Shown: positions 1-64,000 of the stretch, in pieces
How positions within the stretch are numbered: the stretch's first letter is position 1
Layout of the letters: each line of letters opens with the position of its first letter
IMG/VR virus record: IMGVR_UViG_3300033049_000013
Span: 23,217-87,216 of that record
Strand: one strand, 5' to 3'
Source: a virus
Length of the DNA: 64,000 nt
Position numbers and translations under genes: made by a program
Notes under the pieces: model-generated
Told to the model about the DNA's origin: nothing
What the model saw: only the letters and a program-made list of their open reading frames with translations
Database searches by the model: none

Positions 1-2
1 TT

Positions 3-2318
3 AAAAAATCTAAATGGTATACTAAGCACCATGATGTAAGTGGTACTATTAAAAGGAGTTCTAGGTACTTACAAGAAGTAGACCCTGATAATGTATTTAC
101 TAAGGTTAGACCTTCTGCTGCTTATTCTACTTTCAAAGTTAAGGAAAAGTACATTAGAGATACTCAACTTAGTAGAGATGAAAATGGCGACTTATTACCT
201 AAGAAAAATAAATGGGTTAATAAGAAGTATAAAGATATTCAGAAAAGCAGTACATGGAAATATGCACATGATAACTTATTAGGATTCTTTAAAGATGCAC
301 AATCAATTTTACCTCAAGAACATAGAATGGGTAATATACTTCCATTCACTAGAAAAGCTAGTAAAGAGATACTTGCAGGTAAAAAAGGTATTGTAGAGAA
401 AGCTAAAGCTACTGGTAAATTAATAAAAGAGACCTTATTAATAAGTAATGCATTTGACTTAGAAGATGAAGGAGATAAAACTATGTATAACTTATCGTTA
501 GATCATAAGAAAATCCCTATGCCTTTTACTAAATCTAATTATGCAGTACAAGAAGAAGTATCTAAGGATGTTATTTCAGGAGTTATGCAATACGTAAAAG
601 CTGCCTATAAACATCAAGCTATAGACGATATGATGTCTGAGACTAGAATGCTAATGTCATTAGTAGACAAACGTGAAGGTCAAGATGGCAAAGGAGTTAT
701 ACGTAGAGATTCAATGGGTAACAAATTCTTTGATTCTATTGCTAAGAAATTAAATAAAGATAGTGAAGAATTAGTACGAGCTGATAAGCAAAGTTTAGCA
801 TCAGGATTACTTAAAGATTTTATTGAGATGCAAATATTAGGTGAGATGAATAAGCCTTATGAGATTGCAATTCCTTGGTACGATGGTAGTCAAGGTAAAC
901 TGAGAGTAGATAAAGTAGTAGACGGCTTTATGCAATACGCTTCTATTACTCAAATTGGTGGACTGAATATGGTTGGTGTACTTAAAGGTGCAGCTAACTC
1001 ATTACAAGCTCAATTACAAGTAGCTATAGAGAAATCAGCAGGTAAGTATTTTGATAAGAATTCATGGAGAGATGCAATGAGTTTCTTTAGAAAATCTAAT
1101 ACTGTAAAAGAAGCTTGGCAAGATTTCGGTAGAGCATTTAATACTACATTGAGTGGTCAGATGCGTTCTATCTATGACCCTATGCAAGGAGACTTCTTAG
1201 ACCAATATGGTGCTAAGATAGCTGGTAATAAAATACAACGAATGATGAGTACTAGTACTTGGTTCTTTAATCAATATGCTGGTGAATTCCAAATAGCTAT
1301 GGCTTCTATGTATGCACTACAAAATAACTACAAGATTGTAGATGGTGAGGTTTATAATAGAGATGAGTTTATTGAGATGAAACGAATAGAGGCACTGGAT
1401 AAGAATGAAGCATTTGGTTTCAGTGAGAAATTGTTTGCAGAGCAGGAATTCAAATCTATTGCTAGTAGTCTAAGGGATGCTTATGAACTTAAAGATGGTC
1501 ATATTTCTATCAAAGAAGGAGTCAATTGGCAAATAGGTTCTAATAGAGATAAAGAAATGAAATCTCGCTTACACGCTATTAATAAAGCATTACAAGGTAA
1601 CTATAACTCTTTTGACCAACCGACTATACAACGTAACTGGTTAGGTAGACTTCTTATAATGTATAAGAAATATCTAGTACCAGGAATGTTAAGAAGATTT
1701 GGTGGTATTCGTAGAGATGAAGAGCTTGGTGATTTAACATATGGTTACTATAGAAACTTCTTCAAGTTGATGGTACATGATACAAAAGCTCTATGGGGTG
1801 AGTACTATAACAATGTATTAAAGACAGGATTAACTGCTGGTAAAGCTGGTGGTGATTTTGATAGTAAGTTAAGTGACCTTGAAAGAGAGAATATACGTAG
1901 AGCTGCTAAGGAATTAACTTCATTACTTATGTTATTCATGTTAGTAGCTGTAATGGCTCCAGGAGATGATGAAGATAAGTCTAAGATTAGTAGTACTAGG
2001 TATACAGCATTGTATTTAGCTGAACGATTGAAGAAAGAGGTTTCATCAATGTCACCTAATCCAGTTGGCTTAGTAGCCGATAACTGGAAACTATTAAGAA
2101 GTCCATCAGCTATTAGTGGATTTGTAGACAGATTCTTAAAATTAATAGTTCAAGTTGGTGACCCAACTGCTACGTATGCTAAAGATACTGGAATTGCAGA
2201 GAAAGGAGATAATAAATTGTATATTAAAGCAAGAAAATTAATGGGTACATTAGCCTTACCAGGATTTGAACCTACTACTTCAAGAGAAGCATTCGAAAAC
2301 TTAAATAGATTTATGTAA
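3..2318 (+). CDS. C-terminal part of a very large phage protein (5' end outside window)
   Basis: The frame is open from base 3 through the first in-frame ATG at 327 to the TAA at 2316-2318, and the upstream residues read like normal coding sequence, so this is the tail of a longer gene and not a gene starting at 327. At least 771 residues are visible. They are mostly charged and helical, with one hydrophobic stretch near the C-terminus (LLMLFMLVAVM, around base 1930). I recognise no catalytic motif. In crAss-like phages, giant proteins linked to the virion RNA polymerase and ejection apparatus are typical, and this may be the end of one; that is inference from size and position. It converges on the leftward cargo genes and shares a terminator with them. 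Confidence 0.75.
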   Translation, partial: KKSKWYTKHHDVSGTIKRSSRYLQEVDPDNVFTKVRPSAAYSTFKVKEKYIRDTQLSRDENGDLLPKKNKWVNKKYKDIQKSSTWKYAHDNLLGFFKDAQSILPQEHRMGNILPFTRKASKEILAGKKGIVEKAKATGKLIKETLLISNAFDLEDEGDKTMYNLSLDHKKIPMPFTKSNYAVQEEVSKDVISGVMQYVKAAYKHQAIDDMMSETRMLMSLVDKREGQDGKGVIRRDSMGNKFFDSIAKKLNKDSEELVRADKQSLASGLLKDFIEMQILGEMNKPYEIAIPWYDGSQGKLRVDKVVDGFMQYASITQIGGLNMVGVLKGAANSLQAQLQVAIEKSAGKYFDKNSWRDAMSFFRKSNTVKEAWQDFGRAFNTTLSGQMRSIYDPMQGDFLDQYGAKIAGNKIQRMMSTSTWFFNQYAGEFQIAMASMYALQNNYKIVDGEVYNRDEFIEMKRIEALDKNEAFGFSEKLFAEQEFKSIASSLRDAYELKDGHISIKEGVNWQIGSNRDKEMKSRLHAINKALQGNYNSFDQPTIQRNWLGRLLIMYKKYLVPGMLRRFGGIRRDEELGDLTYGYYRNFFKLMVHDTKALWGEYYNNVLKTGLTAGKAGGDFDSKLSDLERENIRRAAKELTSLLMLFMLVAVMAPGDDEDKSKISSTRYTALYLAERLKKEVSSMSPNPVGLVADNWKLLRSPSAISGFVDRFLKLIVQVGDPTATYAKDTGIAEKGDNKLYIKARKLMGTLALPGFEPTTSREAFENLNRFM

Positions 2319-2324
2319 ATAATA

Positions 2325-2346
2325 GGGGAAACTTAATCGTTTCCCC
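2325..2346. terminator. Bidirectional terminator between convergent genes
   Basis: A perfect 8-bp stem GGGGAAAC/GTTTCCCC with loop TTAATC is followed by ATTTTTATTT on the plus strand. It sits in the 36-bp gap between two convergent stop codons and would end transcription from the left (+) gene. For the leftward genes the T-run is weaker. Confidence 0.85.
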
Positions 2347-2354
2347 ATTTTTAT

Positions 2355-5300
2355 TTATAATTTATAACATCCACGTGTCAAGTCAACTAAATCGGCTTGT
2401 GTACCACTTCTAAGTAATACAGTAGGAGCACCCAAACTAATATCACCTTTAATACTTGAGATAACCCTTTCAATAATAGGTTTAATTTCAGTCTTATTAA
2501 GTGATTCTGAGTTACGTTCTAAGAAATCCTTATATTGGTCTACAGTAAAATTAGCAACTAAGAAGTAATCTTTCTTAAACTCTTTAAGAAACTTATTAAC
2601 AACAGCATAATCTGCTTTATCATTAAACTTCTTCTTACCTAATACTCCACCATATTTCTTAAGCTCACCATATAAAGTCTTGGCATTCTCAATTACAGGA
2701 GTTTGATATAACAACTGCATATCTTCTATAGTATCTACAGGTTCTACAGGTTTAATTTCATCTAGATTATTTTCAGTAAATTCTAGTTCTAATTGTTTCT
2801 CAACTTGTTCTTCTACTTCAGTCTTAGTTATCTTAACATCAGCTAATCGTAATCCTTTAATTCCTACGTCAGCTAATACTATATCCAGCTTACCAAATAT
2901 ATTACGAACTATCTGTTTATGGTCTTTATTATCCCAATCAGGAGTTCTTAAAGCATCTACAATGTTACTAGGTATAATTTCTCCAGACCTAACAGCAGTT
3001 AATATTTCAACTCTAGTAGCTCTCCATACTCCCAATATACTAGCTAGTGTTGGAGCTGAACCATAGTCTAATATAGTTTTCTTACTATTTATTACTGCAA
3101 GTACTTCAGCATCAGTATATTCTTTGTCTTTCTTTATAGCTTTCTTTTTAACTTTAGGCTTAGGCTTAACTTTAACTACCTCATCGACTGGCTTATCATC
3201 CTTAATTTTAGGTTTCTTAATCTCAGGTTCAATTTCAATTTCAGTCTCAGTCTTCGCACTCTTAGCTTGCTCTATAATACTATCCTTAGTATTAGCTATA
3301 TCGTCGTTTAAGCCCATAAAAATAGAGTTGTTCTCAAACATACTACTAGTTGTAGGGACTTCCATAAACGGTAAAATAGCTTTAATACTAGTTACATTTT
3401 CAGGCTTAGGTAAACTAACTCCAATATTACCTTCAGTTAATCCATTCTTTAGTAATGAATTCTTTAATCTAGCACCTGAGTTAAAATCTAATCCTTTAAT
3501 AATCTGTATAGCTTTACCAGTATTTTTATCTGCTACTTTCAATATAAGAGAATGAGCGTCTAATTTATTACTTCTAATAGAAGCAAAGTCTACTTCTAAC
3601 TGAGTTACAGTAGGTCCAAACTTAGCAGGTACTTTAAAGAATAAACCATCTTTACTATCTAATAGAGTATTGATTTCTTTTCTTAATGCTCCGATTGATT
3701 CTGCATTACTTAAATCAATTTCCTGATTATTAAATACATCAATAATATTAGTAATTTTAGTAGCAAAACTATCTAATTCCTCTTTATTAGCATTACGTGG
3801 CTTTAAAGCAATAGGTCTCACTTTATTATTAAGGTCTTTAACTAACATCCAATAACGATTACGCTTACTACTCAATAAATCTGTAGTAACAACATCCTCT
3901 AAATAGCCTCCTATACTAGGGTCATTTATGTCATCTAAACTATGTCCTAATATAGACGTAGCAGATAGACTATTCTTCTCACTTGGCGAGTCTTCTAAGT
4001 CGTAGTTAAATTTATTATCAACAATAATAATCTTACCGTCAATTAAGAACTTCTCCATCTCAGGTCGTATCTCTTTACCATCATAGAAGTATTCATCCAT
4101 GTTGATTCGCTTATTATTATCGTACTCGAAGTCTATACTACCACCAGATACATTGAAGTTTACTAGTTGTTTTAACATCTCAGGTTCTAATATTGTCTCT
4201 GAGTAACCAACTTTGTTATAAATATCTAAGAACTCTTCAAATAACTTAGCTTGCTTGTTAGAACTATCACCAAATGCTTTTAAATCTTCATAAGTTAATG
4301 TACCACCATTCTTATCTGAATACAATACATTGAATTCATCTAGTATCTCTTGTTGTTCATCAGATGTAGTAGCTAAATCGTATGCTTTTAACATAACTCC
4401 AGGATGATATACCTTATCAGTAGTCTTATCACCTTTAACTTTATGATAGATGTTAGGATTATTAGGATGCCCTGTGTAATACCAATCAGGACTATCAGTA
4501 GTACCTAAATTAATCTCCATAGCTATATCTAAGTCCATCCAGTTATGAATACCAATGAAGTCCTCTCCTGATGCAACCTTAACAGGATTAGCATGAAGTA
4601 ATCCTTGTTCTAATTTCTTAGATGGGTCATCATTCAATTCATTAGCTAATGCTTTATTAACGTTAACTGAGATGTCTTTCTTCAATCTAAATCTAACATG
4701 GTCTTCTAATTTAAGTCCTTTGGCTTTCAAGTCCCATAAGAATTTAGTAAGTACTGCCTTAGTATTAATAGCTACTTTACTATCCAATTCTATATTATAT
4801 AGTTCTTCAGCAAAGCCTTTAATCATATCTTCAACCTCTGCATCTGTATAAGTAGAGTTACCATTGATGTCATCTTTGGCAAGCTTATCTATCTTGTTCA
4901 TTACTATTGCAGGAATCTGTCTATATTTCTTACCAAAGTAATTTTTAACTTCATTCTTAATCTTCTTATCATTAGCTTTAGTCTCCGAGTACATCAATTC
5001 ACCATATGCATTACTTAGAATACCTGTTAAGTAATCTTTAGGTAACTTCTGAGTCTTATCATAACGATGAATATACATCTTAGTTATGTAATCGGGAGTA
5101 TATAGATTCTCTCTAAATGCTCTATTAGTTGTATTCAAAGCTTGAAAGTCATATATATCATCCTTATTTACTTCAATACGATTCTTAGCCTCATTAGCAG
5201 TCTTAAATGGTATCAATACATAACTATCATCTTCCTCTGATATTACCTCATACAGTGTATCGTACTTAGCTTTACTAACTTTAGTTAATTCAACTCCATT

Positions 5301-8300
5301 CTTAAATTTAATTAGTTGTACTAACTTTCTCTTAATATTAAAGTCACCTTCAGTGTCAGAATCCTTAGCTCCTAATGATTCATTATAGTCATTTATATTT
5401 GCATTGTAAGCATCAATAAATACCTTATCAAATGTATTCTGAATATTCTGAATCATTACATATTGACGATTATTTAAAGCTACTTCTTTAACTTCTTCAG
5501 CCGTCTTATTATTCTTAAAGAATAGTTCTGTTCTAGGTTTAGATCTAGTAATCTTAGAGAAATTAGTTAAGATAGCACTAACTGCTCCACTTATACTTTC
5601 AACTTCTTGTAATGATGTTACAGCTCCTAATTCTAAAGCATTATCTAATACTAAGTCATTTATAGAGTTCTCTAGAATAGCTAATAAATTATTATATTGC
5701 TCTTCCGAAAACTTAGAAGCAAAGTTATCTATATTTAGTATATCTATTCCAGTAGCCACATCTTCTAAAAGTAATTTACTTACTTTATTATTTAATAATG
5801 TAATTAGTTTAGACTGCTCAATAGAATCAGTTACTAGTTCATTAATTTGGCGACCTAATGGAGCTAACTCACTGATTTGTAATGCCTCATCAATATCTTC
5901 AATAATTGTCTCAGTTAAAGGAACTTCATTCTCAGTATTTAATAATGCAATACGCTCATCTAATGTAGTAGCTAATTCTTGTATTAACTCTGCATTAAGA
6001 CCCGATGACATAATGTTTCTACGAATAATCTCATCTAAGAAAGTTGGACTAGTAGAAGTCTCTATAAGTCCAATGTACTCTTGATTCAAATCTGAGTCTA
6101 CATTAACTACTAAACCTTCACCTTTTAATCGAAGGAATTTCTCCACAGTCATGTGCTCTATGTTATCATTATTATATGTAGGATTTAAAGGATGTTGTAA
6201 TTCAATTAATCCATCTGGATTAACACCTAATAGCATTAAATCCAATCCTTCTATATTATATCGACCAGGTGTAACATCATTAACTCCTGTTACTGTAGGT
6301 ATAATATATGGTGCATGTTTATCTAGTATGTTTGTTAATTCATCTAACTTAGAGAATCCAGTAACACTAGATATAAATTCTACTATCAATCCTTTTAATC
6401 TTTCCCATAAACTAATCTCACCTTTCTGTTCACTATCATCTCTACCTACTTTTGATTTAATAGTATGAAGGTATGAAGCAAACTCTTTTTGAGAGAAAGC
6501 TTGAGTTATTAATTCTTCTAATCCATTCCTATCACCTAATACTTCTGTTGCTTTCTTAATGTACTCTAATGCATCATATGCCCCTGCATACATACGTTCT
6601 TCTGTTACATTTTCAGTAGCTTGAGCATTGGCAATTTTACTATCTAAGTCTTTAAGTAAGTTACTTAATACTTCAGGTACAGTTTTACCATCATTTAAAC
6701 TAAGTATGAAGCGCTTTAAATCAATTACAAACTGTGTAGACTCCTTAGTCTTATTTGGTATCTCATTACGCAATACTACATGAATTGCTTCATGTACTAA
6801 TAGTTCTTTAAAATAACTCAAACTATGAGGTCTTACAGTATCATTAAGTTGAAATACAATAGTATTACTATCTGGTGTAAAGTAAGCTGGTGTATTAGGG
6901 TCTAATTTAATGTTAGCAGGTATCTTATCTACTATTGAGATCTTAGTACCATATTTAATTAAACTGTCTAATAGAGGGCTATATTCATCTACTATAGATA
7001 ATAGAGAACCCCCATCTTCTGACTTGAATTCTATTAGCTTATCTTTAAATATCTGAGCATCTATAGCACCTGTTTCATCTAATAGAGATTTAATAACCTC
7101 CATAAATTCTACTACTCGTTTTCTTTCTTTGACATTCTTATCTCTAGATAATCTATTAACTACATTATCATCACCTTTTCCGTCTTTACCTTTATCTTTA
7201 TCATCTTTATCATCTTTCTTCTCTACGTCTTCTGGCTTAACTTCTTCTTCATCAGACTTAGTTTTAGATAAAGCTGCTTCTGCTTCCTCAGCTATCTTAC
7301 CCCAATACTTTGTAGAAGCTGCTATGAAGTTTTTTCTACCCTTAACTGAAGTCATTTCTTTAAATGCATCTTCTGCACTAGTAACATCGGCTTGGGCAGT
7401 ATACACTTGAGCATACTGGTCTTTCAGTTTATCTTGAGTATTAGTACGAATCATATTAATATTATCCGTTAATTGCTTCTTAGCTACGGCTAATGATTCC
7501 TTAGATGCATTCTCTAAGTCTTGTCCTGGTGTTAAGTATGAAGATAATGAATCCTTAATTAATTGACTTTTCTCAGCACCAATTTGTTTCTCTTGATTCT
7601 GATAATTAGATTTTAATCCTGCTAAACGTTCTTTAGTTTTAGCTAACAGTTTACTATCTATTTGAGCTGTAGTAAGTCCTATCTCTTTTGCTAATGTAGG
7701 ATTAAGTACTCTAAGAGTCTCTAAGTATTGATGATACTCCTCACCTTCTAAGTCTTCTCCAACTTCTAGCATAGCAATAGATTGTCTTAAACCTTCTTGC
7801 TTTTGTGTCAGTTTAACTGATTGTTCTAATCCAGTTACATTTCCTTGCAACTTATTTACTTCATCATTGATTTCAGACTCATGTTCCTTTAAAGTCTCTA
7901 AATGTTTGTTTAGTTTCTTTCTAGAACTAAGTATATTACCTTTCATCAAGAAAGCAGATTTGGCATACTGATGTGACTCAGCATCTCCATAATCAAAACG
8001 ATTAGAAATATCTTTATAGATTTTATCCATCTCCTTGATGGTATCTATAGCTTCCTGAGCTTTAACAACATAACCATTGTCTGTAGCATCTTCTGCCAGA
8101 CCCATTGACTGAGCTTTAGTTGTAGTAGTTTTAGCTAAACTTTGTAATTGTTTTACTTGTTCAGTTAATTTCTCAATTTTAGATTCACTAGGATTTTCTG
8201 ATGCTGCTTCTTCTTGAATTTGAGCTTGTATATTCTCTGCTTCTTTTAATGCTTGTTCAGATATACTAGTCTTATTATTTGTATCTCTAATGTTTTCAAA

Positions 8301-10055
8301 AGTCGCTGTAAGATTCTTTGAAGTACCATTCTTAAATGCTTGATACATATTCAAATCAAACAATTCCATGCGTTTCTGGTCAGCTAGAGCTTTCACTCTT
8401 TCTGCTGGTAGACTAGCATCATTACGAACTATATTAGTAAGCTCATTCATCTTCTTATCAACAGTCAGTAAATCATCAGCTATCTGTAACTTAACCCTGT
8501 TAAATGCAACCTCTTTATCAATAGCTTCTTTCTTAGCTGAACTGATTCTACCTAATGGACCAGTTTCATCTACTGCTTTACCTTGAGCATCATATACATA
8601 ATCTCCAGGTTGTACAATAATCTCCTCACCATTCGGTCCCATTTTCTTCTCTTGTGTATCTCCCCTATATCTAGCTTGTTCCTTATACCTTGGAGCGTGT
8701 TCCATAACAGCAGTCTGTCCTACACCACCTAACATACCTGAGAAGAAACTAACAGCCCCTTCCTCAGACCATGCTGCACCTATAGTAGCACCTGCAGATT
8801 CTAAGTCAAGGAATTTACCAGCCATACCTCTAGCATCTCTTTTAGCGGCTTCTTCGTCAGTCATACGACCTATTCTATCACCTGATGCTTCAGCCCATAC
8901 GTTAACAAGTTCCTCTACCCCTTCTTGTACAGCTTCAGCAGCATAAGATAACTTATTACTTTGAGGTACATAAGCTAAGTTCTTAATACGTTCTGCAGCT
9001 TCGCCAATTCCCTCTCCTTTGAATTGTTTTAATTGATGCTTTATATTACCTAAGTCATCCAATAATTGTCTGTTAGAACGAAACATAGGAGCGACACTGG
9101 ATAAATTAAGTACAGTATTTACAACTGTATTCAATCTAGTTGTTTGAGCAGCCGCCTCAGCAGCCCTTTTACGTGCATCTTCATCCGACTTACCTCTACT
9201 TCTTTGTATCTGATATGTTCTATCAAATACTTGAGCACCTGACATAGCACCCTCAACATAAGCTAATGAACCTGATGTAGCTATAGCAGCTCCAGCTCTT
9301 GCAGCATTTGCAGAAGTAGCAGTTAACGCATTAGCTAACTTAGCTCCTCTACCAAATATAGCACCAGGAATCACTGCAGTTGCAGCAAATTCACCAATAG
9401 ATTCAAATAAACCTTGTCCTAATTGTAACCACCATGTTGGATCTGATATATCGGATGCAGCATTAGGACGTTCTCTATAAATTTCACCTGCGAAATCAGT
9501 CAATCCTTCCCTTGCACCTTCTGCAAATCTAGTTAATGAGTTCTCGTAATCACCATCATCATACAATAATGTACCTAAACGACCCATATTCTCAATTAAT
9601 CCTAAACCAATACCACCAACAGTCTGTACAATAGCACTACCTGTTTGTTCCAATAATCCTTGATTCTGTGCTCTTAACTTTCTATGGTCTATTCCTTTAG
9701 TCGGACCAGTTGCAGAACCTAGGTAAGGTTCAAATTTAGACCAATCATCAATATCAGTATGTCCATATAGTCCACTTCTAGCATCTACATCTTTATCTAC
9801 TTCATCACCTCTAGAAGTATCTAATCCCCTAGTTTTACCCCATTGGTCATAGTTACTTTGAAACAAAATATTATCTTCATTAGGTACAGCATCACTAAAT
9901 CCTGATAATCCATATTCTAATAAAGCATCATTAGTTACAGGTTCATACCTAGTAATGTCTTGTGTAGTAGATATAGGAGCTGGGACTGGTGTTGGAGCAG
10001 TATTAATTCCTCCTCCATTTTGATACTTCTTTCTATTATTGTTCTTATTACTCAT
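2355..10055 (-). CDS. Giant virion cargo/ejection protein (2566 aa) with a HExxH zincin motif
   Basis: Last gene of the leftward block. The N-terminus is polar and proline-rich and carries KKYQNGGG (residues about 9-16), a motif echoed in the neighbouring cargo genes. Residues about 210-270 are Ala/Gly-rich and hydrophobic, as in membrane-penetrating ejection proteins. Long charged coiled-coil stretches cover about 500-950, followed by a low-complexity Lys/Asp linker. A zincin motif HEAIH lies at about residue 1088. The C-terminus ends in DLTRGCYKL. Size and position match the large cargo proteins that crAss-like phages pack in the capsid and tail and eject with DNA. Protease activity (peptidoglycan, host or virion processing) is inferred from the motif only. 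It could be cleaved during maturation. Confidence 0.75.
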   Translation of the reverse strand: MSNKNNNRKKYQNGGGINTAPTPVPAPISTTQDITRYEPVTNDALLEYGLSGFSDAVPNEDNILFQSNYDQWGKTRGLDTSRGDEVDKDVDARSGLYGHTDIDDWSKFEPYLGSATGPTKGIDHRKLRAQNQGLLEQTGSAIVQTVGGIGLGLIENMGRLGTLLYDDGDYENSLTRFAEGAREGLTDFAGEIYRERPNAASDISDPTWWLQLGQGLFESIGEFAATAVIPGAIFGRGAKLANALTATSANAARAGAAIATSGSLAYVEGAMSGAQVFDRTYQIQRSRGKSDEDARKRAAEAAAQTTRLNTVVNTVLNLSSVAPMFRSNRQLLDDLGNIKHQLKQFKGEGIGEAAERIKNLAYVPQSNKLSYAAEAVQEGVEELVNVWAEASGDRIGRMTDEEAAKRDARGMAGKFLDLESAGATIGAAWSEEGAVSFFSGMLGGVGQTAVMEHAPRYKEQARYRGDTQEKKMGPNGEEIIVQPGDYVYDAQGKAVDETGPLGRISSAKKEAIDKEVAFNRVKLQIADDLLTVDKKMNELTNIVRNDASLPAERVKALADQKRMELFDLNMYQAFKNGTSKNLTATFENIRDTNNKTSISEQALKEAENIQAQIQEEAASENPSESKIEKLTEQVKQLQSLAKTTTTKAQSMGLAEDATDNGYVVKAQEAIDTIKEMDKIYKDISNRFDYGDAESHQYAKSAFLMKGNILSSRKKLNKHLETLKEHESEINDEVNKLQGNVTGLEQSVKLTQKQEGLRQSIAMLEVGEDLEGEEYHQYLETLRVLNPTLAKEIGLTTAQIDSKLLAKTKERLAGLKSNYQNQEKQIGAEKSQLIKDSLSSYLTPGQDLENASKESLAVAKKQLTDNINMIRTNTQDKLKDQYAQVYTAQADVTSAEDAFKEMTSVKGRKNFIAASTKYWGKIAEEAEAALSKTKSDEEEVKPEDVEKKDDKDDKDKGKDGKGDDNVVNRLSRDKNVKERKRVVEFMEVIKSLLDETGAIDAQIFKDKLIEFKSEDGGSLLSIVDEYSPLLDSLIKYGTKISIVDKIPANIKLDPNTPAYFTPDSNTIVFQLNDTVRPHSLSYFKELLVHEAIHVVLRNEIPNKTKESTQFVIDLKRFILSLNDGKTVPEVLSNLLKDLDSKIANAQATENVTEERMYAGAYDALEYIKKATEVLGDRNGLEELITQAFSQKEFASYLHTIKSKVGRDDSEQKGEISLWERLKGLIVEFISSVTGFSKLDELTNILDKHAPYIIPTVTGVNDVTPGRYNIEGLDLMLLGVNPDGLIELQHPLNPTYNNDNIEHMTVEKFLRLKGEGLVVNVDSDLNQEYIGLIETSTSPTFLDEIIRRNIMSSGLNAELIQELATTLDERIALLNTENEVPLTETIIEDIDEALQISELAPLGRQINELVTDSIEQSKLITLLNNKVSKLLLEDVATGIDILNIDNFASKFSEEQYNNLLAILENSINDLVLDNALELGAVTSLQEVESISGAVSAILTNFSKITRSKPRTELFFKNNKTAEEVKEVALNNRQYVMIQNIQNTFDKVFIDAYNANINDYNESLGAKDSDTEGDFNIKRKLVQLIKFKNGVELTKVSKAKYDTLYEVISEEDDSYVLIPFKTANEAKNRIEVNKDDIYDFQALNTTNRAFRENLYTPDYITKMYIHRYDKTQKLPKDYLTGILSNAYGELMYSETKANDKKIKNEVKNYFGKKYRQIPAIVMNKIDKLAKDDINGNSTYTDAEVEDMIKGFAEELYNIELDSKVAINTKAVLTKFLWDLKAKGLKLEDHVRFRLKKDISVNVNKALANELNDDPSKKLEQGLLHANPVKVASGEDFIGIHNWMDLDIAMEINLGTTDSPDWYYTGHPNNPNIYHKVKGDKTTDKVYHPGVMLKAYDLATTSDEQQEILDEFNVLYSDKNGGTLTYEDLKAFGDSSNKQAKLFEEFLDIYNKVGYSETILEPEMLKQLVNFNVSGGSIDFEYDNNKRINMDEYFYDGKEIRPEMEKFLIDGKIIIVDNKFNYDLEDSPSEKNSLSATSILGHSLDDINDPSIGGYLEDVVTTDLLSSKRNRYWMLVKDLNNKVRPIALKPRNANKEELDSFATKITNIIDVFNNQEIDLSNAESIGALRKEINTLLDSKDGLFFKVPAKFGPTVTQLEVDFASIRSNKLDAHSLILKVADKNTGKAIQIIKGLDFNSGARLKNSLLKNGLTEGNIGVSLPKPENVTSIKAILPFMEVPTTSSMFENNSIFMGLNDDIANTKDSIIEQAKSAKTETEIEIEPEIKKPKIKDDKPVDEVVKVKPKPKVKKKAIKKDKEYTDAEVLAVINSKKTILDYGSAPTLASILGVWRATRVEILTAVRSGEIIPSNIVDALRTPDWDNKDHKQIVRNIFGKLDIVLADVGIKGLRLADVKITKTEVEEQVEKQLELEFTENNLDEIKPVEPVDTIEDMQLLYQTPVIENAKTLYGELKKYGGVLGKKKFNDKADYAVVNKFLKEFKKDYFLVANFTVDQYKDFLERNSESLNKTEIKPIIERVISSIKGDISLGAPTVLLRSGTQADLVDLTRGCYKL

Positions 10056-10056
10056 G

Positions 10057-13000
10057 CTATCTAAATTTATAAGTACTTGTTGTTATTTTATAAGGATTTG
10101 TTCCTATTAACTCATCAGGATGTGGATTAATTTTTGTCTTGTATTGTCTTCTAGTTTCTCTAATATTAAGAATATCTCCTATTTGACTATCAGTTAATTT
10201 TAATGTCTTAGCAGCTTTTACAATTCTTTCAGGTGCTACATCCTCACCTATATCAATTAATTCAGCAACTTTCATGTGAACAGATACATGCCTTTTAACT
10301 GGTACTATTCTACCCTTAGCATCTCTTTGTATATTTCCTTTAGAATCTCTAGAAGGGAATGTCAATGCTACATAGTCATTTGGAATACCTTTTTCATACA
10401 GTTCTTTAGAGATATTACTTAGATGCTTATCTTTTCTAATTAATTCCTCAGCTTCGGCATATGGCATTGTACCTGAATAAGATTGTAATTTAGGTTGTAA
10501 TTGCCTTCTACCTCCTATAATTACTTCTTCCATCTCTATAAATCCACCAGGATGTATTATAGGACTCTGATAATTATCAAACGTAACTGTACTATTATCA
10601 ATATAATGATACGGGTCTGGATTATAAGCATCCTCAGCTCTATTAATTGTATAATTATAGCTTTGTCTAGTAACAGGATTATGTTGAGTATACTTACCAA
10701 CCTTTAATCCTGATTCTGCTAAGTTTTGAAGTTGCATAGAAGTTTGATGTCTTGGGTCTTCTCTCCAATGTTTTAAGAATCCAAAGTTAACATCTTCAAA
10801 TCCTACTCTAGTTGTACCTTGTTTAGCAATTTTATCTGTTTTCCTTCCCTTATCATCCAATTCATACACAGTAAATGGTAAAGAAAAGGCATTCTTATTT
10901 TCTTTACCTAATGCACTACCTAATTCATAAGTATATTGCTTACCAGTAGCTGCAGACAATTGCTGCAGGTATTGTGGCATAGTCTGAGCAGTTAATGTAC
11001 CATTCTCTCCTGGCAAATACATAGGAAGAGTATTAGTGTTCTGTTGATTCTGAAAGAATTCATTAACTCCTTTCTCTCTACCCTCTGCTAACCAATATTT
11101 ACCATCATTAGAATAAATACGATTAGACGATTTACCTGACAGTGGAGTAGCAGTCATAGTACCTAGATAGTGATTCATAGCTTTGTCATACTTAGACTTA
11201 GTAGCTGCTACTGAATTTAATTGTTCTTGTTGTGCATGTAGCTTACCAGGTTTCCAGTTAGTACCAATAGACATAGGTTCAATTAGATCTAATAGATCTC
11301 CAGCATTCTTATCTCCAGCCGCTTCTTTTGCTCGTAATTCGCTTAGAAGAGTTGAGTATGTACCTTTAGTGAATGAACTACCATTAATACCATTATCTAT
11401 GATTGAAGTCTTAAAGTCTTCATAAGTCATATTTGGATTATATTTCTTATTTAATTCATACGCTTGCTTAGATGTACTAACAAACTCATTCTGCCATTCT
11501 ACAGCATTCTCTAAGCCATTTAATTCCTCAACAGTCCATTGATAAGTTGGATTGGCTTTAACAGCATCCCCAGCTTCATTATAAGCTTGATTATGAATAT
11601 CCATTAAGTTCTTAGCTCCTTGTGCATTACGTTGAATTTCATGTAAAGCACTTACAGATAAATCAGAATTCTCTGATAATACAACTTCATCACCATCTTT
11701 ATTAGTCATAATGATTTTACCACCTCTATTCTCAAACTTCTGAGCCTGAGCAATATCATCATTTGTAATCTTACTAGCATCTCTAGCAGAATACATAGCA
11801 TTATCTCTATCAATTTTATTAGCATACTTTGGAGTACCATCAGGGTTTTTCTCACTCGCAGCAATTTGGGCAAAGAATGATGTCTCTACTCCACCTTTTT
11901 GTTGTAATAGTTGATTCTTCTTATCACCAAATTCAGTTAACGTCTTACCATAAGGAGACTCTACAGTAACTCCTGTATCAAAACGCTCCATTACTTCATA
12001 CTCCTTGTCTCGCTTAAACTCATGGTCTGATATTGCTATTGCAAAGCTATGTTTTATTTTAGCTAATTCAATCTCTTTTGAATGTGCCCATACAGGATTC
12101 TTCATTACCTTCAAATCTTCATCATGATCCATGTGAGCTATCTTACCCGCATAAGGTTCTGCTTCTTTACGAATTATATCAGCTATAAATGTATCGAACA
12201 TCTTAGTAGTTGCTACTTTAATAGGGTCTGCAGAAGCTAGCTTATTATAAGCATTCTGAGATTGTTTAACATCGTTTTCTAATGCTGACATTAAAGCTCT
12301 CTTAGCACGTTCTGTTTGTGGACCAGCTATACCATCAACTTTAATTATAGGTCTTCCTGTACGTTCTTGATATAACTTATTTATTGCAGTCTGTAATGCA
12401 GAACCATGCAATGTATTTAACTCATTAATAGACCCTTTAAATCCATCTAACTTCTCTTGGGCATTACCTACGAATTGGTCATAGTATTCCTTAGACGGTT
12501 TAGCTCCGCCACGAACTTCTTGGTCATAAGTCCATTCAGCTTCTAATTCACCTGTTTTCTTTAATTCATTTCGTAATGCAGATGATGCTTGTTCTAGTAA
12601 TTCTTTCTCACTAATCCAAGTATCTTTATCTTTCCTCCATTCTAATACACCTGTAGGTGAAGTCCTAGAACTTCCTTGTCCCCAAGTAGCATTAGATGAC
12701 TCTTTAGCATTAGCTACGAATTTCTCTAAGAATTCAGGTCTATTAACTGCATCTGTTAAATTGACATCACCCCAAGGATTATATTGAGTATGGTCAGTAC
12801 CAATACCAACATCTCTTGTCTGTGCTAGTTTTCTCTTTAGCTGATACTCTTGTGCTTTAGTAATATCACCATCCTTACGTCTAGTAGTAACATCTTTATA
12901 GTTAGTCATATAACCAGTATGACGATTCTTTATAGCAGTCATTTCTCCATGAATACCAAAATCTTTACCTACCACACCAAATAATTCCTCAGCTTGTGCA

Positions 13001-13278
13001 GTTGACTTAGTTAAATCTCCATTATAAAGATTCATAATATTATCAATACTCTTTTGATAACCTAGTTGCTTTTCTGTATGACGTTTTCTATCGTATCCCT
13101 CTAAACTAGGAACTTCTGATACCTTAGCTTTCAATTTTTTAAAATCTACTAACTTGGTATCATAGTCCTTTTGTTTTGTGGCTAAAGCTTGTCCCAATAA
13201 TTGAATGTTAGGTTTAAAAAAGAAATCCGCACGTGTCTGGTCAGCACCTAAATTTCCTGGTAATATTCTTGTTGCCAT
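10057..13278 (-). CDS. Large virion cargo protein (1073 aa) with a peptidoglycan-binding-like segment
   Basis: It lies immediately upstream of the 2566-aa gene with almost no gap, so the two are surely co-transcribed. The protein is polar and largely helical. Residues about 290-328 contain VDGIAGPQTERAKRAL after a short helix, which resembles the PG_binding_1 repeat (typical core D-G-x-x-G-x-x-T). That would suit a protein acting on the cell wall during DNA entry. The rest has no motif I recognise. The structural role is inferred from position between the muzzle gene and the last giant gene. Confidence 0.65.
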   Translation of the reverse strand: MATRILPGNLGADQTRADFFFKPNIQLLGQALATKQKDYDTKLVDFKKLKAKVSEVPSLEGYDRKRHTEKQLGYQKSIDNIMNLYNGDLTKSTAQAEELFGVVGKDFGIHGEMTAIKNRHTGYMTNYKDVTTRRKDGDITKAQEYQLKRKLAQTRDVGIGTDHTQYNPWGDVNLTDAVNRPEFLEKFVANAKESSNATWGQGSSRTSPTGVLEWRKDKDTWISEKELLEQASSALRNELKKTGELEAEWTYDQEVRGGAKPSKEYYDQFVGNAQEKLDGFKGSINELNTLHGSALQTAINKLYQERTGRPIIKVDGIAGPQTERAKRALMSALENDVKQSQNAYNKLASADPIKVATTKMFDTFIADIIRKEAEPYAGKIAHMDHDEDLKVMKNPVWAHSKEIELAKIKHSFAIAISDHEFKRDKEYEVMERFDTGVTVESPYGKTLTEFGDKKNQLLQQKGGVETSFFAQIAASEKNPDGTPKYANKIDRDNAMYSARDASKITNDDIAQAQKFENRGGKIIMTNKDGDEVVLSENSDLSVSALHEIQRNAQGAKNLMDIHNQAYNEAGDAVKANPTYQWTVEELNGLENAVEWQNEFVSTSKQAYELNKKYNPNMTYEDFKTSIIDNGINGSSFTKGTYSTLLSELRAKEAAGDKNAGDLLDLIEPMSIGTNWKPGKLHAQQEQLNSVAATKSKYDKAMNHYLGTMTATPLSGKSSNRIYSNDGKYWLAEGREKGVNEFFQNQQNTNTLPMYLPGENGTLTAQTMPQYLQQLSAATGKQYTYELGSALGKENKNAFSLPFTVYELDDKGRKTDKIAKQGTTRVGFEDVNFGFLKHWREDPRHQTSMQLQNLAESGLKVGKYTQHNPVTRQSYNYTINRAEDAYNPDPYHYIDNSTVTFDNYQSPIIHPGGFIEMEEVIIGGRRQLQPKLQSYSGTMPYAEAEELIRKDKHLSNISKELYEKGIPNDYVALTFPSRDSKGNIQRDAKGRIVPVKRHVSVHMKVAELIDIGEDVAPERIVKAAKTLKLTDSQIGDILNIRETRRQYKTKINPHPDELIGTNPYKITTSTYKFR

Positions 13279-13302
13279 GTTATTTTATTATCTTTAAAAT
13301 GT

Positions 13303-16173
13303 TTATTTTCCCTTGAATTGTATTAATTCGTTTGGATCAACTTGACCTGACATTACCGCTTGATAGGCTGCTGGACCATAGTTTTTATAAATGTTTTGCA
13401 TTACTTGCCATTCAAATTGATTTTGTCTAGCATTTCCTAGTTGTCTACCAGTATCTACTATACCTGTACCAAATTGAGTAACAGCTTTATTTCTAAGTGA
13501 ATCCCTAGCTAACTCTGCAGCTCTATTTTCACTTCTTGCAGATTCCTCAGCTCTTCTACGGTCTTCACCTCTAGCTACTTGTGTCTTATCCGCAGCTTCA
13601 GCTAATTGAATATCAATAGCTTGTTCTCTCATTGCTAAATCTCTAGATTTATCACTCATAGTAGAATATAAGTTAGCACGTAAAGCATTCTGTGCCTGTG
13701 CATTACCTACTTGATTTTGAATACCTCTAGTAGCTGCTGTATATCCAGCGTGTAATGGTCTCTTATCTAAGTTAGATCTACGACTTCTTTGTCTATGTAG
13801 TACTTTAGCTAACTCAGGATTATACTTAGCTGATGTATAAGCTGGTGGCTTAAAAGATTCTGCTAAATTATAGATTGCTGGAGTAAATTCACCAGCTAAT
13901 TGCAACCATGCATCATCAGTTAATGAACCTAAATTACCTAAAAATCCATCACCACCACGTCCAGTATTACGTCCAGTATTATCTGGCTTACTATGTCTTC
14001 TACGTTTAGATTTAAACTCAGGAGCATCTACAAGAGCTACTTGTTCATCATATAAATCAGCATTATAAATATCTTCAGGAAAATACCCTTTTACATTTAG
14101 AGGAGCAATAGCATCACCAGGAGCAGTAACAGGAGAACCATTACCACTAAAACCAGAAGTATTATTACTACTATTAGTTGGAGTTTGTGTTAATGGATTA
14201 CTTTGTAGAAAACTACTTATATCTTCTCCATAGCCAATACTACTCATAGGTTGTCCTCTAAAGTCATTTTGACTAAATAAACCTTGACTTAAATCCATTT
14301 CTTCATCCCCTGTGTCACCACCTATTTGATATTGTCTTCTTGAGTATCCTCCGAATTCTCTATTAGGTGTAAGCGATTCATAAAATGGAGATGGTAAAAG
14401 GTCAATTTCATTATCTTCTATAGAATTAGGATCTATTGGGAAATTATTAGCAGCGCCACTACTTATTGGTGCTGTTTGATTAGGTGCAACTGGATTAGGA
14501 AAAGGCTCAGACATTGGTTCATTAATAGTAGGTGCAACTTGTGAAGTACCTCTACTCTTTACTCTAGGTAAGTTAGCTAACCTATCTATTCTATCTAACT
14601 CAGCTAAATCCATTCTAGCACGTCTATTACCTTGTCTTGTAGTTACATCAGCAGTTCTATTAGCTTCTTGTGCTGCATTAATATTAGCAGCATGTTCAGC
14701 TCTATCAGCACTAGTTGTAGCACGTTCTATGCGTCTATTTAACTTCTCAGCAGCAGACTCATTTTTCTTTTGTTGGATTGCTGCTTTACGTCTAGCACGT
14801 TCTTGTGCCAGTCTACCTCCTGTAGGGTCAGTAGTTACATCTGCAGTACCTTGTACAGACGGATGTTGTTTAGTTACTTGTTCGTTTAATGCTGCTTGCT
14901 TTTCAGCAGTAGTTTGATTACTATTACTAGGTGTTTGTTTTCCAGTAAATAAATCATCTGCAACTGAATTTATCTCTACCCATTGGTCTTTAATGAAAGC
15001 AATATCACGTGGATTACTAAATCCTGAAGCTAATCCATCATTTAATTCCTGTGCCTCTAACAGTTGGTCTACTACACTTTGCTTGGCATTAGCACTATTA
15101 TCATTATTAGCACCTGGAGTAGTATTAGTTGTAGCATTGGCTTTTGCTGCCTTAGTTGCTGCTTTCTTCTTACCTGATGTAGGAGTATTGCCAGCTAGTA
15201 AATCACCTGCAGCCTTTGCTCCTGCTATATTTGCACTAGTTGCTATATTAGCTAAATTACCTGTACTTGGGTCAACTCCATTAAAGAATGGTCTTGCATG
15301 TGCAGCTTCTACTTGTTGCTGTGCAATCTCTTGAGCAGTTGGTGGACCAAACATTTCTCCATAATTAGGGAAATATTGTGATAAAATGTTACCATTATCA
15401 TCATCTAATTCGCCTGGTAATGGTGCATTACGTTCAAAACCTCCTACATAAGCATTAGCTTCCTCTGCTGTACCAGTAGTATATTTACTGTACGGATTTA
15501 CAGCTGGAGGAACAGGAGGATCAGGAGTTACTGTTGTACCTTTGGGTAACATTCCCTCAATCTTTACAGGTTGTCTAGGAGCAGACGCATTAGCAGCTAA
15601 CTCCTCAGTAATAGCTTCAGTAAACCCACTATACCCAGCTTCATTATTATATCTTACAACATCATCATACGTAGCTAAATATTGATTGTAAGCTTCTAAA
15701 TCTTCTGTAGCTAAGTTATCTGGATTAAAGTTAGGATTTTGCTGTACATGATTAAACCACCTATCAAAGTTAGCTCTAGTTTCAGGGTCATCTGTAACTC
15801 CTGGATAAATAACACTCCAGTCTAATACACTGTCAGTAGGTATAGTAGGAGTAGTTGGACCCGACCCAGGTGTTCTTAATCCTAATTGTGCTTTTATTCT
15901 TTTCTCGTACACGTTTTGTCCTTTAACAGTAAAGTCTCCTCCATTTGCTTTTGCAATTCCTGAGTCTGTAATTCTACCGTCGTCATCGAATCCATAGTAC
16001 ATTACATCATCATTCATACCTTTCATAGTCATATTCATTTCATTTCTGCCTCCTCCTGGAAATATCATAGATTCGTAATTGCTGTCCTTAAGACCAGTAC
16101 GAGCCATTCTAGAATTCCTTGCAACAGGGGCAGTTCCTCCATCTTGTTTTAAGTCTCTTATGTTAAATCTCAT
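13303..16173 (-). CDS. Large low-complexity virion cargo protein (956 aa)
   Basis: The protein is rich in Asn, Ala, Thr and Pro, with long disordered-looking stretches. It carries an Arg/Ala-rich helical region at about residues 455-530 and a charged C-terminal helical region. LKQDGG (residues 8-13) and QYQIGG (about 615) match the Q-x-GG motif found in neighbouring cargo genes. No enzyme motif was seen. Position in the cargo block suggests packaging in the virion. Confidence 0.65.
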   Translation of the reverse strand: MRFNIRDLKQDGGTAPVARNSRMARTGLKDSNYESMIFPGGGRNEMNMTMKGMNDDVMYYGFDDDGRITDSGIAKANGGDFTVKGQNVYEKRIKAQLGLRTPGSGPTTPTIPTDSVLDWSVIYPGVTDDPETRANFDRWFNHVQQNPNFNPDNLATEDLEAYNQYLATYDDVVRYNNEAGYSGFTEAITEELAANASAPRQPVKIEGMLPKGTTVTPDPPVPPAVNPYSKYTTGTAEEANAYVGGFERNAPLPGELDDDNGNILSQYFPNYGEMFGPPTAQEIAQQQVEAAHARPFFNGVDPSTGNLANIATSANIAGAKAAGDLLAGNTPTSGKKKAATKAAKANATTNTTPGANNDNSANAKQSVVDQLLEAQELNDGLASGFSNPRDIAFIKDQWVEINSVADDLFTGKQTPSNSNQTTAEKQAALNEQVTKQHPSVQGTADVTTDPTGGRLAQERARRKAAIQQKKNESAAEKLNRRIERATTSADRAEHAANINAAQEANRTADVTTRQGNRRARMDLAELDRIDRLANLPRVKSRGTSQVAPTINEPMSEPFPNPVAPNQTAPISSGAANNFPIDPNSIEDNEIDLLPSPFYESLTPNREFGGYSRRQYQIGGDTGDEEMDLSQGLFSQNDFRGQPMSSIGYGEDISSFLQSNPLTQTPTNSSNNTSGFSGNGSPVTAPGDAIAPLNVKGYFPEDIYNADLYDEQVALVDAPEFKSKRRRHSKPDNTGRNTGRGGDGFLGNLGSLTDDAWLQLAGEFTPAIYNLAESFKPPAYTSAKYNPELAKVLHRQRSRRSNLDKRPLHAGYTAATRGIQNQVGNAQAQNALRANLYSTMSDKSRDLAMREQAIDIQLAEAADKTQVARGEDRRRAEESARSENRAAELARDSLRNKAVTQFGTGIVDTGRQLGNARQNQFEWQVMQNIYKNYGPAAYQAVMSGQVDPNELIQFKGK

Positions 16174-16263
16174 TTTAAATTTTTTTTACAATAGTCAACT
16201 TAATACTAAGGCTTATAAGAGTAATCCTATAAGCCTATAATATTATTATAAAGTATTGTTCTT

Positions 16264-17700
16264 TTAGTATAAATCAAAATCTCCTGTCATAGAATCATAG
16301 TTAGACACTCGTCCTTGTACAGTTCTACCTCCTTTCTCAAATTTTACAAATTGACCAGGATTAACACCTTGAATTACAATTTCGTCTTGATATTTAAAGT
16401 CAGGAAAACCTCTATCATTTCTACCACCATGCATGAATTGAGCCACCTCATCTTCAGGAGACATCATACTCATATCATCCATTGGTGCTTCGAGTTGTTC
16501 TTGTGGTTGACCTTGTTGTTGACCTTGTTGAGGTTCACTACCTAAATCTTGATTAGGGTCAGAATTTTGTTCAATTAATTGTCCTAAGACTTGACCTATC
16601 TTACCTGTATGTAAGTTATTTAATGGAGTATTTTTAATTTCCTCCATAGAAATACCTTGTTGAAGTAATTCTTTTTCAAATCCTTCAGAGAAAATATCAG
16701 TAGGATTACCTTGTAGCTGTTCAGGACTTAAAGGCTTTAATGCATTAGGTATCATTTCCATTACTTGTTGAGCAACTTGTGCTCCTATATTCATAGAATC
16801 ATTACCTACAGAATCTACCTCTTGCATATCTTGAGGTGTTGTCTCAGGTAATTGCATTGCTTGCTCTTCTTGTAATGCTGGATTCATTTCTGCTTCCATC
16901 ATACCACCTTCTTGATAAGAACGTCTTGAGTAAGGACTCATGTCTTCACCTATGTTATTCTCTACATTGTAAGTATGTCTATCCTTGGGAGATAATCTAC
17001 TAGGGTCTTGATAAGAATTACCACCTAATTGCATAACAATATTATCTTGATATTTGAAATCAGGGAATCCACGGTCATTAATACCACCTCCATATGCCCT
17101 ATTTCGTCTAGGCATAAATCCACCATTACGTTGAATAGGTACACCATTTTGAGGTGGTGACGGTTGATTTAAATCTGGTTGAGCTGGCATCTCAGCAGGT
17201 TGTTGTGAAGCTGCTAATTGAGGTAATTCTAAATTAGCCACAGCTTGCTGGTCATTACCTGCTAAAGTTTCAGCTTCATTAGGATTTTCTTGCATAATAA
17301 AATCCATTACAGAACCAAACTCTCTACCTTTTTTCTTTAATAGGTCGTGTAATCCCTTCATAAACCTACCTTCATTTTGTCTCTGTTCCATCATAGACAA
17401 TTCTTCTTCTAACATTGCTTTAGCTTTAGGGTCGTTTAAATATCTATCTCTAGGATTGTTTTCGGCTTTACTGAAATATTTCATATAAGGTTTCATATCA
17501 TCTGCCTGTGATTTACCATATTTCTTTCCCGCAGGAAATCCTTTTTCGGTAATCTTAGCAGAAGCTATATATACGGATTCATCAGTCTTCATAGGTATAC
17601 CCTCAGTACCACCTGCGTTTTTTTGACCATGCCTAGCACCATTAGCTAGAAAGCCTTTAGAAGAGACTTTACTAGCACTAGCACCACCAAACATAGACAC
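16264..17700 (-). CDS. Cargo/structural ORF in the -1 frame, probably expressed as a frameshift fusion with the upstream ORF
   Basis: The nominal start is a GTG at 17700, but the frame stays open upstream for 39 more codons and meets the end of the 416-aa ORF exactly at a slippery A AAA AAG (17817-17823). The upstream residues (DVEIEGGEVVVG, then a G-x-x-H...GG...P pattern) look like genuine protein, so the gene is probably translated mainly by -1 frameshifting: about 415 + 517 residues. The protein is Gln/Met/Pro-rich. It contains a 12-residue internal repeat NDRGFPDFKYQD at about residues 207 and 427, and a YQEGG motif. No enzymatic motif is visible. A separate internal start at the GTG is the alternative. 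Confidence 0.7.
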   Translation of the reverse strand: MSMFGGASASKVSSKGFLANGARHGQKNAGGTEGIPMKTDESVYIASAKITEKGFPAGKKYGKSQADDMKPYMKYFSKAENNPRDRYLNDPKAKAMLEEELSMMEQRQNEGRFMKGLHDLLKKKGREFGSVMDFIMQENPNEAETLAGNDQQAVANLELPQLAASQQPAEMPAQPDLNQPSPPQNGVPIQRNGGFMPRRNRAYGGGINDRGFPDFKYQDNIVMQLGGNSYQDPSRLSPKDRHTYNVENNIGEDMSPYSRRSYQEGGMMEAEMNPALQEEQAMQLPETTPQDMQEVDSVGNDSMNIGAQVAQQVMEMIPNALKPLSPEQLQGNPTDIFSEGFEKELLQQGISMEEIKNTPLNNLHTGKIGQVLGQLIEQNSDPNQDLGSEPQQGQQQGQPQEQLEAPMDDMSMMSPEDEVAQFMHGGRNDRGFPDFKYQDEIVIQGVNPGQFVKFEKGGRTVQGRVSNYDSMTGDFDLY

Positions 17701-17778
17701 ATCGCTTGGGTTACCAACAACGACTTCACCACCTTCAATTTCAACATCTACAGCATCACCACCGTCTTCTTTAAAAGT

Positions 17779-17823
17779 AAGAGGATAGGGACTATTACGT
17801 CCCCCCTCTTTTAATACTTTTTT
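17779..17823 (-). promoter_or_regulatory. Predicted -1 programmed ribosomal frameshift signal
   Basis: On the minus strand the 416-aa ORF ends GGA AAA AAG TAT TAA. The heptamer A AAA AAG is the dnaX-type slippery site in the correct phase. A few bases further on lies a stem-loop: AAGAGG pairs with CCTCTT (17805-17810 with 17779-17784), and inside it GGGAC pairs with GTCCC around the loop GTAATA. Slipping back one base gives an open frame that runs without a stop into the 478-aa ORF. The zero-frame stop follows almost at once, so the unshifted product ends after two more codons. A homopolymer sequencing error (6 versus 7 A) would give the same frame picture but would not explain the downstream structure. 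Confidence 0.75.
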
Positions 17824-19061
17824 CCGTATCGACCGCCCATTTCGTACATTCTATTTCTATTTGTAGCACGTCCTCCCATTCTATAAGAAGGCATCATACC
17901 CATTCCATCATCCATCATTCCACTAGAATAAGGACGAGTCATTCCACCCATTTGCATTCTGTCGTAATCTCTACCATAAGGGTCATTTCCTCTCATGTAT
18001 TGATTAGTCATTCCGCCCATAGCGTATCTTGAACTCTGAGGCATATTGTTAAGGTCTCTACCTCTTTTATCAATACCTCTGTTATTAAAACGATTAGGAG
18101 CATCCATTCGCATGTCCATCATACGTTGTCTTTGCTCTGGAGTCATAAGAGACTCTCTATACTCTTGCGGATTAGGCGATGCTTCGAATCCTCTAGTTAA
18201 ATCACTATCGTCTTGCATCATCTGTGCTCTTTCAGCCTCAGCTTGCATCATTGCCATTTTCTCTGCTTTTTCTCTAGCCATACGTCTAGATACTCTACCC
18301 ATGCCTGTTCCGCCACCATCTTGGTACATTGAACGACCACCATAATTTCTCATCATGCCTTTTAAATAAGTTTTATGTTCAGGATTCCACCATGTCTGAG
18401 GATGTCCCATTCCATTTTGTTTCATACTGTTCATTTTAGTTAAATTTGAATCATAGTTATTACTATGTCTATAGTTATTTCCATTAGTACGCATTCCATC
18501 TGCAGCTACTAACGGATTTAGGGAAGTACCTAAACTTCCAACATTCTCTGCTTTCTGACCTTCAGCTACTTGTTCTTGTTGTTGAGCAGCTTGTTGTCTA
18601 TTAGCAATAATAGAACTAGCAGCACCTGCAACAGCACCAAGTGGTCCAGCAGTTGCAAAACCTTCCCCAGCACCACTTAAAGTACTACCAAGCATATTTT
18701 GCCCACTACTAGCTCCTTTAGTATCATCTTGTATTGCAGAACCTACTATACCTGTAGCAAGTCCAGCAGCTTTTCCAGTAATCTGTCCAGCTCTTTTATA
18801 ATTAAAAGGTTTACCCTCTGAATCTAATTCAATTTCAGGATCATTATTCATGTAGTCATCTCCTGGTTCACTAACTCCAGTTTCTCCACCAATCTGTCTT
18901 CGTTTTCTAGTAGTTTCCATTAATAGATTAATTTCACTAGGACGCATGTTACGAAAACCTTCATAAGATAAATTAGTAATTGCTCCTCGTTTTTTAAGCG
19001 AATCGTACAGTCCTCTTCTTCTATCAATTGTACCACCTTGTTGATACTTAAATCTTGTCAT
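17811..19061 (-). CDS. Gly/Met/Arg-rich cargo or structural protein (416 aa), zero-frame half of a predicted frameshift pair
   Basis: The N-terminus has KYQQGGTIDRRR and a second copy RRQIGGETG about 50 residues on; SMYQDGGGTG follows near residue 245. Residues about 90-170 are Ala/Gly-rich and hydrophobic (GAVAGAASSIIANRQQ), like a membrane-active glycine-zipper region. The C-terminal third is Met/Gly/Arg-rich and low in complexity. It follows the muzzle gene by 12 bp. I recognise no enzyme domain. Position and motif sharing group it with the virion cargo proteins. Confidence 0.7.
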   Translation of the reverse strand: MTRFKYQQGGTIDRRRGLYDSLKKRGAITNLSYEGFRNMRPSEINLLMETTRKRRQIGGETGVSEPGDDYMNNDPEIELDSEGKPFNYKRAGQITGKAAGLATGIVGSAIQDDTKGASSGQNMLGSTLSGAGEGFATAGPLGAVAGAASSIIANRQQAAQQQEQVAEGQKAENVGSLGTSLNPLVAADGMRTNGNNYRHSNNYDSNLTKMNSMKQNGMGHPQTWWNPEHKTYLKGMMRNYGGRSMYQDGGGTGMGRVSRRMAREKAEKMAMMQAEAERAQMMQDDSDLTRGFEASPNPQEYRESLMTPEQRQRMMDMRMDAPNRFNNRGIDKRGRDLNNMPQSSRYAMGGMTNQYMRGNDPYGRDYDRMQMGGMTRPYSSGMMDDGMGMMPSYRMGGRATNRNRMYEMGGRYGKKY

Positions 19062-19073
19062 GTTAAATGTATT

Positions 19074-22000
19074 TTATCTTATAGATAAGTTAGTTAAGAA
19101 CGTCATTATCTCTGTTTTGATTTTATAGTCTGCATCAGTATTATTAAAAAATAATCTAACTGCTACATATTTATCTCTAAATCTAGCCTGCTTATAAATA
19201 GACTTTGTACCATCCACACTTAGCGGATTTATAACTCTATCTAAGTAACCTTGTCCTTCTGTATTAAAGGAAGTTTGTAAATTACTCCAGTTAGAAGTAA
19301 AGAAAGGAATACTACCATTTGTTACTTCATCCCTAAATCTATTAAATCTCCAGTAATTTTCTGTCCTATCTATTAAAGTTTGTGTTAGAGGTAACGTAAT
19401 ATTTTGATAACTGTTAGGTATTTTAACTATAAGGTTTCTTAAATTAGAACATTGTTTACCATTATACACGTAAAACCTATCAAAAGTAACATCTTCCACT
19501 CTATAAGAGTAGTCGGAGTCAGCCTCGTATATATAACTATCTGTTACAAATTGTGTACTATAATAAACCTTTTCTGTAGCAGGTGATTGGTCTAAACTAA
19601 TATCTATAATGTGGTCATACTTTACACCATAGTAGGTTTGAAAGTTTCTTTCTATATGTTTCCAGACTACTGTATTATTATCAGTTCTATTTATAAAACT
19701 GTAGAAGTTAGTATTGTCATGGTACATATAATTTGGTTGATAGCTATGGAAGCTTACCCAAAAATTACCATCTAATGAATAACTCATAGTCCAACTTTTA
19801 TTCTCAAACCATGCAGTGTCATTCATACCTATTTCTACAAATTCTGAACCATTCCAGTAATGCCATGCGATGTAATCAAATTCATCGAATATTGCATATA
19901 GAGTATTAACTACTCCGCTTACTGGTAAAGTACCTAAATAGCCTCCAAATAATATAGTATTATTATCATCATCTGTTGCACGAATTAAATAATCCTTTTT
20001 ATGTAATACAATTCTATTCATTCTAGCATCATAAACAGCTTGGAATCCTACAGAGTTATCTGTGGAAGTACCACGTACTGTATATTCAATACCAGCAGTT
20101 AGCATATAAAATTGATTAATAAATTCTAAAGATAAATTTGAGTGAAACCATTGTTCCATTCCTAGTTTAGATACTTCATTTAATCCTTTACCAAATAAGA
20201 ATATTCTACCACCAGCTTCATCTACATAGAATGTACCGTATTGCGTCCCTACGACAGTGTATTGACTACCTGAACCTCCATATCCATATTGTACAGAAAC
20301 AAGTCTCTGCGGTGGAATAGAACCTATTTGTCCTGTTCCTATGAAAATAGTGGCTGCATTACTATCTAATTGTTGAGGTCTAGTCTGTACTGAAAATAAT
20401 GCTTTCTCAGTATGTACATATAATTGATCTTTTTCTAAGAACATTGCAGTAATAGGACCAGATTCACTAGGAATAGGAAATTTATTATTAGGCAATATTA
20501 TTTTAAAATTATCAGCAATATCTTGAGCTTGTCCAGGAATTGAGTAGTAGATACTATTCGGTTCTCTTCCACTACAATCATCACAGTAATTATAATTATC
20601 TGATACAGGGAAACTAGGAGTCTCATTATTTTGTTTACCAAAGTCTTTATTGTAATCATACTTAAATTCTCTGTAACCAAAGTTTGCTTCACTTACTTCT
20701 GTAGTATTAGTTAGCTCCACATCAGACCATAAAGTATCTTTATTGAAAGTTGAGCCACTTCTACCTACATTAAGATGGGTAAACCTATCAAAATATTTAG
20801 GAGCATATTCAGATTCTGGTACTGCTGAATGTGCTAAAGAACTATTAATATTATCCGACTCTACAAAACCTTCCATAGATGATGCATTTGATTTCATATT
20901 ATTAAGGTAATCACCATCACCTGAGATTTTAGACCATGTTTTAACATTTCTTACTTTAGTAATAAAAGTATCTCCACCTTTAATAAGTTCATCATTAAAT
21001 ATAGCAGTACGAGGTATAAAACAAGTGTTCAATCGTAAGTATGTAATATTCTCTAAAAACCCAAACACATCTGTATTATTTTTTATAGACACATAGAAGT
21101 TAGATACACTATGTCCTCTTAAGGCATCTTGTGCATCATCTACACTAGATTTTTTATATCCGTAAATAATATCACTTACTTGACTTAATGCAGGATTCAT
21201 TACCATAGGAAAAGGTAATTTAGTTTGATAGAAACTAGCTACTTGCCCAAATGAATCTGTAGTTAATTGTGTAGGGATTGAAAACTGTGCAGCCCCACCA
21301 ATTGAATGCCAGGGTACAATTGCTGCTCCCCTAATTTCTCTTTGAAATCCTAAGTATGCTAAATCTGTAGGTATTAATGTAGTGCTAGAACCTGGTGAAT
21401 TTGAATAAAGATTCTGAGCTACAGCAACATGATTGAAATCACAATGCGTATAGCTGTCGTAATAATTAGTTCTACCTAATAGTAAATCACCTAATTCTAA
21501 CTCTACTTGTTGCACAACAAATAATTCACGTTCTCCTGAATTTGCAGTTAAGTTAGATGGATGATAACTCATTACAGGACATTCTATTTTAATGAAATCT
21601 CCTGACGGTACACTTAAATCAAAGACGGTTGAAGGTGAAACGTACTCCACAAAATTACTTTCTGTCCCATGGAAGTGGTCATTGTCTGATGCAGAAAATC
21701 CTATGTCTGGTCTAAAATCTGGATTACTACTGTATCCATAACCATCATAAGTAGGTAATGAACTAGTAAAAGATATGTCTGCTCTAATGCCATCACTAAT
21801 TGTATAAGAATCTTCACGTATCCTACCTACTGGAGGTACACCTGGAAGTCCTGGTAATAGAGCAAAATCATAAGTAAAGAATCCTGTAAGTAAATTAAAT
21901 TTTATTTCTGGAAACCATATACGTGCATATCCACCTGCATTAGCTAAAGCAAAAGCCCTAGTATAAAATGTAGGTACATAGTTATTTCTCCACATGTATC

Positions 22001-24368
22001 CTTTATCTATAATGGTCTTATTTTCAGGAGTTCGTTTACCATACACAATATAATGCCCACGTATGCTATTTCTTAATTTTGTAGGCATATTAGCATACAC
22101 CTCAGTCATATCGACTATTAGACCTATCTTATTTAAAGCTATTCGCCTAAATACATTTGGATCTACAGTAGAAGGTATATTGTTAGTTGTTACCCAATCT
22201 CTTGTAGTTAATCCCATTTGATTTTCTTGATAGCCATAAACACCTGCATCTCCTCCACAATCAGGTATTCTATGATGTCTTATTGGTTGTCCTACTAAAT
22301 TAGCTCCACCAATACTAGTAGCATCAAATACTGGTACTCCACTACAATCTTTATTAGTAGTGTATATATTATTAGAATGTTCATAATATCCCATATAACC
22401 TTCTATAGTAGTATCCGTATTAGTACCCGTGGTTACAAAAGTATTATGTACTTTCCATCTAGGTATTGCTGTACAATCTAGAAAATCAAAACTACTTTCA
22501 TTTAGGAATAAACCAACATTTCCACCAGCAACATATACATCAACTCTACTACCTCCTGTTATTTCATGGTAAGAAACACCAACAGTATTACCTGATGTAG
22601 ACACTCCATCTGAATCATAATAGAATATCTGTAAACACATAATGTTTTTAGAAACATCGTTATATGAAAAACCTAATGTATTATCAGCAGTAGTTAAGAA
22701 TTTGAAGGTTGTATCTACAAAATAAGAATCTCCTCCTCCTAGTATAGTAATACGAACGAGTGCTCTATCATTTGTGTCCAGAGCAAGTGTAAATTCACCT
22801 GTACTACCTGTAAGTAAACTAACTGTGAATGTAGTACTAAATTTAGCAGAAGTTTCATTTACTTCAGTACACGCTAATGTATCTAATAAATGAGTTACAT
22901 TACTATAACCTACTCTAGTATCTTCATCTCCACTTTGTATTTCTGCATCAGGAGTAATTGTTAACGGTCGGTCATCCCATCTATTTACTAATGGTAAGTT
23001 ACCTCGTGAGATGTGTATATTCCTGCTATTCAAGTTAGCAATAGGAGTTAAGTCATTACCATCGAAGTCTTCATTTAAAGGTCTACCAGGCGTATGTACT
23101 GCTGGCAATTCTGTACCATTATTAAGAACAAACACTGTACCTAGAGATATAATCTCATCTCTCATATGTGTTTTACCATCAAAAATTATAACACTATTTC
23201 TATCTGCAAATTCTTGACCTACATTAGGAGATTTACTATTAACAACATAGTCTTTATACATTCTCCATTTAGTCTTAGCTCTCAAGTTAGTTCTTTGTAG
23301 TACTGCTAAGTCTTCATTTAAATTAGCTACATTTCCTAATAATAATCTATTATCAATAATTTCGTGTGCTCTTACACCAGTAAATGGTATTATTGGCACA
23401 GTTACTTCAGATAAACTAGATATAGTATGACTAGTACTATCAAATCCTAAATAAGTATACTCGGCAGTACCAATGTTATTATCTACAACAATAGGTATAC
23501 TATCCAATATAAATACTTCGTCAATATTGCTTGTACCTTGTATAGCAGATAATACAGCTAGTTGTACAAATCTAAATGTAGGATCTAAATCAGTTAAATT
23601 CAATTTAATACTTTTGTTAGTAATAGTATCTATTGATTCTCCATCCGCAATATTACTGTTTGTAGATTCTGTGTATACAAATATAGGGTAACTAGCAGGA
23701 GACCAGTTAGTCCCATTACGTTGACTATCTAAGTACCTCATTACGAATTGATGGCTACCACTAGGTATAGAACCTCCAGCATCTCTTACTACTTCTAACT
23801 TTAAACATCCAGGATTAAAAGATAAGAAGTGATTAAATTTATCACAATTCCAAGCTGTTAAATAGTTAGTACCTAGATTGGCAGTATCTATTGTAAATAA
23901 TGGATTTCCATTACTATCCAATGCTAAGTAACTATCTAAGTTATCTAAGTTAAGCGCTTTGTACGAAGTTATACCATCAGTGAAATAAACTATTCGCTCA
24001 CATCCTCCTACAATTCTAGCTCTAGTAGTTAATTGTCTATGGCTTTTAAATCCAATACAATTAGTTTTAACGGATACTGCAAAATCACAATTCATAGGGT
24101 CATGAATACCTATAATAGAATCTGTATCATTTGTAAAAAATAGTACAAACTTATTATCAGGTAGTATTTGTGCTCCGATTAACGTATAGTTATCTTCACT
24201 GTAATTGATACATATTTCATTACCTACTTCATTAGTTATAGATGAAGCATCTCCATCCCAAGAACCAAATAAAGCATTTAATGCAAAATTCCATGTACCT
24301 TTAGGTTGTTGCTTAGGACTCGCTTGTGTGAACATTCCTTTTACTAAAGGAGTCGATTCTTTTTTCAT
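19074..24368 (-). CDS. Tail muzzle/stabilization protein (1764 aa)
   Basis: The N-terminus (LVKGMFTQASPKQQPKGTW, then FALNALFG...NEVGNE) and the long beta-rich sequence with many FTNDTDS- and GYGGSGS-like loops match the large tail protein annotated as stabilization protein or muzzle in crAss-like phages. That protein forms the distal tail opening. A CDDCSG cysteine cluster lies about two-thirds along. It comes directly after three ring-protein genes, the usual crAss-like order. The gene is somewhat longer than the roughly 1400-residue homologue I recall, so it may carry extra loops or domains. Confidence 0.75.
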   Translation of the reverse strand: MKKESTPLVKGMFTQASPKQQPKGTWNFALNALFGSWDGDASSITNEVGNEICINYSEDNYTLIGAQILPDNKFVLFFTNDTDSIIGIHDPMNCDFAVSVKTNCIGFKSHRQLTTRARIVGGCERIVYFTDGITSYKALNLDNLDSYLALDSNGNPLFTIDTANLGTNYLTAWNCDKFNHFLSFNPGCLKLEVVRDAGGSIPSGSHQFVMRYLDSQRNGTNWSPASYPIFVYTESTNSNIADGESIDTITNKSIKLNLTDLDPTFRFVQLAVLSAIQGTSNIDEVFILDSIPIVVDNNIGTAEYTYLGFDSTSHTISSLSEVTVPIIPFTGVRAHEIIDNRLLLGNVANLNEDLAVLQRTNLRAKTKWRMYKDYVVNSKSPNVGQEFADRNSVIIFDGKTHMRDEIISLGTVFVLNNGTELPAVHTPGRPLNEDFDGNDLTPIANLNSRNIHISRGNLPLVNRWDDRPLTITPDAEIQSGDEDTRVGYSNVTHLLDTLACTEVNETSAKFSTTFTVSLLTGSTGEFTLALDTNDRALVRITILGGGDSYFVDTTFKFLTTADNTLGFSYNDVSKNIMCLQIFYYDSDGVSTSGNTVGVSYHEITGGSRVDVYVAGGNVGLFLNESSFDFLDCTAIPRWKVHNTFVTTGTNTDTTIEGYMGYYEHSNNIYTTNKDCSGVPVFDATSIGGANLVGQPIRHHRIPDCGGDAGVYGYQENQMGLTTRDWVTTNNIPSTVDPNVFRRIALNKIGLIVDMTEVYANMPTKLRNSIRGHYIVYGKRTPENKTIIDKGYMWRNNYVPTFYTRAFALANAGGYARIWFPEIKFNLLTGFFTYDFALLPGLPGVPPVGRIREDSYTISDGIRADISFTSSLPTYDGYGYSSNPDFRPDIGFSASDNDHFHGTESNFVEYVSPSTVFDLSVPSGDFIKIECPVMSYHPSNLTANSGERELFVVQQVELELGDLLLGRTNYYDSYTHCDFNHVAVAQNLYSNSPGSSTTLIPTDLAYLGFQREIRGAAIVPWHSIGGAAQFSIPTQLTTDSFGQVASFYQTKLPFPMVMNPALSQVSDIIYGYKKSSVDDAQDALRGHSVSNFYVSIKNNTDVFGFLENITYLRLNTCFIPRTAIFNDELIKGGDTFITKVRNVKTWSKISGDGDYLNNMKSNASSMEGFVESDNINSSLAHSAVPESEYAPKYFDRFTHLNVGRSGSTFNKDTLWSDVELTNTTEVSEANFGYREFKYDYNKDFGKQNNETPSFPVSDNYNYCDDCSGREPNSIYYSIPGQAQDIADNFKIILPNNKFPIPSESGPITAMFLEKDQLYVHTEKALFSVQTRPQQLDSNAATIFIGTGQIGSIPPQRLVSVQYGYGGSGSQYTVVGTQYGTFYVDEAGGRIFLFGKGLNEVSKLGMEQWFHSNLSLEFINQFYMLTAGIEYTVRGTSTDNSVGFQAVYDARMNRIVLHKKDYLIRATDDDNNTILFGGYLGTLPVSGVVNTLYAIFDEFDYIAWHYWNGSEFVEIGMNDTAWFENKSWTMSYSLDGNFWVSFHSYQPNYMYHDNTNFYSFINRTDNNTVVWKHIERNFQTYYGVKYDHIIDISLDQSPATEKVYYSTQFVTDSYIYEADSDYSYRVEDVTFDRFYVYNGKQCSNLRNLIVKIPNSYQNITLPLTQTLIDRTENYWRFNRFRDEVTNGSIPFFTSNWSNLQTSFNTEGQGYLDRVINPLSVDGTKSIYKQARFRDKYVAVRLFFNNTDADYKIKTEIMTFLTNLSIR

Positions 24369-24382
24369 ATTTATTTATCTAT

Positions 24383-25420
24383 TTAATATCTGCTTCCTGT
24401 ATGTGGTCTAGGATAATTATAATTTTGGAATGAATTATATCGTGTTGGATTATTAAAGTGCATAGTTTCAGTGTTATTCAATGCACCCATTGCAGTAGCA
24501 AATGGTGAATCTTCTTTTATAAATTTATTCATGTTACGAATATTTTGACTTTGTATTAAGTCAGGCATCATTAATGCCGCACTAGCTTTAGGTCCCAATA
24601 ATTCAAATTCATGTGAAAATTGTTGATACTTTTGTTGAGCACCTGACACATTCCCTGTATTATATTTCCATTTCCAATACTTTTTAAGTACAGCAGCTTC
24701 AAGTGCATCACTTACATACTCATAGTCGGCATATAAGAACTCACCTTCATCATTAGTAGGAATGCCTGTATATGCCATACATAACTGTCCTCGTTCAAAT
24801 GTTGTAACCACACATCCATTTTGTATACTAAATGCAGGTTCACAATTTCTATAAACTTGACTAGGCGCACCTAATAATACACTATTATGGAATACATTAG
24901 AAGCTAATCTTAACGGTTTCCAATCTGTACTGGAACTAAAATCACTAGGATAGTATAACTGATCTTCTGTTAAATTTTTATCTAGTTTTCCTTTAATTAC
25001 ACCTATATCACTACCACTATTAATCTTTACATTAGTTCTAGTTATCTCGGTAGTAACCGTAGTCTTAGTTATAGTATCTGTAGTCTTACCTGTACTAAGA
25101 TCCTTAGAAGTCTCAAATTCTACGTTCTGGTTACTAAAAGGATTAGTTCTAGGTCTATTACCCATATCAGAATCAAACTCCCTGTAAAGTACCATTTCTA
25201 GACGATAAAGACCATCAGGTAGAGGCGCTTTATTATTGAATACTTCTTTGTAGTCTATACCCACTTCATATATCTCTCTTGGTGCAATAGATTCATAAGC
25301 TTGGTATGCCCATTCTTCTAACTTATCTACACTCATAGAGTCTTTAGGTAAGTACTCTATAACTCTAGCAGCTATTGCCTTTAATGGGGCAGTTCTTACA
25401 TTTTTTAAATAGTTACTCAT
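24383..25420 (-). CDS. Conserved tail/ring structural protein (345 aa)
   Basis: It starts MSNYLKNVRTAPLKAIAARVIEY and contains a helical N-terminus followed by a mixed domain with a Thr-rich segment (TKTTVTTEITRT). It overlaps the preceding gene by one base and is followed after 14 bp by the muzzle gene. This triplet upstream of the muzzle matches the ring proteins of the crAss-like tail barrel. No enzymatic residues were seen; the specific ring number cannot be told from sequence alone. Confidence 0.65.
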   Translation of the reverse strand: MSNYLKNVRTAPLKAIAARVIEYLPKDSMSVDKLEEWAYQAYESIAPREIYEVGIDYKEVFNNKAPLPDGLYRLEMVLYREFDSDMGNRPRTNPFSNQNVEFETSKDLSTGKTTDTITKTTVTTEITRTNVKINSGSDIGVIKGKLDKNLTEDQLYYPSDFSSSTDWKPLRLASNVFHNSVLLGAPSQVYRNCEPAFSIQNGCVVTTFERGQLCMAYTGIPTNDEGEFLYADYEYVSDALEAAVLKKYWKWKYNTGNVSGAQQKYQQFSHEFELLGPKASAALMMPDLIQSQNIRNMNKFIKEDSPFATAMGALNNTETMHFNNPTRYNSFQNYNYPRPHTGSRY

Positions 25421-25938
25421 TATTTATTTTTTAAATAAGGATTAAATATACTATACATCCTAAATCCTTTTTCTTTAAAGAATGGTATCAATGATACTTT
25501 AGGATTATTTTTATTATAACTATTAGGTCTAATATTAGGTCTAGTCATTTTAAAATAGAATTTCATCTTATTCCTAAAATTAGCTTTCTTTCTAGACCAA
25601 TAGACCTTTGGTACAAAACCTCTAGTTACTCTATTAGTATGATATACTGTTTTTTTATTATCAGGATTATCTTTATTGTGTTTACCATAAGTTATCTTAG
25701 TTTGATTATAATCTATTTGCTTATTTTTTTGCAAATATTTAACTATTCTAAGCATACCTAATCTATTTGGTAAGTCAATTCCTTGTCCTGTAGTAATTAA
25801 TTCGTAAGACAGTTCTTCTCCTATACTTTTAATTACTTTATTATATTCTTTTTTGGTTAAGTAAAGTTTATGTTCCCTACTATACTTATCTCTATAACTC
25901 GAATAAGATTCTAAAACGCTAATTCTTCTTTCTTCCAT
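25420..25938 (-). CDS. Conserved basic tail/ring structural protein (172 aa)
   Basis: A very basic protein (many Lys, Arg, Tyr, Asn) with an N-terminal helix EERRISVLESYSSYRDKY and a segment RGFVPKVYWSRKKANFRNK. It is translationally coupled to the next gene by a one-base overlap and lies 3 bp after the 230-aa gene. Similar short basic proteins sit at this spot in crAss-like phages and form part of the tail barrel; the role here is inferred from position. Confidence 0.65.
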   Translation of the reverse strand: MEERRISVLESYSSYRDKYSREHKLYLTKKEYNKVIKSIGEELSYELITTGQGIDLPNRLGMLRIVKYLQKNKQIDYNQTKITYGKHNKDNPDNKKTVYHTNRVTRGFVPKVYWSRKKANFRNKMKFYFKMTRPNIRPNSYNKNNPKVSLIPFFKEKGFRMYSIFNPYLKNK

Positions 25939-25941
25939 GTA

Positions 25942-26634
25942 TTAAAAGGTTTGATTAGGTGGAGTACTTCCTGCATTATTACTTCTATCTTCAGGCATTT
26001 GGTCGGTACGCAGTAGTAGTTTAAATACCTCCTCTCTAATTAGCATCCTCTCTGATACTCTAGTACCAAATGATGCATCAATTACTCCAGTACAATTATT
26101 TGCAGAACAAGCACTAGCCATTTCAGCAGCTACAGGGTCTAAGAATATCCCCTTTATTTTAATTGCTCGTAGTCTTTGTTGTGGTATATTAAATACACCA
26201 AACTTATTCTTCATCCTAATGTAGTAATAGTTATTCTTACCTGTCTTTCTAAACTTCCTTAATCTATGTTTTGCTTCAGTAACAGGAGCAATTTCTCTAC
26301 CATCAATAGTAGATACTCTAATTATTTCCGTATTACCATCAAACATACCACCAGGAATATCTTTACATGTCTTCAATATCTCACATCCTGCAGGAATATC
26401 TAAACAATCATCACACTCATGGTAACTATCTGTACATAATGTAAGACAGATAGTTTGATAAATATCATCAGGAAATTCTTTATTCTTCTCTAGTCTACGT
26501 TCCATTATTAAGCCTCTAGCTTCTAATAGTGCCATGTAGATTTGCTCATCAGTAAAGTTAGAATCATCACTTACTTCACGTAAATTCTGTCTAACGAAAT
26601 CAATATGACTTCTTACTAAATCGTATTTACTCAT
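25942..26634 (-). CDS. Conserved tail ring/tube structural protein (230 aa)
   Basis: The N-terminal region (FTDEQIYMALLEARGLIMERRL) resembles the helical start of crAss-like ring proteins. Two cysteine clusters, CDDCLDIPAGC and CSANNC, may bind metal or form disulfides. The gene is first in a tight three-gene set that leads into the muzzle gene. A hairpin-containing gap separates it from the holin gene upstream, so it may also have its own transcript start. Confidence 0.65.
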   Translation of the reverse strand: MSKYDLVRSHIDFVRQNLREVSDDSNFTDEQIYMALLEARGLIMERRLEKNKEFPDDIYQTICLTLCTDSYHECDDCLDIPAGCEILKTCKDIPGGMFDGNTEIIRVSTIDGREIAPVTEAKHRLRKFRKTGKNNYYYIRMKNKFGVFNIPQQRLRAIKIKGIFLDPVAAEMASACSANNCTGVIDASFGTRVSERMLIREEVFKLLLRTDQMPEDRSNNAGSTPPNQTF

Positions 26635-26658
26635 TCGTATAGTTTTATATTATAAAGA

Positions 26659-26699
26659 AAGGTATTAAGGTTCTTTACCCTAATACCTTTTGTTTTACT
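26659..26699 (-). terminator. Hairpin after the holin gene
   Basis: AAGGTATTA pairs with TAATACCTT (9 bp) in the 97-bp gap between the holin and the ring-protein genes. On the minus strand it is followed by TCTTTATAATA, so it is a weak terminator or an attenuator. Confidence 0.55.
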
Positions 26700-26701
26700 T
26701 C

Positions 26702-26733
26702 AATATACAATAAAGCTAAGTAGCTTGTATATT
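26702..26733 (-). other. Second hairpin overlapping the holin stop codon
   Basis: AATATACAA pairs with TTGTATATT and encloses a smaller AGCT/AGCT pairing. It touches the stop codon of the holin gene. No T-run follows; it may protect the mRNA end or work together with the neighbouring hairpin. Confidence 0.4.
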
Positions 26734-27295
26734 ATTTTTCATTTTTAGAATCACTGTTTTTTGTAGTATTACAATGTTTTGATTTTTCTATTTTAGTTAT
26801 AATTTTATTTTCTAATATCTTAGTTATAATATCCAAGAAAGTAAATAGTCTTGGTTTATTACCAAATCGCCTTTCTAAATTCTCACCAATTGAATGCCAT
26901 TCCCAAAGGAATATTAACGAGAATATCAGAATTCTGATATTAGAAATTAACCATGTACTTAATGTGTATCCGTTGTCTTCTAATTGTCCCTGTAGTAGGG
27001 CTGCAAAGCAAAGAAACATAAAGTATGATATAAACTTGTGTACACTTCTTAATCCTTTAGCAGAGGTCAATTTAGAGCCTTCATACTTAGATGCAATAAT
27101 GCCTGTTATAAAATCGAATAGAAGTAGTAACGATAAGAAAGTCAATATACCCATACTAAAGCCTAAAAACTTAATATTCATCATATCTGACATACTATTT
27201 ATAAAAGGAGCAAGTGTAAACCCAAATAGTAATATTGCTTTGTTACCAAATACATGGTTTACTACATCACTAAAATATAGTATAGTTAATTTCAT
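26732..27295 (-). CDS. Phage holin (phage_holin_4 type)
   Basis: 187 aa with about four hydrophobic segments. The stretch LLLFDFITGIIASKYEGSKLTSAKG (residues about 58-82; shown here only as family signature D-x-x-TG-x-x-A-x-K...S-x-x-G) is typical of the holin family 4 / toxin-secretion-like holins, followed by K-rich and aromatic helices. It starts 4 bp inside the end of another membrane protein, so the two are translated together. The likely role is timed permeabilisation of the inner membrane. The amidase lies some 25 kb away in the same block. Confidence 0.7.
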   Translation of the reverse strand: MKLTILYFSDVVNHVFGNKAILLFGFTLAPFINSMSDMMNIKFLGFSMGILTFLSLLLLFDFITGIIASKYEGSKLTSAKGLRSVHKFISYFMFLCFAALLQGQLEDNGYTLSTWLISNIRILIFSLIFLWEWHSIGENLERRFGNKPRLFTFLDIITKILENKIITKIEKSKHCNTTKNSDSKNEK

Positions 27296-27765
27296 TTTCT
27301 AATAGCATCTTTTATTAAGAATATAAATGAAAAGATAAGTCCTAATCCTGCTAAGACTGCATCGAATATAAAAAAGTTACCTCCTAAGTCGAATATTAAA
27401 TGTAAAATGTTTAATACATTCAATAAAATTAATGTTCCTATACTTACTTTTGAGTATACACAGAAATTGTGATGCAAAGCGTAGAATAAGAAAAATAGGC
27501 TAGTAATAAGTGAACCTCCAACTGTTAATCCAAATAGGTTATGAATACTTCTATATGTAGTTGCACCATAGAAATATACTAAACCAGAAGAGATTAAAGA
27601 AAAAAGCAACATGATAAAAGGAGTAGCCATTACGCATGTAGCAGCTAATTTTTTATACTTGCTTGTACTTGAAACTGTTCCATCAGGTTTAGCAAGCCTT
27701 GATGATTTAGGTTTCGAAGGTTTTGTTGGTACTGGTTTAAGTGTACCTGTTGCTGGTATTGACAT
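27292..27765 (-). CDS. Small membrane protein with four predicted transmembrane segments
   Basis: 157 aa. A Pro/Lys/Ser-rich N-terminus of about 35 residues precedes four hydrophobic segments, with short loops containing His and Tyr. It overlaps the holin gene by 4 bp. This could be a second holin, an antiholin, or an anchor for the lysis machinery; the sequence does not decide. Confidence 0.6.
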   Translation of the reverse strand: MSIPATGTLKPVPTKPSKPKSSRLAKPDGTVSSTSKYKKLAATCVMATPFIMLLFSLISSGLVYFYGATTYRSIHNLFGLTVGGSLITSLFFLFYALHHNFCVYSKVSIGTLILLNVLNILHLIFDLGGNFFIFDAVLAGLGLIFSFIFLIKDAIRK

Positions 27766-27777
27766 ATTTTATTCAAT

Positions 27778-28254
27778 TTATGATAATTTAATAGATCTTT
27801 CTTCTAAGTCACCTCCTAGAGATGTAAAGGTAGTAGTTGTTGTTGTTAAGTTAAATGAAACTGTTGCTCCAATTACTGCATTTGCAGCTATATAAATAGG
27901 AGTTGTTCCAATAGGTGCGTTACCTTGATTAGCTATAATTAATATGTCTGATATAGGAATAGTTGTTGCACCTGCAACTCCCGATGCAAAGTTTACAGAA
28001 ATATGTAATTTAGTATATCCTAGTTCTACATATTCTAATAACGTATTTCCTAGTATACTAGCACTACTGTCTCCATCAGCAATAGTATCTGAACTATCAT
28101 CTTGAGCACCTACTATCATTGGTAATAATAATTCTTTAAAATAAAGATTTCTTACAAATGTATGTATTGCTACTGGATTTGCATATTTTAATATTGAATC
28201 TTTTTTTCCAGAAGGTAATGTCCTTCCTGATACAAATAATTTTAATCTTGCCAT
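27778..28254 (-). CDS. Small appendage/fibre-associated protein (158 aa)
   Basis: The first about 45 residues (KLFVSGRTLPSGKKD...NPVAIHTFVRNLYF) resemble the start of the 88-aa protein at 32424-32690 (KLTLSGKLTVTKGKP...NGIEIHTFVKRYLD), which suggests a shared attachment domain. The rest is Thr/Ser/Ala-rich and beta-like. It sits among fibre genes. Probable role: a virion surface appendage or an adaptor for one. Confidence 0.55.
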   Translation of the reverse strand: MARLKLFVSGRTLPSGKKDSILKYANPVAIHTFVRNLYFKELLLPMIVGAQDDSSDTIADGDSSASILGNTLLEYVELGYTKLHISVNFASGVAGATTIPISDILIIANQGNAPIGTTPIYIAANAVIGATVSFNLTTTTTTFTSLGGDLEERSIKLS

Positions 28255-28294
28255 TAGTTAATTGTTTATTGTTTATGTTTATTTTTTAGTATAC

Positions 28295-29575
28295 CTATGG
28301 TACATCATTTACAATATCTGCACTTGTCATGTTAACCATTGTAAAATCAATACTACCAACACTATCTAATAAAGTAGGATAAGTGTCATCATCGCCCATT
28401 CTCCACCAATTATCAGGAGAGCTTAGAAGTGTAGTTAAATTAAATGGTATACCTGAATTGTATATACTTGAAACATTAGTAGTTTCATCAGATGCCCATA
28501 AAGCAACTTCATCAACTAAACAGTTGTTACGTAAATAATCACTTGATGTTCCATTCCTTCCTAATCTAAAATACTCGTCTTTGATACTTCCAGCCCATCC
28601 ATCGTTATTATGATCTGTATTCAGACTTTGACTAACTCCATTAATAAATATGTCAAATCTACTATAATAATCATTTAAATCATTCTGATCTTGACCTGTA
28701 GTTCCTCCATCATAAGTAACTATGATTTGATTCCAAACTCCTTGTACTATTCCATTATTAGGTGTTTCAAATTCTAAATAGTTATTATTAGTACCATATC
28801 TCAGTCTTATATGTTTATCACCCCCACTACCATCATACCATAATTGTACACGACCTTCATTGCTTTGATCAGATCCACCGAACATTAGTATAGTTTGTTC
28901 ACTATTACCAGAGGTTCCAGCTTTAAACCATAAAGCTATAGTCCAAGCATCTGATACACCTGTACCATTTGAAGGTCTGTAAAGTGGATTTGATGTATTA
29001 GCAGTAGCATCACAGTAGTCGTTATTATTAAATTTAACTGACTTTGTATTTGCAAAAGGTGGATTACTTACTGTTAATGTAAGTGTTTCTGAATCTTGAC
29101 CATTATAGTTAATTGCAATCATAGTTATGATATAAGTCCCTGCTATTAATGAAGCACCTCCAATTAGTTTTCTAACATTACCTTCTACAGTAGTTACGCC
29201 TGATGGTAAATTAACCCATTCATAACCTACTCCATGAGTAGCTACTAGTTCATAGTTTAAAATTCCTCCTTGTACTAAATTAACAGTGGTAATACTAGTG
29301 ATTACAGGTAATTCTGTAGTACCTGTACCAGAACTTTGGAAAATACTATTTAATTCGTTAACTACTTCAACATCATTAACCCCATAAGGATTATTATTTT
29401 CATCCACAAATTCTGAGTACAGAACATTAGATACTAAGCTAATTCCTTTAGATAAGTCTATTACATCAATATTAGGAAATAGATTTATAGCTTGTAACGA
29501 GTTTAGAAATTGAACTCCATTACTATCTTCTATATAGATAGCATTAGCATTGGAATCTTTATATATTTTTATCAT
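28295..29575 (-). CDS. Putative receptor-binding fibre with LamG/concanavalin-like lectin domain
   Basis: 426 aa. Residues about 95-170 look like an Ig/PKD-like beta domain (ITTVNLVQGGILNYELVATH, then GTYIITMIAINYNG). Residues about 180-400 have the LamG pattern: AWTIALWFKAG, then a long beta region, VWNQIIVTYDGG, DIFINGV, LVDEVALW. Such domains bind or cleave glycans and are common on phage tips. Together with the neighbouring beta-rich genes this makes it a good candidate host-recognition protein. Confidence 0.65.
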   Translation of the reverse strand: MIKIYKDSNANAIYIEDSNGVQFLNSLQAINLFPNIDVIDLSKGISLVSNVLYSEFVDENNNPYGVNDVEVVNELNSIFQSSGTGTTELPVITSITTVNLVQGGILNYELVATHGVGYEWVNLPSGVTTVEGNVRKLIGGASLIAGTYIITMIAINYNGQDSETLTLTVSNPPFANTKSVKFNNNDYCDATANTSNPLYRPSNGTGVSDAWTIALWFKAGTSGNSEQTILMFGGSDQSNEGRVQLWYDGSGGDKHIRLRYGTNNNYLEFETPNNGIVQGVWNQIIVTYDGGTTGQDQNDLNDYYSRFDIFINGVSQSLNTDHNNDGWAGSIKDEYFRLGRNGTSSDYLRNNCLVDEVALWASDETTNVSSIYNSGIPFNLTTLLSSPDNWWRMGDDDTYPTLLDSVGSIDFTMVNMTSADIVNDVP

Positions 29576-29582
29576 ATTTTAA

Positions 29583-30107
29583 TTATCTTTTAATTACTTG
29601 AACTACACTTCCAAAATTAGTAACAGTACCATTAGTGGATAATCTTAACTGTAGTATTCCTGAATTAGCTTGAGTATTAACATCTCCTAAGTATATATAA
29701 TCTACACCTAATGTAAATCTATATGCTATACCACTTCCTGAATCTAATCTATCTACTCTTTTCATTAATTCATATGACCCTATACCTGTACCTAACGAGT
29801 ATCTTAATTCAAGTAATGCATTGTTTGTATTTGGAGTTACTTCGTAATCATTTCGTATTACTACTGCATCACCTACCTTTAATTCTGTAAAATCAAAATA
29901 GCCTGTAGATACATCTATCAACTCAGTTACTCCATCTGGAGGAAACAATTTATTAGTCTCTGTTCCAAGTCCATTATTAGTAAGTTCTGTCCATACATCA
30001 GTAGTTAAGCTAATAGCTGCCAATGTATTATGGTAATTAATAAATCCTGACTTATCTTTTTGCCTGTCTAACCCCATTTTTATTAGGGGATTATATTTTA
30101 AGCTCAT
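29583..30107 (-). CDS. Beta-rich appendage/fibre protein (174 aa)
   Basis: It starts MSLKYNPLIKMGLDRQKDKSG and continues as alternating beta-like segments. No family is recognised. It lies 8 bp upstream of the LamG-type gene and downstream of another fibre gene, with an A/T-rich leader before its ATG. A structural role on the virion surface is inferred from context. Confidence 0.5.
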   Translation of the reverse strand: MSLKYNPLIKMGLDRQKDKSGFINYHNTLAAISLTTDVWTELTNNGLGTETNKLFPPDGVTELIDVSTGYFDFTELKVGDAVVIRNDYEVTPNTNNALLELRYSLGTGIGSYELMKRVDRLDSGSGIAYRFTLGVDYIYLGDVNTQANSGILQLRLSTNGTVTNFGSVVQVIKR

Positions 30108-30125
30108 TATTTTATTTTTTTGTTG

Positions 30126-30875
30126 TTATGAAATTATAATTAGCCCATCAAATTCCGTACCTATTGAACTAGTTAGAGTGATGTCACCATTTGTAGCTAC
30201 AACAATAGATTCTAATGTCTGAAATACGCCAGGAGTTAATGCTGTTTTAGGAGATCCAACTGCTCCTGAATATACAGAAATTTGCAAGTTGCTACCCATA
30301 CCATGGGTTGATGCAAGTATAGTAATTTCTTCTGAGACAAAATCAGTACTTAAAAATGTTTCTGAATATTTCTTATTTACATATTCAACTTCTCCTGTTG
30401 AAGAACGTACCAATGAAAGTAATTGACCATTAATAGCAGTAGTAGCTGTTACATTAGCTGTTACGATTTCAACACCACTTGGTGATGTTAGTGTAGGTAC
30501 TATATTAATTGAGCTGTTACTACTTGAATTACCTAACACAATAGCACCTGATCCAGTTACACTGAAATTAGTACACTCAAAATCTATATCATTAGTTACT
30601 CCAATACCAAATCCGCTGATTGCTTCTATCACTCCTATATACAGGTTTCTAGTCTGTCCAGCTACACCATCTATGGTAGTATTTTCTTGAGTTAATATTC
30701 CACCTAGTGTTACTGCATTTGCAGCTTCAGTTAATCCATTGGAAAATGTATATGTAGTACCAGTAGTAAGTATTCTTGAATCTATATACTTTCTCAAGTT
30801 AAAGCTATTGTCAAATTTAATTACACTTTTACCTCCAGACACACGTGTTTTATTATCAAAAAATATATTTGTCAT
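30126..30875 (-). CDS. Fibre-like protein (249 aa)
   Basis: The N-terminus (RVSGGKSVIKFDNSFNLRKYID) loosely resembles the start of the small appendage proteins nearby. The rest is Thr/Ser/Gly/Val-rich and repetitive in the manner of beta-helical fibres. No catalytic motif. Short gaps to both neighbours indicate one transcript. Confidence 0.5.
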   Translation of the reverse strand: MTNIFFDNKTRVSGGKSVIKFDNSFNLRKYIDSRILTTGTTYTFSNGLTEAANAVTLGGILTQENTTIDGVAGQTRNLYIGVIEAISGFGIGVTNDIDFECTNFSVTGSGAIVLGNSSSNSSINIVPTLTSPSGVEIVTANVTATTAINGQLLSLVRSSTGEVEYVNKKYSETFLSTDFVSEEITILASTHGMGSNLQISVYSGAVGSPKTALTPGVFQTLESIVVATNGDITLTSSIGTEFDGLIIIS

Positions 30876-30888
30876 TATTATTATTTTA

Positions 30889-32406
30889 TTATGTTGTTAT
30901 TATATTTAATATATTATCGTTAATATCGTAAGTTAAAGTTTGTGTAATATATGTTAACGTAGCATTTCTAAATCTTATAGTTTCTATATTACTAGTATTA
31001 CCACTTGGATTACCTGCTACAATACCTGTGTAATAAGTAAATAACTTTTCATTTCCTTTAAGAAATTCCCAATTAGCATACTGTTCAAGTAGAAAAGATC
31101 TTCTTAATTGTTCTACAGTTTTATCTGTACTAGAAGCAACAGACTCGTCAACTACAGTAGGAATAAATACAGCAGCTTTCCATGTTCTAAGAGTAATAAC
31201 ACCATCATGTATAATTATACTGTCTACAATTTCAGTAGGTAAAGTATGAGTTCCAGGAATTAATTTAAAATTATTTGCACTTAATACCATCATTTTTAAA
31301 GCAGATATATGGTTATTCCATAAAGTTGCTAATTCAGTCATATTATTTACAATAATAGGAATTATAGATTGAGTATCTATTACAGTAAGCGCCATAACTC
31401 CTAACTGTGTTACATTAAAAGGAAAAATAGGTGTAATACCTGATTCTATATCTGCAAATTTAACTACAGCAGCTTCTTGATTACTAAGGAAGTTAGTTGT
31501 AGCACGAGCCTCATCAATTTGAGTTAACTGATTAGTTTTAGTACTTACTTTATTATCAATATCAGTTAATATGGTGCTTAATTTCTGTTCAGTAGCTTTA
31601 TTTGAATCTCTTATAAATAGACCAATTAAAGTATATGGCAAGTCTAACACATCTAAGTATGTAGTAGAGGTAAGTAAGTTATTCTCATACCTATCAACTC
31701 TAGTAATTAAATCTGTCAATGCGTAATTTAAAGGTGTAGTACCAAGAGTAGTTACTCTATAATTTGCAGGAAACCCACTAATAATGTTATTAAATTGTAT
31801 ATGTATACGTAAAGAATCATAAGTTAATCCTGTAGTATCAAAACTTAATTGTATAATTTGAGTATTAACACCTCCACCAAAGGGAGTACTTATAACCGAA
31901 GTTAAAAAAGAAGGCACACCTGCTGTTACACTGCTTAATGTAAATACACTTCCATTAGTTCCAGGAGTAGGCGCTATACTTTCATATACTAAAAATATAT
32001 TAACAATTCCTGTTGTAGGATACCCAGACACTATAGGAATTAATATAGCATAGTTTTGGTTACTTTCTAAGTAACTAAAACTACTACTAGTTATAGTAGT
32101 TATAACTGGAGCTGTTCCTCCACCAATTCCTAATGAATCTGAAGTAATAGTACCAAGTATTAATGTTGTTAGTATATCAGTATCAATACCTAGTGATTCT
32201 ATTAATTCAAAATCAACTTTATCAATTATCTCCTGTAATTTTATAATACTTACATCTTGTTTAGCTTCTGTTGAGAAGCCAACTATAGCACTTCCGCCAG
32301 TAGTTATTAAAGTAGTTCTAATTCTCCTTAATTCATGTACTACTGTCTTAAAGTTTACTGAATTAGGATAAGTAGCAGCTCCAGGATTTGTTGTTCTTAT
32401 AGCCAT
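30889..32406 (-). CDS. Tail or head fibre protein (505 aa)
   Basis: Thr/Ile/Val-rich, beta-type sequence, with a helical stretch in the middle (TEQKLSTILTDIDNKVSTKTNQLTQ is the region around residue 275-300). The N-terminus (AIRTTNPGAATYPNSVNFKT) could be the virion-attachment end. No enzymatic motif. It lies in the appendage cluster. Confidence 0.5.
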   Translation of the reverse strand: MAIRTTNPGAATYPNSVNFKTVVHELRRIRTTLITTGGSAIVGFSTEAKQDVSIIKLQEIIDKVDFELIESLGIDTDILTTLILGTITSDSLGIGGGTAPVITTITSSSFSYLESNQNYAILIPIVSGYPTTGIVNIFLVYESIAPTPGTNGSVFTLSSVTAGVPSFLTSVISTPFGGGVNTQIIQLSFDTTGLTYDSLRIHIQFNNIISGFPANYRVTTLGTTPLNYALTDLITRVDRYENNLLTSTTYLDVLDLPYTLIGLFIRDSNKATEQKLSTILTDIDNKVSTKTNQLTQIDEARATTNFLSNQEAAVVKFADIESGITPIFPFNVTQLGVMALTVIDTQSIIPIIVNNMTELATLWNNHISALKMMVLSANNFKLIPGTHTLPTEIVDSIIIHDGVITLRTWKAAVFIPTVVDESVASSTDKTVEQLRRSFLLEQYANWEFLKGNEKLFTYYTGIVAGNPSGNTSNIETIRFRNATLTYITQTLTYDINDNILNIITT

Positions 32407-32423
32407 TATTTATTATTTATTTT

Positions 32424-32690
32424 TTAGTTTTTAGTCATTAAAACTCCTGCTGCTGTTTTATATAATTGACCTGTAGTCAAGCCACCTACACCTGCTGCAG
32501 TATCATCTGCATACACTGGTAGAGCCGCTGCATATATTGGTAGATAAGCATCTGTACGTATTGGAAAGTCAATATCTAAATATCTCTTAACGAACGTATG
32601 AATTTCAATTCCATTATCTACTTGTCCAATAACAGGTTTTCCTTTTGTTACTGTTAATTTTCCGCTTAATGTTAATTTTGGTAAAGCCAT
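32424..32690 (-). CDS. Small appendage protein (88 aa), paralogue of the N-terminus of the 158-aa protein
   Basis: KLTLSGKLTVTKGKP and NGIEIHTFVKRYLDIDFP align by eye with the start of the protein at 27778-28254. The remainder is Ala/Thr-rich. It may be a repeated virion adaptor. It lies between a fibre gene and a small Cys-rich gene with 12-17 bp gaps. Confidence 0.5.
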   Translation of the reverse strand: MALPKLTLSGKLTVTKGKPVIGQVDNGIEIHTFVKRYLDIDFPIRTDAYLPIYAAALPVYADDTAAGVGGLTTGQLYKTAAGVLMTKN

Positions 32691-32702
32691 TATTTAATTT
32701 TT

Positions 32703-32966
32703 TTATTTACATGTAGCGCAATTTCTACAATTTCTGTTTTTACGTCTACTTAATGCCATTATATAAGCATCTATTTTTTGAATTAAATCGACTGGAATTA
32801 AATCATTACAGTCGTTTGTTGTTTCTAGTGATTCTTGTACTGCTATGTATTGTTGTAACTTTCTTATTTCTAATCGAAGTTCAGCAAGTTCACAATCTAA
32901 TCCCCACATTATTTTGGCGGAGAATAAAATGCTGTACTCTACTAGTTTACATTTTAGTTCTTCCAT
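32703..32966 (-). CDS. Small helical Cys-rich protein (87 aa)
   Basis: Helical, with an N-terminal region EELKCKLVEYSILFSAKIMWG and a C-terminal CRNCATCK tail that could bind a metal. It sits 3 bp from the next gene (531 aa), whose own C-terminus is also Cys-rich. No family is recognised. Confidence 0.5.
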   Translation of the reverse strand: MEELKCKLVEYSILFSAKIMWGLDCELAELRLEIRKLQQYIAVQESLETTNDCNDLIPVDLIQKIDAYIMALSRRKNRNCRNCATCK

Positions 32967-32969
32967 AAT

Positions 32970-34565
32970 TTAATATTTATTTTGACTAACACACCCACAT
33001 CTGTTTTCACCTGATATAACATTGTTTTGAAAAATAGCACAATCACATTCATCTAGTAAGGTCTCTAAGTAAGCATATAAGTCACATAGATTAGTACAGG
33101 GAATATTAAGACAACTATTAAATTGTATTAATGCATCGTATAATACTTGTACCATAGGGTCACAACCATGAGCTAATGCGCTGATTACTAAACAACGAGT
33201 CTCACAATCTACAAAAGTACAGCCAGTAATAAACGAATTACTAATGTCACTATTACTTAATGTAACTTGATAGACACCATCAAAGAATTTATCCGAACTA
33301 TAAATAGATGAACTAATGTTAATAACTGTATTATTGACATTTTCAACTACAGTAATTCCATCAGGAAAAGGAGGAAATCCTAAACTAGTAGTAACAACTA
33401 CTACATCTAATACATTACCTAGTCCTACATTAGGACTTATAGTATAATTAATAGTGTAAACATCACCGTTAATTGTAGTAATTAATATTGTTTTGTTCTC
33501 TACTATAACGGGGAAACCAGAACCTAAAGGATTCTCAATCAAAAACATCACATTTATAGTTAATGTATTTGGACTATTAGAAGTATATAATGTAGAACCA
33601 CTATTATAATCAGATGTATATTGAATACTCTGTACTAATGTGGCATCTATTCCTGTTATAAGAATATCTATAGTAGCAGTATTATAATTGTTACCGTTGA
33701 TATTAACTATCTCAGGTAAAGATTGTTCTGTACCATTAATACCATCCGCAACTAAATTATATCTAGGTGCTAATTCAAAGTTCATTGTATTATTACAACA
33801 ATTCTGTTCGATTTCTAAACCTATAAATTCAGTAGTTGGTTCAGGAGCTACTCTACCTGTTAATTGCTCTATGTAATCTTTAGATTCCGAGCTAACAGTT
33901 AGTACAGTACAATCACTATTAGTTGTTACAATAACATCCTTTGGATTTTCTATAACTGGAGTAAGTGTAACCTCAGTATAAAGCTCATCAATAGCAATAG
34001 AATTAACTGTATCAGTTATACTCAATCTAGAAGTAATTATATCAGTAGTAGCAAATTGATTCTCGAATATAGATAAATCTGTATTAGTATCATCATAAGA
34101 TGTATTATTTGTATAATCTATTTGGTATGTATTAAAGAATACTGTACCGCTATATAAGGCTGCTCCTACTATCGTAGTTTGATTATTATCAGGTAGATAA
34201 GTAACTAAGCCATTTGGTAATACATAAGCCGTTACACCTAAAAATATAACGTTGGTATTTACACCATCGTTTATTATTAGTATAGATGTTTTAGCTGTTC
34301 TATTTAATGAATCAGTTGTAGTTAACTCTACTCTAGCTCTATAAGTTGCTACAGTAGTAAATCCAATAGTAAACTCTTGTGTGTCAGAAGCTCCTCCTAT
34401 TACAGCTACACTAGAACCTGATAGTATAGTGTGAGTCCATGTCCAGCCAGTTACTGTAATTCCTTCTGATACGTCCGAAGACTCTATAAAAGAAAAGTTA
34501 GTAATAACAGGTACTATACCCGTAGAATCAGTACTACCAGTAAAAATAATTTTTGGTATAAGCAT
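32970..34565 (-). CDS. Beta-rich appendage protein with Ig/PKD-like start and Cys-rich end (531 aa)
   Basis: Residues about 15-105 read like a PKD/BACON-type Ig fold (VTGWTWTHTILSGS, then TYRARVELTTTDSLN). The middle is a run of beta-like segments. The last about 75 residues contain ten or more cysteines (CTFVDCETRC, CLNIPCTNLCDL, CDCAIF, CGC). It is the first gene after a strong terminator, so the appendage cluster probably starts a new transcript here. Ig-like domains on crAss-like heads and fibres are thought to bind mucus or glycans. Confidence 0.6.
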   Translation of the reverse strand: MLIPKIIFTGSTDSTGIVPVITNFSFIESSDVSEGITVTGWTWTHTILSGSSVAVIGGASDTQEFTIGFTTVATYRARVELTTTDSLNRTAKTSILIINDGVNTNVIFLGVTAYVLPNGLVTYLPDNNQTTIVGAALYSGTVFFNTYQIDYTNNTSYDDTNTDLSIFENQFATTDIITSRLSITDTVNSIAIDELYTEVTLTPVIENPKDVIVTTNSDCTVLTVSSESKDYIEQLTGRVAPEPTTEFIGLEIEQNCCNNTMNFELAPRYNLVADGINGTEQSLPEIVNINGNNYNTATIDILITGIDATLVQSIQYTSDYNSGSTLYTSNSPNTLTINVMFLIENPLGSGFPVIVENKTILITTINGDVYTINYTISPNVGLGNVLDVVVVTTSLGFPPFPDGITVVENVNNTVINISSSIYSSDKFFDGVYQVTLSNSDISNSFITGCTFVDCETRCLVISALAHGCDPMVQVLYDALIQFNSCLNIPCTNLCDLYAYLETLLDECDCAIFQNNVISGENRCGCVSQNKY

Positions 34566-34579
34566 ATTGATTTAATATT

Positions 34580-34617
34580 AAAAAGCGGTGATGATTTTAC
34601 ACCACCAACCGCTTTTT
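34580..34617 (-). terminator. Terminator between the 464-aa structural gene and the appendage cluster
   Basis: AAAAAGCGGT pairs perfectly with ACCGCTTTTT (10 bp) around an 18-base loop, and the minus-strand copy ends in a T-run. It works in both orientations by sequence. It follows the stop codon of the 464-aa gene. Confidence 0.8.
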
Positions 34618-34651
34618 ATTAATTTATATATTATTTTACTTTTAACTAATC

Positions 34652-36046
34652 TTACAGTGCAAGGTTAGTATGAGGATATGTAGTACTATTCATCCAGTTG
34701 TTAATAGTAGTTTGAGCATACGCTTTTTGAGCATTTGCTACACCAGTAAATAACGCAAAACCAGTTGTAGTAAAGTTAGCAATTGGAATTACTGTACGTT
34801 GTGGAGAAATAGAAGGTAATCCACTAGACGCTGTTCTTTGTTCGCATGAGTCAATGAAGTAAACATCATAGATTGCTCCAGGTGTTAATTCTGTACCATA
34901 CTCTACAAAGTATTGTTGCCATGGTTTATTACCGATATAAGCACGGTGTCCTGCAGTATCTCTGTAGTATTGTAGAATCTCATCGTAGTATCCTGAACCT
35001 TCGTTAGGAGTAACAATATGGTCTGTGAAAGTTGAAGAACTGAATCCAGCCTCTAAACCAACTTGTATACGACTTTTGTTTTGATAAGCTTCTTCATAAG
35101 TAGCTTCTGTCGGATCTAATGCTATAAATAGTAATCTATCTACAGTAGAAGTTGCCACACCTGCTACACGTCCACCCGCAATTAAACGAGTAGCTACTCC
35201 TGTATTAGCAGTTGTAGCTAATGCATAAGGTATGATTTGTGAAGTACTAGGAATGTTACCAAATGAAACATCTATAATCTTAGTGAATGTTTCTTTCAAG
35301 TCAGCATCAATTACAAGACGAATTGGTTGACCTACATCAGAAAAACCAATTATGATGCTATCTCCTGGATTTAAAGCAGCAGCAGTAGCCAAAGTAATTA
35401 CATTTGTATTTGTTAAACTAGCTGTTGCAGCAGAATCAATACAAATTACTACACTTTCCATTTGTCCTTGCTGGTTATAATCAGCAGCTAAGTTATGTAG
35501 TAAATGATCTCTTTGTTGTGCATCAATAGTATATTGTGTAGATAATGTATAATCAGGTGTTGTAAAACGTCCTTGTTTATAAGGAGTATTATTACCATTA
35601 TATAAATCTACTTTCCAACCACGAAGTCCTGAATTCATAATGTATTCAGTTTCATCGTTGATTGGTACAATCCCAGGACCTGAACCTTCACCAATCATCC
35701 ATGAACTATTACGTTTCACTTCAGCAGCTCTACCCGTAGATCTAAGGAAACAGTTTGCAAAAATATCAGGTGACTCTTCAAAAACTCTAGGAGTTAATGG
35801 AGTTCTGATATTTGAATCATCTCTACGTTGAATGAATTTAATGAAATCTTGTGTACTTGAAGATACAGCTGCAGGGTCAAGCGCTGTTGGGTTCCCTGAA
35901 TTTACTGTACCAGTATAAACTCCAAATCCACCAACAACTAAGTTGATTGCATCTGTAGTTAAGTCATACAGTCTATCTCCAGCTGTAGGTGTAGCTGTAT
36001 TAGGGCGAGGAATAATAAAATTCTCTACTCTTGTTTTTATAGCCAT
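34652..36046 (-). CDS. Conserved virion structural protein (464 aa)
   Basis: Mixed alpha/beta protein beginning MAIKTRVENFIIPRPNTAT, with STQDFIKFIQRRDDS near residue 65 and a hydrophilic C-terminus. Two genes separate it from the capsid gene, and it ends in a strong terminator, a layout common for abundant virion proteins. No enzymatic motif. It could be an auxiliary capsid or head-fibre protein. Confidence 0.55.
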   Translation of the reverse strand: MAIKTRVENFIIPRPNTATPTAGDRLYDLTTDAINLVVGGFGVYTGTVNSGNPTALDPAAVSSSTQDFIKFIQRRDDSNIRTPLTPRVFEESPDIFANCFLRSTGRAAEVKRNSSWMIGEGSGPGIVPINDETEYIMNSGLRGWKVDLYNGNNTPYKQGRFTTPDYTLSTQYTIDAQQRDHLLHNLAADYNQQGQMESVVICIDSAATASLTNTNVITLATAAALNPGDSIIIGFSDVGQPIRLVIDADLKETFTKIIDVSFGNIPSTSQIIPYALATTANTGVATRLIAGGRVAGVATSTVDRLLFIALDPTEATYEEAYQNKSRIQVGLEAGFSSSTFTDHIVTPNEGSGYYDEILQYYRDTAGHRAYIGNKPWQQYFVEYGTELTPGAIYDVYFIDSCEQRTASSGLPSISPQRTVIPIANFTTTGFALFTGVANAQKAYAQTTINNWMNSTTYPHTNLAL

Positions 36047-36088
36047 TTTTTTATTTTGTTAAATTTTTTCTAAAAAGTGTTGAAAAAA

Positions 36089-36856
36089 CTATTTGTCATT
36101 ATTGACTACGGCTTGAGATGATTGAAATCCGAATTGGTCTTGTATGTCTTTAGCAGCATACATGACAGCGTATTCTAAAATTTCATCATGGAAGTCGCTA
36201 TGAATGTCACAATGAACAATTGAAGAAAAAGAAGGTGCTTGGGTAATTTTATCATCTATGTGGATGTAAGTACCCAAGCACACTCTATCTGGTATCTTAA
36301 TGTAACTTAAGTGTACTGCAGTTACATTAAATTGTTGTTCTCCTTTAAAATTAGTTGTATCGAAATAGATACTAAATAAATCTTGATTTACGTTAGTAGT
36401 TAGTGTACTTTTTCCAAAAGTTGCATGAACTCTTCTCCATTCGAAGTTAGGTTCATTAAACGTATTTTTTCTATCGTCTACTTGCCAACTCTTATAATCT
36501 ATGGTTTCAATACATTCATCCTTTTTTATAGTAGTTCTAGCAGATGTAAGAAATAGATATGGAAATGCTAAGTCTTTTAATCTAACTTCATATATACCAT
36601 TACCTGAGTTCATAGGAACTAAAGCTGGTTGTACAGGATATTTTACATGTAAACTCATTAAATTACTGATTCTTTCCTGATTGGTCTCAAATCCTGTTTT
36701 CTTAGGATTATCTGTACCATAACGAGCTTTTACAAACTTCTTGATAGCCCTATTTATATAAGCATCTATCTCGTTGTCATAAAAATCAGGTCTATCTTGC
36801 GAAGCTACACGGTCAATTCTTAATTCAAATTCAAAGTGCATTTCATCTATCAGCAT
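36089..36856 (-). CDS. Head-tail connector/ring protein (255 aa)
   Basis: The N-terminus (FELRIDRVASQDRPDFYDNEIDAYINRAIKKFV; residues about 9-41) is helical, and the C-terminal helix HDEILEYAVMYAAKDIQDQFG is typical of the ring proteins that dock under the portal in podovirus-like tails. A beta domain lies between them. It is placed after the capsid-proximal gene, which suits a connector. Confidence 0.6.
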   Translation of the reverse strand: MLIDEMHFEFELRIDRVASQDRPDFYDNEIDAYINRAIKKFVKARYGTDNPKKTGFETNQERISNLMSLHVKYPVQPALVPMNSGNGIYEVRLKDLAFPYLFLTSARTTIKKDECIETIDYKSWQVDDRKNTFNEPNFEWRRVHATFGKSTLTTNVNQDLFSIYFDTTNFKGEQQFNVTAVHLSYIKIPDRVCLGTYIHIDDKITQAPSFSSIVHCDIHSDFHDEILEYAVMYAAKDIQDQFGFQSSQAVVNNDK

Positions 36857-36876
36857 AATAGTTTATTTTAGTTTAT

Positions 36877-37965
36877 CTAGAATCTAGTTTTTTCACGGTA
36901 TTGACCTCTTAGTTGTTCTACTTCCTCTTGGTATGCAGGTTCAACTAAAAATTGGCGAACAAATTGGTCTTTTGATTTCCATTCCCATGCTTCTTTCTTT
37001 CCACCATCGCCTGCTGGTTGTGACCAGTAAACTTTGTTATTACGTGAAGTTAAGATACCTGGGATAGATATTAAATCAAACAATTCAACATATCCTTCAA
37101 ATATTTCTCTTGAAACAGGATCTTTCCACAATTCATATACACTCATAAATTGCTCATAATTATCATCGCTAGCTTCTACATAGTTATTAATAGTAGCATA
37201 AGCATCTGATGGAGCAGCAGATAGTGCATGTAAGTCAATTGCTTTACAGAAGTCTATAATAGTTCTATCATTAAGAGACATAACCTCTTCAATTCTAGCA
37301 CCAAATTTATTCTTCTTACGGATGTCAGAAGCTTCTCTTGTTGAACGTTCTTGCTCATCTACAATGTAGTGAGTAGCATCAGGATTGTACGATAACTCAT
37401 CAAATGAATTAGCAACCATTTTATGTGACTTTAGCATGTAGTAGTTAGCTTCATGTATAGGATTATTTAAGTCAAAATAAGTAACCCCGTCATTTAATGA
37501 TACTCTTGATTCAGAACGTTGGTAGAAAGGAGCTTCACTAACTGCCTTAGAGGCAATAGTATCAGACACTTGTCCTGTATAGAAACCTCGTTCTTTACCG
37601 TGTTTATATTCTAGTAGTTCTTGTCTACGTATTTTTTTATTTTTAAGTACTGCTTCCCATCCTGATCTGTGGATTTCTAACTCTCTGTACGGATTGTCTA
37701 CAATTTCATCTAAACCTGTTACTAAACCATTACGTCCTAAAGGCGCACAATATTCAACTATTGTTCCTGGCAAACGTGATAAGTTTCTAGGTTCTTTCTG
37801 TTTTGTATGGTATTTCTTTTTACCATTAGACAAGGTACTGAATTTAGGTTTACCACCAGCTACGTTAAGTACTTCCATTCTTACTTTAACTGAGCATTTT
37901 TTATTTGGATTAGGTTCCACCTTAATTACATTAGGGCTTGTACTTGCATTAATTATCTTTGGCAT
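36877..37965 (-). CDS. Conserved protein following the capsid gene (362 aa)
   Basis: A Lys-rich N-terminus precedes a mainly helical body (IIDFCKAIDLHALSAAPSDAY and similar). I recognise no domain. A gene of this size after the major capsid gene recurs in crAss-like phages, so a role in the head or in packaging is likely, but this rests on position only. Confidence 0.55.
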   Translation of the reverse strand: MPKIINASTSPNVIKVEPNPNKKCSVKVRMEVLNVAGGKPKFSTLSNGKKKYHTKQKEPRNLSRLPGTIVEYCAPLGRNGLVTGLDEIVDNPYRELEIHRSGWEAVLKNKKIRRQELLEYKHGKERGFYTGQVSDTIASKAVSEAPFYQRSESRVSLNDGVTYFDLNNPIHEANYYMLKSHKMVANSFDELSYNPDATHYIVDEQERSTREASDIRKKNKFGARIEEVMSLNDRTIIDFCKAIDLHALSAAPSDAYATINNYVEASDDNYEQFMSVYELWKDPVSREIFEGYVELFDLISIPGILTSRNNKVYWSQPAGDGGKKEAWEWKSKDQFVRQFLVEPAYQEEVEQLRGQYREKTRF

Positions 37966-38006
37966 ATTTCTTATTATTTATATTTTCCGAGTTAATAATT
38001 TAAAAT

Positions 38007-38042
38007 GGTGGGATGATTACCTTTGGAGTATTTCATCCCACC
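38007..38042 (-). terminator. Strong hairpin directly after the major capsid gene
   Basis: GGTGGGATGA pairs perfectly with TCATCCCACC (10 bp, 16-base loop), and ATTTT follows on the minus strand. It lies in the 113-bp gap after the capsid stop codon. It probably stabilises the capsid mRNA 3' end and partly stops transcription. Confidence 0.7.
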
Positions 38043-38078
38043 TAATATTATTAGTACAACATCTTAATTAGTTAGTTA

Positions 38079-39656
38079 TTAGTCAATGTTCAAGAATATA
38101 GCACCACATCTAGAAACATCGGCGATCATAAGACCTGCAGATTTCTCTTTGATTAGTTTATATCCTGATATTCCCCCTGCAAGTCCGTATCCACCATCAG
38201 TAATAGGTAGTCCTGATTTAGGATCCCATTTACCTCTATGTGAAATTTCGTAATCACAGTATTGTTCTTTAACCATACAAATGTTAGGGTCACTCATTCC
38301 AGTAGCTTGTTGCTTAGTAGTTCCAAAATCTAGAATATCTGCTCTCCATGAATCAATCGTATAGTTAGTGAAAACTGGATGCATTTTAGGCTGGAAGAAA
38401 CGATTATCGTATGATGGGTTAATCATTACTGATACATCCACGATGAATCCTTTATAACTAGCGAAATATGCACCGTAATCCATATGATGATAGTCACTTC
38501 CTGAACGAATGAAATGTGTATCCAATGTTAAGAAAGTAGACGAATCCGCTTTTACCATTGCATCAAACATTTCTGCAAATTTGATACCACAAGATAATAC
38601 AATTTTTGCATCACCTCTATTTCTTTTATCTTTTAGAATAGCTGTAAACCAGTCATTCAATTGAGATAATGTCATGTTACCATTATGTTGTAGTACGTTA
38701 GCTGACTCTAATTGCTCACGTAATCCTGAACCAGTAGTAATAGTAAATCCTTCACGAGACTCAATATGAGAAGAACGACGACCTAATACTAAAGCATCTT
38801 CTACATCAGAATAAATTCTGTTATGCATTTCTGCCTCAGCCATAGACATAAAGTTAGTCCATCTTACAGGATTACCTTGCTCATCTTGACTCATAAATGG
38901 AATACGTAATTGATTAACGTATTGTCCTAAGTTTTCATCACCATATTTTCCTTCATCTGCAACATTCTTAGCTTTACGAGCAGCTCTATCAGACAATTCA
39001 AATTTAACAGCGAATTGACCTAATTGACCTTCTGACTCAAAGATAGTAGCAAATTGGAAACCACCGAAGTCTTGGTTAGACTCGTTTGCAACCATACTAG
39101 AAACTTTACAGAACTCCATGTTTTCGTCAAGTAATTCTGGTGGGAAGAATTCAGCAGGATTATCAGTTACCAATTTTACACGGTAACGGTATCCGTTTGC
39201 ACCTTCAATAGCAGGCTCTTCATCCATAACATATAGACGGTATCTGTTATCTTCTCCTTGAATAACATCAGGTAGTTGGAACCATGGTTTATCTACTACG
39301 ATTTCAAATGATTGTAAATTCAATCCTGGTCTAGGGTCGGTATTTACTTTCTTAACTACTCTTAATTTTTGGTACATATCACCTGATAATCTCCAACGGT
39401 AAATATGATTTGTTAGTAACTTCATGTTACCTTTAGCTTCAGTCATCCCTACAAGAGGTTTATCATGATAGATGTCTGTTGCCGAGAATATTCTCGCATA
39501 ACCCATATTGATATTATGGGGTTGGTCGATACCGAAAGCTGCATGCAAATGTTGAGATTGCACTTCACCATATACTCCTAATCCTTGAGTAATACGAGTT
39601 GGCTTACGTCCGAATGATACTTGAGAATTTTTAAAATTAGTACCTTGTCCGTTCAT
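38079..39656 (-). CDS. Major capsid protein, crAss-like
   Basis: 525 aa, close to the usual length for Crassvirales capsid proteins (about 490-510). N-terminal FGRKPTRITQGLGVYGEVQ and long mixed alpha/beta segments rich in Asp, Gly and aromatic residues fit an HK97-type shell protein. Codon choice differs from most genes here: Arg is often CGT rather than AGA, which suggests strong expression. It lies after a scaffold-like gene and before a strong hairpin, as expected of the most abundant virion protein. The fold was not computed. Confidence 0.75.
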   Translation of the reverse strand: MNGQGTNFKNSQVSFGRKPTRITQGLGVYGEVQSQHLHAAFGIDQPHNINMGYARIFSATDIYHDKPLVGMTEAKGNMKLLTNHIYRWRLSGDMYQKLRVVKKVNTDPRPGLNLQSFEIVVDKPWFQLPDVIQGEDNRYRLYVMDEEPAIEGANGYRYRVKLVTDNPAEFFPPELLDENMEFCKVSSMVANESNQDFGGFQFATIFESEGQLGQFAVKFELSDRAARKAKNVADEGKYGDENLGQYVNQLRIPFMSQDEQGNPVRWTNFMSMAEAEMHNRIYSDVEDALVLGRRSSHIESREGFTITTGSGLREQLESANVLQHNGNMTLSQLNDWFTAILKDKRNRGDAKIVLSCGIKFAEMFDAMVKADSSTFLTLDTHFIRSGSDYHHMDYGAYFASYKGFIVDVSVMINPSYDNRFFQPKMHPVFTNYTIDSWRADILDFGTTKQQATGMSDPNICMVKEQYCDYEISHRGKWDPKSGLPITDGGYGLAGGISGYKLIKEKSAGLMIADVSRCGAIFLNID

Positions 39657-39698
39657 TATTTAATTTGTTTGTATTTTTTTGTAATATTTTTGGTTGTA

Positions 39699-41096
39699 TT
39701 AAAACCAACCTTTCTTAACATCAACTACTCTAGGTTTCTTAGTTGTATTTGGATTGACAACATTATTTCTATTTCTAGTACCCTTAGAGTTGTTACTCTT
39801 GCTTTCTAATCTCTGTACTATCTTAGATAATGTATTCTGTGAAAGTTGTTCAGGTTGTTCTGAACCTCCTACAAAATTACCTAAGTCCAAATCAAATTTA
39901 GATGTAAAATCTAAGAATTGTTGAAATAGTTCAGGATTATTTAATATAATTTCTTGTTTATATTGCCATAGTGGAACATATGAACCATCTTCTAATTGAA
40001 TAGGAACAGCTTCATCTACTATAGCTACTTTCTTAGCTGGTGACCAATCACGGCTATCTAGTAAATTACGAAATTCATTATCCCATAGTTCTTGTTCTAT
40101 TGAATCTTGCTCTGCTAGATATTGCTCTTCTTGCATTAACTGCATTACTCTAGCTTCTTCTACATCGGCTTCTTTATTAGCTCGTTCTACAAAGAACCTT
40201 TTAGCTAACTCAGCTTCTTCTTTTAACTTTAGATCCTCAGATAGTTTTTTAATCTCAGTAGGTATATTAGATATAATCTTTCTATCTCTACTATCTGCTT
40301 GATTTAAACCATCACTATAGTATAGTCGTACTATAGCTTTCTGAGCCTTCTCTGAACCTGTATTATAAGTAGAGAAATCAAATACCTTTTTAAGGGTAGT
40401 TTGCATCTTAGGTAAATCAGCAAAGCTTGAACCATAATATCCGTAATCAAGTAGTCTACTCATTAACGGGTCATGGGCAACTTGCGCTCTAACATAATCT
40501 AACGCTTCGTTTCTTTGCTGGTCTAGAGTCTCCATCTTATACATTTCCAATGTATTTACATCTAACTTAGAGTAGTCAACATTCTCAGGTAAACGTATAA
40601 AATCAAAATCTTCTAGTGTTTTGAATGCCAAAATATAAGGGTCTTCAGCGGCTTGTGGGTTATTATCTACTAATTGTTGTTGTGACCCTGGTGCTTGCTG
40701 CTGGTTATATTGATTCGAACCTTGTTGTGGCGTTTGTGTTCCACTGTCTCGGACAGGAGCTAAAAGACTCGTATCTTGTCCAACTTCCTCATCCAGAATG
40801 CTTTCCATGTTCTGCTTGAATGGATCAGGCGTGAAAGTAGGAACATTTGAATTTTGTTGTGTAGCAGGTGTATTACTAGAATAACTATTATTAGTATTAC
40901 TATTATTAGTTAAATGTGCTGGTACTTGGACTTGCAAACCTTCTTGGTTTGAATATGTGGGAGTATGCGTAGCTCCTGGATTATCTACTGATAAAGCCAT
41001 TTTCTGTGTTTCTTCATTGATGATGCTATCTACATCAAAATTAGTATCCCATGAAGTTGTAGCTAATTGATTAAAATCTGGTTGTTTATTAGACAT
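39699..41096 (-). CDS. Scaffold-like protein upstream of the capsid gene (465 aa)
   Basis: The first about 150 residues are Asn/Gln/Thr/Pro-rich and probably disordered. The rest is highly charged and helical, with coiled-coil-like stretches (ELAKRFFVERANKEADVEEARV and on). It sits 42 bp before the major capsid gene, where scaffolding proteins usually lie. No protease motif was seen. Scaffold function is inferred from composition and place. Confidence 0.55.
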   Translation of the reverse strand: MSNKQPDFNQLATTSWDTNFDVDSIINEETQKMALSVDNPGATHTPTYSNQEGLQVQVPAHLTNNSNTNNSYSSNTPATQQNSNVPTFTPDPFKQNMESILDEEVGQDTSLLAPVRDSGTQTPQQGSNQYNQQQAPGSQQQLVDNNPQAAEDPYILAFKTLEDFDFIRLPENVDYSKLDVNTLEMYKMETLDQQRNEALDYVRAQVAHDPLMSRLLDYGYYGSSFADLPKMQTTLKKVFDFSTYNTGSEKAQKAIVRLYYSDGLNQADSRDRKIISNIPTEIKKLSEDLKLKEEAELAKRFFVERANKEADVEEARVMQLMQEEQYLAEQDSIEQELWDNEFRNLLDSRDWSPAKKVAIVDEAVPIQLEDGSYVPLWQYKQEIILNNPELFQQFLDFTSKFDLDLGNFVGGSEQPEQLSQNTLSKIVQRLESKSNNSKGTRNRNNVVNPNTTKKPRVVDVKKGWF

Positions 41097-41108
41097 ATTT
41101 TGTACTTA

Positions 41109-42767
41109 TTAATTATTATATATTGCTTTTTCTATAGATAGTATACTCTTAGCTACTGATACTGCATTAGTGATAGAGTCTATTAACACTCCTGTTGGAT
41201 CGTATACAGTGTAATCATCTAATGAATAAAATTCATTATTGATAACATTATATCCTTTATGTTTATTAGTGATTACTTGTCTAATACCTTCTTCTTGAAT
41301 ATCAGAGTTTAAGCAAAGTTGTTTAAATGGTTCTAATAATGATTCATATAATAATGATTCACCAAAATTTAATTCTTCGTCTCTAACTTCATTATGGGCA
41401 TGTATAAGGGCATAACCTCCACCAATACTAATTCCTCTATCAATAGATGCTTTAACTGCTTCTACCGCATCGTCTATCCTATCTTTTCTCTCTTTCATTT
41501 CTACATCGGTAGGTGCTCCTACGTGAATAACAGCAACTCCTCCTGCAAGTGTAGCCAAACGTCTTTTGTAGTATAGACGTTCATTATCACTTAATTCATC
41601 TTTCTCTAATCTACTTTTAGTTATTTCAATTAACTCAGTTACTATTTTAGTATCTGCACTACCTCCTAGTATAGAGGTGTAATCTTCTTCTACAAGTACT
41701 TCTTCTGCAAATCCTATAGCTCCAATATCTTCACTAGTTCCAGGTACAGCGCCAGTTAATGCTGCAATGTCATTCATAATTTCAATCTTCCTATCACCAA
41801 ATCCATCATGTTCTGTAAACATAATGTTAAATCCATTTGGATTCATTAGTTTAGTGTTGATTAACGATTGTAGTACAAAAGGTTCTACTTCATTAACTAC
41901 GAATAAAATAGGATGATTATTAATAATCTTACCTTGTTCATCGGCATTTACTGCTTTAATGTAAGGATCTAAATCCTTTTGACTTCTTACAGTATCATTG
42001 AATAATACAATGTAAACTTTATTAACTTTCCATTGCATTCTAGTAATATCAGAAAGAAATTGTGGTGCATAAAATCCTCTAGTATATTTAATACCTTTTA
42101 CTTTAGTAATTCTATCTACTGAGTTATGAGAATGCTTAACTTCTATATGTCCATAGATACCAATCTCTTGTACTATGTCATAAATAAATCTACCAATCTC
42201 TTCATCATTAGCAGAGATAGTAGCTACATGTAATAACTTCTCAAAGTTAGATTCAATAGGTAATGACTTACTTTCTATATACTTTATGATTTTTACCTTA
42301 GCTTCATCTAACTGTCTGGCTAAGTCATAAAAACTCACACCTTCACTCATTAGCTTAAAGCCTGCATTAATCAAGTACTGTGCTAAGATAGCTGTTGTAG
42401 TAGTACCATCACCACTTGACTTAACTGTCTTCTCCGATGCTTCTCTTACTATTTCAATTGCCATACGCATAATATGGTCATCAGAAGAGACTTGTTTAGC
42501 TACGGTAACACCATCCTTAGTAATTCTAGGACGTTGTGTCATAGGGTCATTAAATAGCACATTCTTACCTTTAGCACCTAATGTTACCTTTACTGTGTCT
42601 GCTAGTATATTTACACCCTCTAAAATTCTTTCTTTAATTGTCTTTTCTGTATATGTAGTCATACTAATATCCTCTTGATTTCCTTGTAACTCTTTAATTC
42701 TATCCTCTTTTCTTTTATCCATAGTCAAATAAAATGGATGTGGCGGTAAGTCTATTTCTTTACTCAT
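41109..42767 (-). CDS. groEL: Phage-encoded GroEL-type chaperonin (60 kDa class)
   Basis: 552 aa, near bacterial GroEL length. Diagnostic segments appear in order: VTLGAKGKNV (61-70; the usual Pro is Ala65), ITKDGVTVAKQV (82-93), GDGTTTT (119-125; Asp120 matches the ATPase Asp87 of E. coli), GFGDRKIEIMNDIAALTG (322-339), AGGVAVIHVG (408-417), MKERKDRIDDAVEA (424-437; Asp433 matches Asp398) and a C-terminal YDPTGVLIDSITNAVSVA. So ATP binding and hydrolysis residues are kept. The first about 36 residues are an extension; the ATG at 42660-42662 is an alternative start that fits the family better. There is no GGM tail. It overlaps the small basic gene by 8 bp. It lies between portal and scaffold/capsid genes, so folding of a virion protein is the likely job. 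Confidence 0.93.
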   Translation of the reverse strand: MSKEIDLPPHPFYLTMDKRKEDRIKELQGNQEDISMTTYTEKTIKERILEGVNILADTVKVTLGAKGKNVLFNDPMTQRPRITKDGVTVAKQVSSDDHIMRMAIEIVREASEKTVKSSGDGTTTTAILAQYLINAGFKLMSEGVSFYDLARQLDEAKVKIIKYIESKSLPIESNFEKLLHVATISANDEEIGRFIYDIVQEIGIYGHIEVKHSHNSVDRITKVKGIKYTRGFYAPQFLSDITRMQWKVNKVYIVLFNDTVRSQKDLDPYIKAVNADEQGKIINNHPILFVVNEVEPFVLQSLINTKLMNPNGFNIMFTEHDGFGDRKIEIMNDIAALTGAVPGTSEDIGAIGFAEEVLVEEDYTSILGGSADTKIVTELIEITKSRLEKDELSDNERLYYKRRLATLAGGVAVIHVGAPTDVEMKERKDRIDDAVEAVKASIDRGISIGGGYALIHAHNEVRDEELNFGESLLYESLLEPFKQLCLNSDIQEEGIRQVITNKHKGYNVINNEFYSLDDYTVYDPTGVLIDSITNAVSVAKSILSIEKAIYNN

Positions 42768-43152
42768 ACTTCAATTGTTTTTTCTTATTCTTACTCTTGC
42801 TTTTCTTATTCTTCTTTTTCTTTTTAAGTTCTTTTAAACATATTACTTCCGCTTTCTTCTCTACGAGAGATTTTAAGTTCCGTTCTTCATGAATAGTAGA
42901 TGCTAAGAAACCAGCTTCTTCCCCATAGCTAACCCAAGCCACCATTGTTACAGGAGGTAGTAAAGGTTGTCCTTTCTCATCTAAGCATTTTTCCCAAGTA
43001 TGTAGAATGTGTGACCGACTACCAAATGAATGTATTACTTCCACTACATCCATTAATTCATCCATCCTAGTGACTGGATTATTAAGCCAATCTTCAGGTC
43101 TACAGTAAATTAATTCTTTCGCTTTTTCTTTTAATCTTTCCTTCTTACCCAT
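42760..43152 (-). CDS. Small basic protein of unknown function (130 aa)
   Basis: A helical first half (ELIYCRPEDWLNNPVTRMDEL) is followed by a Lys-rich C-terminal tail of about 30 residues. It overlaps the chaperonin gene by 8 bp and starts 3 bp after the portal stop. No GroES-like signature was found in it. Nucleic-acid or capsid-surface contact is possible because of the tail. Confidence 0.55.
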   Translation of the reverse strand: MGKKERLKEKAKELIYCRPEDWLNNPVTRMDELMDVVEVIHSFGSRSHILHTWEKCLDEKGQPLLPPVTMVAWVSYGEEAGFLASTIHEERNLKSLVEKKAEVICLKELKKKKKNKKSKSKNKKKQLKYE

Positions 43153-43154
43153 TA

Positions 43155-45800
43155 CTAGCTTTTTGTAGGTTTATTTTTAGCTTTTATCTTTTCTAGTTTT
43201 TCTTTGCTTCTAGCTTCCATTTGTTTAACACTTAGATTTTGTTGTCTATTAGCATTCTCTTGGCGATCTTTCATTTCAGATTCTTGGGCTTGTTGTTTCA
43301 ACCTAGCATCTTCTTGACTAATCTTCAAGCGTTCAATATTCAATTTTTCTTGGTCATTAAATACTTGATTTCTAAATTGTTCTATTTCTAGCACATCTGG
43401 AAGACCATCTCTATCTCTATCTTTATCAGGGTCCCAAGCTAATGCTGATATTTGTTTACCTAAAATATCGTATTCACCTTTTAACTTAATCTCTTCTAGG
43501 CTATGTGCTCTATCAGTTTCCTGTTCTTTAGATGCCATATCTTGAAGTTCTTTTTCATGCTCTCTTTGTTGTTCAGCCATTTGGTCTTCACGACGGTCTA
43601 TATCCTTCTCTATGCCCATTAAATCTTCTTTGAACTCTATAAGGTTATCTGCACTAAGTAACTCCAGTAGAGTAGAAAATTTAGCCTTGTCATTTTGAAT
43701 TAAAGACTGTGCAAATCCTTTAGCTTCTTGAAGTGTTTGATAGTCTCTAGTATTATTACCTACTCGTACTGAGTATTCATCTTCTAATGAGATTAAGTTT
43801 AAATCAATTAAAGCTATTTCATCATCCGACAATAATTGCCTAACGAATCCAGATTCTCCATCTAATGTTTTCACAGCAGTTTCACATAATGTTTGAAGTA
43901 CTTCTTGCCACATCATTTCGTGACCTGCAAAGATACTATTAGTAATATTTAATGATTGTGCTAAATCTCTCTGATTATCAGTAACATTAGTACTGCTACC
44001 TGTTTGAGCTAATCGTTGGTCAGATACACCTGCCGCAGTCTTCATTTGATTTTCTACAAATTCTAATAGTTGAGTGTAATACGTCAACTGCTCAGAGTTA
44101 GATAAATCCAAACGTTCTGAAGGCTTAGTAGTATAAGCTACATTAGTACCTTGTGTATGAGCCAATGGATTATATGGTAGGTAACCTTGGTCTATAGCAA
44201 ATTGCATAGAACGTTCGTATCCTACTTCTTTATCCATCATAAGTATGTTAAGTAATTGGATTACTCCTTTATCTTGAGTAATAAGCTTCAACCACTTAGA
44301 AGCAATAATGTAATAAAGTTTTTGCCATGGCTTAATTCTATCCATAACACATACACTAAACGCATTTCTGTTATCATAAACATATCCATGTACAGGCATC
44401 TTAGTCTTATACGGATTTAAAATAGATTGGTACGCATTCTCGTAAGGTTCGATTTTAGCATAGATGTCACCATTAATACGAACTCCTTTCCATATTTCTG
44501 GAATCCAAATCCATTCTAATGACCTAGCTTCTCCATCCTTACTTTCCCATTCAAATCTAGTTCTAGCTTTAGAAAACATATCAGGCTTATAACTAGTCTT
44601 AGTTGCTCTGTCAGGAATTGGGTATTCTTCTTCTACAATAGAGGCTACACCTTTACCGTAGTCATCTTTATACCTAAGTATACCTGCTCTTCTTTGTGAC
44701 CTCCAAAACACTGTATATACTACAGCATAGTTTTCATATCTATGTCTTGACTTATCCGTGGCATATAAACCTTCTGATAGTACATTAGTAGTACCAGATG
44801 AAGGGACAGTTGCTAATGGGTGTTTAGCAGTATATTCATACTTCTTAAGATTATCCCAATGAGATGGGGATTCTCCATTTTTAGAATGGAATTTAGCATC
44901 AGTACCAAACACCTTACTATTGTATTGTTTTAATCTTTCTATATCTTTCTTGTGTAAACTATTGCCATACTTATCTAATACATCTGATACAGCCACTTCT
45001 TCTTTATAGCCTACGTAATCTGAATCCTGTATAAAAGGAGAATCTGAAGATTTGTGAAAGAATAAATTAAGTGCATTAATTTGCCTTACGTAAGGTATCT
45101 TAGTATGGTCATCTACACATACTTCAACAGCTTCAACTCCAGCAACTAGTGCATCTTCAAATGTAGCATTCTTCATCCACTTCAGATTTTGAGTTACTGC
45201 AATGGATTTCAAAAGCTTATGAATAGTTTTCTCTTTCTTAGATTTAAAATTGGTATATTTATCCTCTATAGCTTGAGGATTCAATATCTTCTCTTCCTTA
45301 ATCCTAGCTTCTTCTGTTATCTGTTCTATTACTTTCTCTGCTTCTTCAGGCGGAAGGTCTTTAGTCTTTAGCCCGGTAATAGCTTCTGTAATGGCAGTTT
45401 GTTTTTCTATCTCAAGTGCTAACTTACTATCTAAATAGTTACGATACTCTCTTTCCTTATCTCTTAACAATTCATTAGTTGCATTAGGTGATAAATTAAT
45501 AACACCAAAAGACCAAGGAAGTCTTGCTTCTTCTCCTTTCATAACCTCAATTATTGTATGAGTCTTATTAAAGGGTTCTACAAATTTCTTACCTTCACCA
45601 CTTGCTAATCCTAATGTATCACAATACTCTCTAAATTCTTCTTGGTTAACTTGATTATTCTTTAACCTATAGTTTTGCCATATGCGAAACCAATCATTTC
45701 CGAATTCATCGGTACGTGACGAAATTGCATCTACTTGGTTAATTCTCCACTGTCTATCCTTCTTACTAGTTGGTAGTCGTTGTTGTTCAAATGCTATCAT
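43155..45800 (-). CDS. Portal protein, crAss-like
   Basis: 881 aa, placed directly after the large terminase, the usual portal position. It is helical with long coiled-coil stretches at the N-terminus (residues about 110-200) and C-terminus (about 730-880). Near residue 795 is DPDKDRDRDGLPDVLE, a DxDxDG calcium-type loop that I recall from crAss-like portal proteins. It would form the dodecameric ring through which DNA is packed and leaves. The stop codon is TAG. Confidence 0.8.
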   Translation of the reverse strand: MIAFEQQRLPTSKKDRQWRINQVDAISSRTDEFGNDWFRIWQNYRLKNNQVNQEEFREYCDTLGLASGEGKKFVEPFNKTHTIIEVMKGEEARLPWSFGVINLSPNATNELLRDKEREYRNYLDSKLALEIEKQTAITEAITGLKTKDLPPEEAEKVIEQITEEARIKEEKILNPQAIEDKYTNFKSKKEKTIHKLLKSIAVTQNLKWMKNATFEDALVAGVEAVEVCVDDHTKIPYVRQINALNLFFHKSSDSPFIQDSDYVGYKEEVAVSDVLDKYGNSLHKKDIERLKQYNSKVFGTDAKFHSKNGESPSHWDNLKKYEYTAKHPLATVPSSGTTNVLSEGLYATDKSRHRYENYAVVYTVFWRSQRRAGILRYKDDYGKGVASIVEEEYPIPDRATKTSYKPDMFSKARTRFEWESKDGEARSLEWIWIPEIWKGVRINGDIYAKIEPYENAYQSILNPYKTKMPVHGYVYDNRNAFSVCVMDRIKPWQKLYYIIASKWLKLITQDKGVIQLLNILMMDKEVGYERSMQFAIDQGYLPYNPLAHTQGTNVAYTTKPSERLDLSNSEQLTYYTQLLEFVENQMKTAAGVSDQRLAQTGSSTNVTDNQRDLAQSLNITNSIFAGHEMMWQEVLQTLCETAVKTLDGESGFVRQLLSDDEIALIDLNLISLEDEYSVRVGNNTRDYQTLQEAKGFAQSLIQNDKAKFSTLLELLSADNLIEFKEDLMGIEKDIDRREDQMAEQQREHEKELQDMASKEQETDRAHSLEEIKLKGEYDILGKQISALAWDPDKDRDRDGLPDVLEIEQFRNQVFNDQEKLNIERLKISQEDARLKQQAQESEMKDRQENANRQQNLSVKQMEARSKEKLEKIKAKNKPTKS

Positions 45801-45820
45801 TATAAATTATACTTTCATTT

Positions 45821-48340
45821 TTAAATATCGTTATACCACGATATACTATCTTTGGTATTTCCGTTATTCCTTTGATTTTCTTTATGAATCATTTTCTCTT
45901 TAGCAGTACCATAGTTATTAACATATAAACCTTTCCAAAAACTTGATACTGAATCAACTCCATCCATTTGACGTGCATGGGCAAGAAAATCTTCGTTCCA
46001 ATGTTCATTAATTTGTATAATAGCACCCATCAATGACATTACTGTATCGAAGTTACCTTTTCTATTGTACGCCATTAATTCTTCTAGTAAAGCCCTATCC
46101 TCTATCATATCTAGATTCCTTGCACCTTCTATTTCTACTACTTCGTCATACTCATTAACTACTTTTCTATTATTATGTCTAGTAAGTAACCATTCCAATA
46201 CTAAATCTTCTCCAATTTGTTTATGTCTTGTAGAACCCATTGAGTGTCCGTACTCTCTTAACAATGTTTTTGAATTAGGTAAATACTTAGAAATAGTCAT
46301 CTCAGGCTTTAACATTAATCTAGTTAATTGTTTCTTCCTAATGAAGTATTGCAATATACCACCATCTCTATCGTTTTCAAATGTAATCTTAGCGTTGTAA
46401 TATTTACTAAGTTTCATTAATAATTCATGTACATGCTGTTGTGGACGGTCGTTTGCTCTACCTCTATAAGTACAAACTATTCGTTCACATCCAAATTCGT
46501 GAACATACTTAGGTGTCTTCATCACAATGATAGAAGTCATAGATTTACCACTTACTGTATTTTGTCCAATTGGATCCACACTTATAATATATGCTCCATC
46601 AGGTACTTTATTATGTAGTTTCCTTGGAGCCTCATACCTTAGTAGACAACCTTCTTTATCTAGAGAAGTTACCATACGCTTATCCATTGGAGTTAACTTA
46701 TTATCTAAATCCACTTGAAAGTATACAGAATCTCCTGATTCCACTAATTCACCTTTAACTCTTAAACCTTCATATCCATGCTTAGATAATCTAATAGCAG
46801 AATCTCTAGCGTATAAATCAGCTACAGGGAATACATTACCTTCAGGTGTTAAGAATGCTTCCTTTGGAGTCTTACAATATTGCGTAAGGTACTTATTAAA
46901 CTGAGACTTATCTCCATGTTCTTGTTTGATTTTACGCTCCTTATTAATGTAAAGCTCTGCAACCCAGAAAGCAGCATTACCATTACTATCTAAAGCAGCA
47001 TAAGTTCGTCCGTTAACTGTTACTTCAGCTCCGAAACAAGCCCACATCTCTGGCACAAACCATCCAGCTTTCTTCTCTGTTCTTTCGTATTCATATATAT
47101 TATCGAAAGCCGCTAACTCAGCAGATAATGGTTCATTAAATAATTCACTAAAATCATAAGAATGACCTTTCTCTCCATTGGCTTTTACCATAGAACCTCC
47201 TGTACCAAATATAATTGCTAATCCTTTTATAATAGCACCTGGTTTTAGTACTGGTCTAGTAAACTCCCAAGCATCTTTAAGTTTTTCTGTCTTACCTGCC
47301 TCTTCAAAATAAACTCTATCTGCACCTTCTCCTGCAGCTTTATCTGGTCTGTTTGCTAGAGACACTGTTGAGATATTAGATAATCTACCTTTACGTACAG
47401 TAGTTTTAGTATTCTGTAATCCAAATGTAAACGAACCTGAATCAGCAGTCATAGACATAAGTATATGTTTCCAACCACCATTAGTTCTAGGATTACCTGG
47501 ATCTTTTCTACCAAAGGGTGTGTACTCAGTTAACCAGTCAATAATTACTACACACTTCTTAAAACATAGAGAAGCATCTCTACCTGTATCTGAAGCAATA
47601 AGTACTTTAGGGGGTGATGAATTCTTACTCTTAGGGAATGCTGTAACCCATACAGCACCAGAAGCTGCTTTAAATGAATATCCTTTACGTCTACTCTTAG
47701 CAACTACAATTCCTACTTTCTTATAACTCTTAGGTAAATCATATAAACTAGGTCTTTCTCTTGCATCTATCTCTTTAAAGAAATAGTAATCCATTACAAG
47801 GAAATGTGGGAAGTCACGAGAACCTACCATTTCTTCACTGTGTTCATCTTTCTGCATTAACTCAATAACACAGTAGTTTAAGTAGAAGTAAAACTCTCCA
47901 CTAATTCTAATACCACAAGGTTCACCATTAACAGTTGGTTCATAGCCATTAATTATCCGTTTAAGCTCTTCTTTCCAGAAATTCCTATAAGCTATAGTAC
48001 CTTTAATATGCTGTGTGTAGGAAGGCATTAAATTAGTTCCTACTACAGCGAATTTAGAAGCACTGAATGCTATTGCTGCAGGACGAAAAATATCTACATT
48101 AGTAAACTTCAAGTAATCCCACATCGTATTTGATACAGGGTCTTGAGTAGATAATCTACTTAATTCACCATAGAGTTTTTTAAACTGTGTATCTTGTATA
48201 CCTTCAGGTATAGCTTCTTGTATATCTTGTTCTGTTAATAATTCAAATACATTGGGATTTATCCACCTCTTTTCTCTAGGTATATATAGTGTATTATTCC
48301 TAGTCTTCTCTCTAGTCTTGTTTCTCGTTTTGTTTTTCAT
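45821..48340 (-). CDS. terL: Terminase large subunit (ATPase/nuclease)
   Basis: 839 aa. The ATPase has a divergent Walker A, AKSRRKGYS (214-222), and a Walker B VYFEE (343-347). The nuclease half shows IISVDPIGQ as the first acidic motif, ITFENDRDGG as the second, and LDMIEDRALLEEL near the C-terminus as the third. The N-terminus is Lys/Arg/Asn-rich. It overlaps the upstream gene by 29 bp. It drives DNA packaging through the portal. Confidence 0.9.
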   Translation of the reverse strand: MKNKTRNKTREKTRNNTLYIPREKRWINPNVFELLTEQDIQEAIPEGIQDTQFKKLYGELSRLSTQDPVSNTMWDYLKFTNVDIFRPAAIAFSASKFAVVGTNLMPSYTQHIKGTIAYRNFWKEELKRIINGYEPTVNGEPCGIRISGEFYFYLNYCVIELMQKDEHSEEMVGSRDFPHFLVMDYYFFKEIDARERPSLYDLPKSYKKVGIVVAKSRRKGYSFKAASGAVWVTAFPKSKNSSPPKVLIASDTGRDASLCFKKCVVIIDWLTEYTPFGRKDPGNPRTNGGWKHILMSMTADSGSFTFGLQNTKTTVRKGRLSNISTVSLANRPDKAAGEGADRVYFEEAGKTEKLKDAWEFTRPVLKPGAIIKGLAIIFGTGGSMVKANGEKGHSYDFSELFNEPLSAELAAFDNIYEYERTEKKAGWFVPEMWACFGAEVTVNGRTYAALDSNGNAAFWVAELYINKERKIKQEHGDKSQFNKYLTQYCKTPKEAFLTPEGNVFPVADLYARDSAIRLSKHGYEGLRVKGELVESGDSVYFQVDLDNKLTPMDKRMVTSLDKEGCLLRYEAPRKLHNKVPDGAYIISVDPIGQNTVSGKSMTSIIVMKTPKYVHEFGCERIVCTYRGRANDRPQQHVHELLMKLSKYYNAKITFENDRDGGILQYFIRKKQLTRLMLKPEMTISKYLPNSKTLLREYGHSMGSTRHKQIGEDLVLEWLLTRHNNRKVVNEYDEVVEIEGARNLDMIEDRALLEELMAYNRKGNFDTVMSLMGAIIQINEHWNEDFLAHARQMDGVDSVSSFWKGLYVNNYGTAKEKMIHKENQRNNGNTKDSISWYNDI

Positions 48341-48992
48341 AAGCTATTTCATTCATTAAACTGTCCATGAAAAATTCTCCTATAATACTATCTGCATTCT
48401 CTCCCTTAAATACAGAGGTAGTTACTTTCTTCCTTAGTAATAAAGTAGTTTCTATTGTCTTCTCCAACTTAGGCATAGTATCCATAATCATCTTAGCAAT
48501 CTTCATCTTCTGTTCTTGTAGATCTAATTTCATCTTCATAAGTTCTACCTTCTGATGAATAGAATCTGCCATCTTTATTTCTGTATCTATTTCTGTTAAA
48601 ATTTTCTCCAACTGGTCTGTATCTTGCCTTAATTGACCTAAATCATCTGCTAAGGCATCACAAGTTGCAACAGCAGCATTTAAGGCTCTCTTCTCCGCTG
48701 TGCCGTCTAATGACTTATATTTAGCTAATGCTGCAAGTACTCGCTTGGTAGGTTTCCATCTAGACTTACCTATAAAGTCTTTAATGATTTCATCTTCCTT
48801 ATTCTTTCTATCAAAGTAAGGAGATGCGTACTCCCACATATGATAGATGTAAGCTAACTCTTTTGCGTAGTCTACCTTCTCTTCTGTCTTATCTCCTTCC
48901 CATAACCTTTTAAATTCAGGAATATTAATACCTACAGGATTTAAGTAAGGTTGGTCGTTTATTACCGTAAATAACTTATCCTTTAGCTTCAT
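48312..48992 (-). CDS. Coiled-coil protein upstream of TerL, possible small terminase
   Basis: 226 aa. The first half is helical with WKPTKRVLAALAKYKSLDGTAEKRAL, which could be the DNA-binding part. Residues about 115-190 form a long coiled coil. The product overlaps the TerL start by 29 bp and the previous gene by 17 bp, so translation is coupled. Position and oligomerising helices fit a small terminase subunit, but no helix-turn-helix is obvious. Confidence 0.55.
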   Translation of the reverse strand: MKLKDKLFTVINDQPYLNPVGINIPEFKRLWEGDKTEEKVDYAKELAYIYHMWEYASPYFDRKNKEDEIIKDFIGKSRWKPTKRVLAALAKYKSLDGTAEKRALNAAVATCDALADDLGQLRQDTDQLEKILTEIDTEIKMADSIHQKVELMKMKLDLQEQKMKIAKMIMDTMPKLEKTIETTLLLRKKVTTSVFKGENADSIIGEFFMDSLMNEIAYEKQNEKQD

Positions 48993-49404
48993 TTATTATA
49001 GTATTTACTTTTCTACGGATACTTCTAAGTTCCCATTTACTCAGTTGTTCTAGAATATCTAAATCAAAATCATTTTTAACTTCTATACCTGCTAAGTCTA
49101 CATCAGGTATCTCTAAATTGTGTTCTTCTTTAAATACTTCCCATTCTTTTTCTTCTAACATTTTACCCCATTTAAGTAGAGCATCTTCTTTATTAGCAGC
49201 ATAAAACAAATGTGGTGTAATACAACCACATTCAGTACAAGCTCCTTTATCTAAGCATTCCATACATAAGGCTGCTCTGTAAATAGCTTGTTCTTGTATA
49301 TGCAAATCTAATTGCATAAAAGAACTCTTCTCCTTAAATATGTTTATATTACCTTCAATAAAATTTCTAATATTACTTGGTTTAAATAATTGCTGTATCT
49401 TCAT
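48976..49404 (-). CDS. Small zinc-cluster protein (142 aa)
   Basis: The frame is open to 49431, but the ATG at 49402-49404 has the usual AT-rich leader and gives MKIQQLFKPSNIRNF as a more natural start. A cysteine cluster CMECLDKGACTECGC lies at residues 47-61 of the shorter form and should bind one zinc. The C-terminal half is helical. It overlaps the next gene by 17 bp. A role in packaging is suggested only by its place next to the terminase genes. Confidence 0.6.
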   Translation of the reverse strand: MKIQQLFKPSNIRNFIEGNINIFKEKSSFMQLDLHIQEQAIYRAALCMECLDKGACTECGCITPHLFYAANKEDALLKWGKMLEEKEWEVFKEEHNLEIPDVDLAGIEVKNDFDLDILEQLSKWELRSIRRKVNTIINEAKG

Positions 49405-49423
49405 GATTCTAATATAATTTAAT

Positions 49424-49459
49424 AAAAACAAAAAAAGTCGATATATTACATACCGACTT
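49424..49459 (-). terminator. Rho-independent terminator before the terminase genes
   Basis: AAGTCG pairs with CGACTT (6 bp, extended by TAT/ATA after one mismatch), and the minus-strand copy runs into TTTTTTTG. It lies after the stop of the 285-aa gene. It also overlaps the upstream part of the longer version of the next ORF, which favours the shorter start. Confidence 0.75.
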
Positions 49460-49485
49460 CCTAACTAACTAAAATGTGTACTATT

Positions 49486-50343
49486 TTATTTATCTTTTAC
49501 AATCCATTTATTTATAAATCCTATCCAACTTAGTAACAATATAAATCCTGCATACAAAGTAAAATGCATTACTATTGTATTCGTTAACATACTACCAAAT
49601 GTAGCTACGTAACTCTTTATACTATTAGTGGTACTCATTAAGAAAACAAGTACAAGTATTACAGAAGTAGATGATGCCAATACTTTTTTAAATCCTACAT
49701 ATTGTTCTATAGAATGTCTAATCGCTAGGAATGGATTGTTAGAATCTAGTCTATCAATCTCAACACTAAGGGCTACATTGTTATTAACTAACCTAGTATT
49801 ATCTTCTACTTGCTTTATGCTAGTATTAATACTAGTTTGATAGGCTACTTCTAATTCTTTAGACTCCTCTATCATAGTATCTTTCTGTGCCTTATCATTA
49901 ACTCTTTGATGTACTAAACTGTTTAAAGCTTTCTTTGCTCCTGTAAACTTATCCATTACTAAGTCTAGTTGACTAGTTAGCATTTTAGATTTACTCTCAA
50001 ATCTAGCTGCTTTCTTCTTAGCTTTAGTAGCTATACTCCTAGCAATTCTTAAGTCCTTACGATAAGGTTTAGTAATCTCATAAGTATCTAATTCTACTTC
50101 TACTTCCCTAATTTCAATAGTAGATGCAATAGTAGATTCACTAGCATTACTTAATTCGTATGTTAGTTGTTCAATTTGTAAGTGTAAACCATTAATAATC
50201 CCTTCTTGATTCTCCATCTCTCTACTTAAATTCCTATCGTATTCCCTTTCTCTATTTGCACATTCACGTTCTAAATCCTGAATAGTATTTCTTAGATCAT
50301 TTGCTTCTCCCATCTCTTCAAATATTAATTCTTGTTTATCCAC
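49486..50343 (-). CDS. Coiled-coil membrane protein (285 aa)
   Basis: Residues about 1-205 are charged coiled coil. Two hydrophobic segments follow (VILVLVFLMS at about 225-240, and LYAGFILLLSWIGF at about 258-275). It ends with a Lys-rich tail. It belongs to the set of membrane proteins around the amidase. It may help with lysis or anchor something at the membrane; no family is recognised. Confidence 0.5.
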   Translation of the reverse strand: MDKQELIFEEMGEANDLRNTIQDLERECANREREYDRNLSREMENQEGIINGLHLQIEQLTYELSNASESTIASTIEIREVEVELDTYEITKPYRKDLRIARSIATKAKKKAARFESKSKMLTSQLDLVMDKFTGAKKALNSLVHQRVNDKAQKDTMIEESKELEVAYQTSINTSIKQVEDNTRLVNNNVALSVEIDRLDSNNPFLAIRHSIEQYVGFKKVLASSTSVILVLVFLMSTTNSIKSYVATFGSMLTNTIVMHFTLYAGFILLLSWIGFINKWIVKDK

Positions 50344-50399
50344 TTTCTACTATTTATTTTAACAAATATAATACATCCATTGCTAATAGATAATTAATA

Positions 50400-50894
50400 T
50401 TACAGCGACATGATTGTAAGAGAAGCTACTAATGTAGCTATTACAGTACCTCCAATTATAAATAATGCTGTATTCCTTTTCTTTACTTTATGCTGTTTAC
50501 TTAATAAGGTTGAATACTTATTTAATGCTACAACGTTAACCTTATGTTGTAAGTCAATACTCTGTACCATTAACAAAGTCTGGTCTCTTTCCTCTTGTAA
50601 CTGGGTTTTTAAAGATATTATAACCAGTATATCTATACTTGCAGTTTGTTCATATGTCGATATAAGATCCCTTGCACTAAATAAACTAATCTCACAGGAA
50701 TTTAGTTCCGTTTCATAAGCTTTCCCATTAACAATTCTCTTGAGATTTTCTATATCATCTTCCATAGTATACACTACAGACAACTGTCCTTTATACATTA
50801 TTTTAGTGGGTGGAAAACTGTCCTGTATAGATTGCGTTCCGTATACTGTCCCACTTAGCATTAGTAAAATCAGTAAAGTCAATAATTTCTTCAT
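50400..50894 (-). CDS. Exported coiled-coil protein with C-terminal membrane anchor (164 aa)
   Basis: It begins with a signal peptide (KKLLTLLILLMLSGTVYG), continues with a helical domain, and ends in a transmembrane segment (TALFIIGGTVIATLVASLTIMSL is the region 142-164; Gly/Ile-rich). It overlaps the end of the spanin-like gene upstream by 92 bp in another frame, an arrangement seen for Rz/Rz1 pairs. No lipobox Cys was seen, so it is not a classical outer-membrane spanin. Confidence 0.55.
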   Translation of the reverse strand: MKKLLTLLILLMLSGTVYGTQSIQDSFPPTKIMYKGQLSVVYTMEDDIENLKRIVNGKAYETELNSCEISLFSARDLISTYEQTASIDILVIISLKTQLQEERDQTLLMVQSIDLQHKVNVVALNKYSTLLSKQHKVKKRNTALFIIGGTVIATLVASLTIMSL

Positions 50895-51201
50895 CTCTTT
50901 TATATTTTTGGTTTAAACGCTTTACTTCTAACTTCTTAAAGTTTTCTATTTTTTGTACTAACTTTATATGTTCACTATCTTTTATTAATAGTAGACTGTC
51001 ATACTCTTCAATATACGTTTGTTCTAGTTGACTAGACTTCTTATATAACAGATTTAAAGAATCTATCTTCCTTTGCCATATTAATACCTCAGTTACATCA
51101 GTTACACAGTCAGGTGTATTAGTCTTACTTATAAAATAAGTTGTTGTTACATTAATTAGAAATATTCCTATTAACAGGAAAGTTAATTTTGTTGGACTCA
51201 T
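50803..51201 (-). CDS. Spanin-like protein (Rz-type topology, 132 aa)
   Basis: One N-terminal transmembrane segment (LTFLLIGIFLINVTTTYF) is followed by a periplasmic coiled coil rich in Lys and Glu. That is the layout of inner-membrane spanins that disrupt the outer membrane. It lies next to the amidase region and overlaps the following exported protein by 92 bp. Sequence identity to known spanins cannot be judged here. Confidence 0.5.
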   Translation of the reverse strand: MSPTKLTFLLIGIFLINVTTTYFISKTNTPDCVTDVTEVLIWQRKIDSLNLLYKKSSQLEQTYIEEYDSLLLIKDSEHIKLVQKIENFKKLEVKRLNQKYKRDEEIIDFTDFTNAKWDSIRNAIYTGQFSTH

Positions 51202-51206
51202 ATTAT

Positions 51207-51821
51207 TTATTTTGGTAGAGTTATAATAAAATCTCCATATTTAGTATTAACTATGTTAGTTGGATTTACTAATACATCTTGTTCATTAGATGTATTCTTT
51301 AATTTCCAATTATCTGTATCTTCATCCTGTATTACTGGAAACCATTTTAATTTAAAGTTTCTATAAGGAGATGGCATAGCTCCTGCTTTATATGTGTTAT
51401 CCCAAGAATCTTTCATAATATAAGAATTATAATACTTTTCCTTTGTGGGTACTAATACTTCTGTATGAGTTAAATCATGTATTTTTTGTGTATCGTACAT
51501 AATAGAATCAACACGAGCATAAGCACCTTTTTCTACTAGAAAGTAATCAAACTCTTTAAAGGTATCTGCATTACGTCCCTTGAATAAATAAGTTGGTTCT
51601 ATCCATGGATTCTTAATACTTGTAGCAAATACCGTAAATGTAGACTCCTTATCAGATCTACCGAATATAATAACTACCCTTGCATGATTATCTTCTCGCA
51701 TAAAATGAGTAACAGCACCATCACCTTTATACTCTTTATGCTCCATCTCAGTAAATCCATACTCTTTAAATTCTACAACAAGTTCTTCTTGTGTGTAATC
51801 TATTAACTTTTTATTTTCCAT
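51207..51821 (-). CDS. Unknown protein in the lysis region (204 aa)
   Basis: Mixed alpha/beta protein with aromatic residues and no transmembrane segment or signal peptide. It overlaps the amidase gene by 11 bp and precedes the spanin-like gene by 5 bp, so it is part of the same cassette. I recognise no domain. Confidence 0.5.
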   Translation of the reverse strand: MENKKLIDYTQEELVVEFKEYGFTEMEHKEYKGDGAVTHFMREDNHARVVIIFGRSDKESTFTVFATSIKNPWIEPTYLFKGRNADTFKEFDYFLVEKGAYARVDSIMYDTQKIHDLTHTEVLVPTKEKYYNSYIMKDSWDNTYKAGAMPSPYRNFKLKWFPVIQDEDTDNWKLKNTSNEQDVLVNPTNIVNTKYGDFIITLPK

Positions 51822-52422
51822 ACTTTTTATTAACTCTTTCTATTCCATTAAATAATCTTTCTGCTAGTAAGTCTTGAAACGTATGATTCCAAATCAATTC
51901 GTAGTCCTTGGGATGGTCCATGAATCCACATTCTATTAGTATAAATGGACAATTAGTTTCAGTAAGTATAGTAAACCTAGCTTCTTTATCTTCATCCAAT
52001 TCATTAGTACCTTTACCTAACCTAGCTTTAATTGGTATGACATCCTTAAATGCTTCTATAAATTCTTTAGCTATGTAATCAGATTTAGTCTCTCCTGGGC
52101 TTGTAAATATCTCCCAACCTGTTCCACCGCCTGCATTAAAATGTACTGAAATACCATACGAATTTCGATTCTTACGGTATATATCATTTGCTCGTTTCAC
52201 CCGTTTTCTAAGAGATGTGTCCTCTAGTTCTGGAGATATATGGTAATACGGTAATCGAGCATAATCCATTCTCTGTATAGACTTATTAACTATCCATCTA
52301 TTCGCTACTCCTTCATACAATACTCCTTTATTCCAATCAGGACTTCGTTTGCCTCTAGTTTGATACTTACCATTTATAGTAGTACCATGCCCATTATCCC
52401 ATATCGTTGCTAATTTTTTCAT
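51811..52422 (-). CDS. N-acetylmuramoyl-L-alanine amidase (Amidase_3 type endolysin)
   Basis: 203 aa with the family's zinc site: NGHG (His12), YEG (Glu37), SVHFNAGG (His94), and the catalytic LIECGFMDH (Glu164). No signal peptide, so it needs the holin to reach peptidoglycan. It cuts the bond between muramic acid and the stem peptide. It overlaps both neighbours, which fits one translational unit. Confidence 0.88.
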   Translation of the reverse strand: MKKLATIWDNGHGTTINGKYQTRGKRSPDWNKGVLYEGVANRWIVNKSIQRMDYARLPYYHISPELEDTSLRKRVKRANDIYRKNRNSYGISVHFNAGGGTGWEIFTSPGETKSDYIAKEFIEAFKDVIPIKARLGKGTNELDEDKEARFTILTETNCPFILIECGFMDHPKDYELIWNHTFQDLLAERLFNGIERVNKKYGK

Positions 52423-52651
52423 TTATCAAATCTTTTTGCTCTTGAGTTAACTCCTTCTGTATATCTATTATTTGAATGTTCTCAAACTTACCATTACTAC
52501 TCTGTACTACTTTAGGTTCTACAGGATTTCTAGAGGTATTCCAGCCTGAATCCCAAAATAAGAAGCCATGTTCTTTAGCAACTTTAATAGTGACATCTGC
52601 ACCTAGTTCTTTAACTATGGAAGCTATGTCCATTATAATTAAATCTTTCAT
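52394..52651 (-). CDS. Small unknown protein (85 aa)
   Basis: Helical first part (MDIASIVKELGADVTIKVAKEHG) with a charged C-terminal helix. It overlaps the amidase start by 29 bp and the previous gene by 4 bp. An internal ATG seven codons in is a possible start. No family recognised. Confidence 0.45.
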   Translation of the reverse strand: MKDLIIMDIASIVKELGADVTIKVAKEHGFLFWDSGWNTSRNPVEPKVVQSSNGKFENIQIIDIQKELTQEQKDLINEKISNDMG

Positions 52652-53151
52652 TCTTTATCTATTTTACTGAAGTCTAATAAGTCTAATCTACCAGTGACTA
52701 GTGGATCATCTGTTTTGAATATTGTACCAAACTTAAATACACCAAAGTTAACACAACATTCTCCTGGTGATAAGTATTTAAAAGTAGCAGCTTCTAAGTC
52801 GCTTAATGAATTAAATACCTTACCGTCTATAATATGAGTTTGTGTACCTTTAAAGTAATTCCTGAGATTAATAGCAATACTTCCAGTATCTTTTAATGGT
52901 ACAGTAGTTTCTAAAAACCAGAATATATTCCTTTCTCTATGCCAATATAATACGTAGTGAATATTATCTACACTCCTTGAGAAATACTCTATATGCTTAA
53001 AGAATCCGAAGTTCTCTGTAGTAATATACTTTATTCCTAAACGTTCTATAACCTCTCTAGTTAACTGCTTTCTCTTTAACCTATCTTTATTATCCTTCCA
53101 ATACTCCTTAAGATGTCTTTTTAATCCTTTCTCTGTCTCTATCTTGGTCAT
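52648..53151 (-). CDS. Unknown protein (167 aa)
   Basis: A basic helical N-terminus (KRHLKEYWKDNKDRLKRKQLTREV) is followed by a beta-rich aromatic domain. It overlaps the zincin gene by 44 bp and the next gene by 4 bp. No recognisable motif. Confidence 0.45.
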   Translation of the reverse strand: MTKIETEKGLKRHLKEYWKDNKDRLKRKQLTREVIERLGIKYITTENFGFFKHIEYFSRSVDNIHYVLYWHRERNIFWFLETTVPLKDTGSIAINLRNYFKGTQTHIIDGKVFNSLSDLEAATFKYLSPGECCVNFGVFKFGTIFKTDDPLVTGRLDLLDFSKIDKE

Positions 53152-53515
53152 TCATAAATGTTTTACAAATAGTATATAAGTGACTCACTAAATAAGTCAA
53201 TGGTTCTTGATTCTTAGGGTCAACACGACTACCAATACTATCTAAAATATCTATAGCTATATGTACCACTTCATGTGCCAAGGTTGCTTCCTCTTCTATC
53301 TTATTATTACCTTTTCGTAGGAATATAAAGGCACGTCTTCCTGGTGCGTTTGTAGCCAATCCTAGTGATGATTCCTTATCCCATTCCAAGTCACCTTTAA
53401 AATCCTTATTAACCTGCTTTATAATCTTAGGCATAGTTTTACCGTAATAAAAATAAAAGTCAAAGTCATACGGTGCTACTTTTTGATTAAACTTAGTTAC
53501 TTTCCATTTCTTCAT
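53108..53515 (-). CDS. Small zinc metalloprotease-like protein (135 aa)
   Basis: The zincin motif HEVVH is at 81-85, with a possible third ligand Glu104 in the downstream helix (EPLTYLVSHLY). Size and layout match short phage zincins found in many tailed phages, whose targets are mostly unknown. It overlaps the downstream gene by 44 bp and the upstream one by one base. Confidence 0.65.
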   Translation of the reverse strand: MKKWKVTKFNQKVAPYDFDFYFYYGKTMPKIIKQVNKDFKGDLEWDKESSLGLATNAPGRRAFIFLRKGNNKIEEEATLAHEVVHIAIDILDSIGSRVDPKNQEPLTYLVSHLYTICKTFMNDQDRDRERIKKTS

Positions 53516-54069
53516 TATGCTGTATCTTTAATAAGACTATTATCCACATGTAATCCTACATTCTTTAATACATTCTTTAACTCATTATAGTTCAATAAAA
53601 CTCCATTAAATAATAATTCACTTTCACCAACTCTTCTCATGTATTCTCTTGGGTCTTTCACTTCAATATCTAATGTACTAATAGTAGTAATCTTCTGTAA
53701 GGTCTCAAACTGTATATAAAACTCCTTATACTTGTACACTTCATATTTCTTAAGTACATTAGTATTTAACTTAGCTTTTACTTCATGTGTGAAATAAGGT
53801 TTGAATCCCAATTCCTCTATGTCAGCCCTATCTAATATCTTTACTCGTAATTCTGCCAATGAACGTCGTACAAATAGTCTATCAAAATCTGCTGGACACA
53901 TAGTCTTAGATAGAAAACCTTCTTTATCATATATTTCATATGCTTCCTTTGACATAAAATCTTTTGGATTACCTGCCCAAGCATCTCCACCTTCATTATT
54001 CCATTTAACTTGATACACGAAACCAATATGAAATTCTTCAATAGAAGGTGTATAGTAAATTTTACTCAT
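53515..54069 (-). CDS. Unknown protein, likely paralogue of the 164-aa protein at 56023
   Basis: 184 aa. Shared features with the 56023-56517 product: an opening E-x-F-x-IG-x-VY, a middle motif VKILDRADIEELGF, and an end FNGVLLNYNELKNVLKNVGL. No known domain. The pair may have arisen by duplication within this block. A hairpin precedes it. Confidence 0.5.
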   Translation of the reverse strand: MSKIYYTPSIEEFHIGFVYQVKWNNEGGDAWAGNPKDFMSKEAYEIYDKEGFLSKTMCPADFDRLFVRRSLAELRVKILDRADIEELGFKPYFTHEVKAKLNTNVLKKYEVYKYKEFYIQFETLQKITTISTLDIEVKDPREYMRRVGESELLFNGVLLNYNELKNVLKNVGLHVDNSLIKDTA

Positions 54070-54089
54070 TATTGCTATTAATTTATAAT

Positions 54090-54119
54090 AGTAAAGCCAA
54101 CATTACTGCTGGCTTTACT
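54090..54119 (-). terminator. Hairpin after the tail-collar gene
   Basis: AGTAAAGCCA pairs perfectly with TGGCTTTACT (10 bp, 10-base loop) in the 74-bp gap. There is no long T-run on the minus strand, so it is a weak terminator or an mRNA end protector. Confidence 0.55.
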
Positions 54120-54143
54120 ACTTTGTTTGTTAAGTTATTTGTT

Positions 54144-54632
54144 TTATACGCCTGTGTAGATAATATAATTAGCTGTACCAAATGACGGTGTAATATCTAT
54201 AGCTTGTCCACTACCTACTGTAGCTATAGAGTTACTACTCATAGAAGCATTAGGAGATGTTCCACTTGAGTATTCATTATCGAATGACCCTGTATTGGCT
54301 AGTATACTACTCTCAGGGTCATTAGTATTACCTGCTATAGTAGTTACATTAAGTGCATGGTTATGTGCTGGTAATTGACTTACAGATAAGTTAATTGAAT
54401 CAGCTCCACCTGTAGTACCTAAAGTTTTCTGCATTACAGTTTTACCATTATAATCAGGTAAGTTAAACATACCACTGTTTTGTTGATTTACAGTATAGAC
54501 ATCGCCTACTACACTATATACATTCGCATGACGAATCTTATCTAAAGATTGTCCATCACATTTTACCCAAAACATTGGGATATTATCACTTGGATATAGC
54601 ACTATTTGTCCTACTAAAAAATTGCAATTCAT
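54144..54632 (-). CDS. Phage tail-collar domain protein (microcystin-dependent-protein-like)
   Basis: 162 aa. GQIVLYPSDNIPMFWVKCDGQ at residues 8-28 (here the pattern G-x-I...P-x-x-W-x-x-CDGQ), then FNLPDYNGKTVMQ, the QLPAHNHAL motif and the terminal YIIYTGV are hallmarks of the Tail_Collar family. Such proteins form trimeric fibre tips or collars. It lies outside the main appendage cluster, with nuclease and lysis genes around it. Confidence 0.85.
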   Translation of the reverse strand: MNCNFLVGQIVLYPSDNIPMFWVKCDGQSLDKIRHANVYSVVGDVYTVNQQNSGMFNLPDYNGKTVMQKTLGTTGGADSINLSVSQLPAHNHALNVTTIAGNTNDPESSILANTGSFDNEYSSGTSPNASMSSNSIATVGSGQAIDITPSFGTANYIIYTGV

Positions 54633-54662
54633 ATTAATTGTATTTAAGTTGTGTTTAAGTTA

Positions 54663-55355
54663 TTAAATTGAGTTTATAAACTCATGTAGTTTTTTATTCC
54701 AATTTGCATCATCTAATGCATTATGTTCATTATCTTGTTTAGGATATTTGTCACACGCTTTAATTCTATCTAATAGTTCATCTGAAGAGGGTGACATCAT
54801 ATACATCCAAACTTCCCCAGTAATTGTGTTAACGTGTGTATAATCTAATGTATCTACCTTAGCATCTAATAACTGTTTCAAATCAATACAGTACATCGGA
54901 AACTCTTTAGGTAAATCAATCATCCTTCCGAATAGCCAACAGAATACAACCCAATCATAGTCAGCATAGTAGCCATAGAAGTGAATAGGTCCTAATTTTT
55001 TAAGCCTAGGAAACCTCTTGTCTATACCTACTTTGGCTATAAACTCAATTATTTTATCTGCTATCTGATTGTTAGTTAAGCCTACGTTTATACAGTAAGT
55101 ATCAGCGTTACCTAGTATTAATTCCCTAAAGCCTTCTTTGGTAAATGTAGTTTCTTTATAGGTATCTCTAAAGATACTGTGTAAGACGTTATCCTTAAGC
55201 CAATCATTGTCCCATGCTGCATCAATATCAAACTCTGAAGATATAAGGTAAAGTTCAGAACCATCTTCTGTTACTATACCAATCGAGATAAGTTCTATTG
55301 TATTAATCCCATCTTTCTTATACTCGTGAAACTCTGTATCTATATAATAATTCAT
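54663..55355 (-). CDS. DEDD-family 3'-5' exonuclease (exoribonuclease-like)
   Basis: 230 aa. YIDTEF (Asp6, Glu8), YADYDW (Asp132 or Asp134) and EHNALDDA (His211, Asp215/216) are the three DEDDh motifs, in the order found in the Rv2179c-like exoribonucleases. It would trim 3' ends of RNA or DNA; the substrate cannot be told. The gene stands alone with about 25-30 bp on each side. Confidence 0.75.
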   Translation of the reverse strand: MNYYIDTEFHEYKKDGINTIELISIGIVTEDGSELYLISSEFDIDAAWDNDWLKDNVLHSIFRDTYKETTFTKEGFRELILGNADTYCINVGLTNNQIADKIIEFIAKVGIDKRFPRLKKLGPIHFYGYYADYDWVVFCWLFGRMIDLPKEFPMYCIDLKQLLDAKVDTLDYTHVNTITGEVWMYMMSPSSDELLDRIKACDKYPKQDNEHNALDDANWNKKLHEFINSI

Positions 55356-55378
55356 TCCGTAAATTTTATATCTTCGTA

Positions 55379-56023
55379 CTACTTAATATAAGTATTCTCT
55401 ACTTCCCTATCTTTTCTATCAAATCTACGTTTCATTATCCACATCTGAGCTTCTTCTAATTTAGTAACTACTATAGATGTCTCACGACAAGGTACTTCCA
55501 TTTGTAGTTGCTTCATATTATGGATAAGCATATTAAGTAAACATTCTGTAGTAATACCATCTTGTGCTGGTCTAACTTGTTCTACATCAATAGATGCTAT
55601 GTAAGCATTCTCAGGTAAGTTATCTTTTATTAACTTTGTAGCATTAGCTCCTAGTACTTGCTTGTACGTAGCTCGTATAGCTTTAATACCCTCATCCATA
55701 ATACTTAGCTGGTAATACTCAGTACCTTTAACTAGAGTAGCATGTACCTTCTGAATCTTCTCTGACTCTAACTCAAAGGATTCAATTACCTCTCTATCAG
55801 CATTCTTATAATTCCATTGTTTAGGTGTACCTTCTTTATCGTACTCTAATTCTAGAATAGCAATAGGATAATCAGTCTTAGTACCTTTAACAAAGTTTAT
55901 AGCTAAACCTTCCTTATCTACTAATACTAATCCTTTACCTTTTTCTACTTTAAAGGTTGGTAGTACATAACTTGCACCATTCTTTACTATTCCGAATGTT
56001 CCGTTAGGATCTATTTTATTCAT
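55379..56023 (-). CDS. Protein with an Acb2/Tad1-like C-terminal helical hairpin (214 aa)
   Basis: The N-terminal about 150 residues are a mixed domain of unknown type. The C-terminus (about 155-203) is two helices with CRETSIVVTKLEEAQMW at 179-195. This matches the R-E-x-S-L-A-x-T-K-L-E-E-A-x-M-W signature I know from the Acb2/Tad1 hairpin family, whose members sequester cyclic nucleotide signals of CBASS and Thoeris defence. The domain also occurs in proteins with no shown defence role, so function is uncertain. It overlaps the upstream gene by one base. Confidence 0.6.
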   Translation of the reverse strand: MNKIDPNGTFGIVKNGASYVLPTFKVEKGKGLVLVDKEGLAINFVKGTKTDYPIAILELEYDKEGTPKQWNYKNADREVIESFELESEKIQKVHATLVKGTEYYQLSIMDEGIKAIRATYKQVLGANATKLIKDNLPENAYIASIDVEQVRPAQDGITTECLLNMLIHNMKQLQMEVPCRETSIVVTKLEEAQMWIMKRRFDRKDREVENTYIK

Positions 56024-56517
56024 TATACTCGTTCTTTAAATTTATTTTTACGTGTCTCATTATATAAAATACCTACTTGCATTAGGAGTCTTTTTAATTC
56101 CATTATGTCAAGTACCTGTCCAGTAAATAGTTTATCTAAGTCTGAAGAATCACTTCTACTTAATTCTTCATAAATATCCACTCTACCAGAGTCTTTATAG
56201 AACAAGATATAAAACTTACCATACTTTAGTATTTGGCTATCTCCTGATTCCACAAATCCTATCTCATCTTTTTTAGCATCTATAAATCCAAAAGATTTAA
56301 TATCTTCTACATCTAAATGCTTTATCTTATAAAACGGTTTCCTATCCTCAAATCTTTTTAAATTTATTAATACTTCTAAAAAATGATAGTGATTACCTGT
56401 AAGCGTAAAATGCGCTTCAGAGAGAATGGATGCTCGCCAATTGCCAACATCCCCTATTCTCTGATTATATACACTACCAATAAAGAAATCTTCTAACTTG
56501 GCTCTATAGTAACTCAT
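56023..56517 (-). CDS. Unknown protein, likely paralogue of the 184-aa protein at 53515
   Basis: 164 aa. It opens YYRAKLEDFFIGSVY, has YKIKHLDVEDIKSFGF in the middle and FTGQVLDIMELKRLLMQVGI near the end, each with a counterpart in the 53515-54069 product. No known domain. One-base overlaps with both neighbours show tight coupling. Confidence 0.5.
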   Translation of the reverse strand: MSYYRAKLEDFFIGSVYNQRIGDVGNWRASILSEAHFTLTGNHYHFLEVLINLKRFEDRKPFYKIKHLDVEDIKSFGFIDAKKDEIGFVESGDSQILKYGKFYILFYKDSGRVDIYEELSRSDSSDLDKLFTGQVLDIMELKRLLMQVGILYNETRKNKFKERV

Positions 56518-57236
56518 TATTTATTATTTTGATATACTTGGTAAGCTGATGTAGTTCCTAAGAATGATTCAGGATTCTTTATAAGTCCTTCAATTAAACT
56601 GTGATGAATCTTAACATAACCTTCCCAGTTGTTGATTCTAAATTGCTCAGGATTCTTAATGAAATCTCTTTTTTGCTTATTAATATAAAATCTCTTATCC
56701 GCAAACATGAAATGTTCTAAATGAATAATATCTCCTACACTTAATACCTTATAGTTTGAAGCTAAGGAAATAGCTGTCTTTCTTAACTCGTTATGGTCTT
56801 TCTCTAATTCCATAGTAACTAAAGGTGACATTGCTACAATTACTCCAGTGAACACAAATGGTAATGGATTATCCATCCAGTTCGCAGGATTAGAATTATG
56901 CATTCTACCATCTACTTGACTAATCCAAGCATCATACGTAACTGACTTATCGGCGTACTCTACTACATCCTTAATATAATTTTCTTTATGCAATCGAATG
57001 ATAACATTTCTACCAGTTAACTGAAAGTCATTAAAGAATGGATCAATGATGTTACAAGTCTCACTGTTATATGTATCAATAGCCAATTGCTTAGTTACTG
57101 TTCTTTCCTTAGCTATCTCTGCTAGCTTTGTAGCATTAGCTCCGTTAGGATTCTTTAAGATATTAGCTTGTGCATTAGTCATTGCTTTAGATGCACCTGT
57201 TATCTTCGTATTAATTAATGGTTTCTTAATAGCCAT
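56517..57236 (-). CDS. Possible GroES-like co-chaperonin with an N-terminal extension (239 aa)
   Basis: After a 70-residue helical extension the sequence follows the GroES pattern: RNVIIRLHKE (76-85, like the first strand), a variable stretch of about 40 residues where the mobile loop would be, FTGVIVAMSP (129-138, like G-x-V-x-A-V-G), LSVGDIIHLE (165-174, like V-K-x-G-D-x-V) and GYVKIHHSLIEGLI (206-219, like the last strand). Identity is low, so this is a hypothesis. It gains weight because this phage encodes GroEL. T4 gp31 and other divergent phage co-chaperonins show that low identity is normal. Confidence 0.5.
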   Translation of the reverse strand: MAIKKPLINTKITGASKAMTNAQANILKNPNGANATKLAEIAKERTVTKQLAIDTYNSETCNIIDPFFNDFQLTGRNVIIRLHKENYIKDVVEYADKSVTYDAWISQVDGRMHNSNPANWMDNPLPFVFTGVIVAMSPLVTMELEKDHNELRKTAISLASNYKVLSVGDIIHLEHFMFADKRFYINKQKRDFIKNPEQFRINNWEGYVKIHHSLIEGLIKNPESFLGTTSAYQVYQNNK

Positions 57237-57244
57237 AATGTACT

Positions 57245-57481
57245 TTATTTTTTAAAATTGTTTTTAAATTCTTCTAGTTGTTTTTTCTCTTCCTCTGTAC
57301 ATCTCTTACTCATTAAAGTAAAAGAACCCAATTTAGGAAATAGTACAGAAGGATAATTAAGTTCCTTCATCTGGAGTCGCATAAACGCAGTAGCATTATA
57401 TAATACCGCTTTTACAGCTTCTTCTTTACTATTAGTAGCCAATGCTACTCTTTCTATTACAGGCTTTAATTTACTATCCAT
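57245..57481 (-). CDS. IHF/HU-like small protein (78 aa)
   Basis: Helical N-terminus (KPVIERVALATNSKEEAVKAVLYNATAFMRLQM; residues about 6-38) followed by FPKLGSFTL (48-56), which fits the start of the IHF/HU fold (I-x-G-F-G-x-F position). It is short and lacks a clear DNA-binding arm. Crassvirales often encode IHF-like subunits. It overlaps the upstream gene by 8 bp. Confidence 0.5.
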   Translation of the reverse strand: MDSKLKPVIERVALATNSKEEAVKAVLYNATAFMRLQMKELNYPSVLFPKLGSFTLMSKRCTEEEKKQLEEFKNNFKK

Positions 57482-58064
57482 TCTCTGCTATAAAACATTT
57501 AAATAAGTAATCAAACGTAGCAAATCCTTTGTTCTTTAATTGTCGCTTGATTATATGTCTAACTCTTTGGAAGTTAGCGTTAGGAACAATAAGTCTATCT
57601 TCTATCTCTACTAAGTATCCTTTATCTCTAAGTCTCTTTACAGATTGGTAGATAGAGTTAGCTGTTCTAATATTCTTACCATCACTCAACTCATCAGCAA
57701 TATCAGTTAGCTTACCATCCTTAGAATCAATAGGTAAACTAAAATCTAAATCCTTAGCCATAATTGCAGCTAAAACTAATAACTGTGTAGCAGCAATAGT
57801 ATCCTTAGCTATAATATTATTAATAGTACAAAATAAGTAATAGAATGTAAATTCGTCTACAGTGTTGTTAGGCTTAACTATAGCCTCGTTTGTCTCAGGG
57901 TCATAAGCAGTCTCTTCAACTTCTCCAAAACAAATCACATTAACGTTGTTACTTACCTTATGGTCTTTATGATATTTAACTAGCCATTTCTTCTCTACAG
58001 AGTCAGTGGTATTTTCCTCTAATACTGTCTTTAGTTTCTCATTAGTAATTGTATTTTCTTTCAT
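57474..58064 (-). CDS. Winged-helix-like protein, first gene of the leftward block (196 aa)
   Basis: An acidic N-terminus leads to a helical segment (DTIAATQLLVLAAIMAKDLDF) and then a wHTH-like part: LTDIADELSDGKNIRTANSIYQSVKRLRDKGYLVEIEDRLIV (about 118-160), the usual recognition-helix and wing layout of RepA-like or MarR-like domains. Likely a regulator or replication-linked DNA-binding protein. A promoter-like -7 box lies 23-30 bp upstream. Confidence 0.6.
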   Translation of the reverse strand: MKENTITNEKLKTVLEENTTDSVEKKWLVKYHKDHKVSNNVNVICFGEVEETAYDPETNEAIVKPNNTVDEFTFYYLFCTINNIIAKDTIAATQLLVLAAIMAKDLDFSLPIDSKDGKLTDIADELSDGKNIRTANSIYQSVKRLRDKGYLVEIEDRLIVPNANFQRVRHIIKRQLKNKGFATFDYLFKCFIAENG

Positions 58065-58086
58065 CTTTTTCCCTTTTAGTGTACTA

Positions 58087-58094
58087 CAAAGATA
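58087..58094 (-). promoter_or_regulatory. Bacteroidota-type -7 promoter box for the leftward genes
   Basis: On the minus strand the octamer TATCTTTG fits the TAnnTTTG consensus recognised by the Bacteroidota primary sigma factor. Transcription would begin near 58080, giving a leader of about 16 bases before the ATG at 58064. The -33 TTTG box is only weakly matched (GGTT). Confidence 0.6.
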
Positions 58095-58624
58095 ACATAA
58101 AAGATAAACATAAACCTTTCGAGTATAAATAAAGTATGGTCGAATCTATTTAAACCTATTTTAATTCTGGTAATGGGTAGTATCCTTTCGTTAGAAAGAA
58201 GAATCTATTGTAATCGAGTAGAAAATAAAATATCATTTTTACATGAGGTACGATTTTAATCCCTACTGAGCAAGCCAAAATTCTATCACATAATTCCCAC
58301 ATCTTACAAGAGGTGAATTGACTATTATAGTATATCAATAAACTTCTAATACTAGGTATCGAATTTTTTATTTTTTAAAATAAAAAGTGTTTATGCGATT
58401 GAGTCAGTACCTACTAATAAAAAACCCTCCCCTGCCTAAATTTGTCGAGCTTACCCCGTGCCTTCATAGAGAATATTCTAATTTTCGGTCAATCATAATT
58501 AATCAATAATTATGAGAAATCTGAGATGTCGGAGTGTTTTTCTACGAAAAACGTAGTAGTTCGGTATCCATTACTCAATAATTATTCTAACTGGAACAAA
58601 TATGTTCCATCAAAAACAAACAAC
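58095..58624. other. Divergent intergenic region with several inverted repeats
   Basis: About 530 bp between the leftward block and the rightward genes, probably a control region. Perfect inverted repeats: TTTTTATTTT/AAAATAAAAA (58365-58386), CATAATTA/TAATTATG (58494-58514, 5-base loop), CTACG/CGTAG (58542-58556). A 60-aa minus-strand ORF at 58156-58338 has no coding look. No clear rightward TAnnTTTG was found; TAATTTTC at 58479-58486 is the nearest. It could hold an origin or operators; there is no direct proof. Confidence 0.45.
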
Positions 58625-59695
58625 ATGCCTAGTACAAAAGAAGTTTTATCGAACAAGAACATCAAACAATTAGCTAAGAAATTCGGTATTCCGACTAACA
58701 AAGCTAATAGCTTAAAACCTGCAGTCTTATTGACATTGTTGAAAGAAACAATGTTAAATCATTCTGATTTACCTGATGATGAAGAAGCTGCCAATGCTTG
58801 GTATTTTGGTCTCATCAATCCTATCGTATCATCATTTGATAATGGTGATGATATTGATGACTTCATCGAGTCATTAGAATCTGAACCAGTTAAATCTGAT
58901 GATGATGCTGATGATGCTGAAGATTCACCTGTTGTAACAATGGGAGACCCAAATCTCGCATTCAAAGGGCAAACAGGTTACGTGACTATGCAACGTAAAA
59001 GAACCAATGATGAGCGTATCTACAAGATGTCAACTCAAGCTGACTTCAAAAAGAACAATGGTGAGTCACCTGTATTATTTCGTTGTGATGAAATCGCAGT
59101 GTTAGAAACTGGTGGTGGTCAAGGTGCAACGTCTTATAAAGATGTTATCATGCAAGGTAAACTGTATGATGAAGCAAATAGTACTGTTGGTAAAGAAATC
59201 TCTTTACAAACAAACACCAATTTGTTCAAAGCAATGAAAACTTCTATGTTTAAAGGCTTTGAATTTGATGGTGATGTACCTATTTTAGAAGGTGCAACTT
59301 GGTTAAACATCGTTGTTAAAGAACAAAAAGCTGGAGTAACTATCTCTCGTGTAACTGATGCTAAACAAGTAGCTGTTATTAAAGCTGCTAATGGTGAAAT
59401 CACATTACGCAAAAAGAAATCAGTTGGTTATATCTTTGATGCAACTGACTCTGACCAAGAATCATTTGTACGCTTCAAAGGTGTTGCTGCCGATGATGAT
59501 GTTCGTCGTATCAACGTTTACTTGGATAGAAAGAATACCAACAAAGCTGATGATGAGAGCTATGCTTCTCGTAAATCAATTGACTTTGCTAGTGCTCGTG
59601 CTAATGCAAAACAAGCAGGTGGTTTACTACAAGATTTGATTGACTCAGGATTGTCTGCTGCAGTTGCTCAAACTATCTTAATGGGTAAATTATAA
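58625..59695 (+). CDS. Highly expressed protein of unknown function (356 aa)
   Basis: Start chosen at the ATG at 58625 because its A-rich leader matches the other rightward genes; an in-frame ATG at 58526 would add 33 residues across a hairpin. The N-terminus (STKEVLSNKNIKQLAKKFGIPTNKANSLKPAVLLTLL; residues about 3-39) looks like a helix-loop-helix DNA-binding element of SAP/HeH type. A very acidic linker follows (DDDADDAEDS), then a beta-rich domain and a final helix AVAQTILMGKL. Arg codons are almost all CGT/CGC, as in the capsid gene, unlike the AGA-rich small genes next door. A strong terminator follows. It could be a single-strand or general DNA-binding protein, but that is a guess. Confidence 0.65.
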   Translation: MPSTKEVLSNKNIKQLAKKFGIPTNKANSLKPAVLLTLLKETMLNHSDLPDDEEAANAWYFGLINPIVSSFDNGDDIDDFIESLESEPVKSDDDADDAEDSPVVTMGDPNLAFKGQTGYVTMQRKRTNDERIYKMSTQADFKKNNGESPVLFRCDEIAVLETGGGQGATSYKDVIMQGKLYDEANSTVGKEISLQTNTNLFKAMKTSMFKGFEFDGDVPILEGATWLNIVVKEQKAGVTISRVTDAKQVAVIKAANGEITLRKKKSVGYIFDATDSDQESFVRFKGVAADDDVRRINVYLDRKNTNKADDESYASRKSIDFASARANAKQAGGLLQDLIDSGLSAAVAQTILMGKL

Positions 59696-59721
59696 GCAAT
59701 CGTAGCTTAATTGAAATATAT

Positions 59722-59757
59722 AAGAGTGTGTTGTCTAACGACTTCACGCTCTTTTTT
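59722..59757 (+). terminator. Terminator after the 356-aa gene
   Basis: AAGAGTGTG pairs with CACGCTCTT (9 bp with one G-U), followed by TTTT. It ends the first rightward transcript and separates it from the small-gene cluster. Confidence 0.85.
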
Positions 59758-60283
59758 CAGTTAATTCCATTATCTTTTTTTCAATCAACGTTGCCTAAAT
59801 CAGGCAACACAAAGTAAATGGTGTGTTCGGGAAAAACCTAATCGGTGTTCGTCATTGGATACAAGGCAGATTTTCCCTACTGAGTATTCCTTCACTCCAG
59901 TCACATCCAGCATATTTGATTTATCAAATAACTCCGTCATCTCAAACACCTCAATCACTACAATCAATTCAAGCTCAACCACTTAGGTATGAGTCATAAC
60001 TAGCCTCGATTGTAGTTAAATGATGGGGAAATGATTGAGAATATGGAAGATATAGAGTAAATGAGTAGTCCTATCACTCCCCTCTTATAAACCCCCAATT
60101 CCACTCACTTCTCACAGACCCTCAATCTACCACATATACTATGTATTAGCCTAAAGCCATAATAAGCCCTCTAAGGCTCTAAACCGTTTTTGTTATAGAT
60201 AACACTAAAAGGGGAGCAAAACCTCTTTAAAACACCAAAATAATACCAATTAACATCATTTTACACCACAATTACATAAAACT
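59758..60283. other. Non-coding gap of about 525 bp with structured elements
   Basis: No convincing gene. It holds a perfect hairpin GTTGCCT/AGGCAAC (59790-59808), an 8-bp palindrome TATTTGAT-TT-ATCAAATA (59913-59930) that could be an operator, and an AAAGGGG/CCTCTTT pairing near 60210-60230. It is C-rich on the plus strand compared with the genes. The promoter for the small-gene cluster must lie here or further upstream; no clean TAnnTTTG was seen. Confidence 0.45.
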
Positions 60284-60460
60284 ATGAAACGTTTAAGTAG
60301 CACACTTAAAAATTGTATCACAGATCCAAAGTTTATCATACTCAACATAATAAATGGAGTAGCATTGTATCAGTCTATAGCCAATGACGCATTTGGTCAA
60401 GTACTAACAATAATCATCATAATAAACATCGGATGGATTATAGTTGAACACAAGTTATAA
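60284..60460 (+). CDS. Small membrane protein (58 aa)
   Basis: Two hydrophobic stretches (FIILNIINGVALY and VLTIIIIINIGWIIV) flank a short polar turn. The ATG follows a CACCACA element by 13 bases, as in the other small genes here, which supports it as real. Product unknown; small early phage membrane proteins often act on the host envelope or signalling. Confidence 0.6.
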   Translation: MKRLSSTLKNCITDPKFIILNIINGVALYQSIANDAFGQVLTIIIIINIGWIIVEHKL

Positions 60461-60508
60461 ACTTCAATCACCACAATTACATAAAACAACTAAAAACAAT
60501 AAACTATT

Positions 60509-60817
60509 ATGAATACAGTTCAACCAACAGTACCAACAGTACCAGCTAAAGAAGATGTAAGAGATGCATTAGTAAACAGTATAATTGATTTTATACTAAG
60601 ATACGGCAAATCAATACCAGTAGAATATGTAGCTGGAAACCTTGACTGCATTTACTACATTCACATACTATCTAGTCCTGATGAACTAATCATACGATTC
60701 TCTACATTTGAAGAGAAGAAATATTACTTCATTGAGAATATTAGTACAGATGACTTATACGAATTAAATAGCATCGCTAAAGAAATAGTGGAACATAGTG
60801 AAAATCCACCAGCATAA
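60509..60817 (+). CDS. Small unknown protein (102 aa)
   Basis: Alpha/beta protein: helix DALVNSIIDFILRYGKSI, then beta strands (YYIHILSSPDELIIRF) and a C-terminal helix DDLYELNSIAKEIV. The same layout, with KSI and D-D-L-x-x-L-N in matching positions, is seen in the frameshifted gene at 62299-62587, so the two look like distant paralogues. CACCACA lies 33 bases before the ATG. Confidence 0.6.
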   Translation: MNTVQPTVPTVPAKEDVRDALVNSIIDFILRYGKSIPVEYVAGNLDCIYYIHILSSPDELIIRFSTFEEKKYYFIENISTDDLYELNSIAKEIVEHSENPPA

Positions 60818-60857
60818 AACATCATTTTAACACCACTTTACATAAAACAATAGTAGC

Positions 60858-61310
60858 ATGAAATTCACAGTAACAGTAATAATGACTAAAACTACGAATC
60901 AAAATTTCACTCATACCACCGAAGGATATGAATTGGTTCAAGAGATTAGAAAGGATTTAGAACTACCTAATCTGGCAACAGACAGAATTAGCGAGTCTGT
61001 GACAAATCTAAGACATAATGATAATAGAATTATGCCAGGCTTCATAGAAGAAGTACCAACGGAACAAAGAACAGTTCAAGTCACAGATAATGACCTTAAT
61101 AAAATAGGTGACTTATTTGGCTCACTATGCCAGATCACCGTCAAAGTTGACGGATGTATATTAAAAGGAGAATTACAAGTAGAAAAAGGAGACAATGGCG
61201 AAGTGACCAATGTCTTTAATCGTTACACTATCAATGAAGGACTATTAATACAGTTGTTACAAGAACAATGTAGTCCTACAGAAGATGGGTTATATGAAAT
61301 AACACACTAA
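60858..61310 (+). CDS. Small unknown protein (150 aa)
   Basis: Begins with a beta strand (KFTVTVIMTKT), then mixed polar sequence with a possible DLFGSLCQITVKVDG segment. No family recognised. CACCACT lies 20 bases before the ATG. A 12-bp hairpin and a hammerhead ribozyme follow the gene. Confidence 0.6.
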   Translation: MKFTVTVIMTKTTNQNFTHTTEGYELVQEIRKDLELPNLATDRISESVTNLRHNDNRIMPGFIEEVPTEQRTVQVTDNDLNKIGDLFGSLCQITVKVDGCILKGELQVEKGDNGEVTNVFNRYTINEGLLIQLLQEQCSPTEDGLYEITH

Positions 61311-61338
61311 TTTATTAGTGTAATCATAGAATATATAA

Positions 61339-61367
61339 TACCAGCCTGTTAATACAACAGGTTGGTA
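61339..61367 (+). terminator. Hairpin just upstream of the hammerhead ribozyme
   Basis: TACCAGCCTGTT pairs with AACAGGTTGGTA (12 bp, one G-U, 5-base loop). No T-run follows, so it is a poor terminator. Its last two bases are the first two bases of ribozyme stem III, so it could protect the 3' end of the released upstream RNA or tune folding of the ribozyme. Confidence 0.55.
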
Positions 61368-61428
61368 CTGTCGTTACTCCGATAAGAGTAGCCTGATGAG
61401 TAAAGGTTTTAACACCTACGAAACAGTA
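61366..61428 (+). ncRNA. Hammerhead ribozyme, type III
   Basis: All core positions are present. Stem III: TACTGT (61366-61371) pairs with ACAGTA (61423-61428), 6 bp including U16.1-A15.1. The cleavage triplet is GUC, with cutting expected between 61372 and 61373. Stem I: GTTACTC (61373-61379) pairs with GAGTAGC (61386-61392), closed by loop CGATAA. Core CTGATGA is at 61393-61399. Stem II: GTA/TAC then, past an AA bulge, GGT/ACC (61400-61419) with loop TTTAAC. GAAA is at 61420-61423. Open stem III makes it type III. It would cut the mRNA between the 150-aa gene and the helix-turn-helix gene, leaving an 85-base leader with a 5' hydroxyl on the latter. Confidence 0.88.
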
Positions 61429-61457
61429 GTCAATCACCACATTAAATCCAATAAACC

Positions 61458-61748
61458 ATGAAACGAATTAAAGACAAAATAGCTGAATTAAACAAAGTCG
61501 TACCTATCACTGATAAGGACAGACTAAACAAAGCAGCTAGACGTATTCATTTCAACATAATGCTAATAGTAGAAGCTGAATTAGATAGACAAAATCTCCG
61601 TAAAATAGAATTAGCGGAGATAATGGAAATACCTAGAAGCAATCTAGCAGCATTATACTCAGGTAAAGTACTTCTAACGCTAAAGACTATCGTAAAGATA
61701 GAAATAGCATTAGATATGAAGATTGAATATTCACCACAAACAAATTAA
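61458..61748 (+). CDS. XRE-type helix-turn-helix regulator (96 aa)
   Basis: Residues about 35-90 follow the HTH_3/XRE layout: helix, LRKIELAEIMEIPRSNLAALYSGK (helix-turn-recognition helix), then LTLKTIVKIEIALDMKIEY. The first 30 residues are a basic helix. Similar small proteins act as phage repressors or as antitoxins; no toxin partner is evident next to it. Its leader contains the hammerhead ribozyme and a CACCACA element 16 bases before the ATG. Confidence 0.75.
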   Translation: MKRIKDKIAELNKVVPITDKDRLNKAARRIHFNIMLIVEAELDRQNLRKIELAEIMEIPRSNLAALYSGKVLLTLKTIVKIEIALDMKIEYSPQTN

Positions 61749-61761
61749 AATATAACTAATC

Positions 61762-62199
61762 ATGAACACAGTAAACTTAGACTTCGACCTAGTAAACCAA
61801 GTAAAATCACCTGCTAACTTTCCAGAATGGTTTACACTATCGTACTTAGTAACCAAATTCTTTCAAGATACTGTAATGTCTGCATGGACTGACCAATCAA
61901 TATTAGATTGGAGAGCTAATGAAGATGGAACACTCAAACCTTATGCACCATGCGTAGAGCTATTTGCAATAGGCAAGAACAGCGGAGGTTCATTTGATGA
62001 CTTCCTGTACAATGCAAAGAAAGAAGCAATTGGAAACTATTATGTCTATAATGGTTCAATTTCAATGTTCAATTATAGAGAGTTTAATGCTCCTATAAAT
62101 GATTGGGAAGACCAATACCTAGCATTATATAATGCCAAGTATAATACCAAGTATGTTAGCCCATCAACGGTTAATATGAATATTATACGGAGTAAATAA
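61762..62199 (+). CDS. Small unknown protein (145 aa)
   Basis: Aromatic-rich protein with many Asn and Tyr (NYYVYNGSISMFNYREFNAP). No family recognised. The CACCACA element lies inside the end of the preceding gene, 23 bases before this ATG. A 17-bp perfect hairpin follows the stop. Confidence 0.55.
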   Translation: MNTVNLDFDLVNQVKSPANFPEWFTLSYLVTKFFQDTVMSAWTDQSILDWRANEDGTLKPYAPCVELFAIGKNSGGSFDDFLYNAKKEAIGNYYVYNGSISMFNYREFNAPINDWEDQYLALYNAKYNTKYVSPSTVNMNIIRSK

Positions 62200-62207
62200 C
62201 AATCACT

Positions 62208-62250
62208 ACATTAATAACCTATTATCTGTTAGGTAATAGGTTATTAATGT
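62208..62250 (+). terminator. Perfect 17-bp hairpin after the 145-aa gene
   Basis: ACATTAATAACCTATTA pairs with TAATAGGTTATTAATGT around a 9-base loop. No T-run follows, so it may protect or mark an mRNA end rather than stop transcription. Confidence 0.55.
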
Positions 62251-62298
62251 AACACTTTCAATTAAATTGTAATCACCACAAAATAAATAAAAACAATA

Positions 62299-62587
62299 AT
62301 GGCTAATACAAAAACAATTTCCACTAGTAAAGACATTAAGAAAACAACTAGAAACTAAATTAGTAGAATTAGTGATACTTCATACTAAATCTATTACATT
62401 ATCATACGAATCAGAACGTGTAGGTGAAGTAATAGGTATAAGTATCACTTCTAATGAACATAGACTATCAGTTATGTTCTTAATATCATCTGTTGAAGAT
62501 GAAAATGATTTAGATGTCAAAGTACTAACATTCGAGGCTATGGTCTTAGATGACCTGTTAGCTTTAAATGAACTACTATCTAAATAG
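62299..62587 (+). pseudogene. Small gene split by a one-base frameshift (about 95 aa if joined)
   Basis: The ATG at 62299 has the same leader as its neighbours (CACCACA 18 bases upstream), but its frame stops after 19 codons. A second frame, open from 62300, carries sensible protein (LRKQLETKLVELVILHTKSI...) to the TAA at 62585-62587. Skipping one base near 62335 (in GACATTAAG) joins them as MANTKTISTSKDLRKQLETK-. The joined protein matches the layout of the 102-aa product at 60509. Possible causes: a recent insertion, a sequencing error, or +1 frameshifting. The GTG at 62372 is an alternative start for a shorter 71-aa product. Confidence 0.6.
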
Positions 62588-62636
62588 TAAGCTTACAGCA
62601 GCACAAAAGTAATTATTCACCACACAATAAACAATC

Positions 62637-62825
62637 ATGGTAAAGTTTAAAACAATAGTAATTTTAATAGCATTAGTGTGTTTAGATACATCTATATACT
62701 ATTATTATGATAACATTACTGACAATGGTTTTACTGTTGCTTACTATCTCATAGGACTACTAATAAATACTCTTGCTGGTATGTATCTAGGTAGCTTACA
62801 TCTTAAATACTTAATCTCTAAGTAA
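62637..62825 (+). CDS. Small membrane protein (62 aa)
   Basis: Two transmembrane segments (TIVILIALVCLDTSIYYY and VAYYLIGLLINTLAGMYLG) with a short polar loop DNITDNG. CACCACA lies 12 bases before the ATG. Function unknown. Confidence 0.6.
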   Translation: MVKFKTIVILIALVCLDTSIYYYYDNITDNGFTVAYYLIGLLINTLAGMYLGSLHLKYLISK

Positions 62826-62869
62826 TTGAAAGATGATAACTGGTAGTTAATAGGTAATGGAAATTTCGA

Positions 62870-62906
62870 GTCAATAATAGCATCATAATCTGCTGCTATT
62901 ATTGAC
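62870..62906 (+). terminator. Perfect 13-bp hairpin after the 62-aa gene
   Basis: GTCAATAATAGCA pairs with TGCTATTATTGAC around an 11-base loop, in the 113-bp gap before the 43-aa gene. No T-run. Confidence 0.5.
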
Positions 62907-62938
62907 ATACTAATATAATCGAGTTCAAACAAAACTAA

Positions 62939-63070
62939 GTGAAAAAACTAGAAAAAGAAATAGCAGCTATTGAATTACAAATAGATAATTGTGCAAACAC
63001 TGTAGAATTATTGAGCTTGTACAAGAAGCATAAAGAGTTACTAGAAGAGCTATTAGCACTAGAAAAGTAA
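62939..63070 (+). CDS. Very small coiled-coil protein (43 aa)
   Basis: GTG start, then a Lys/Glu/Leu-rich helix in two parts (KKLEKEIAAIELQI and KKHKELLEELLALEK). Unlike its neighbours it lacks the CACCACA element, so it may be the least certain gene of the cluster. Confidence 0.45.
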   Translation: MKKLEKEIAAIELQIDNCANTVELLSLYKKHKELLEELLALEK

Positions 63071-63101
63071 TTATATTTAATCACCACTAAATCAATAACT
63101 T

Positions 63102-63437
63102 GTGACAGCAACTAAGACATTTCTAAACGGTCAGACTCATTATTCTGTAGGTAAATTCTTTTGTATTACCATTACTAAAGAAGAGTGGGATGAGTTAGTA
63201 AAACTCTATAAAAGAAAACCTACTGAGTTAAGTAGTGGTATGGAAATCATGTACTTAAGTCGTAATGAAGATATACCTAAAGAATTAGTATCTAAGTATG
63301 CTACCAAAATACTTGAGGCTCATCCTGTTAGTTGTAACGAAGAAAAAGTTAAAGAAGAAATCAAATATTTTGAGTATGAGTTATCTATACTTAAACGAAA
63401 TTTAGACCATTTAGCTGATATTAAAGCATTAATATAA
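63102..63437 (+). CDS. Small unknown protein (111 aa)
   Basis: GTG start with CACCACT 13 bases upstream. Beta-like first part (HYSVGKFFCITITKEEWDELV), then a C-terminal helix VKEEIKYFEYELSILKRNL. No family recognised. Confidence 0.55.
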   Translation: MTATKTFLNGQTHYSVGKFFCITITKEEWDELVKLYKRKPTELSSGMEIMYLSRNEDIPKELVSKYATKILEAHPVSCNEEKVKEEIKYFEYELSILKRNLDHLADIKALI

Positions 63438-63456
63438 TCACCACAAAACAATAATC

Positions 63457-63723
63457 ATGGCTAAGTTACAAAAGAAATTAGTAAGAGAAATCAAAAAGCT
63501 TAAAATAAAGATCTTCTATAAAGGCTTATACGATAGAGTATGGGAAGGTTATACGCAAGATACTTGTGAAGATGCTTATAAGAAAGGTTTTGTTAGAGTG
63601 TACGAAGCATATAGTTGCAGTAAAGGCTCTAGTGCCACTTATCGTAAATGTGCTTATGTGGATATACCATTCAATGGAAATATGCATTTTCACCCTAATC
63701 CTAACTCTCCTTATCTTACTTAA
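63457..63723 (+). CDS. Small unknown basic protein (88 aa)
   Basis: A Lys-rich N-terminal helix (LQKKLVREIKKLKIKIFYKG) followed by a Tyr/Cys-containing part. CACCACA lies 11 bases before the ATG. A terminator follows. Confidence 0.55.
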   Translation: MAKLQKKLVREIKKLKIKIFYKGLYDRVWEGYTQDTCEDAYKKGFVRVYEAYSCSKGSSATYRKCAYVDIPFNGNMHFHPNPNSPYLT

Positions 63724-63761
63724 AAATATAAAATCTGAGTCGTCCCTTAGAAGTTTATGCC

Positions 63762-63801
63762 GACCATACTGTACCCTTATTTATGCAGTATGGTCATTTT
63801 T
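63762..63801 (+). terminator. Rho-independent terminator
   Basis: GACCATACTG pairs perfectly with CAGTATGGTC (10 bp, 14-base loop), followed by ATTTTT. It lies after the 88-aa gene. Confidence 0.8.
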
Positions 63802-63824
63802 ACTAACACCACAAAACAATAACC

Positions 63825-63953
63825 GTGAGCAATAAAGAAACCAGTAGTCATAAAGTACAAGTAGCAATAGTAATACTATTCATACTAATGTACTTATTCA
63901 GTGATAGTATACTAGACATAAGATATTATGTATGGTCATTACTATTATCATAA
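63825..63953 (+). CDS. Very small membrane protein (42 aa)
   Basis: GTG start with CACCACA 11 bases upstream. A polar N-terminus of about 10 residues, then one transmembrane segment (VQVAIVILFILMYLF) and a second hydrophobic end (YYVWSLLLS). The shared leader element supports it despite its size. Confidence 0.5.
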   Translation: MSNKETSSHKVQVAIVILFILMYLFSDSILDIRYYVWSLLLS

Positions 63954-63970
63954 CACCACAATAAGTAACA

Positions 63971-64000
63971 ATGATACTAATCAAATGTAAAGGACAATTT
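63971..64000 (+). CDS. Start of a gene cut by the window end
   Basis: ATG at 63971 with CACCACA 10 bases upstream; the first ten codons read MILIKCKGQF and stay open to the edge. Confidence 0.45.
   Translation, partial: MILIKCKGQF

Follow-up and report, generated by a model that had tools for sequence, protein, structure and literature searches.

A type III hammerhead ribozyme abutted by a hairpin at a small-gene junction of a Bacteroidota-type virus, a candidate gene separator in a polycistronic phage transcript

Hammerhead ribozymes in clusters flank genes of several prophages (Perreault et al. 2011, PMC3088659). Three tandem prophage sets cleave in vitro, and the set from A. tumefaciens also cleaves in E. 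coli (PMC3088659). Processing of phage transcripts into single-gene messages was proposed in the same 2011 study (PMC3088659), which also places the 5' end of the major transcript of haloviruses HF1/HF2 no more than 3 nt from the cut. Its main text does not use the words "terminator", "stem-loop" or "exonuclease", and both of its uses of "hairpin" are unrelated to the question treated here. A 2017 review remarks on the phage link and names the role of prokaryotic hammerheads as an open question (PMC6155905). Below, we describe a hammerhead from a viral metagenome record that, together with a hairpin directly upstream, may act as a cis-acting gene separator in a polycistronic phage transcript and leave the upstream message hairpin-capped, a reading to which we assign a probability of roughly two in three.

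The window, as the analysed stretch of 64,000 nucleotides is called here, comprises bases 23217-87216 of an 87,216-base virus record that is possibly incomplete. Its terminase has ~29% identity to terminases from crAss-like phages (Crassvirales) and further matches in Bacteroides, Flavobacterium and Cellulophaga phages, and its major head protein shares 21% identity with Flavobacterium phages of the FpV1-4 group. Judged by sequence, the phage is a Bacteroidota-type virus. Structural genes occupy the minus strand, and the plus strand from 58.5 kb to the window end carries a run of small genes. A phage-encoded GroEL (phrog_5725) lies at 41109-42767 (-) and is also found in the hammerhead-bearing contigs L176, L177, L165 and L174. 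The part of the record that precedes the window encodes a 4688-aa protein (L170:3713-17779, +) with a DprA-like stretch at approximately residues 3912-4051. The features of the ribozyme junction are as follows.

60858..61310, plus strand: upstream small gene, 150 aa, no family match (ORF list, family search)
61339..61367, plus strand: 12-bp hairpin, arms 61339-61350 and 61356-61367, 5-nt loop
61366..61428, plus strand: complete type III hammerhead ribozyme (sequence reading, covariance models)
61366-61371 with 61423-61428, plus strand: stem III, 6 bp, UACUGU/ACAGUA, open
61370-61372, plus strand: GUC cleavage triplet (NUH), before stem I
61372..61373, plus strand: predicted cleavage site GUC^G, C17 being 61372 (C17 position in the Rfam and phage-model alignments)
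61373..61392, plus strand: stem I, 7 bp (61373-61379 with 61386-61392), one U-G pair, loop CGAUAA
61393..61399, plus strand: catalytic core CUGAUGA (C3UGANGA9)
61400..61419, plus strand: stem II, GUAAAGGUUUUAACACCUAC, 3+3 bp (61400-61402 with 61417-61419; 61405-61407 with 61414-61416), AA bulge at 61403-61404
61420..61423, plus strand: core GAAA (G12AAA15.1)
61429..61457, plus strand: 29-nt leader from ribozyme end to start codon (median 25 nt in other type III hammerheads)
61458..61748, plus strand: downstream gene, 96 aa, Cro/C1-type helix-turn-helix (HTH), marginal match (PF01381)

Every element of the complete type III hammerhead proposed in the first-pass annotation is read in the window: the core, the GUC triplet, and stems of 7, 3+3 (with the AA bulge) and 6 bp. 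The three helices surround the core, with stem III open and stems I and II closed. The window copy has a stem I loop and a stem II bulge and loop, candidate partners of a loop-loop tertiary contact, and its stem II module is conserved across viral contigs. Cleavage is predicted to leave a 2',3'-cyclic phosphate on C61372 and a 5'-hydroxyl on G61373. The ribozyme is intergenic and in sense orientation, between the upstream stop codon at 61310 and the downstream ATG at 61458. The upstream 12-bp hairpin is likewise real and shares two bases with stem III (U61366 and A61367), as the annotation had stated; its further suggestion that the two folds may compete found no support. Joint folds cost almost nothing, at -28.0 kcal/mol for a 12-bp hairpin with a 4-bp stem III and -28.2 kcal/mol for a 10-bp hairpin with a 6-bp stem III, and in relatives the hairpin is placed directly against stem III. 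By these calculated energies, hairpin and ribozyme are not mutually exclusive. In a 147-nt context, the best single-sequence minimum-energy fold differs from the active fold; in a shorter context, the active fold lies within ~2 kcal/mol of the best, in energies that leave out tertiary contacts.

A local scan of 401 nt with the Rfam model RF00008 gives a full-length match (model positions 1-54) at 30.3 bits and an E-value of 1.2e-4. The match is significant, and its score stays below the gathering score of 48.5, which is a curator's cut-off and not a structural feature; a scan of the whole window at the gathering threshold yields no Rfam match. A phage covariance model built from 22 further viral type III hammerheads, with the window left out, gives the site 34.9 bits (E 1.1e-7) and matches nowhere else in the 87 kb record. 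Within the 22-sequence alignment, 95.7% of cells pair and both sides have changed in 110 cells, values that shuffles never reach and that are partly circular, because the descriptor itself demanded stems. That descriptor requires core, triplet and stems (at least 7/3/5 in its strict form), and from 60 Mb of order-2 Markov sequence, counted on both strands, the expected number of chance type III motifs per 64 kb is 0.028 for the loose form and 0.001 for the strict one.

The Rfam cut-off accepts 3 of ~13 canonical phage type III hammerheads in ten loci scanned and no type I hammerhead of the L144 and L054 arrays, and the Hammerhead_1 model RF00163 finds no match even in loci with clear type I copies. 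Across the loci tried (L005-L011, L144, L054, L064, L072, L075 and others), most canonical phage hammerheads, and type I copies above all, fall below the two cut-offs. The number of hammerheads in viral genomes is therefore probably underestimated, as far as these loci allow a judgement, and the score of the window hammerhead below a cut-off that fails most phage type III copies is not telling.

The stem II module GUAAAGGUUUUAACACCUAC, or a variant differing in one to two bases, occurs in 14 other viral contigs, always in type I hammerheads, and the window holds the only type III copy with it. The module occurs unchanged in the two circular permutations, in type I (L005, L010, L157-L168) and in type III (61400-61419 of the window). 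Three of the contigs that carry it come from genomes with a phage GroEL (L176, L177, L165), as does the window, and one has a primase/helicase resembling those of Flavobacterium phages. The shared module bears on whether the ribozyme is a decayed or inactive hammerhead, surviving by chance or carried as a passenger of mobile DNA. Such an origin would suit a single copy in the 87 kb record and a score below the Rfam cut-off, but all core bases are present, all stems are intact, most other phage type III copies and every type I array tried escape the same cut-off too, and hammerheads of other viral contigs contain the stem II module unchanged. We consider decay highly improbable.

Hammerheads in viral loci were surveyed by DNA-pattern scans followed by acceptance with the descriptor, giving 240 distinct copies (170 type I and 70 type III) in 177 loci. 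In each locus, one hammerhead owes its selection to the search pattern and the remaining ones are unselected; 124 of the 177 loci hold one copy and 53 hold two or more, and none has hammerheads on both strands. The first set comprised 194 hammerheads, with 0.0 expected in Markov sequence. Pattern matches in L004, L008 and L169 (Pseudomonas) failed the descriptor and were rejected, and the phage type III model found no match in five crAss-like phages, Flavobacterium phage FpV4 and a Manatee Spring phage.

The surveyed hammerheads mostly sit between genes. ORFs were called mechanically, and position figures are hence approximate. Among type I copies 120 of 150, and among type III copies 49 of 68, are followed within 60 nt by the ATG of an ORF of 40 aa or more, compared with 30% of random positions, and 7% of hammerheads are fully contained in an ORF of 60 aa or more, compared with 61% of random positions. 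The median distance from ribozyme to ATG is 26 nt for type I and 25 nt for type III. Genes 3' of the ribozymes are small (median 84 aa) and mostly belong to no family; the others encode HTH, ArdC-type anti-restriction, DUF932, methyltransferase, superinfection immunity or phage RNA polymerase proteins. The largest arrays hold nine copies in 4.3 kb (L174), eight (L175) and seven (L173 and L179), and six contigs (L174, L175, L173, L179, L162 and L144) have 5 to 9 sense-strand hammerheads between consecutive small genes. The arrays appear to lie in early, host-takeover regions. The window hammerhead is a single copy in its 87 kb record; several per genome are common and not obligatory.

The gene downstream of the window ribozyme is indeed a small HTH gene, but the description of its leader as that of a phage regulator stands less firmly, as the HTH assignment is marginal (PF01381, 23.5 bits against a cut-off of 23). 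Nothing in the sequences compared indicates a tie between the ribozyme and regulators, and its relatives precede many kinds of small gene. Searches of IMG/VR found no relatives of the HTH protein, the upstream 150-aa protein or a 389-aa gene, the HTH protein had no match among phage isolates, and IMG/VR yielded no relative of the flanking genes with which to compare the junction. Relatives of the terminase (TerL, 50-77%) are partial contigs in which the hammerhead core is absent; one of these records (L018) has a core-like string that fails the descriptor. No site of the Bacteroidota promoter motif lies near the ribozyme on its strand, and sigma-70-like sites around it are not above chance. 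A near-perfect 21-bp inverted repeat at 62207-62251, which follows immediately on the stop codon of the gene 3' of the HTH gene, is perhaps another 3'-end hairpin and has no adjoining ribozyme.

The two permutations differ in the sequence immediately upstream. A hairpin of at least 6 bp touches stem III in 36 of 57 type III hammerheads (de-duplicated, window included), whereas one of at least 6 bp precedes stem I in 14 of 129 de-duplicated type I copies, and 6.6% of shuffled sequences have such a hairpin (p 6e-13). With the window left out, 35 of 56 type III copies carry the upstream hairpin, compared with 3 of 56 in a downstream mirror control. Much stricter de-duplication lessens the contrast, to 12 of 25 type III versus 5 of 34 type I copies (p 0.008) and to 9 of 17 versus 3 of 17 (p 0.07). 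Type I hammerheads directly follow the upstream stop codon (median distance about 0), and hairpin-bearing type III copies begin a median of 31 nt past it, the gap being filled by the hairpin. About one third of type III copies have no hairpin, and these show a weak, non-significant trend towards lacking a co-directional upstream gene (p 0.11).

This difference may have a structural reason. Type I hammerheads need no added hairpin because their closed stem III already forms one at the new 3' end; in type III, stem III is open, and a capped upstream end therefore requires a separate hairpin. On a simple reading, every cut would leave the upstream message ending in a hairpin, supplied by stem III in type I and by the added hairpin in type III. 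We found no paper describing this rule among the open-access literature searched, in which it seems to be undescribed; the ribozyme and its general processing role are of a known kind.

An abutting hairpin could also be part of the ribozyme, stacking coaxially on a short open stem III and assisting co-transcriptional folding, so that protection of the 3' end is incidental. The abutment is tight enough for this, with hairpin and stem III spaced by 0 or -1 nt in 26 of 36 cases and by -2 to +1 nt in 32 of 36; stem III is short, at 4-6 bp in nearly all type III copies; and the joint folds are compatible in energy. A stacking aid is harder to reconcile with the length of stem III, which averages 4.6 bp with a hairpin and 4.9 bp without (p 0.64), and with hammerheads that have a 4-bp stem III yet no hairpin (L009, L040, L140 and L145). 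We regard this explanation as rather doubtful. Still less credible is a hairpin that serves as a transcription terminator or attenuator, with the ribozyme a relic or back-up: although a strong hairpin does stand right behind the gene, that of the window has no T-run and is not listed as terminator-like, and in relatives stem III, not a T-run, comes next after the hairpin. With the T-run absent, the terminator reading was rejected, and its probability is very slight.

The spacing to the next gene raises a different question, namely whether the ribozyme acts mainly on the HTH message, through a 5'-hydroxyl leader, translation, stability or perhaps a switch of regulator dose, with the upstream end irrelevant. 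The narrow distance to the next start codon (median 25-26 nt) is consistent with such an action, as are the cases in which a hammerhead heads an operon or early transcript, namely haloviruses HF1/HF2 and the Flavobacterium phage elemoF 6-3D (L258), isolated on Flavobacterium sp. BAL314, which has the following feature.

NC_055853.1:17866-17920, minus strand: type III hammerhead of elemoF 6-3D, unannotated (phage type III model, 50.5 bits)

The elemoF hammerhead ends ~15 nt before gp59, beside a divergent gene boundary, and has no strong hairpin. This arrangement fits an action on the downstream message better than a gene separator, and elemoF is a useful contrast case to hairpin-bearing type III hammerheads. 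For phage hammerheads at large, an effect on the leader leaves the type III hairpin rule unexplained, and the downstream 5' ends are opposite in kind, a bare strand after type I cleavage and a folded ribozyme after type III. The feature common to both types is therefore the hairpin at the upstream 3' end. A ribozyme devoted to the HTH leader is accordingly an unlikely explanation of the window locus.

We therefore return to a gene separator, a proposal that builds on the structure, sense orientation, junction position and recurrent layout observed at these loci. Transcription of the plus-strand operon (~58.5-64 kb) would run through the junction, and the ribozyme, by homology, would cut after C61372. 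The upstream message would then carry at its 3' end the 12-bp hairpin, followed by a brief unpaired stretch (5 nt with all 12 pairs formed) and a terminal 2',3'-cyclic phosphate, and an end capped in this manner would be a poor substrate for 3'-5' exonucleases and may thus be protected. The HTH message would begin with a 5'-hydroxyl and have stem I folded at its extreme 5' end, followed by the 29-nt leader, and it would lack the 5'-phosphate that is sensed by host decay enzymes. The two messages could then be turned over independently, their stabilities decoupled. Splitting of the polycistronic RNA and protection of the new 3' end by the hairpin had both been put forward in the first-pass annotation; the comparative survey of 240 viral hammerheads agrees with both.

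A broader and more tentative proposal, to which we give somewhat less than even odds, is that hairpin and type III hammerhead form one composite, self-cutting 3'-end former across many phages, generating the same upstream end as type I, hairpin-capped and with a cyclic phosphate. If true, phage hammerheads would chiefly make stable single-gene messages. The hairpin rule, a separate hairpin in type III and none in type I, predicts the purpose of the cut and bears on the role of hammerheads in phages and bacteria named as open in PMC6155905.

Among known systems, type III members of RF00008 such as that of sTRSV satellite RNA have in common with the window copy the core, the GUC triplet, the open stem III and the closed stems I and II. 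The window copy differs from them in lying at a gene junction of a DNA phage with a hairpin abutting stem III, and its stem II bulge and loop differ from the RF00008 consensus. The HDV-like theta ribozymes of gut phages (Kienbeck et al. 2024, PMC10879173) are also self-cleaving ribozymes in phage RNA but are of another class and are linked to suppressor tRNAs. The hammerheads of the prophage clusters and the haloviral HHphage in PMC3088659 stand beside small phage genes or ahead of an early gene; the window differs from these in being a Bacteroidota-type virus with a single type III copy and an adjoining hairpin. The viral type I arrays (L162, L173, L174, L175 and L179) occupy sense-strand junctions ~25 nt before start codons, as in the window, and two of them (L162 and L179) carry its stem II module. 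These arrays represent circular permutation I, in which the upstream product ends in a closed stem III and there is no extra hairpin.
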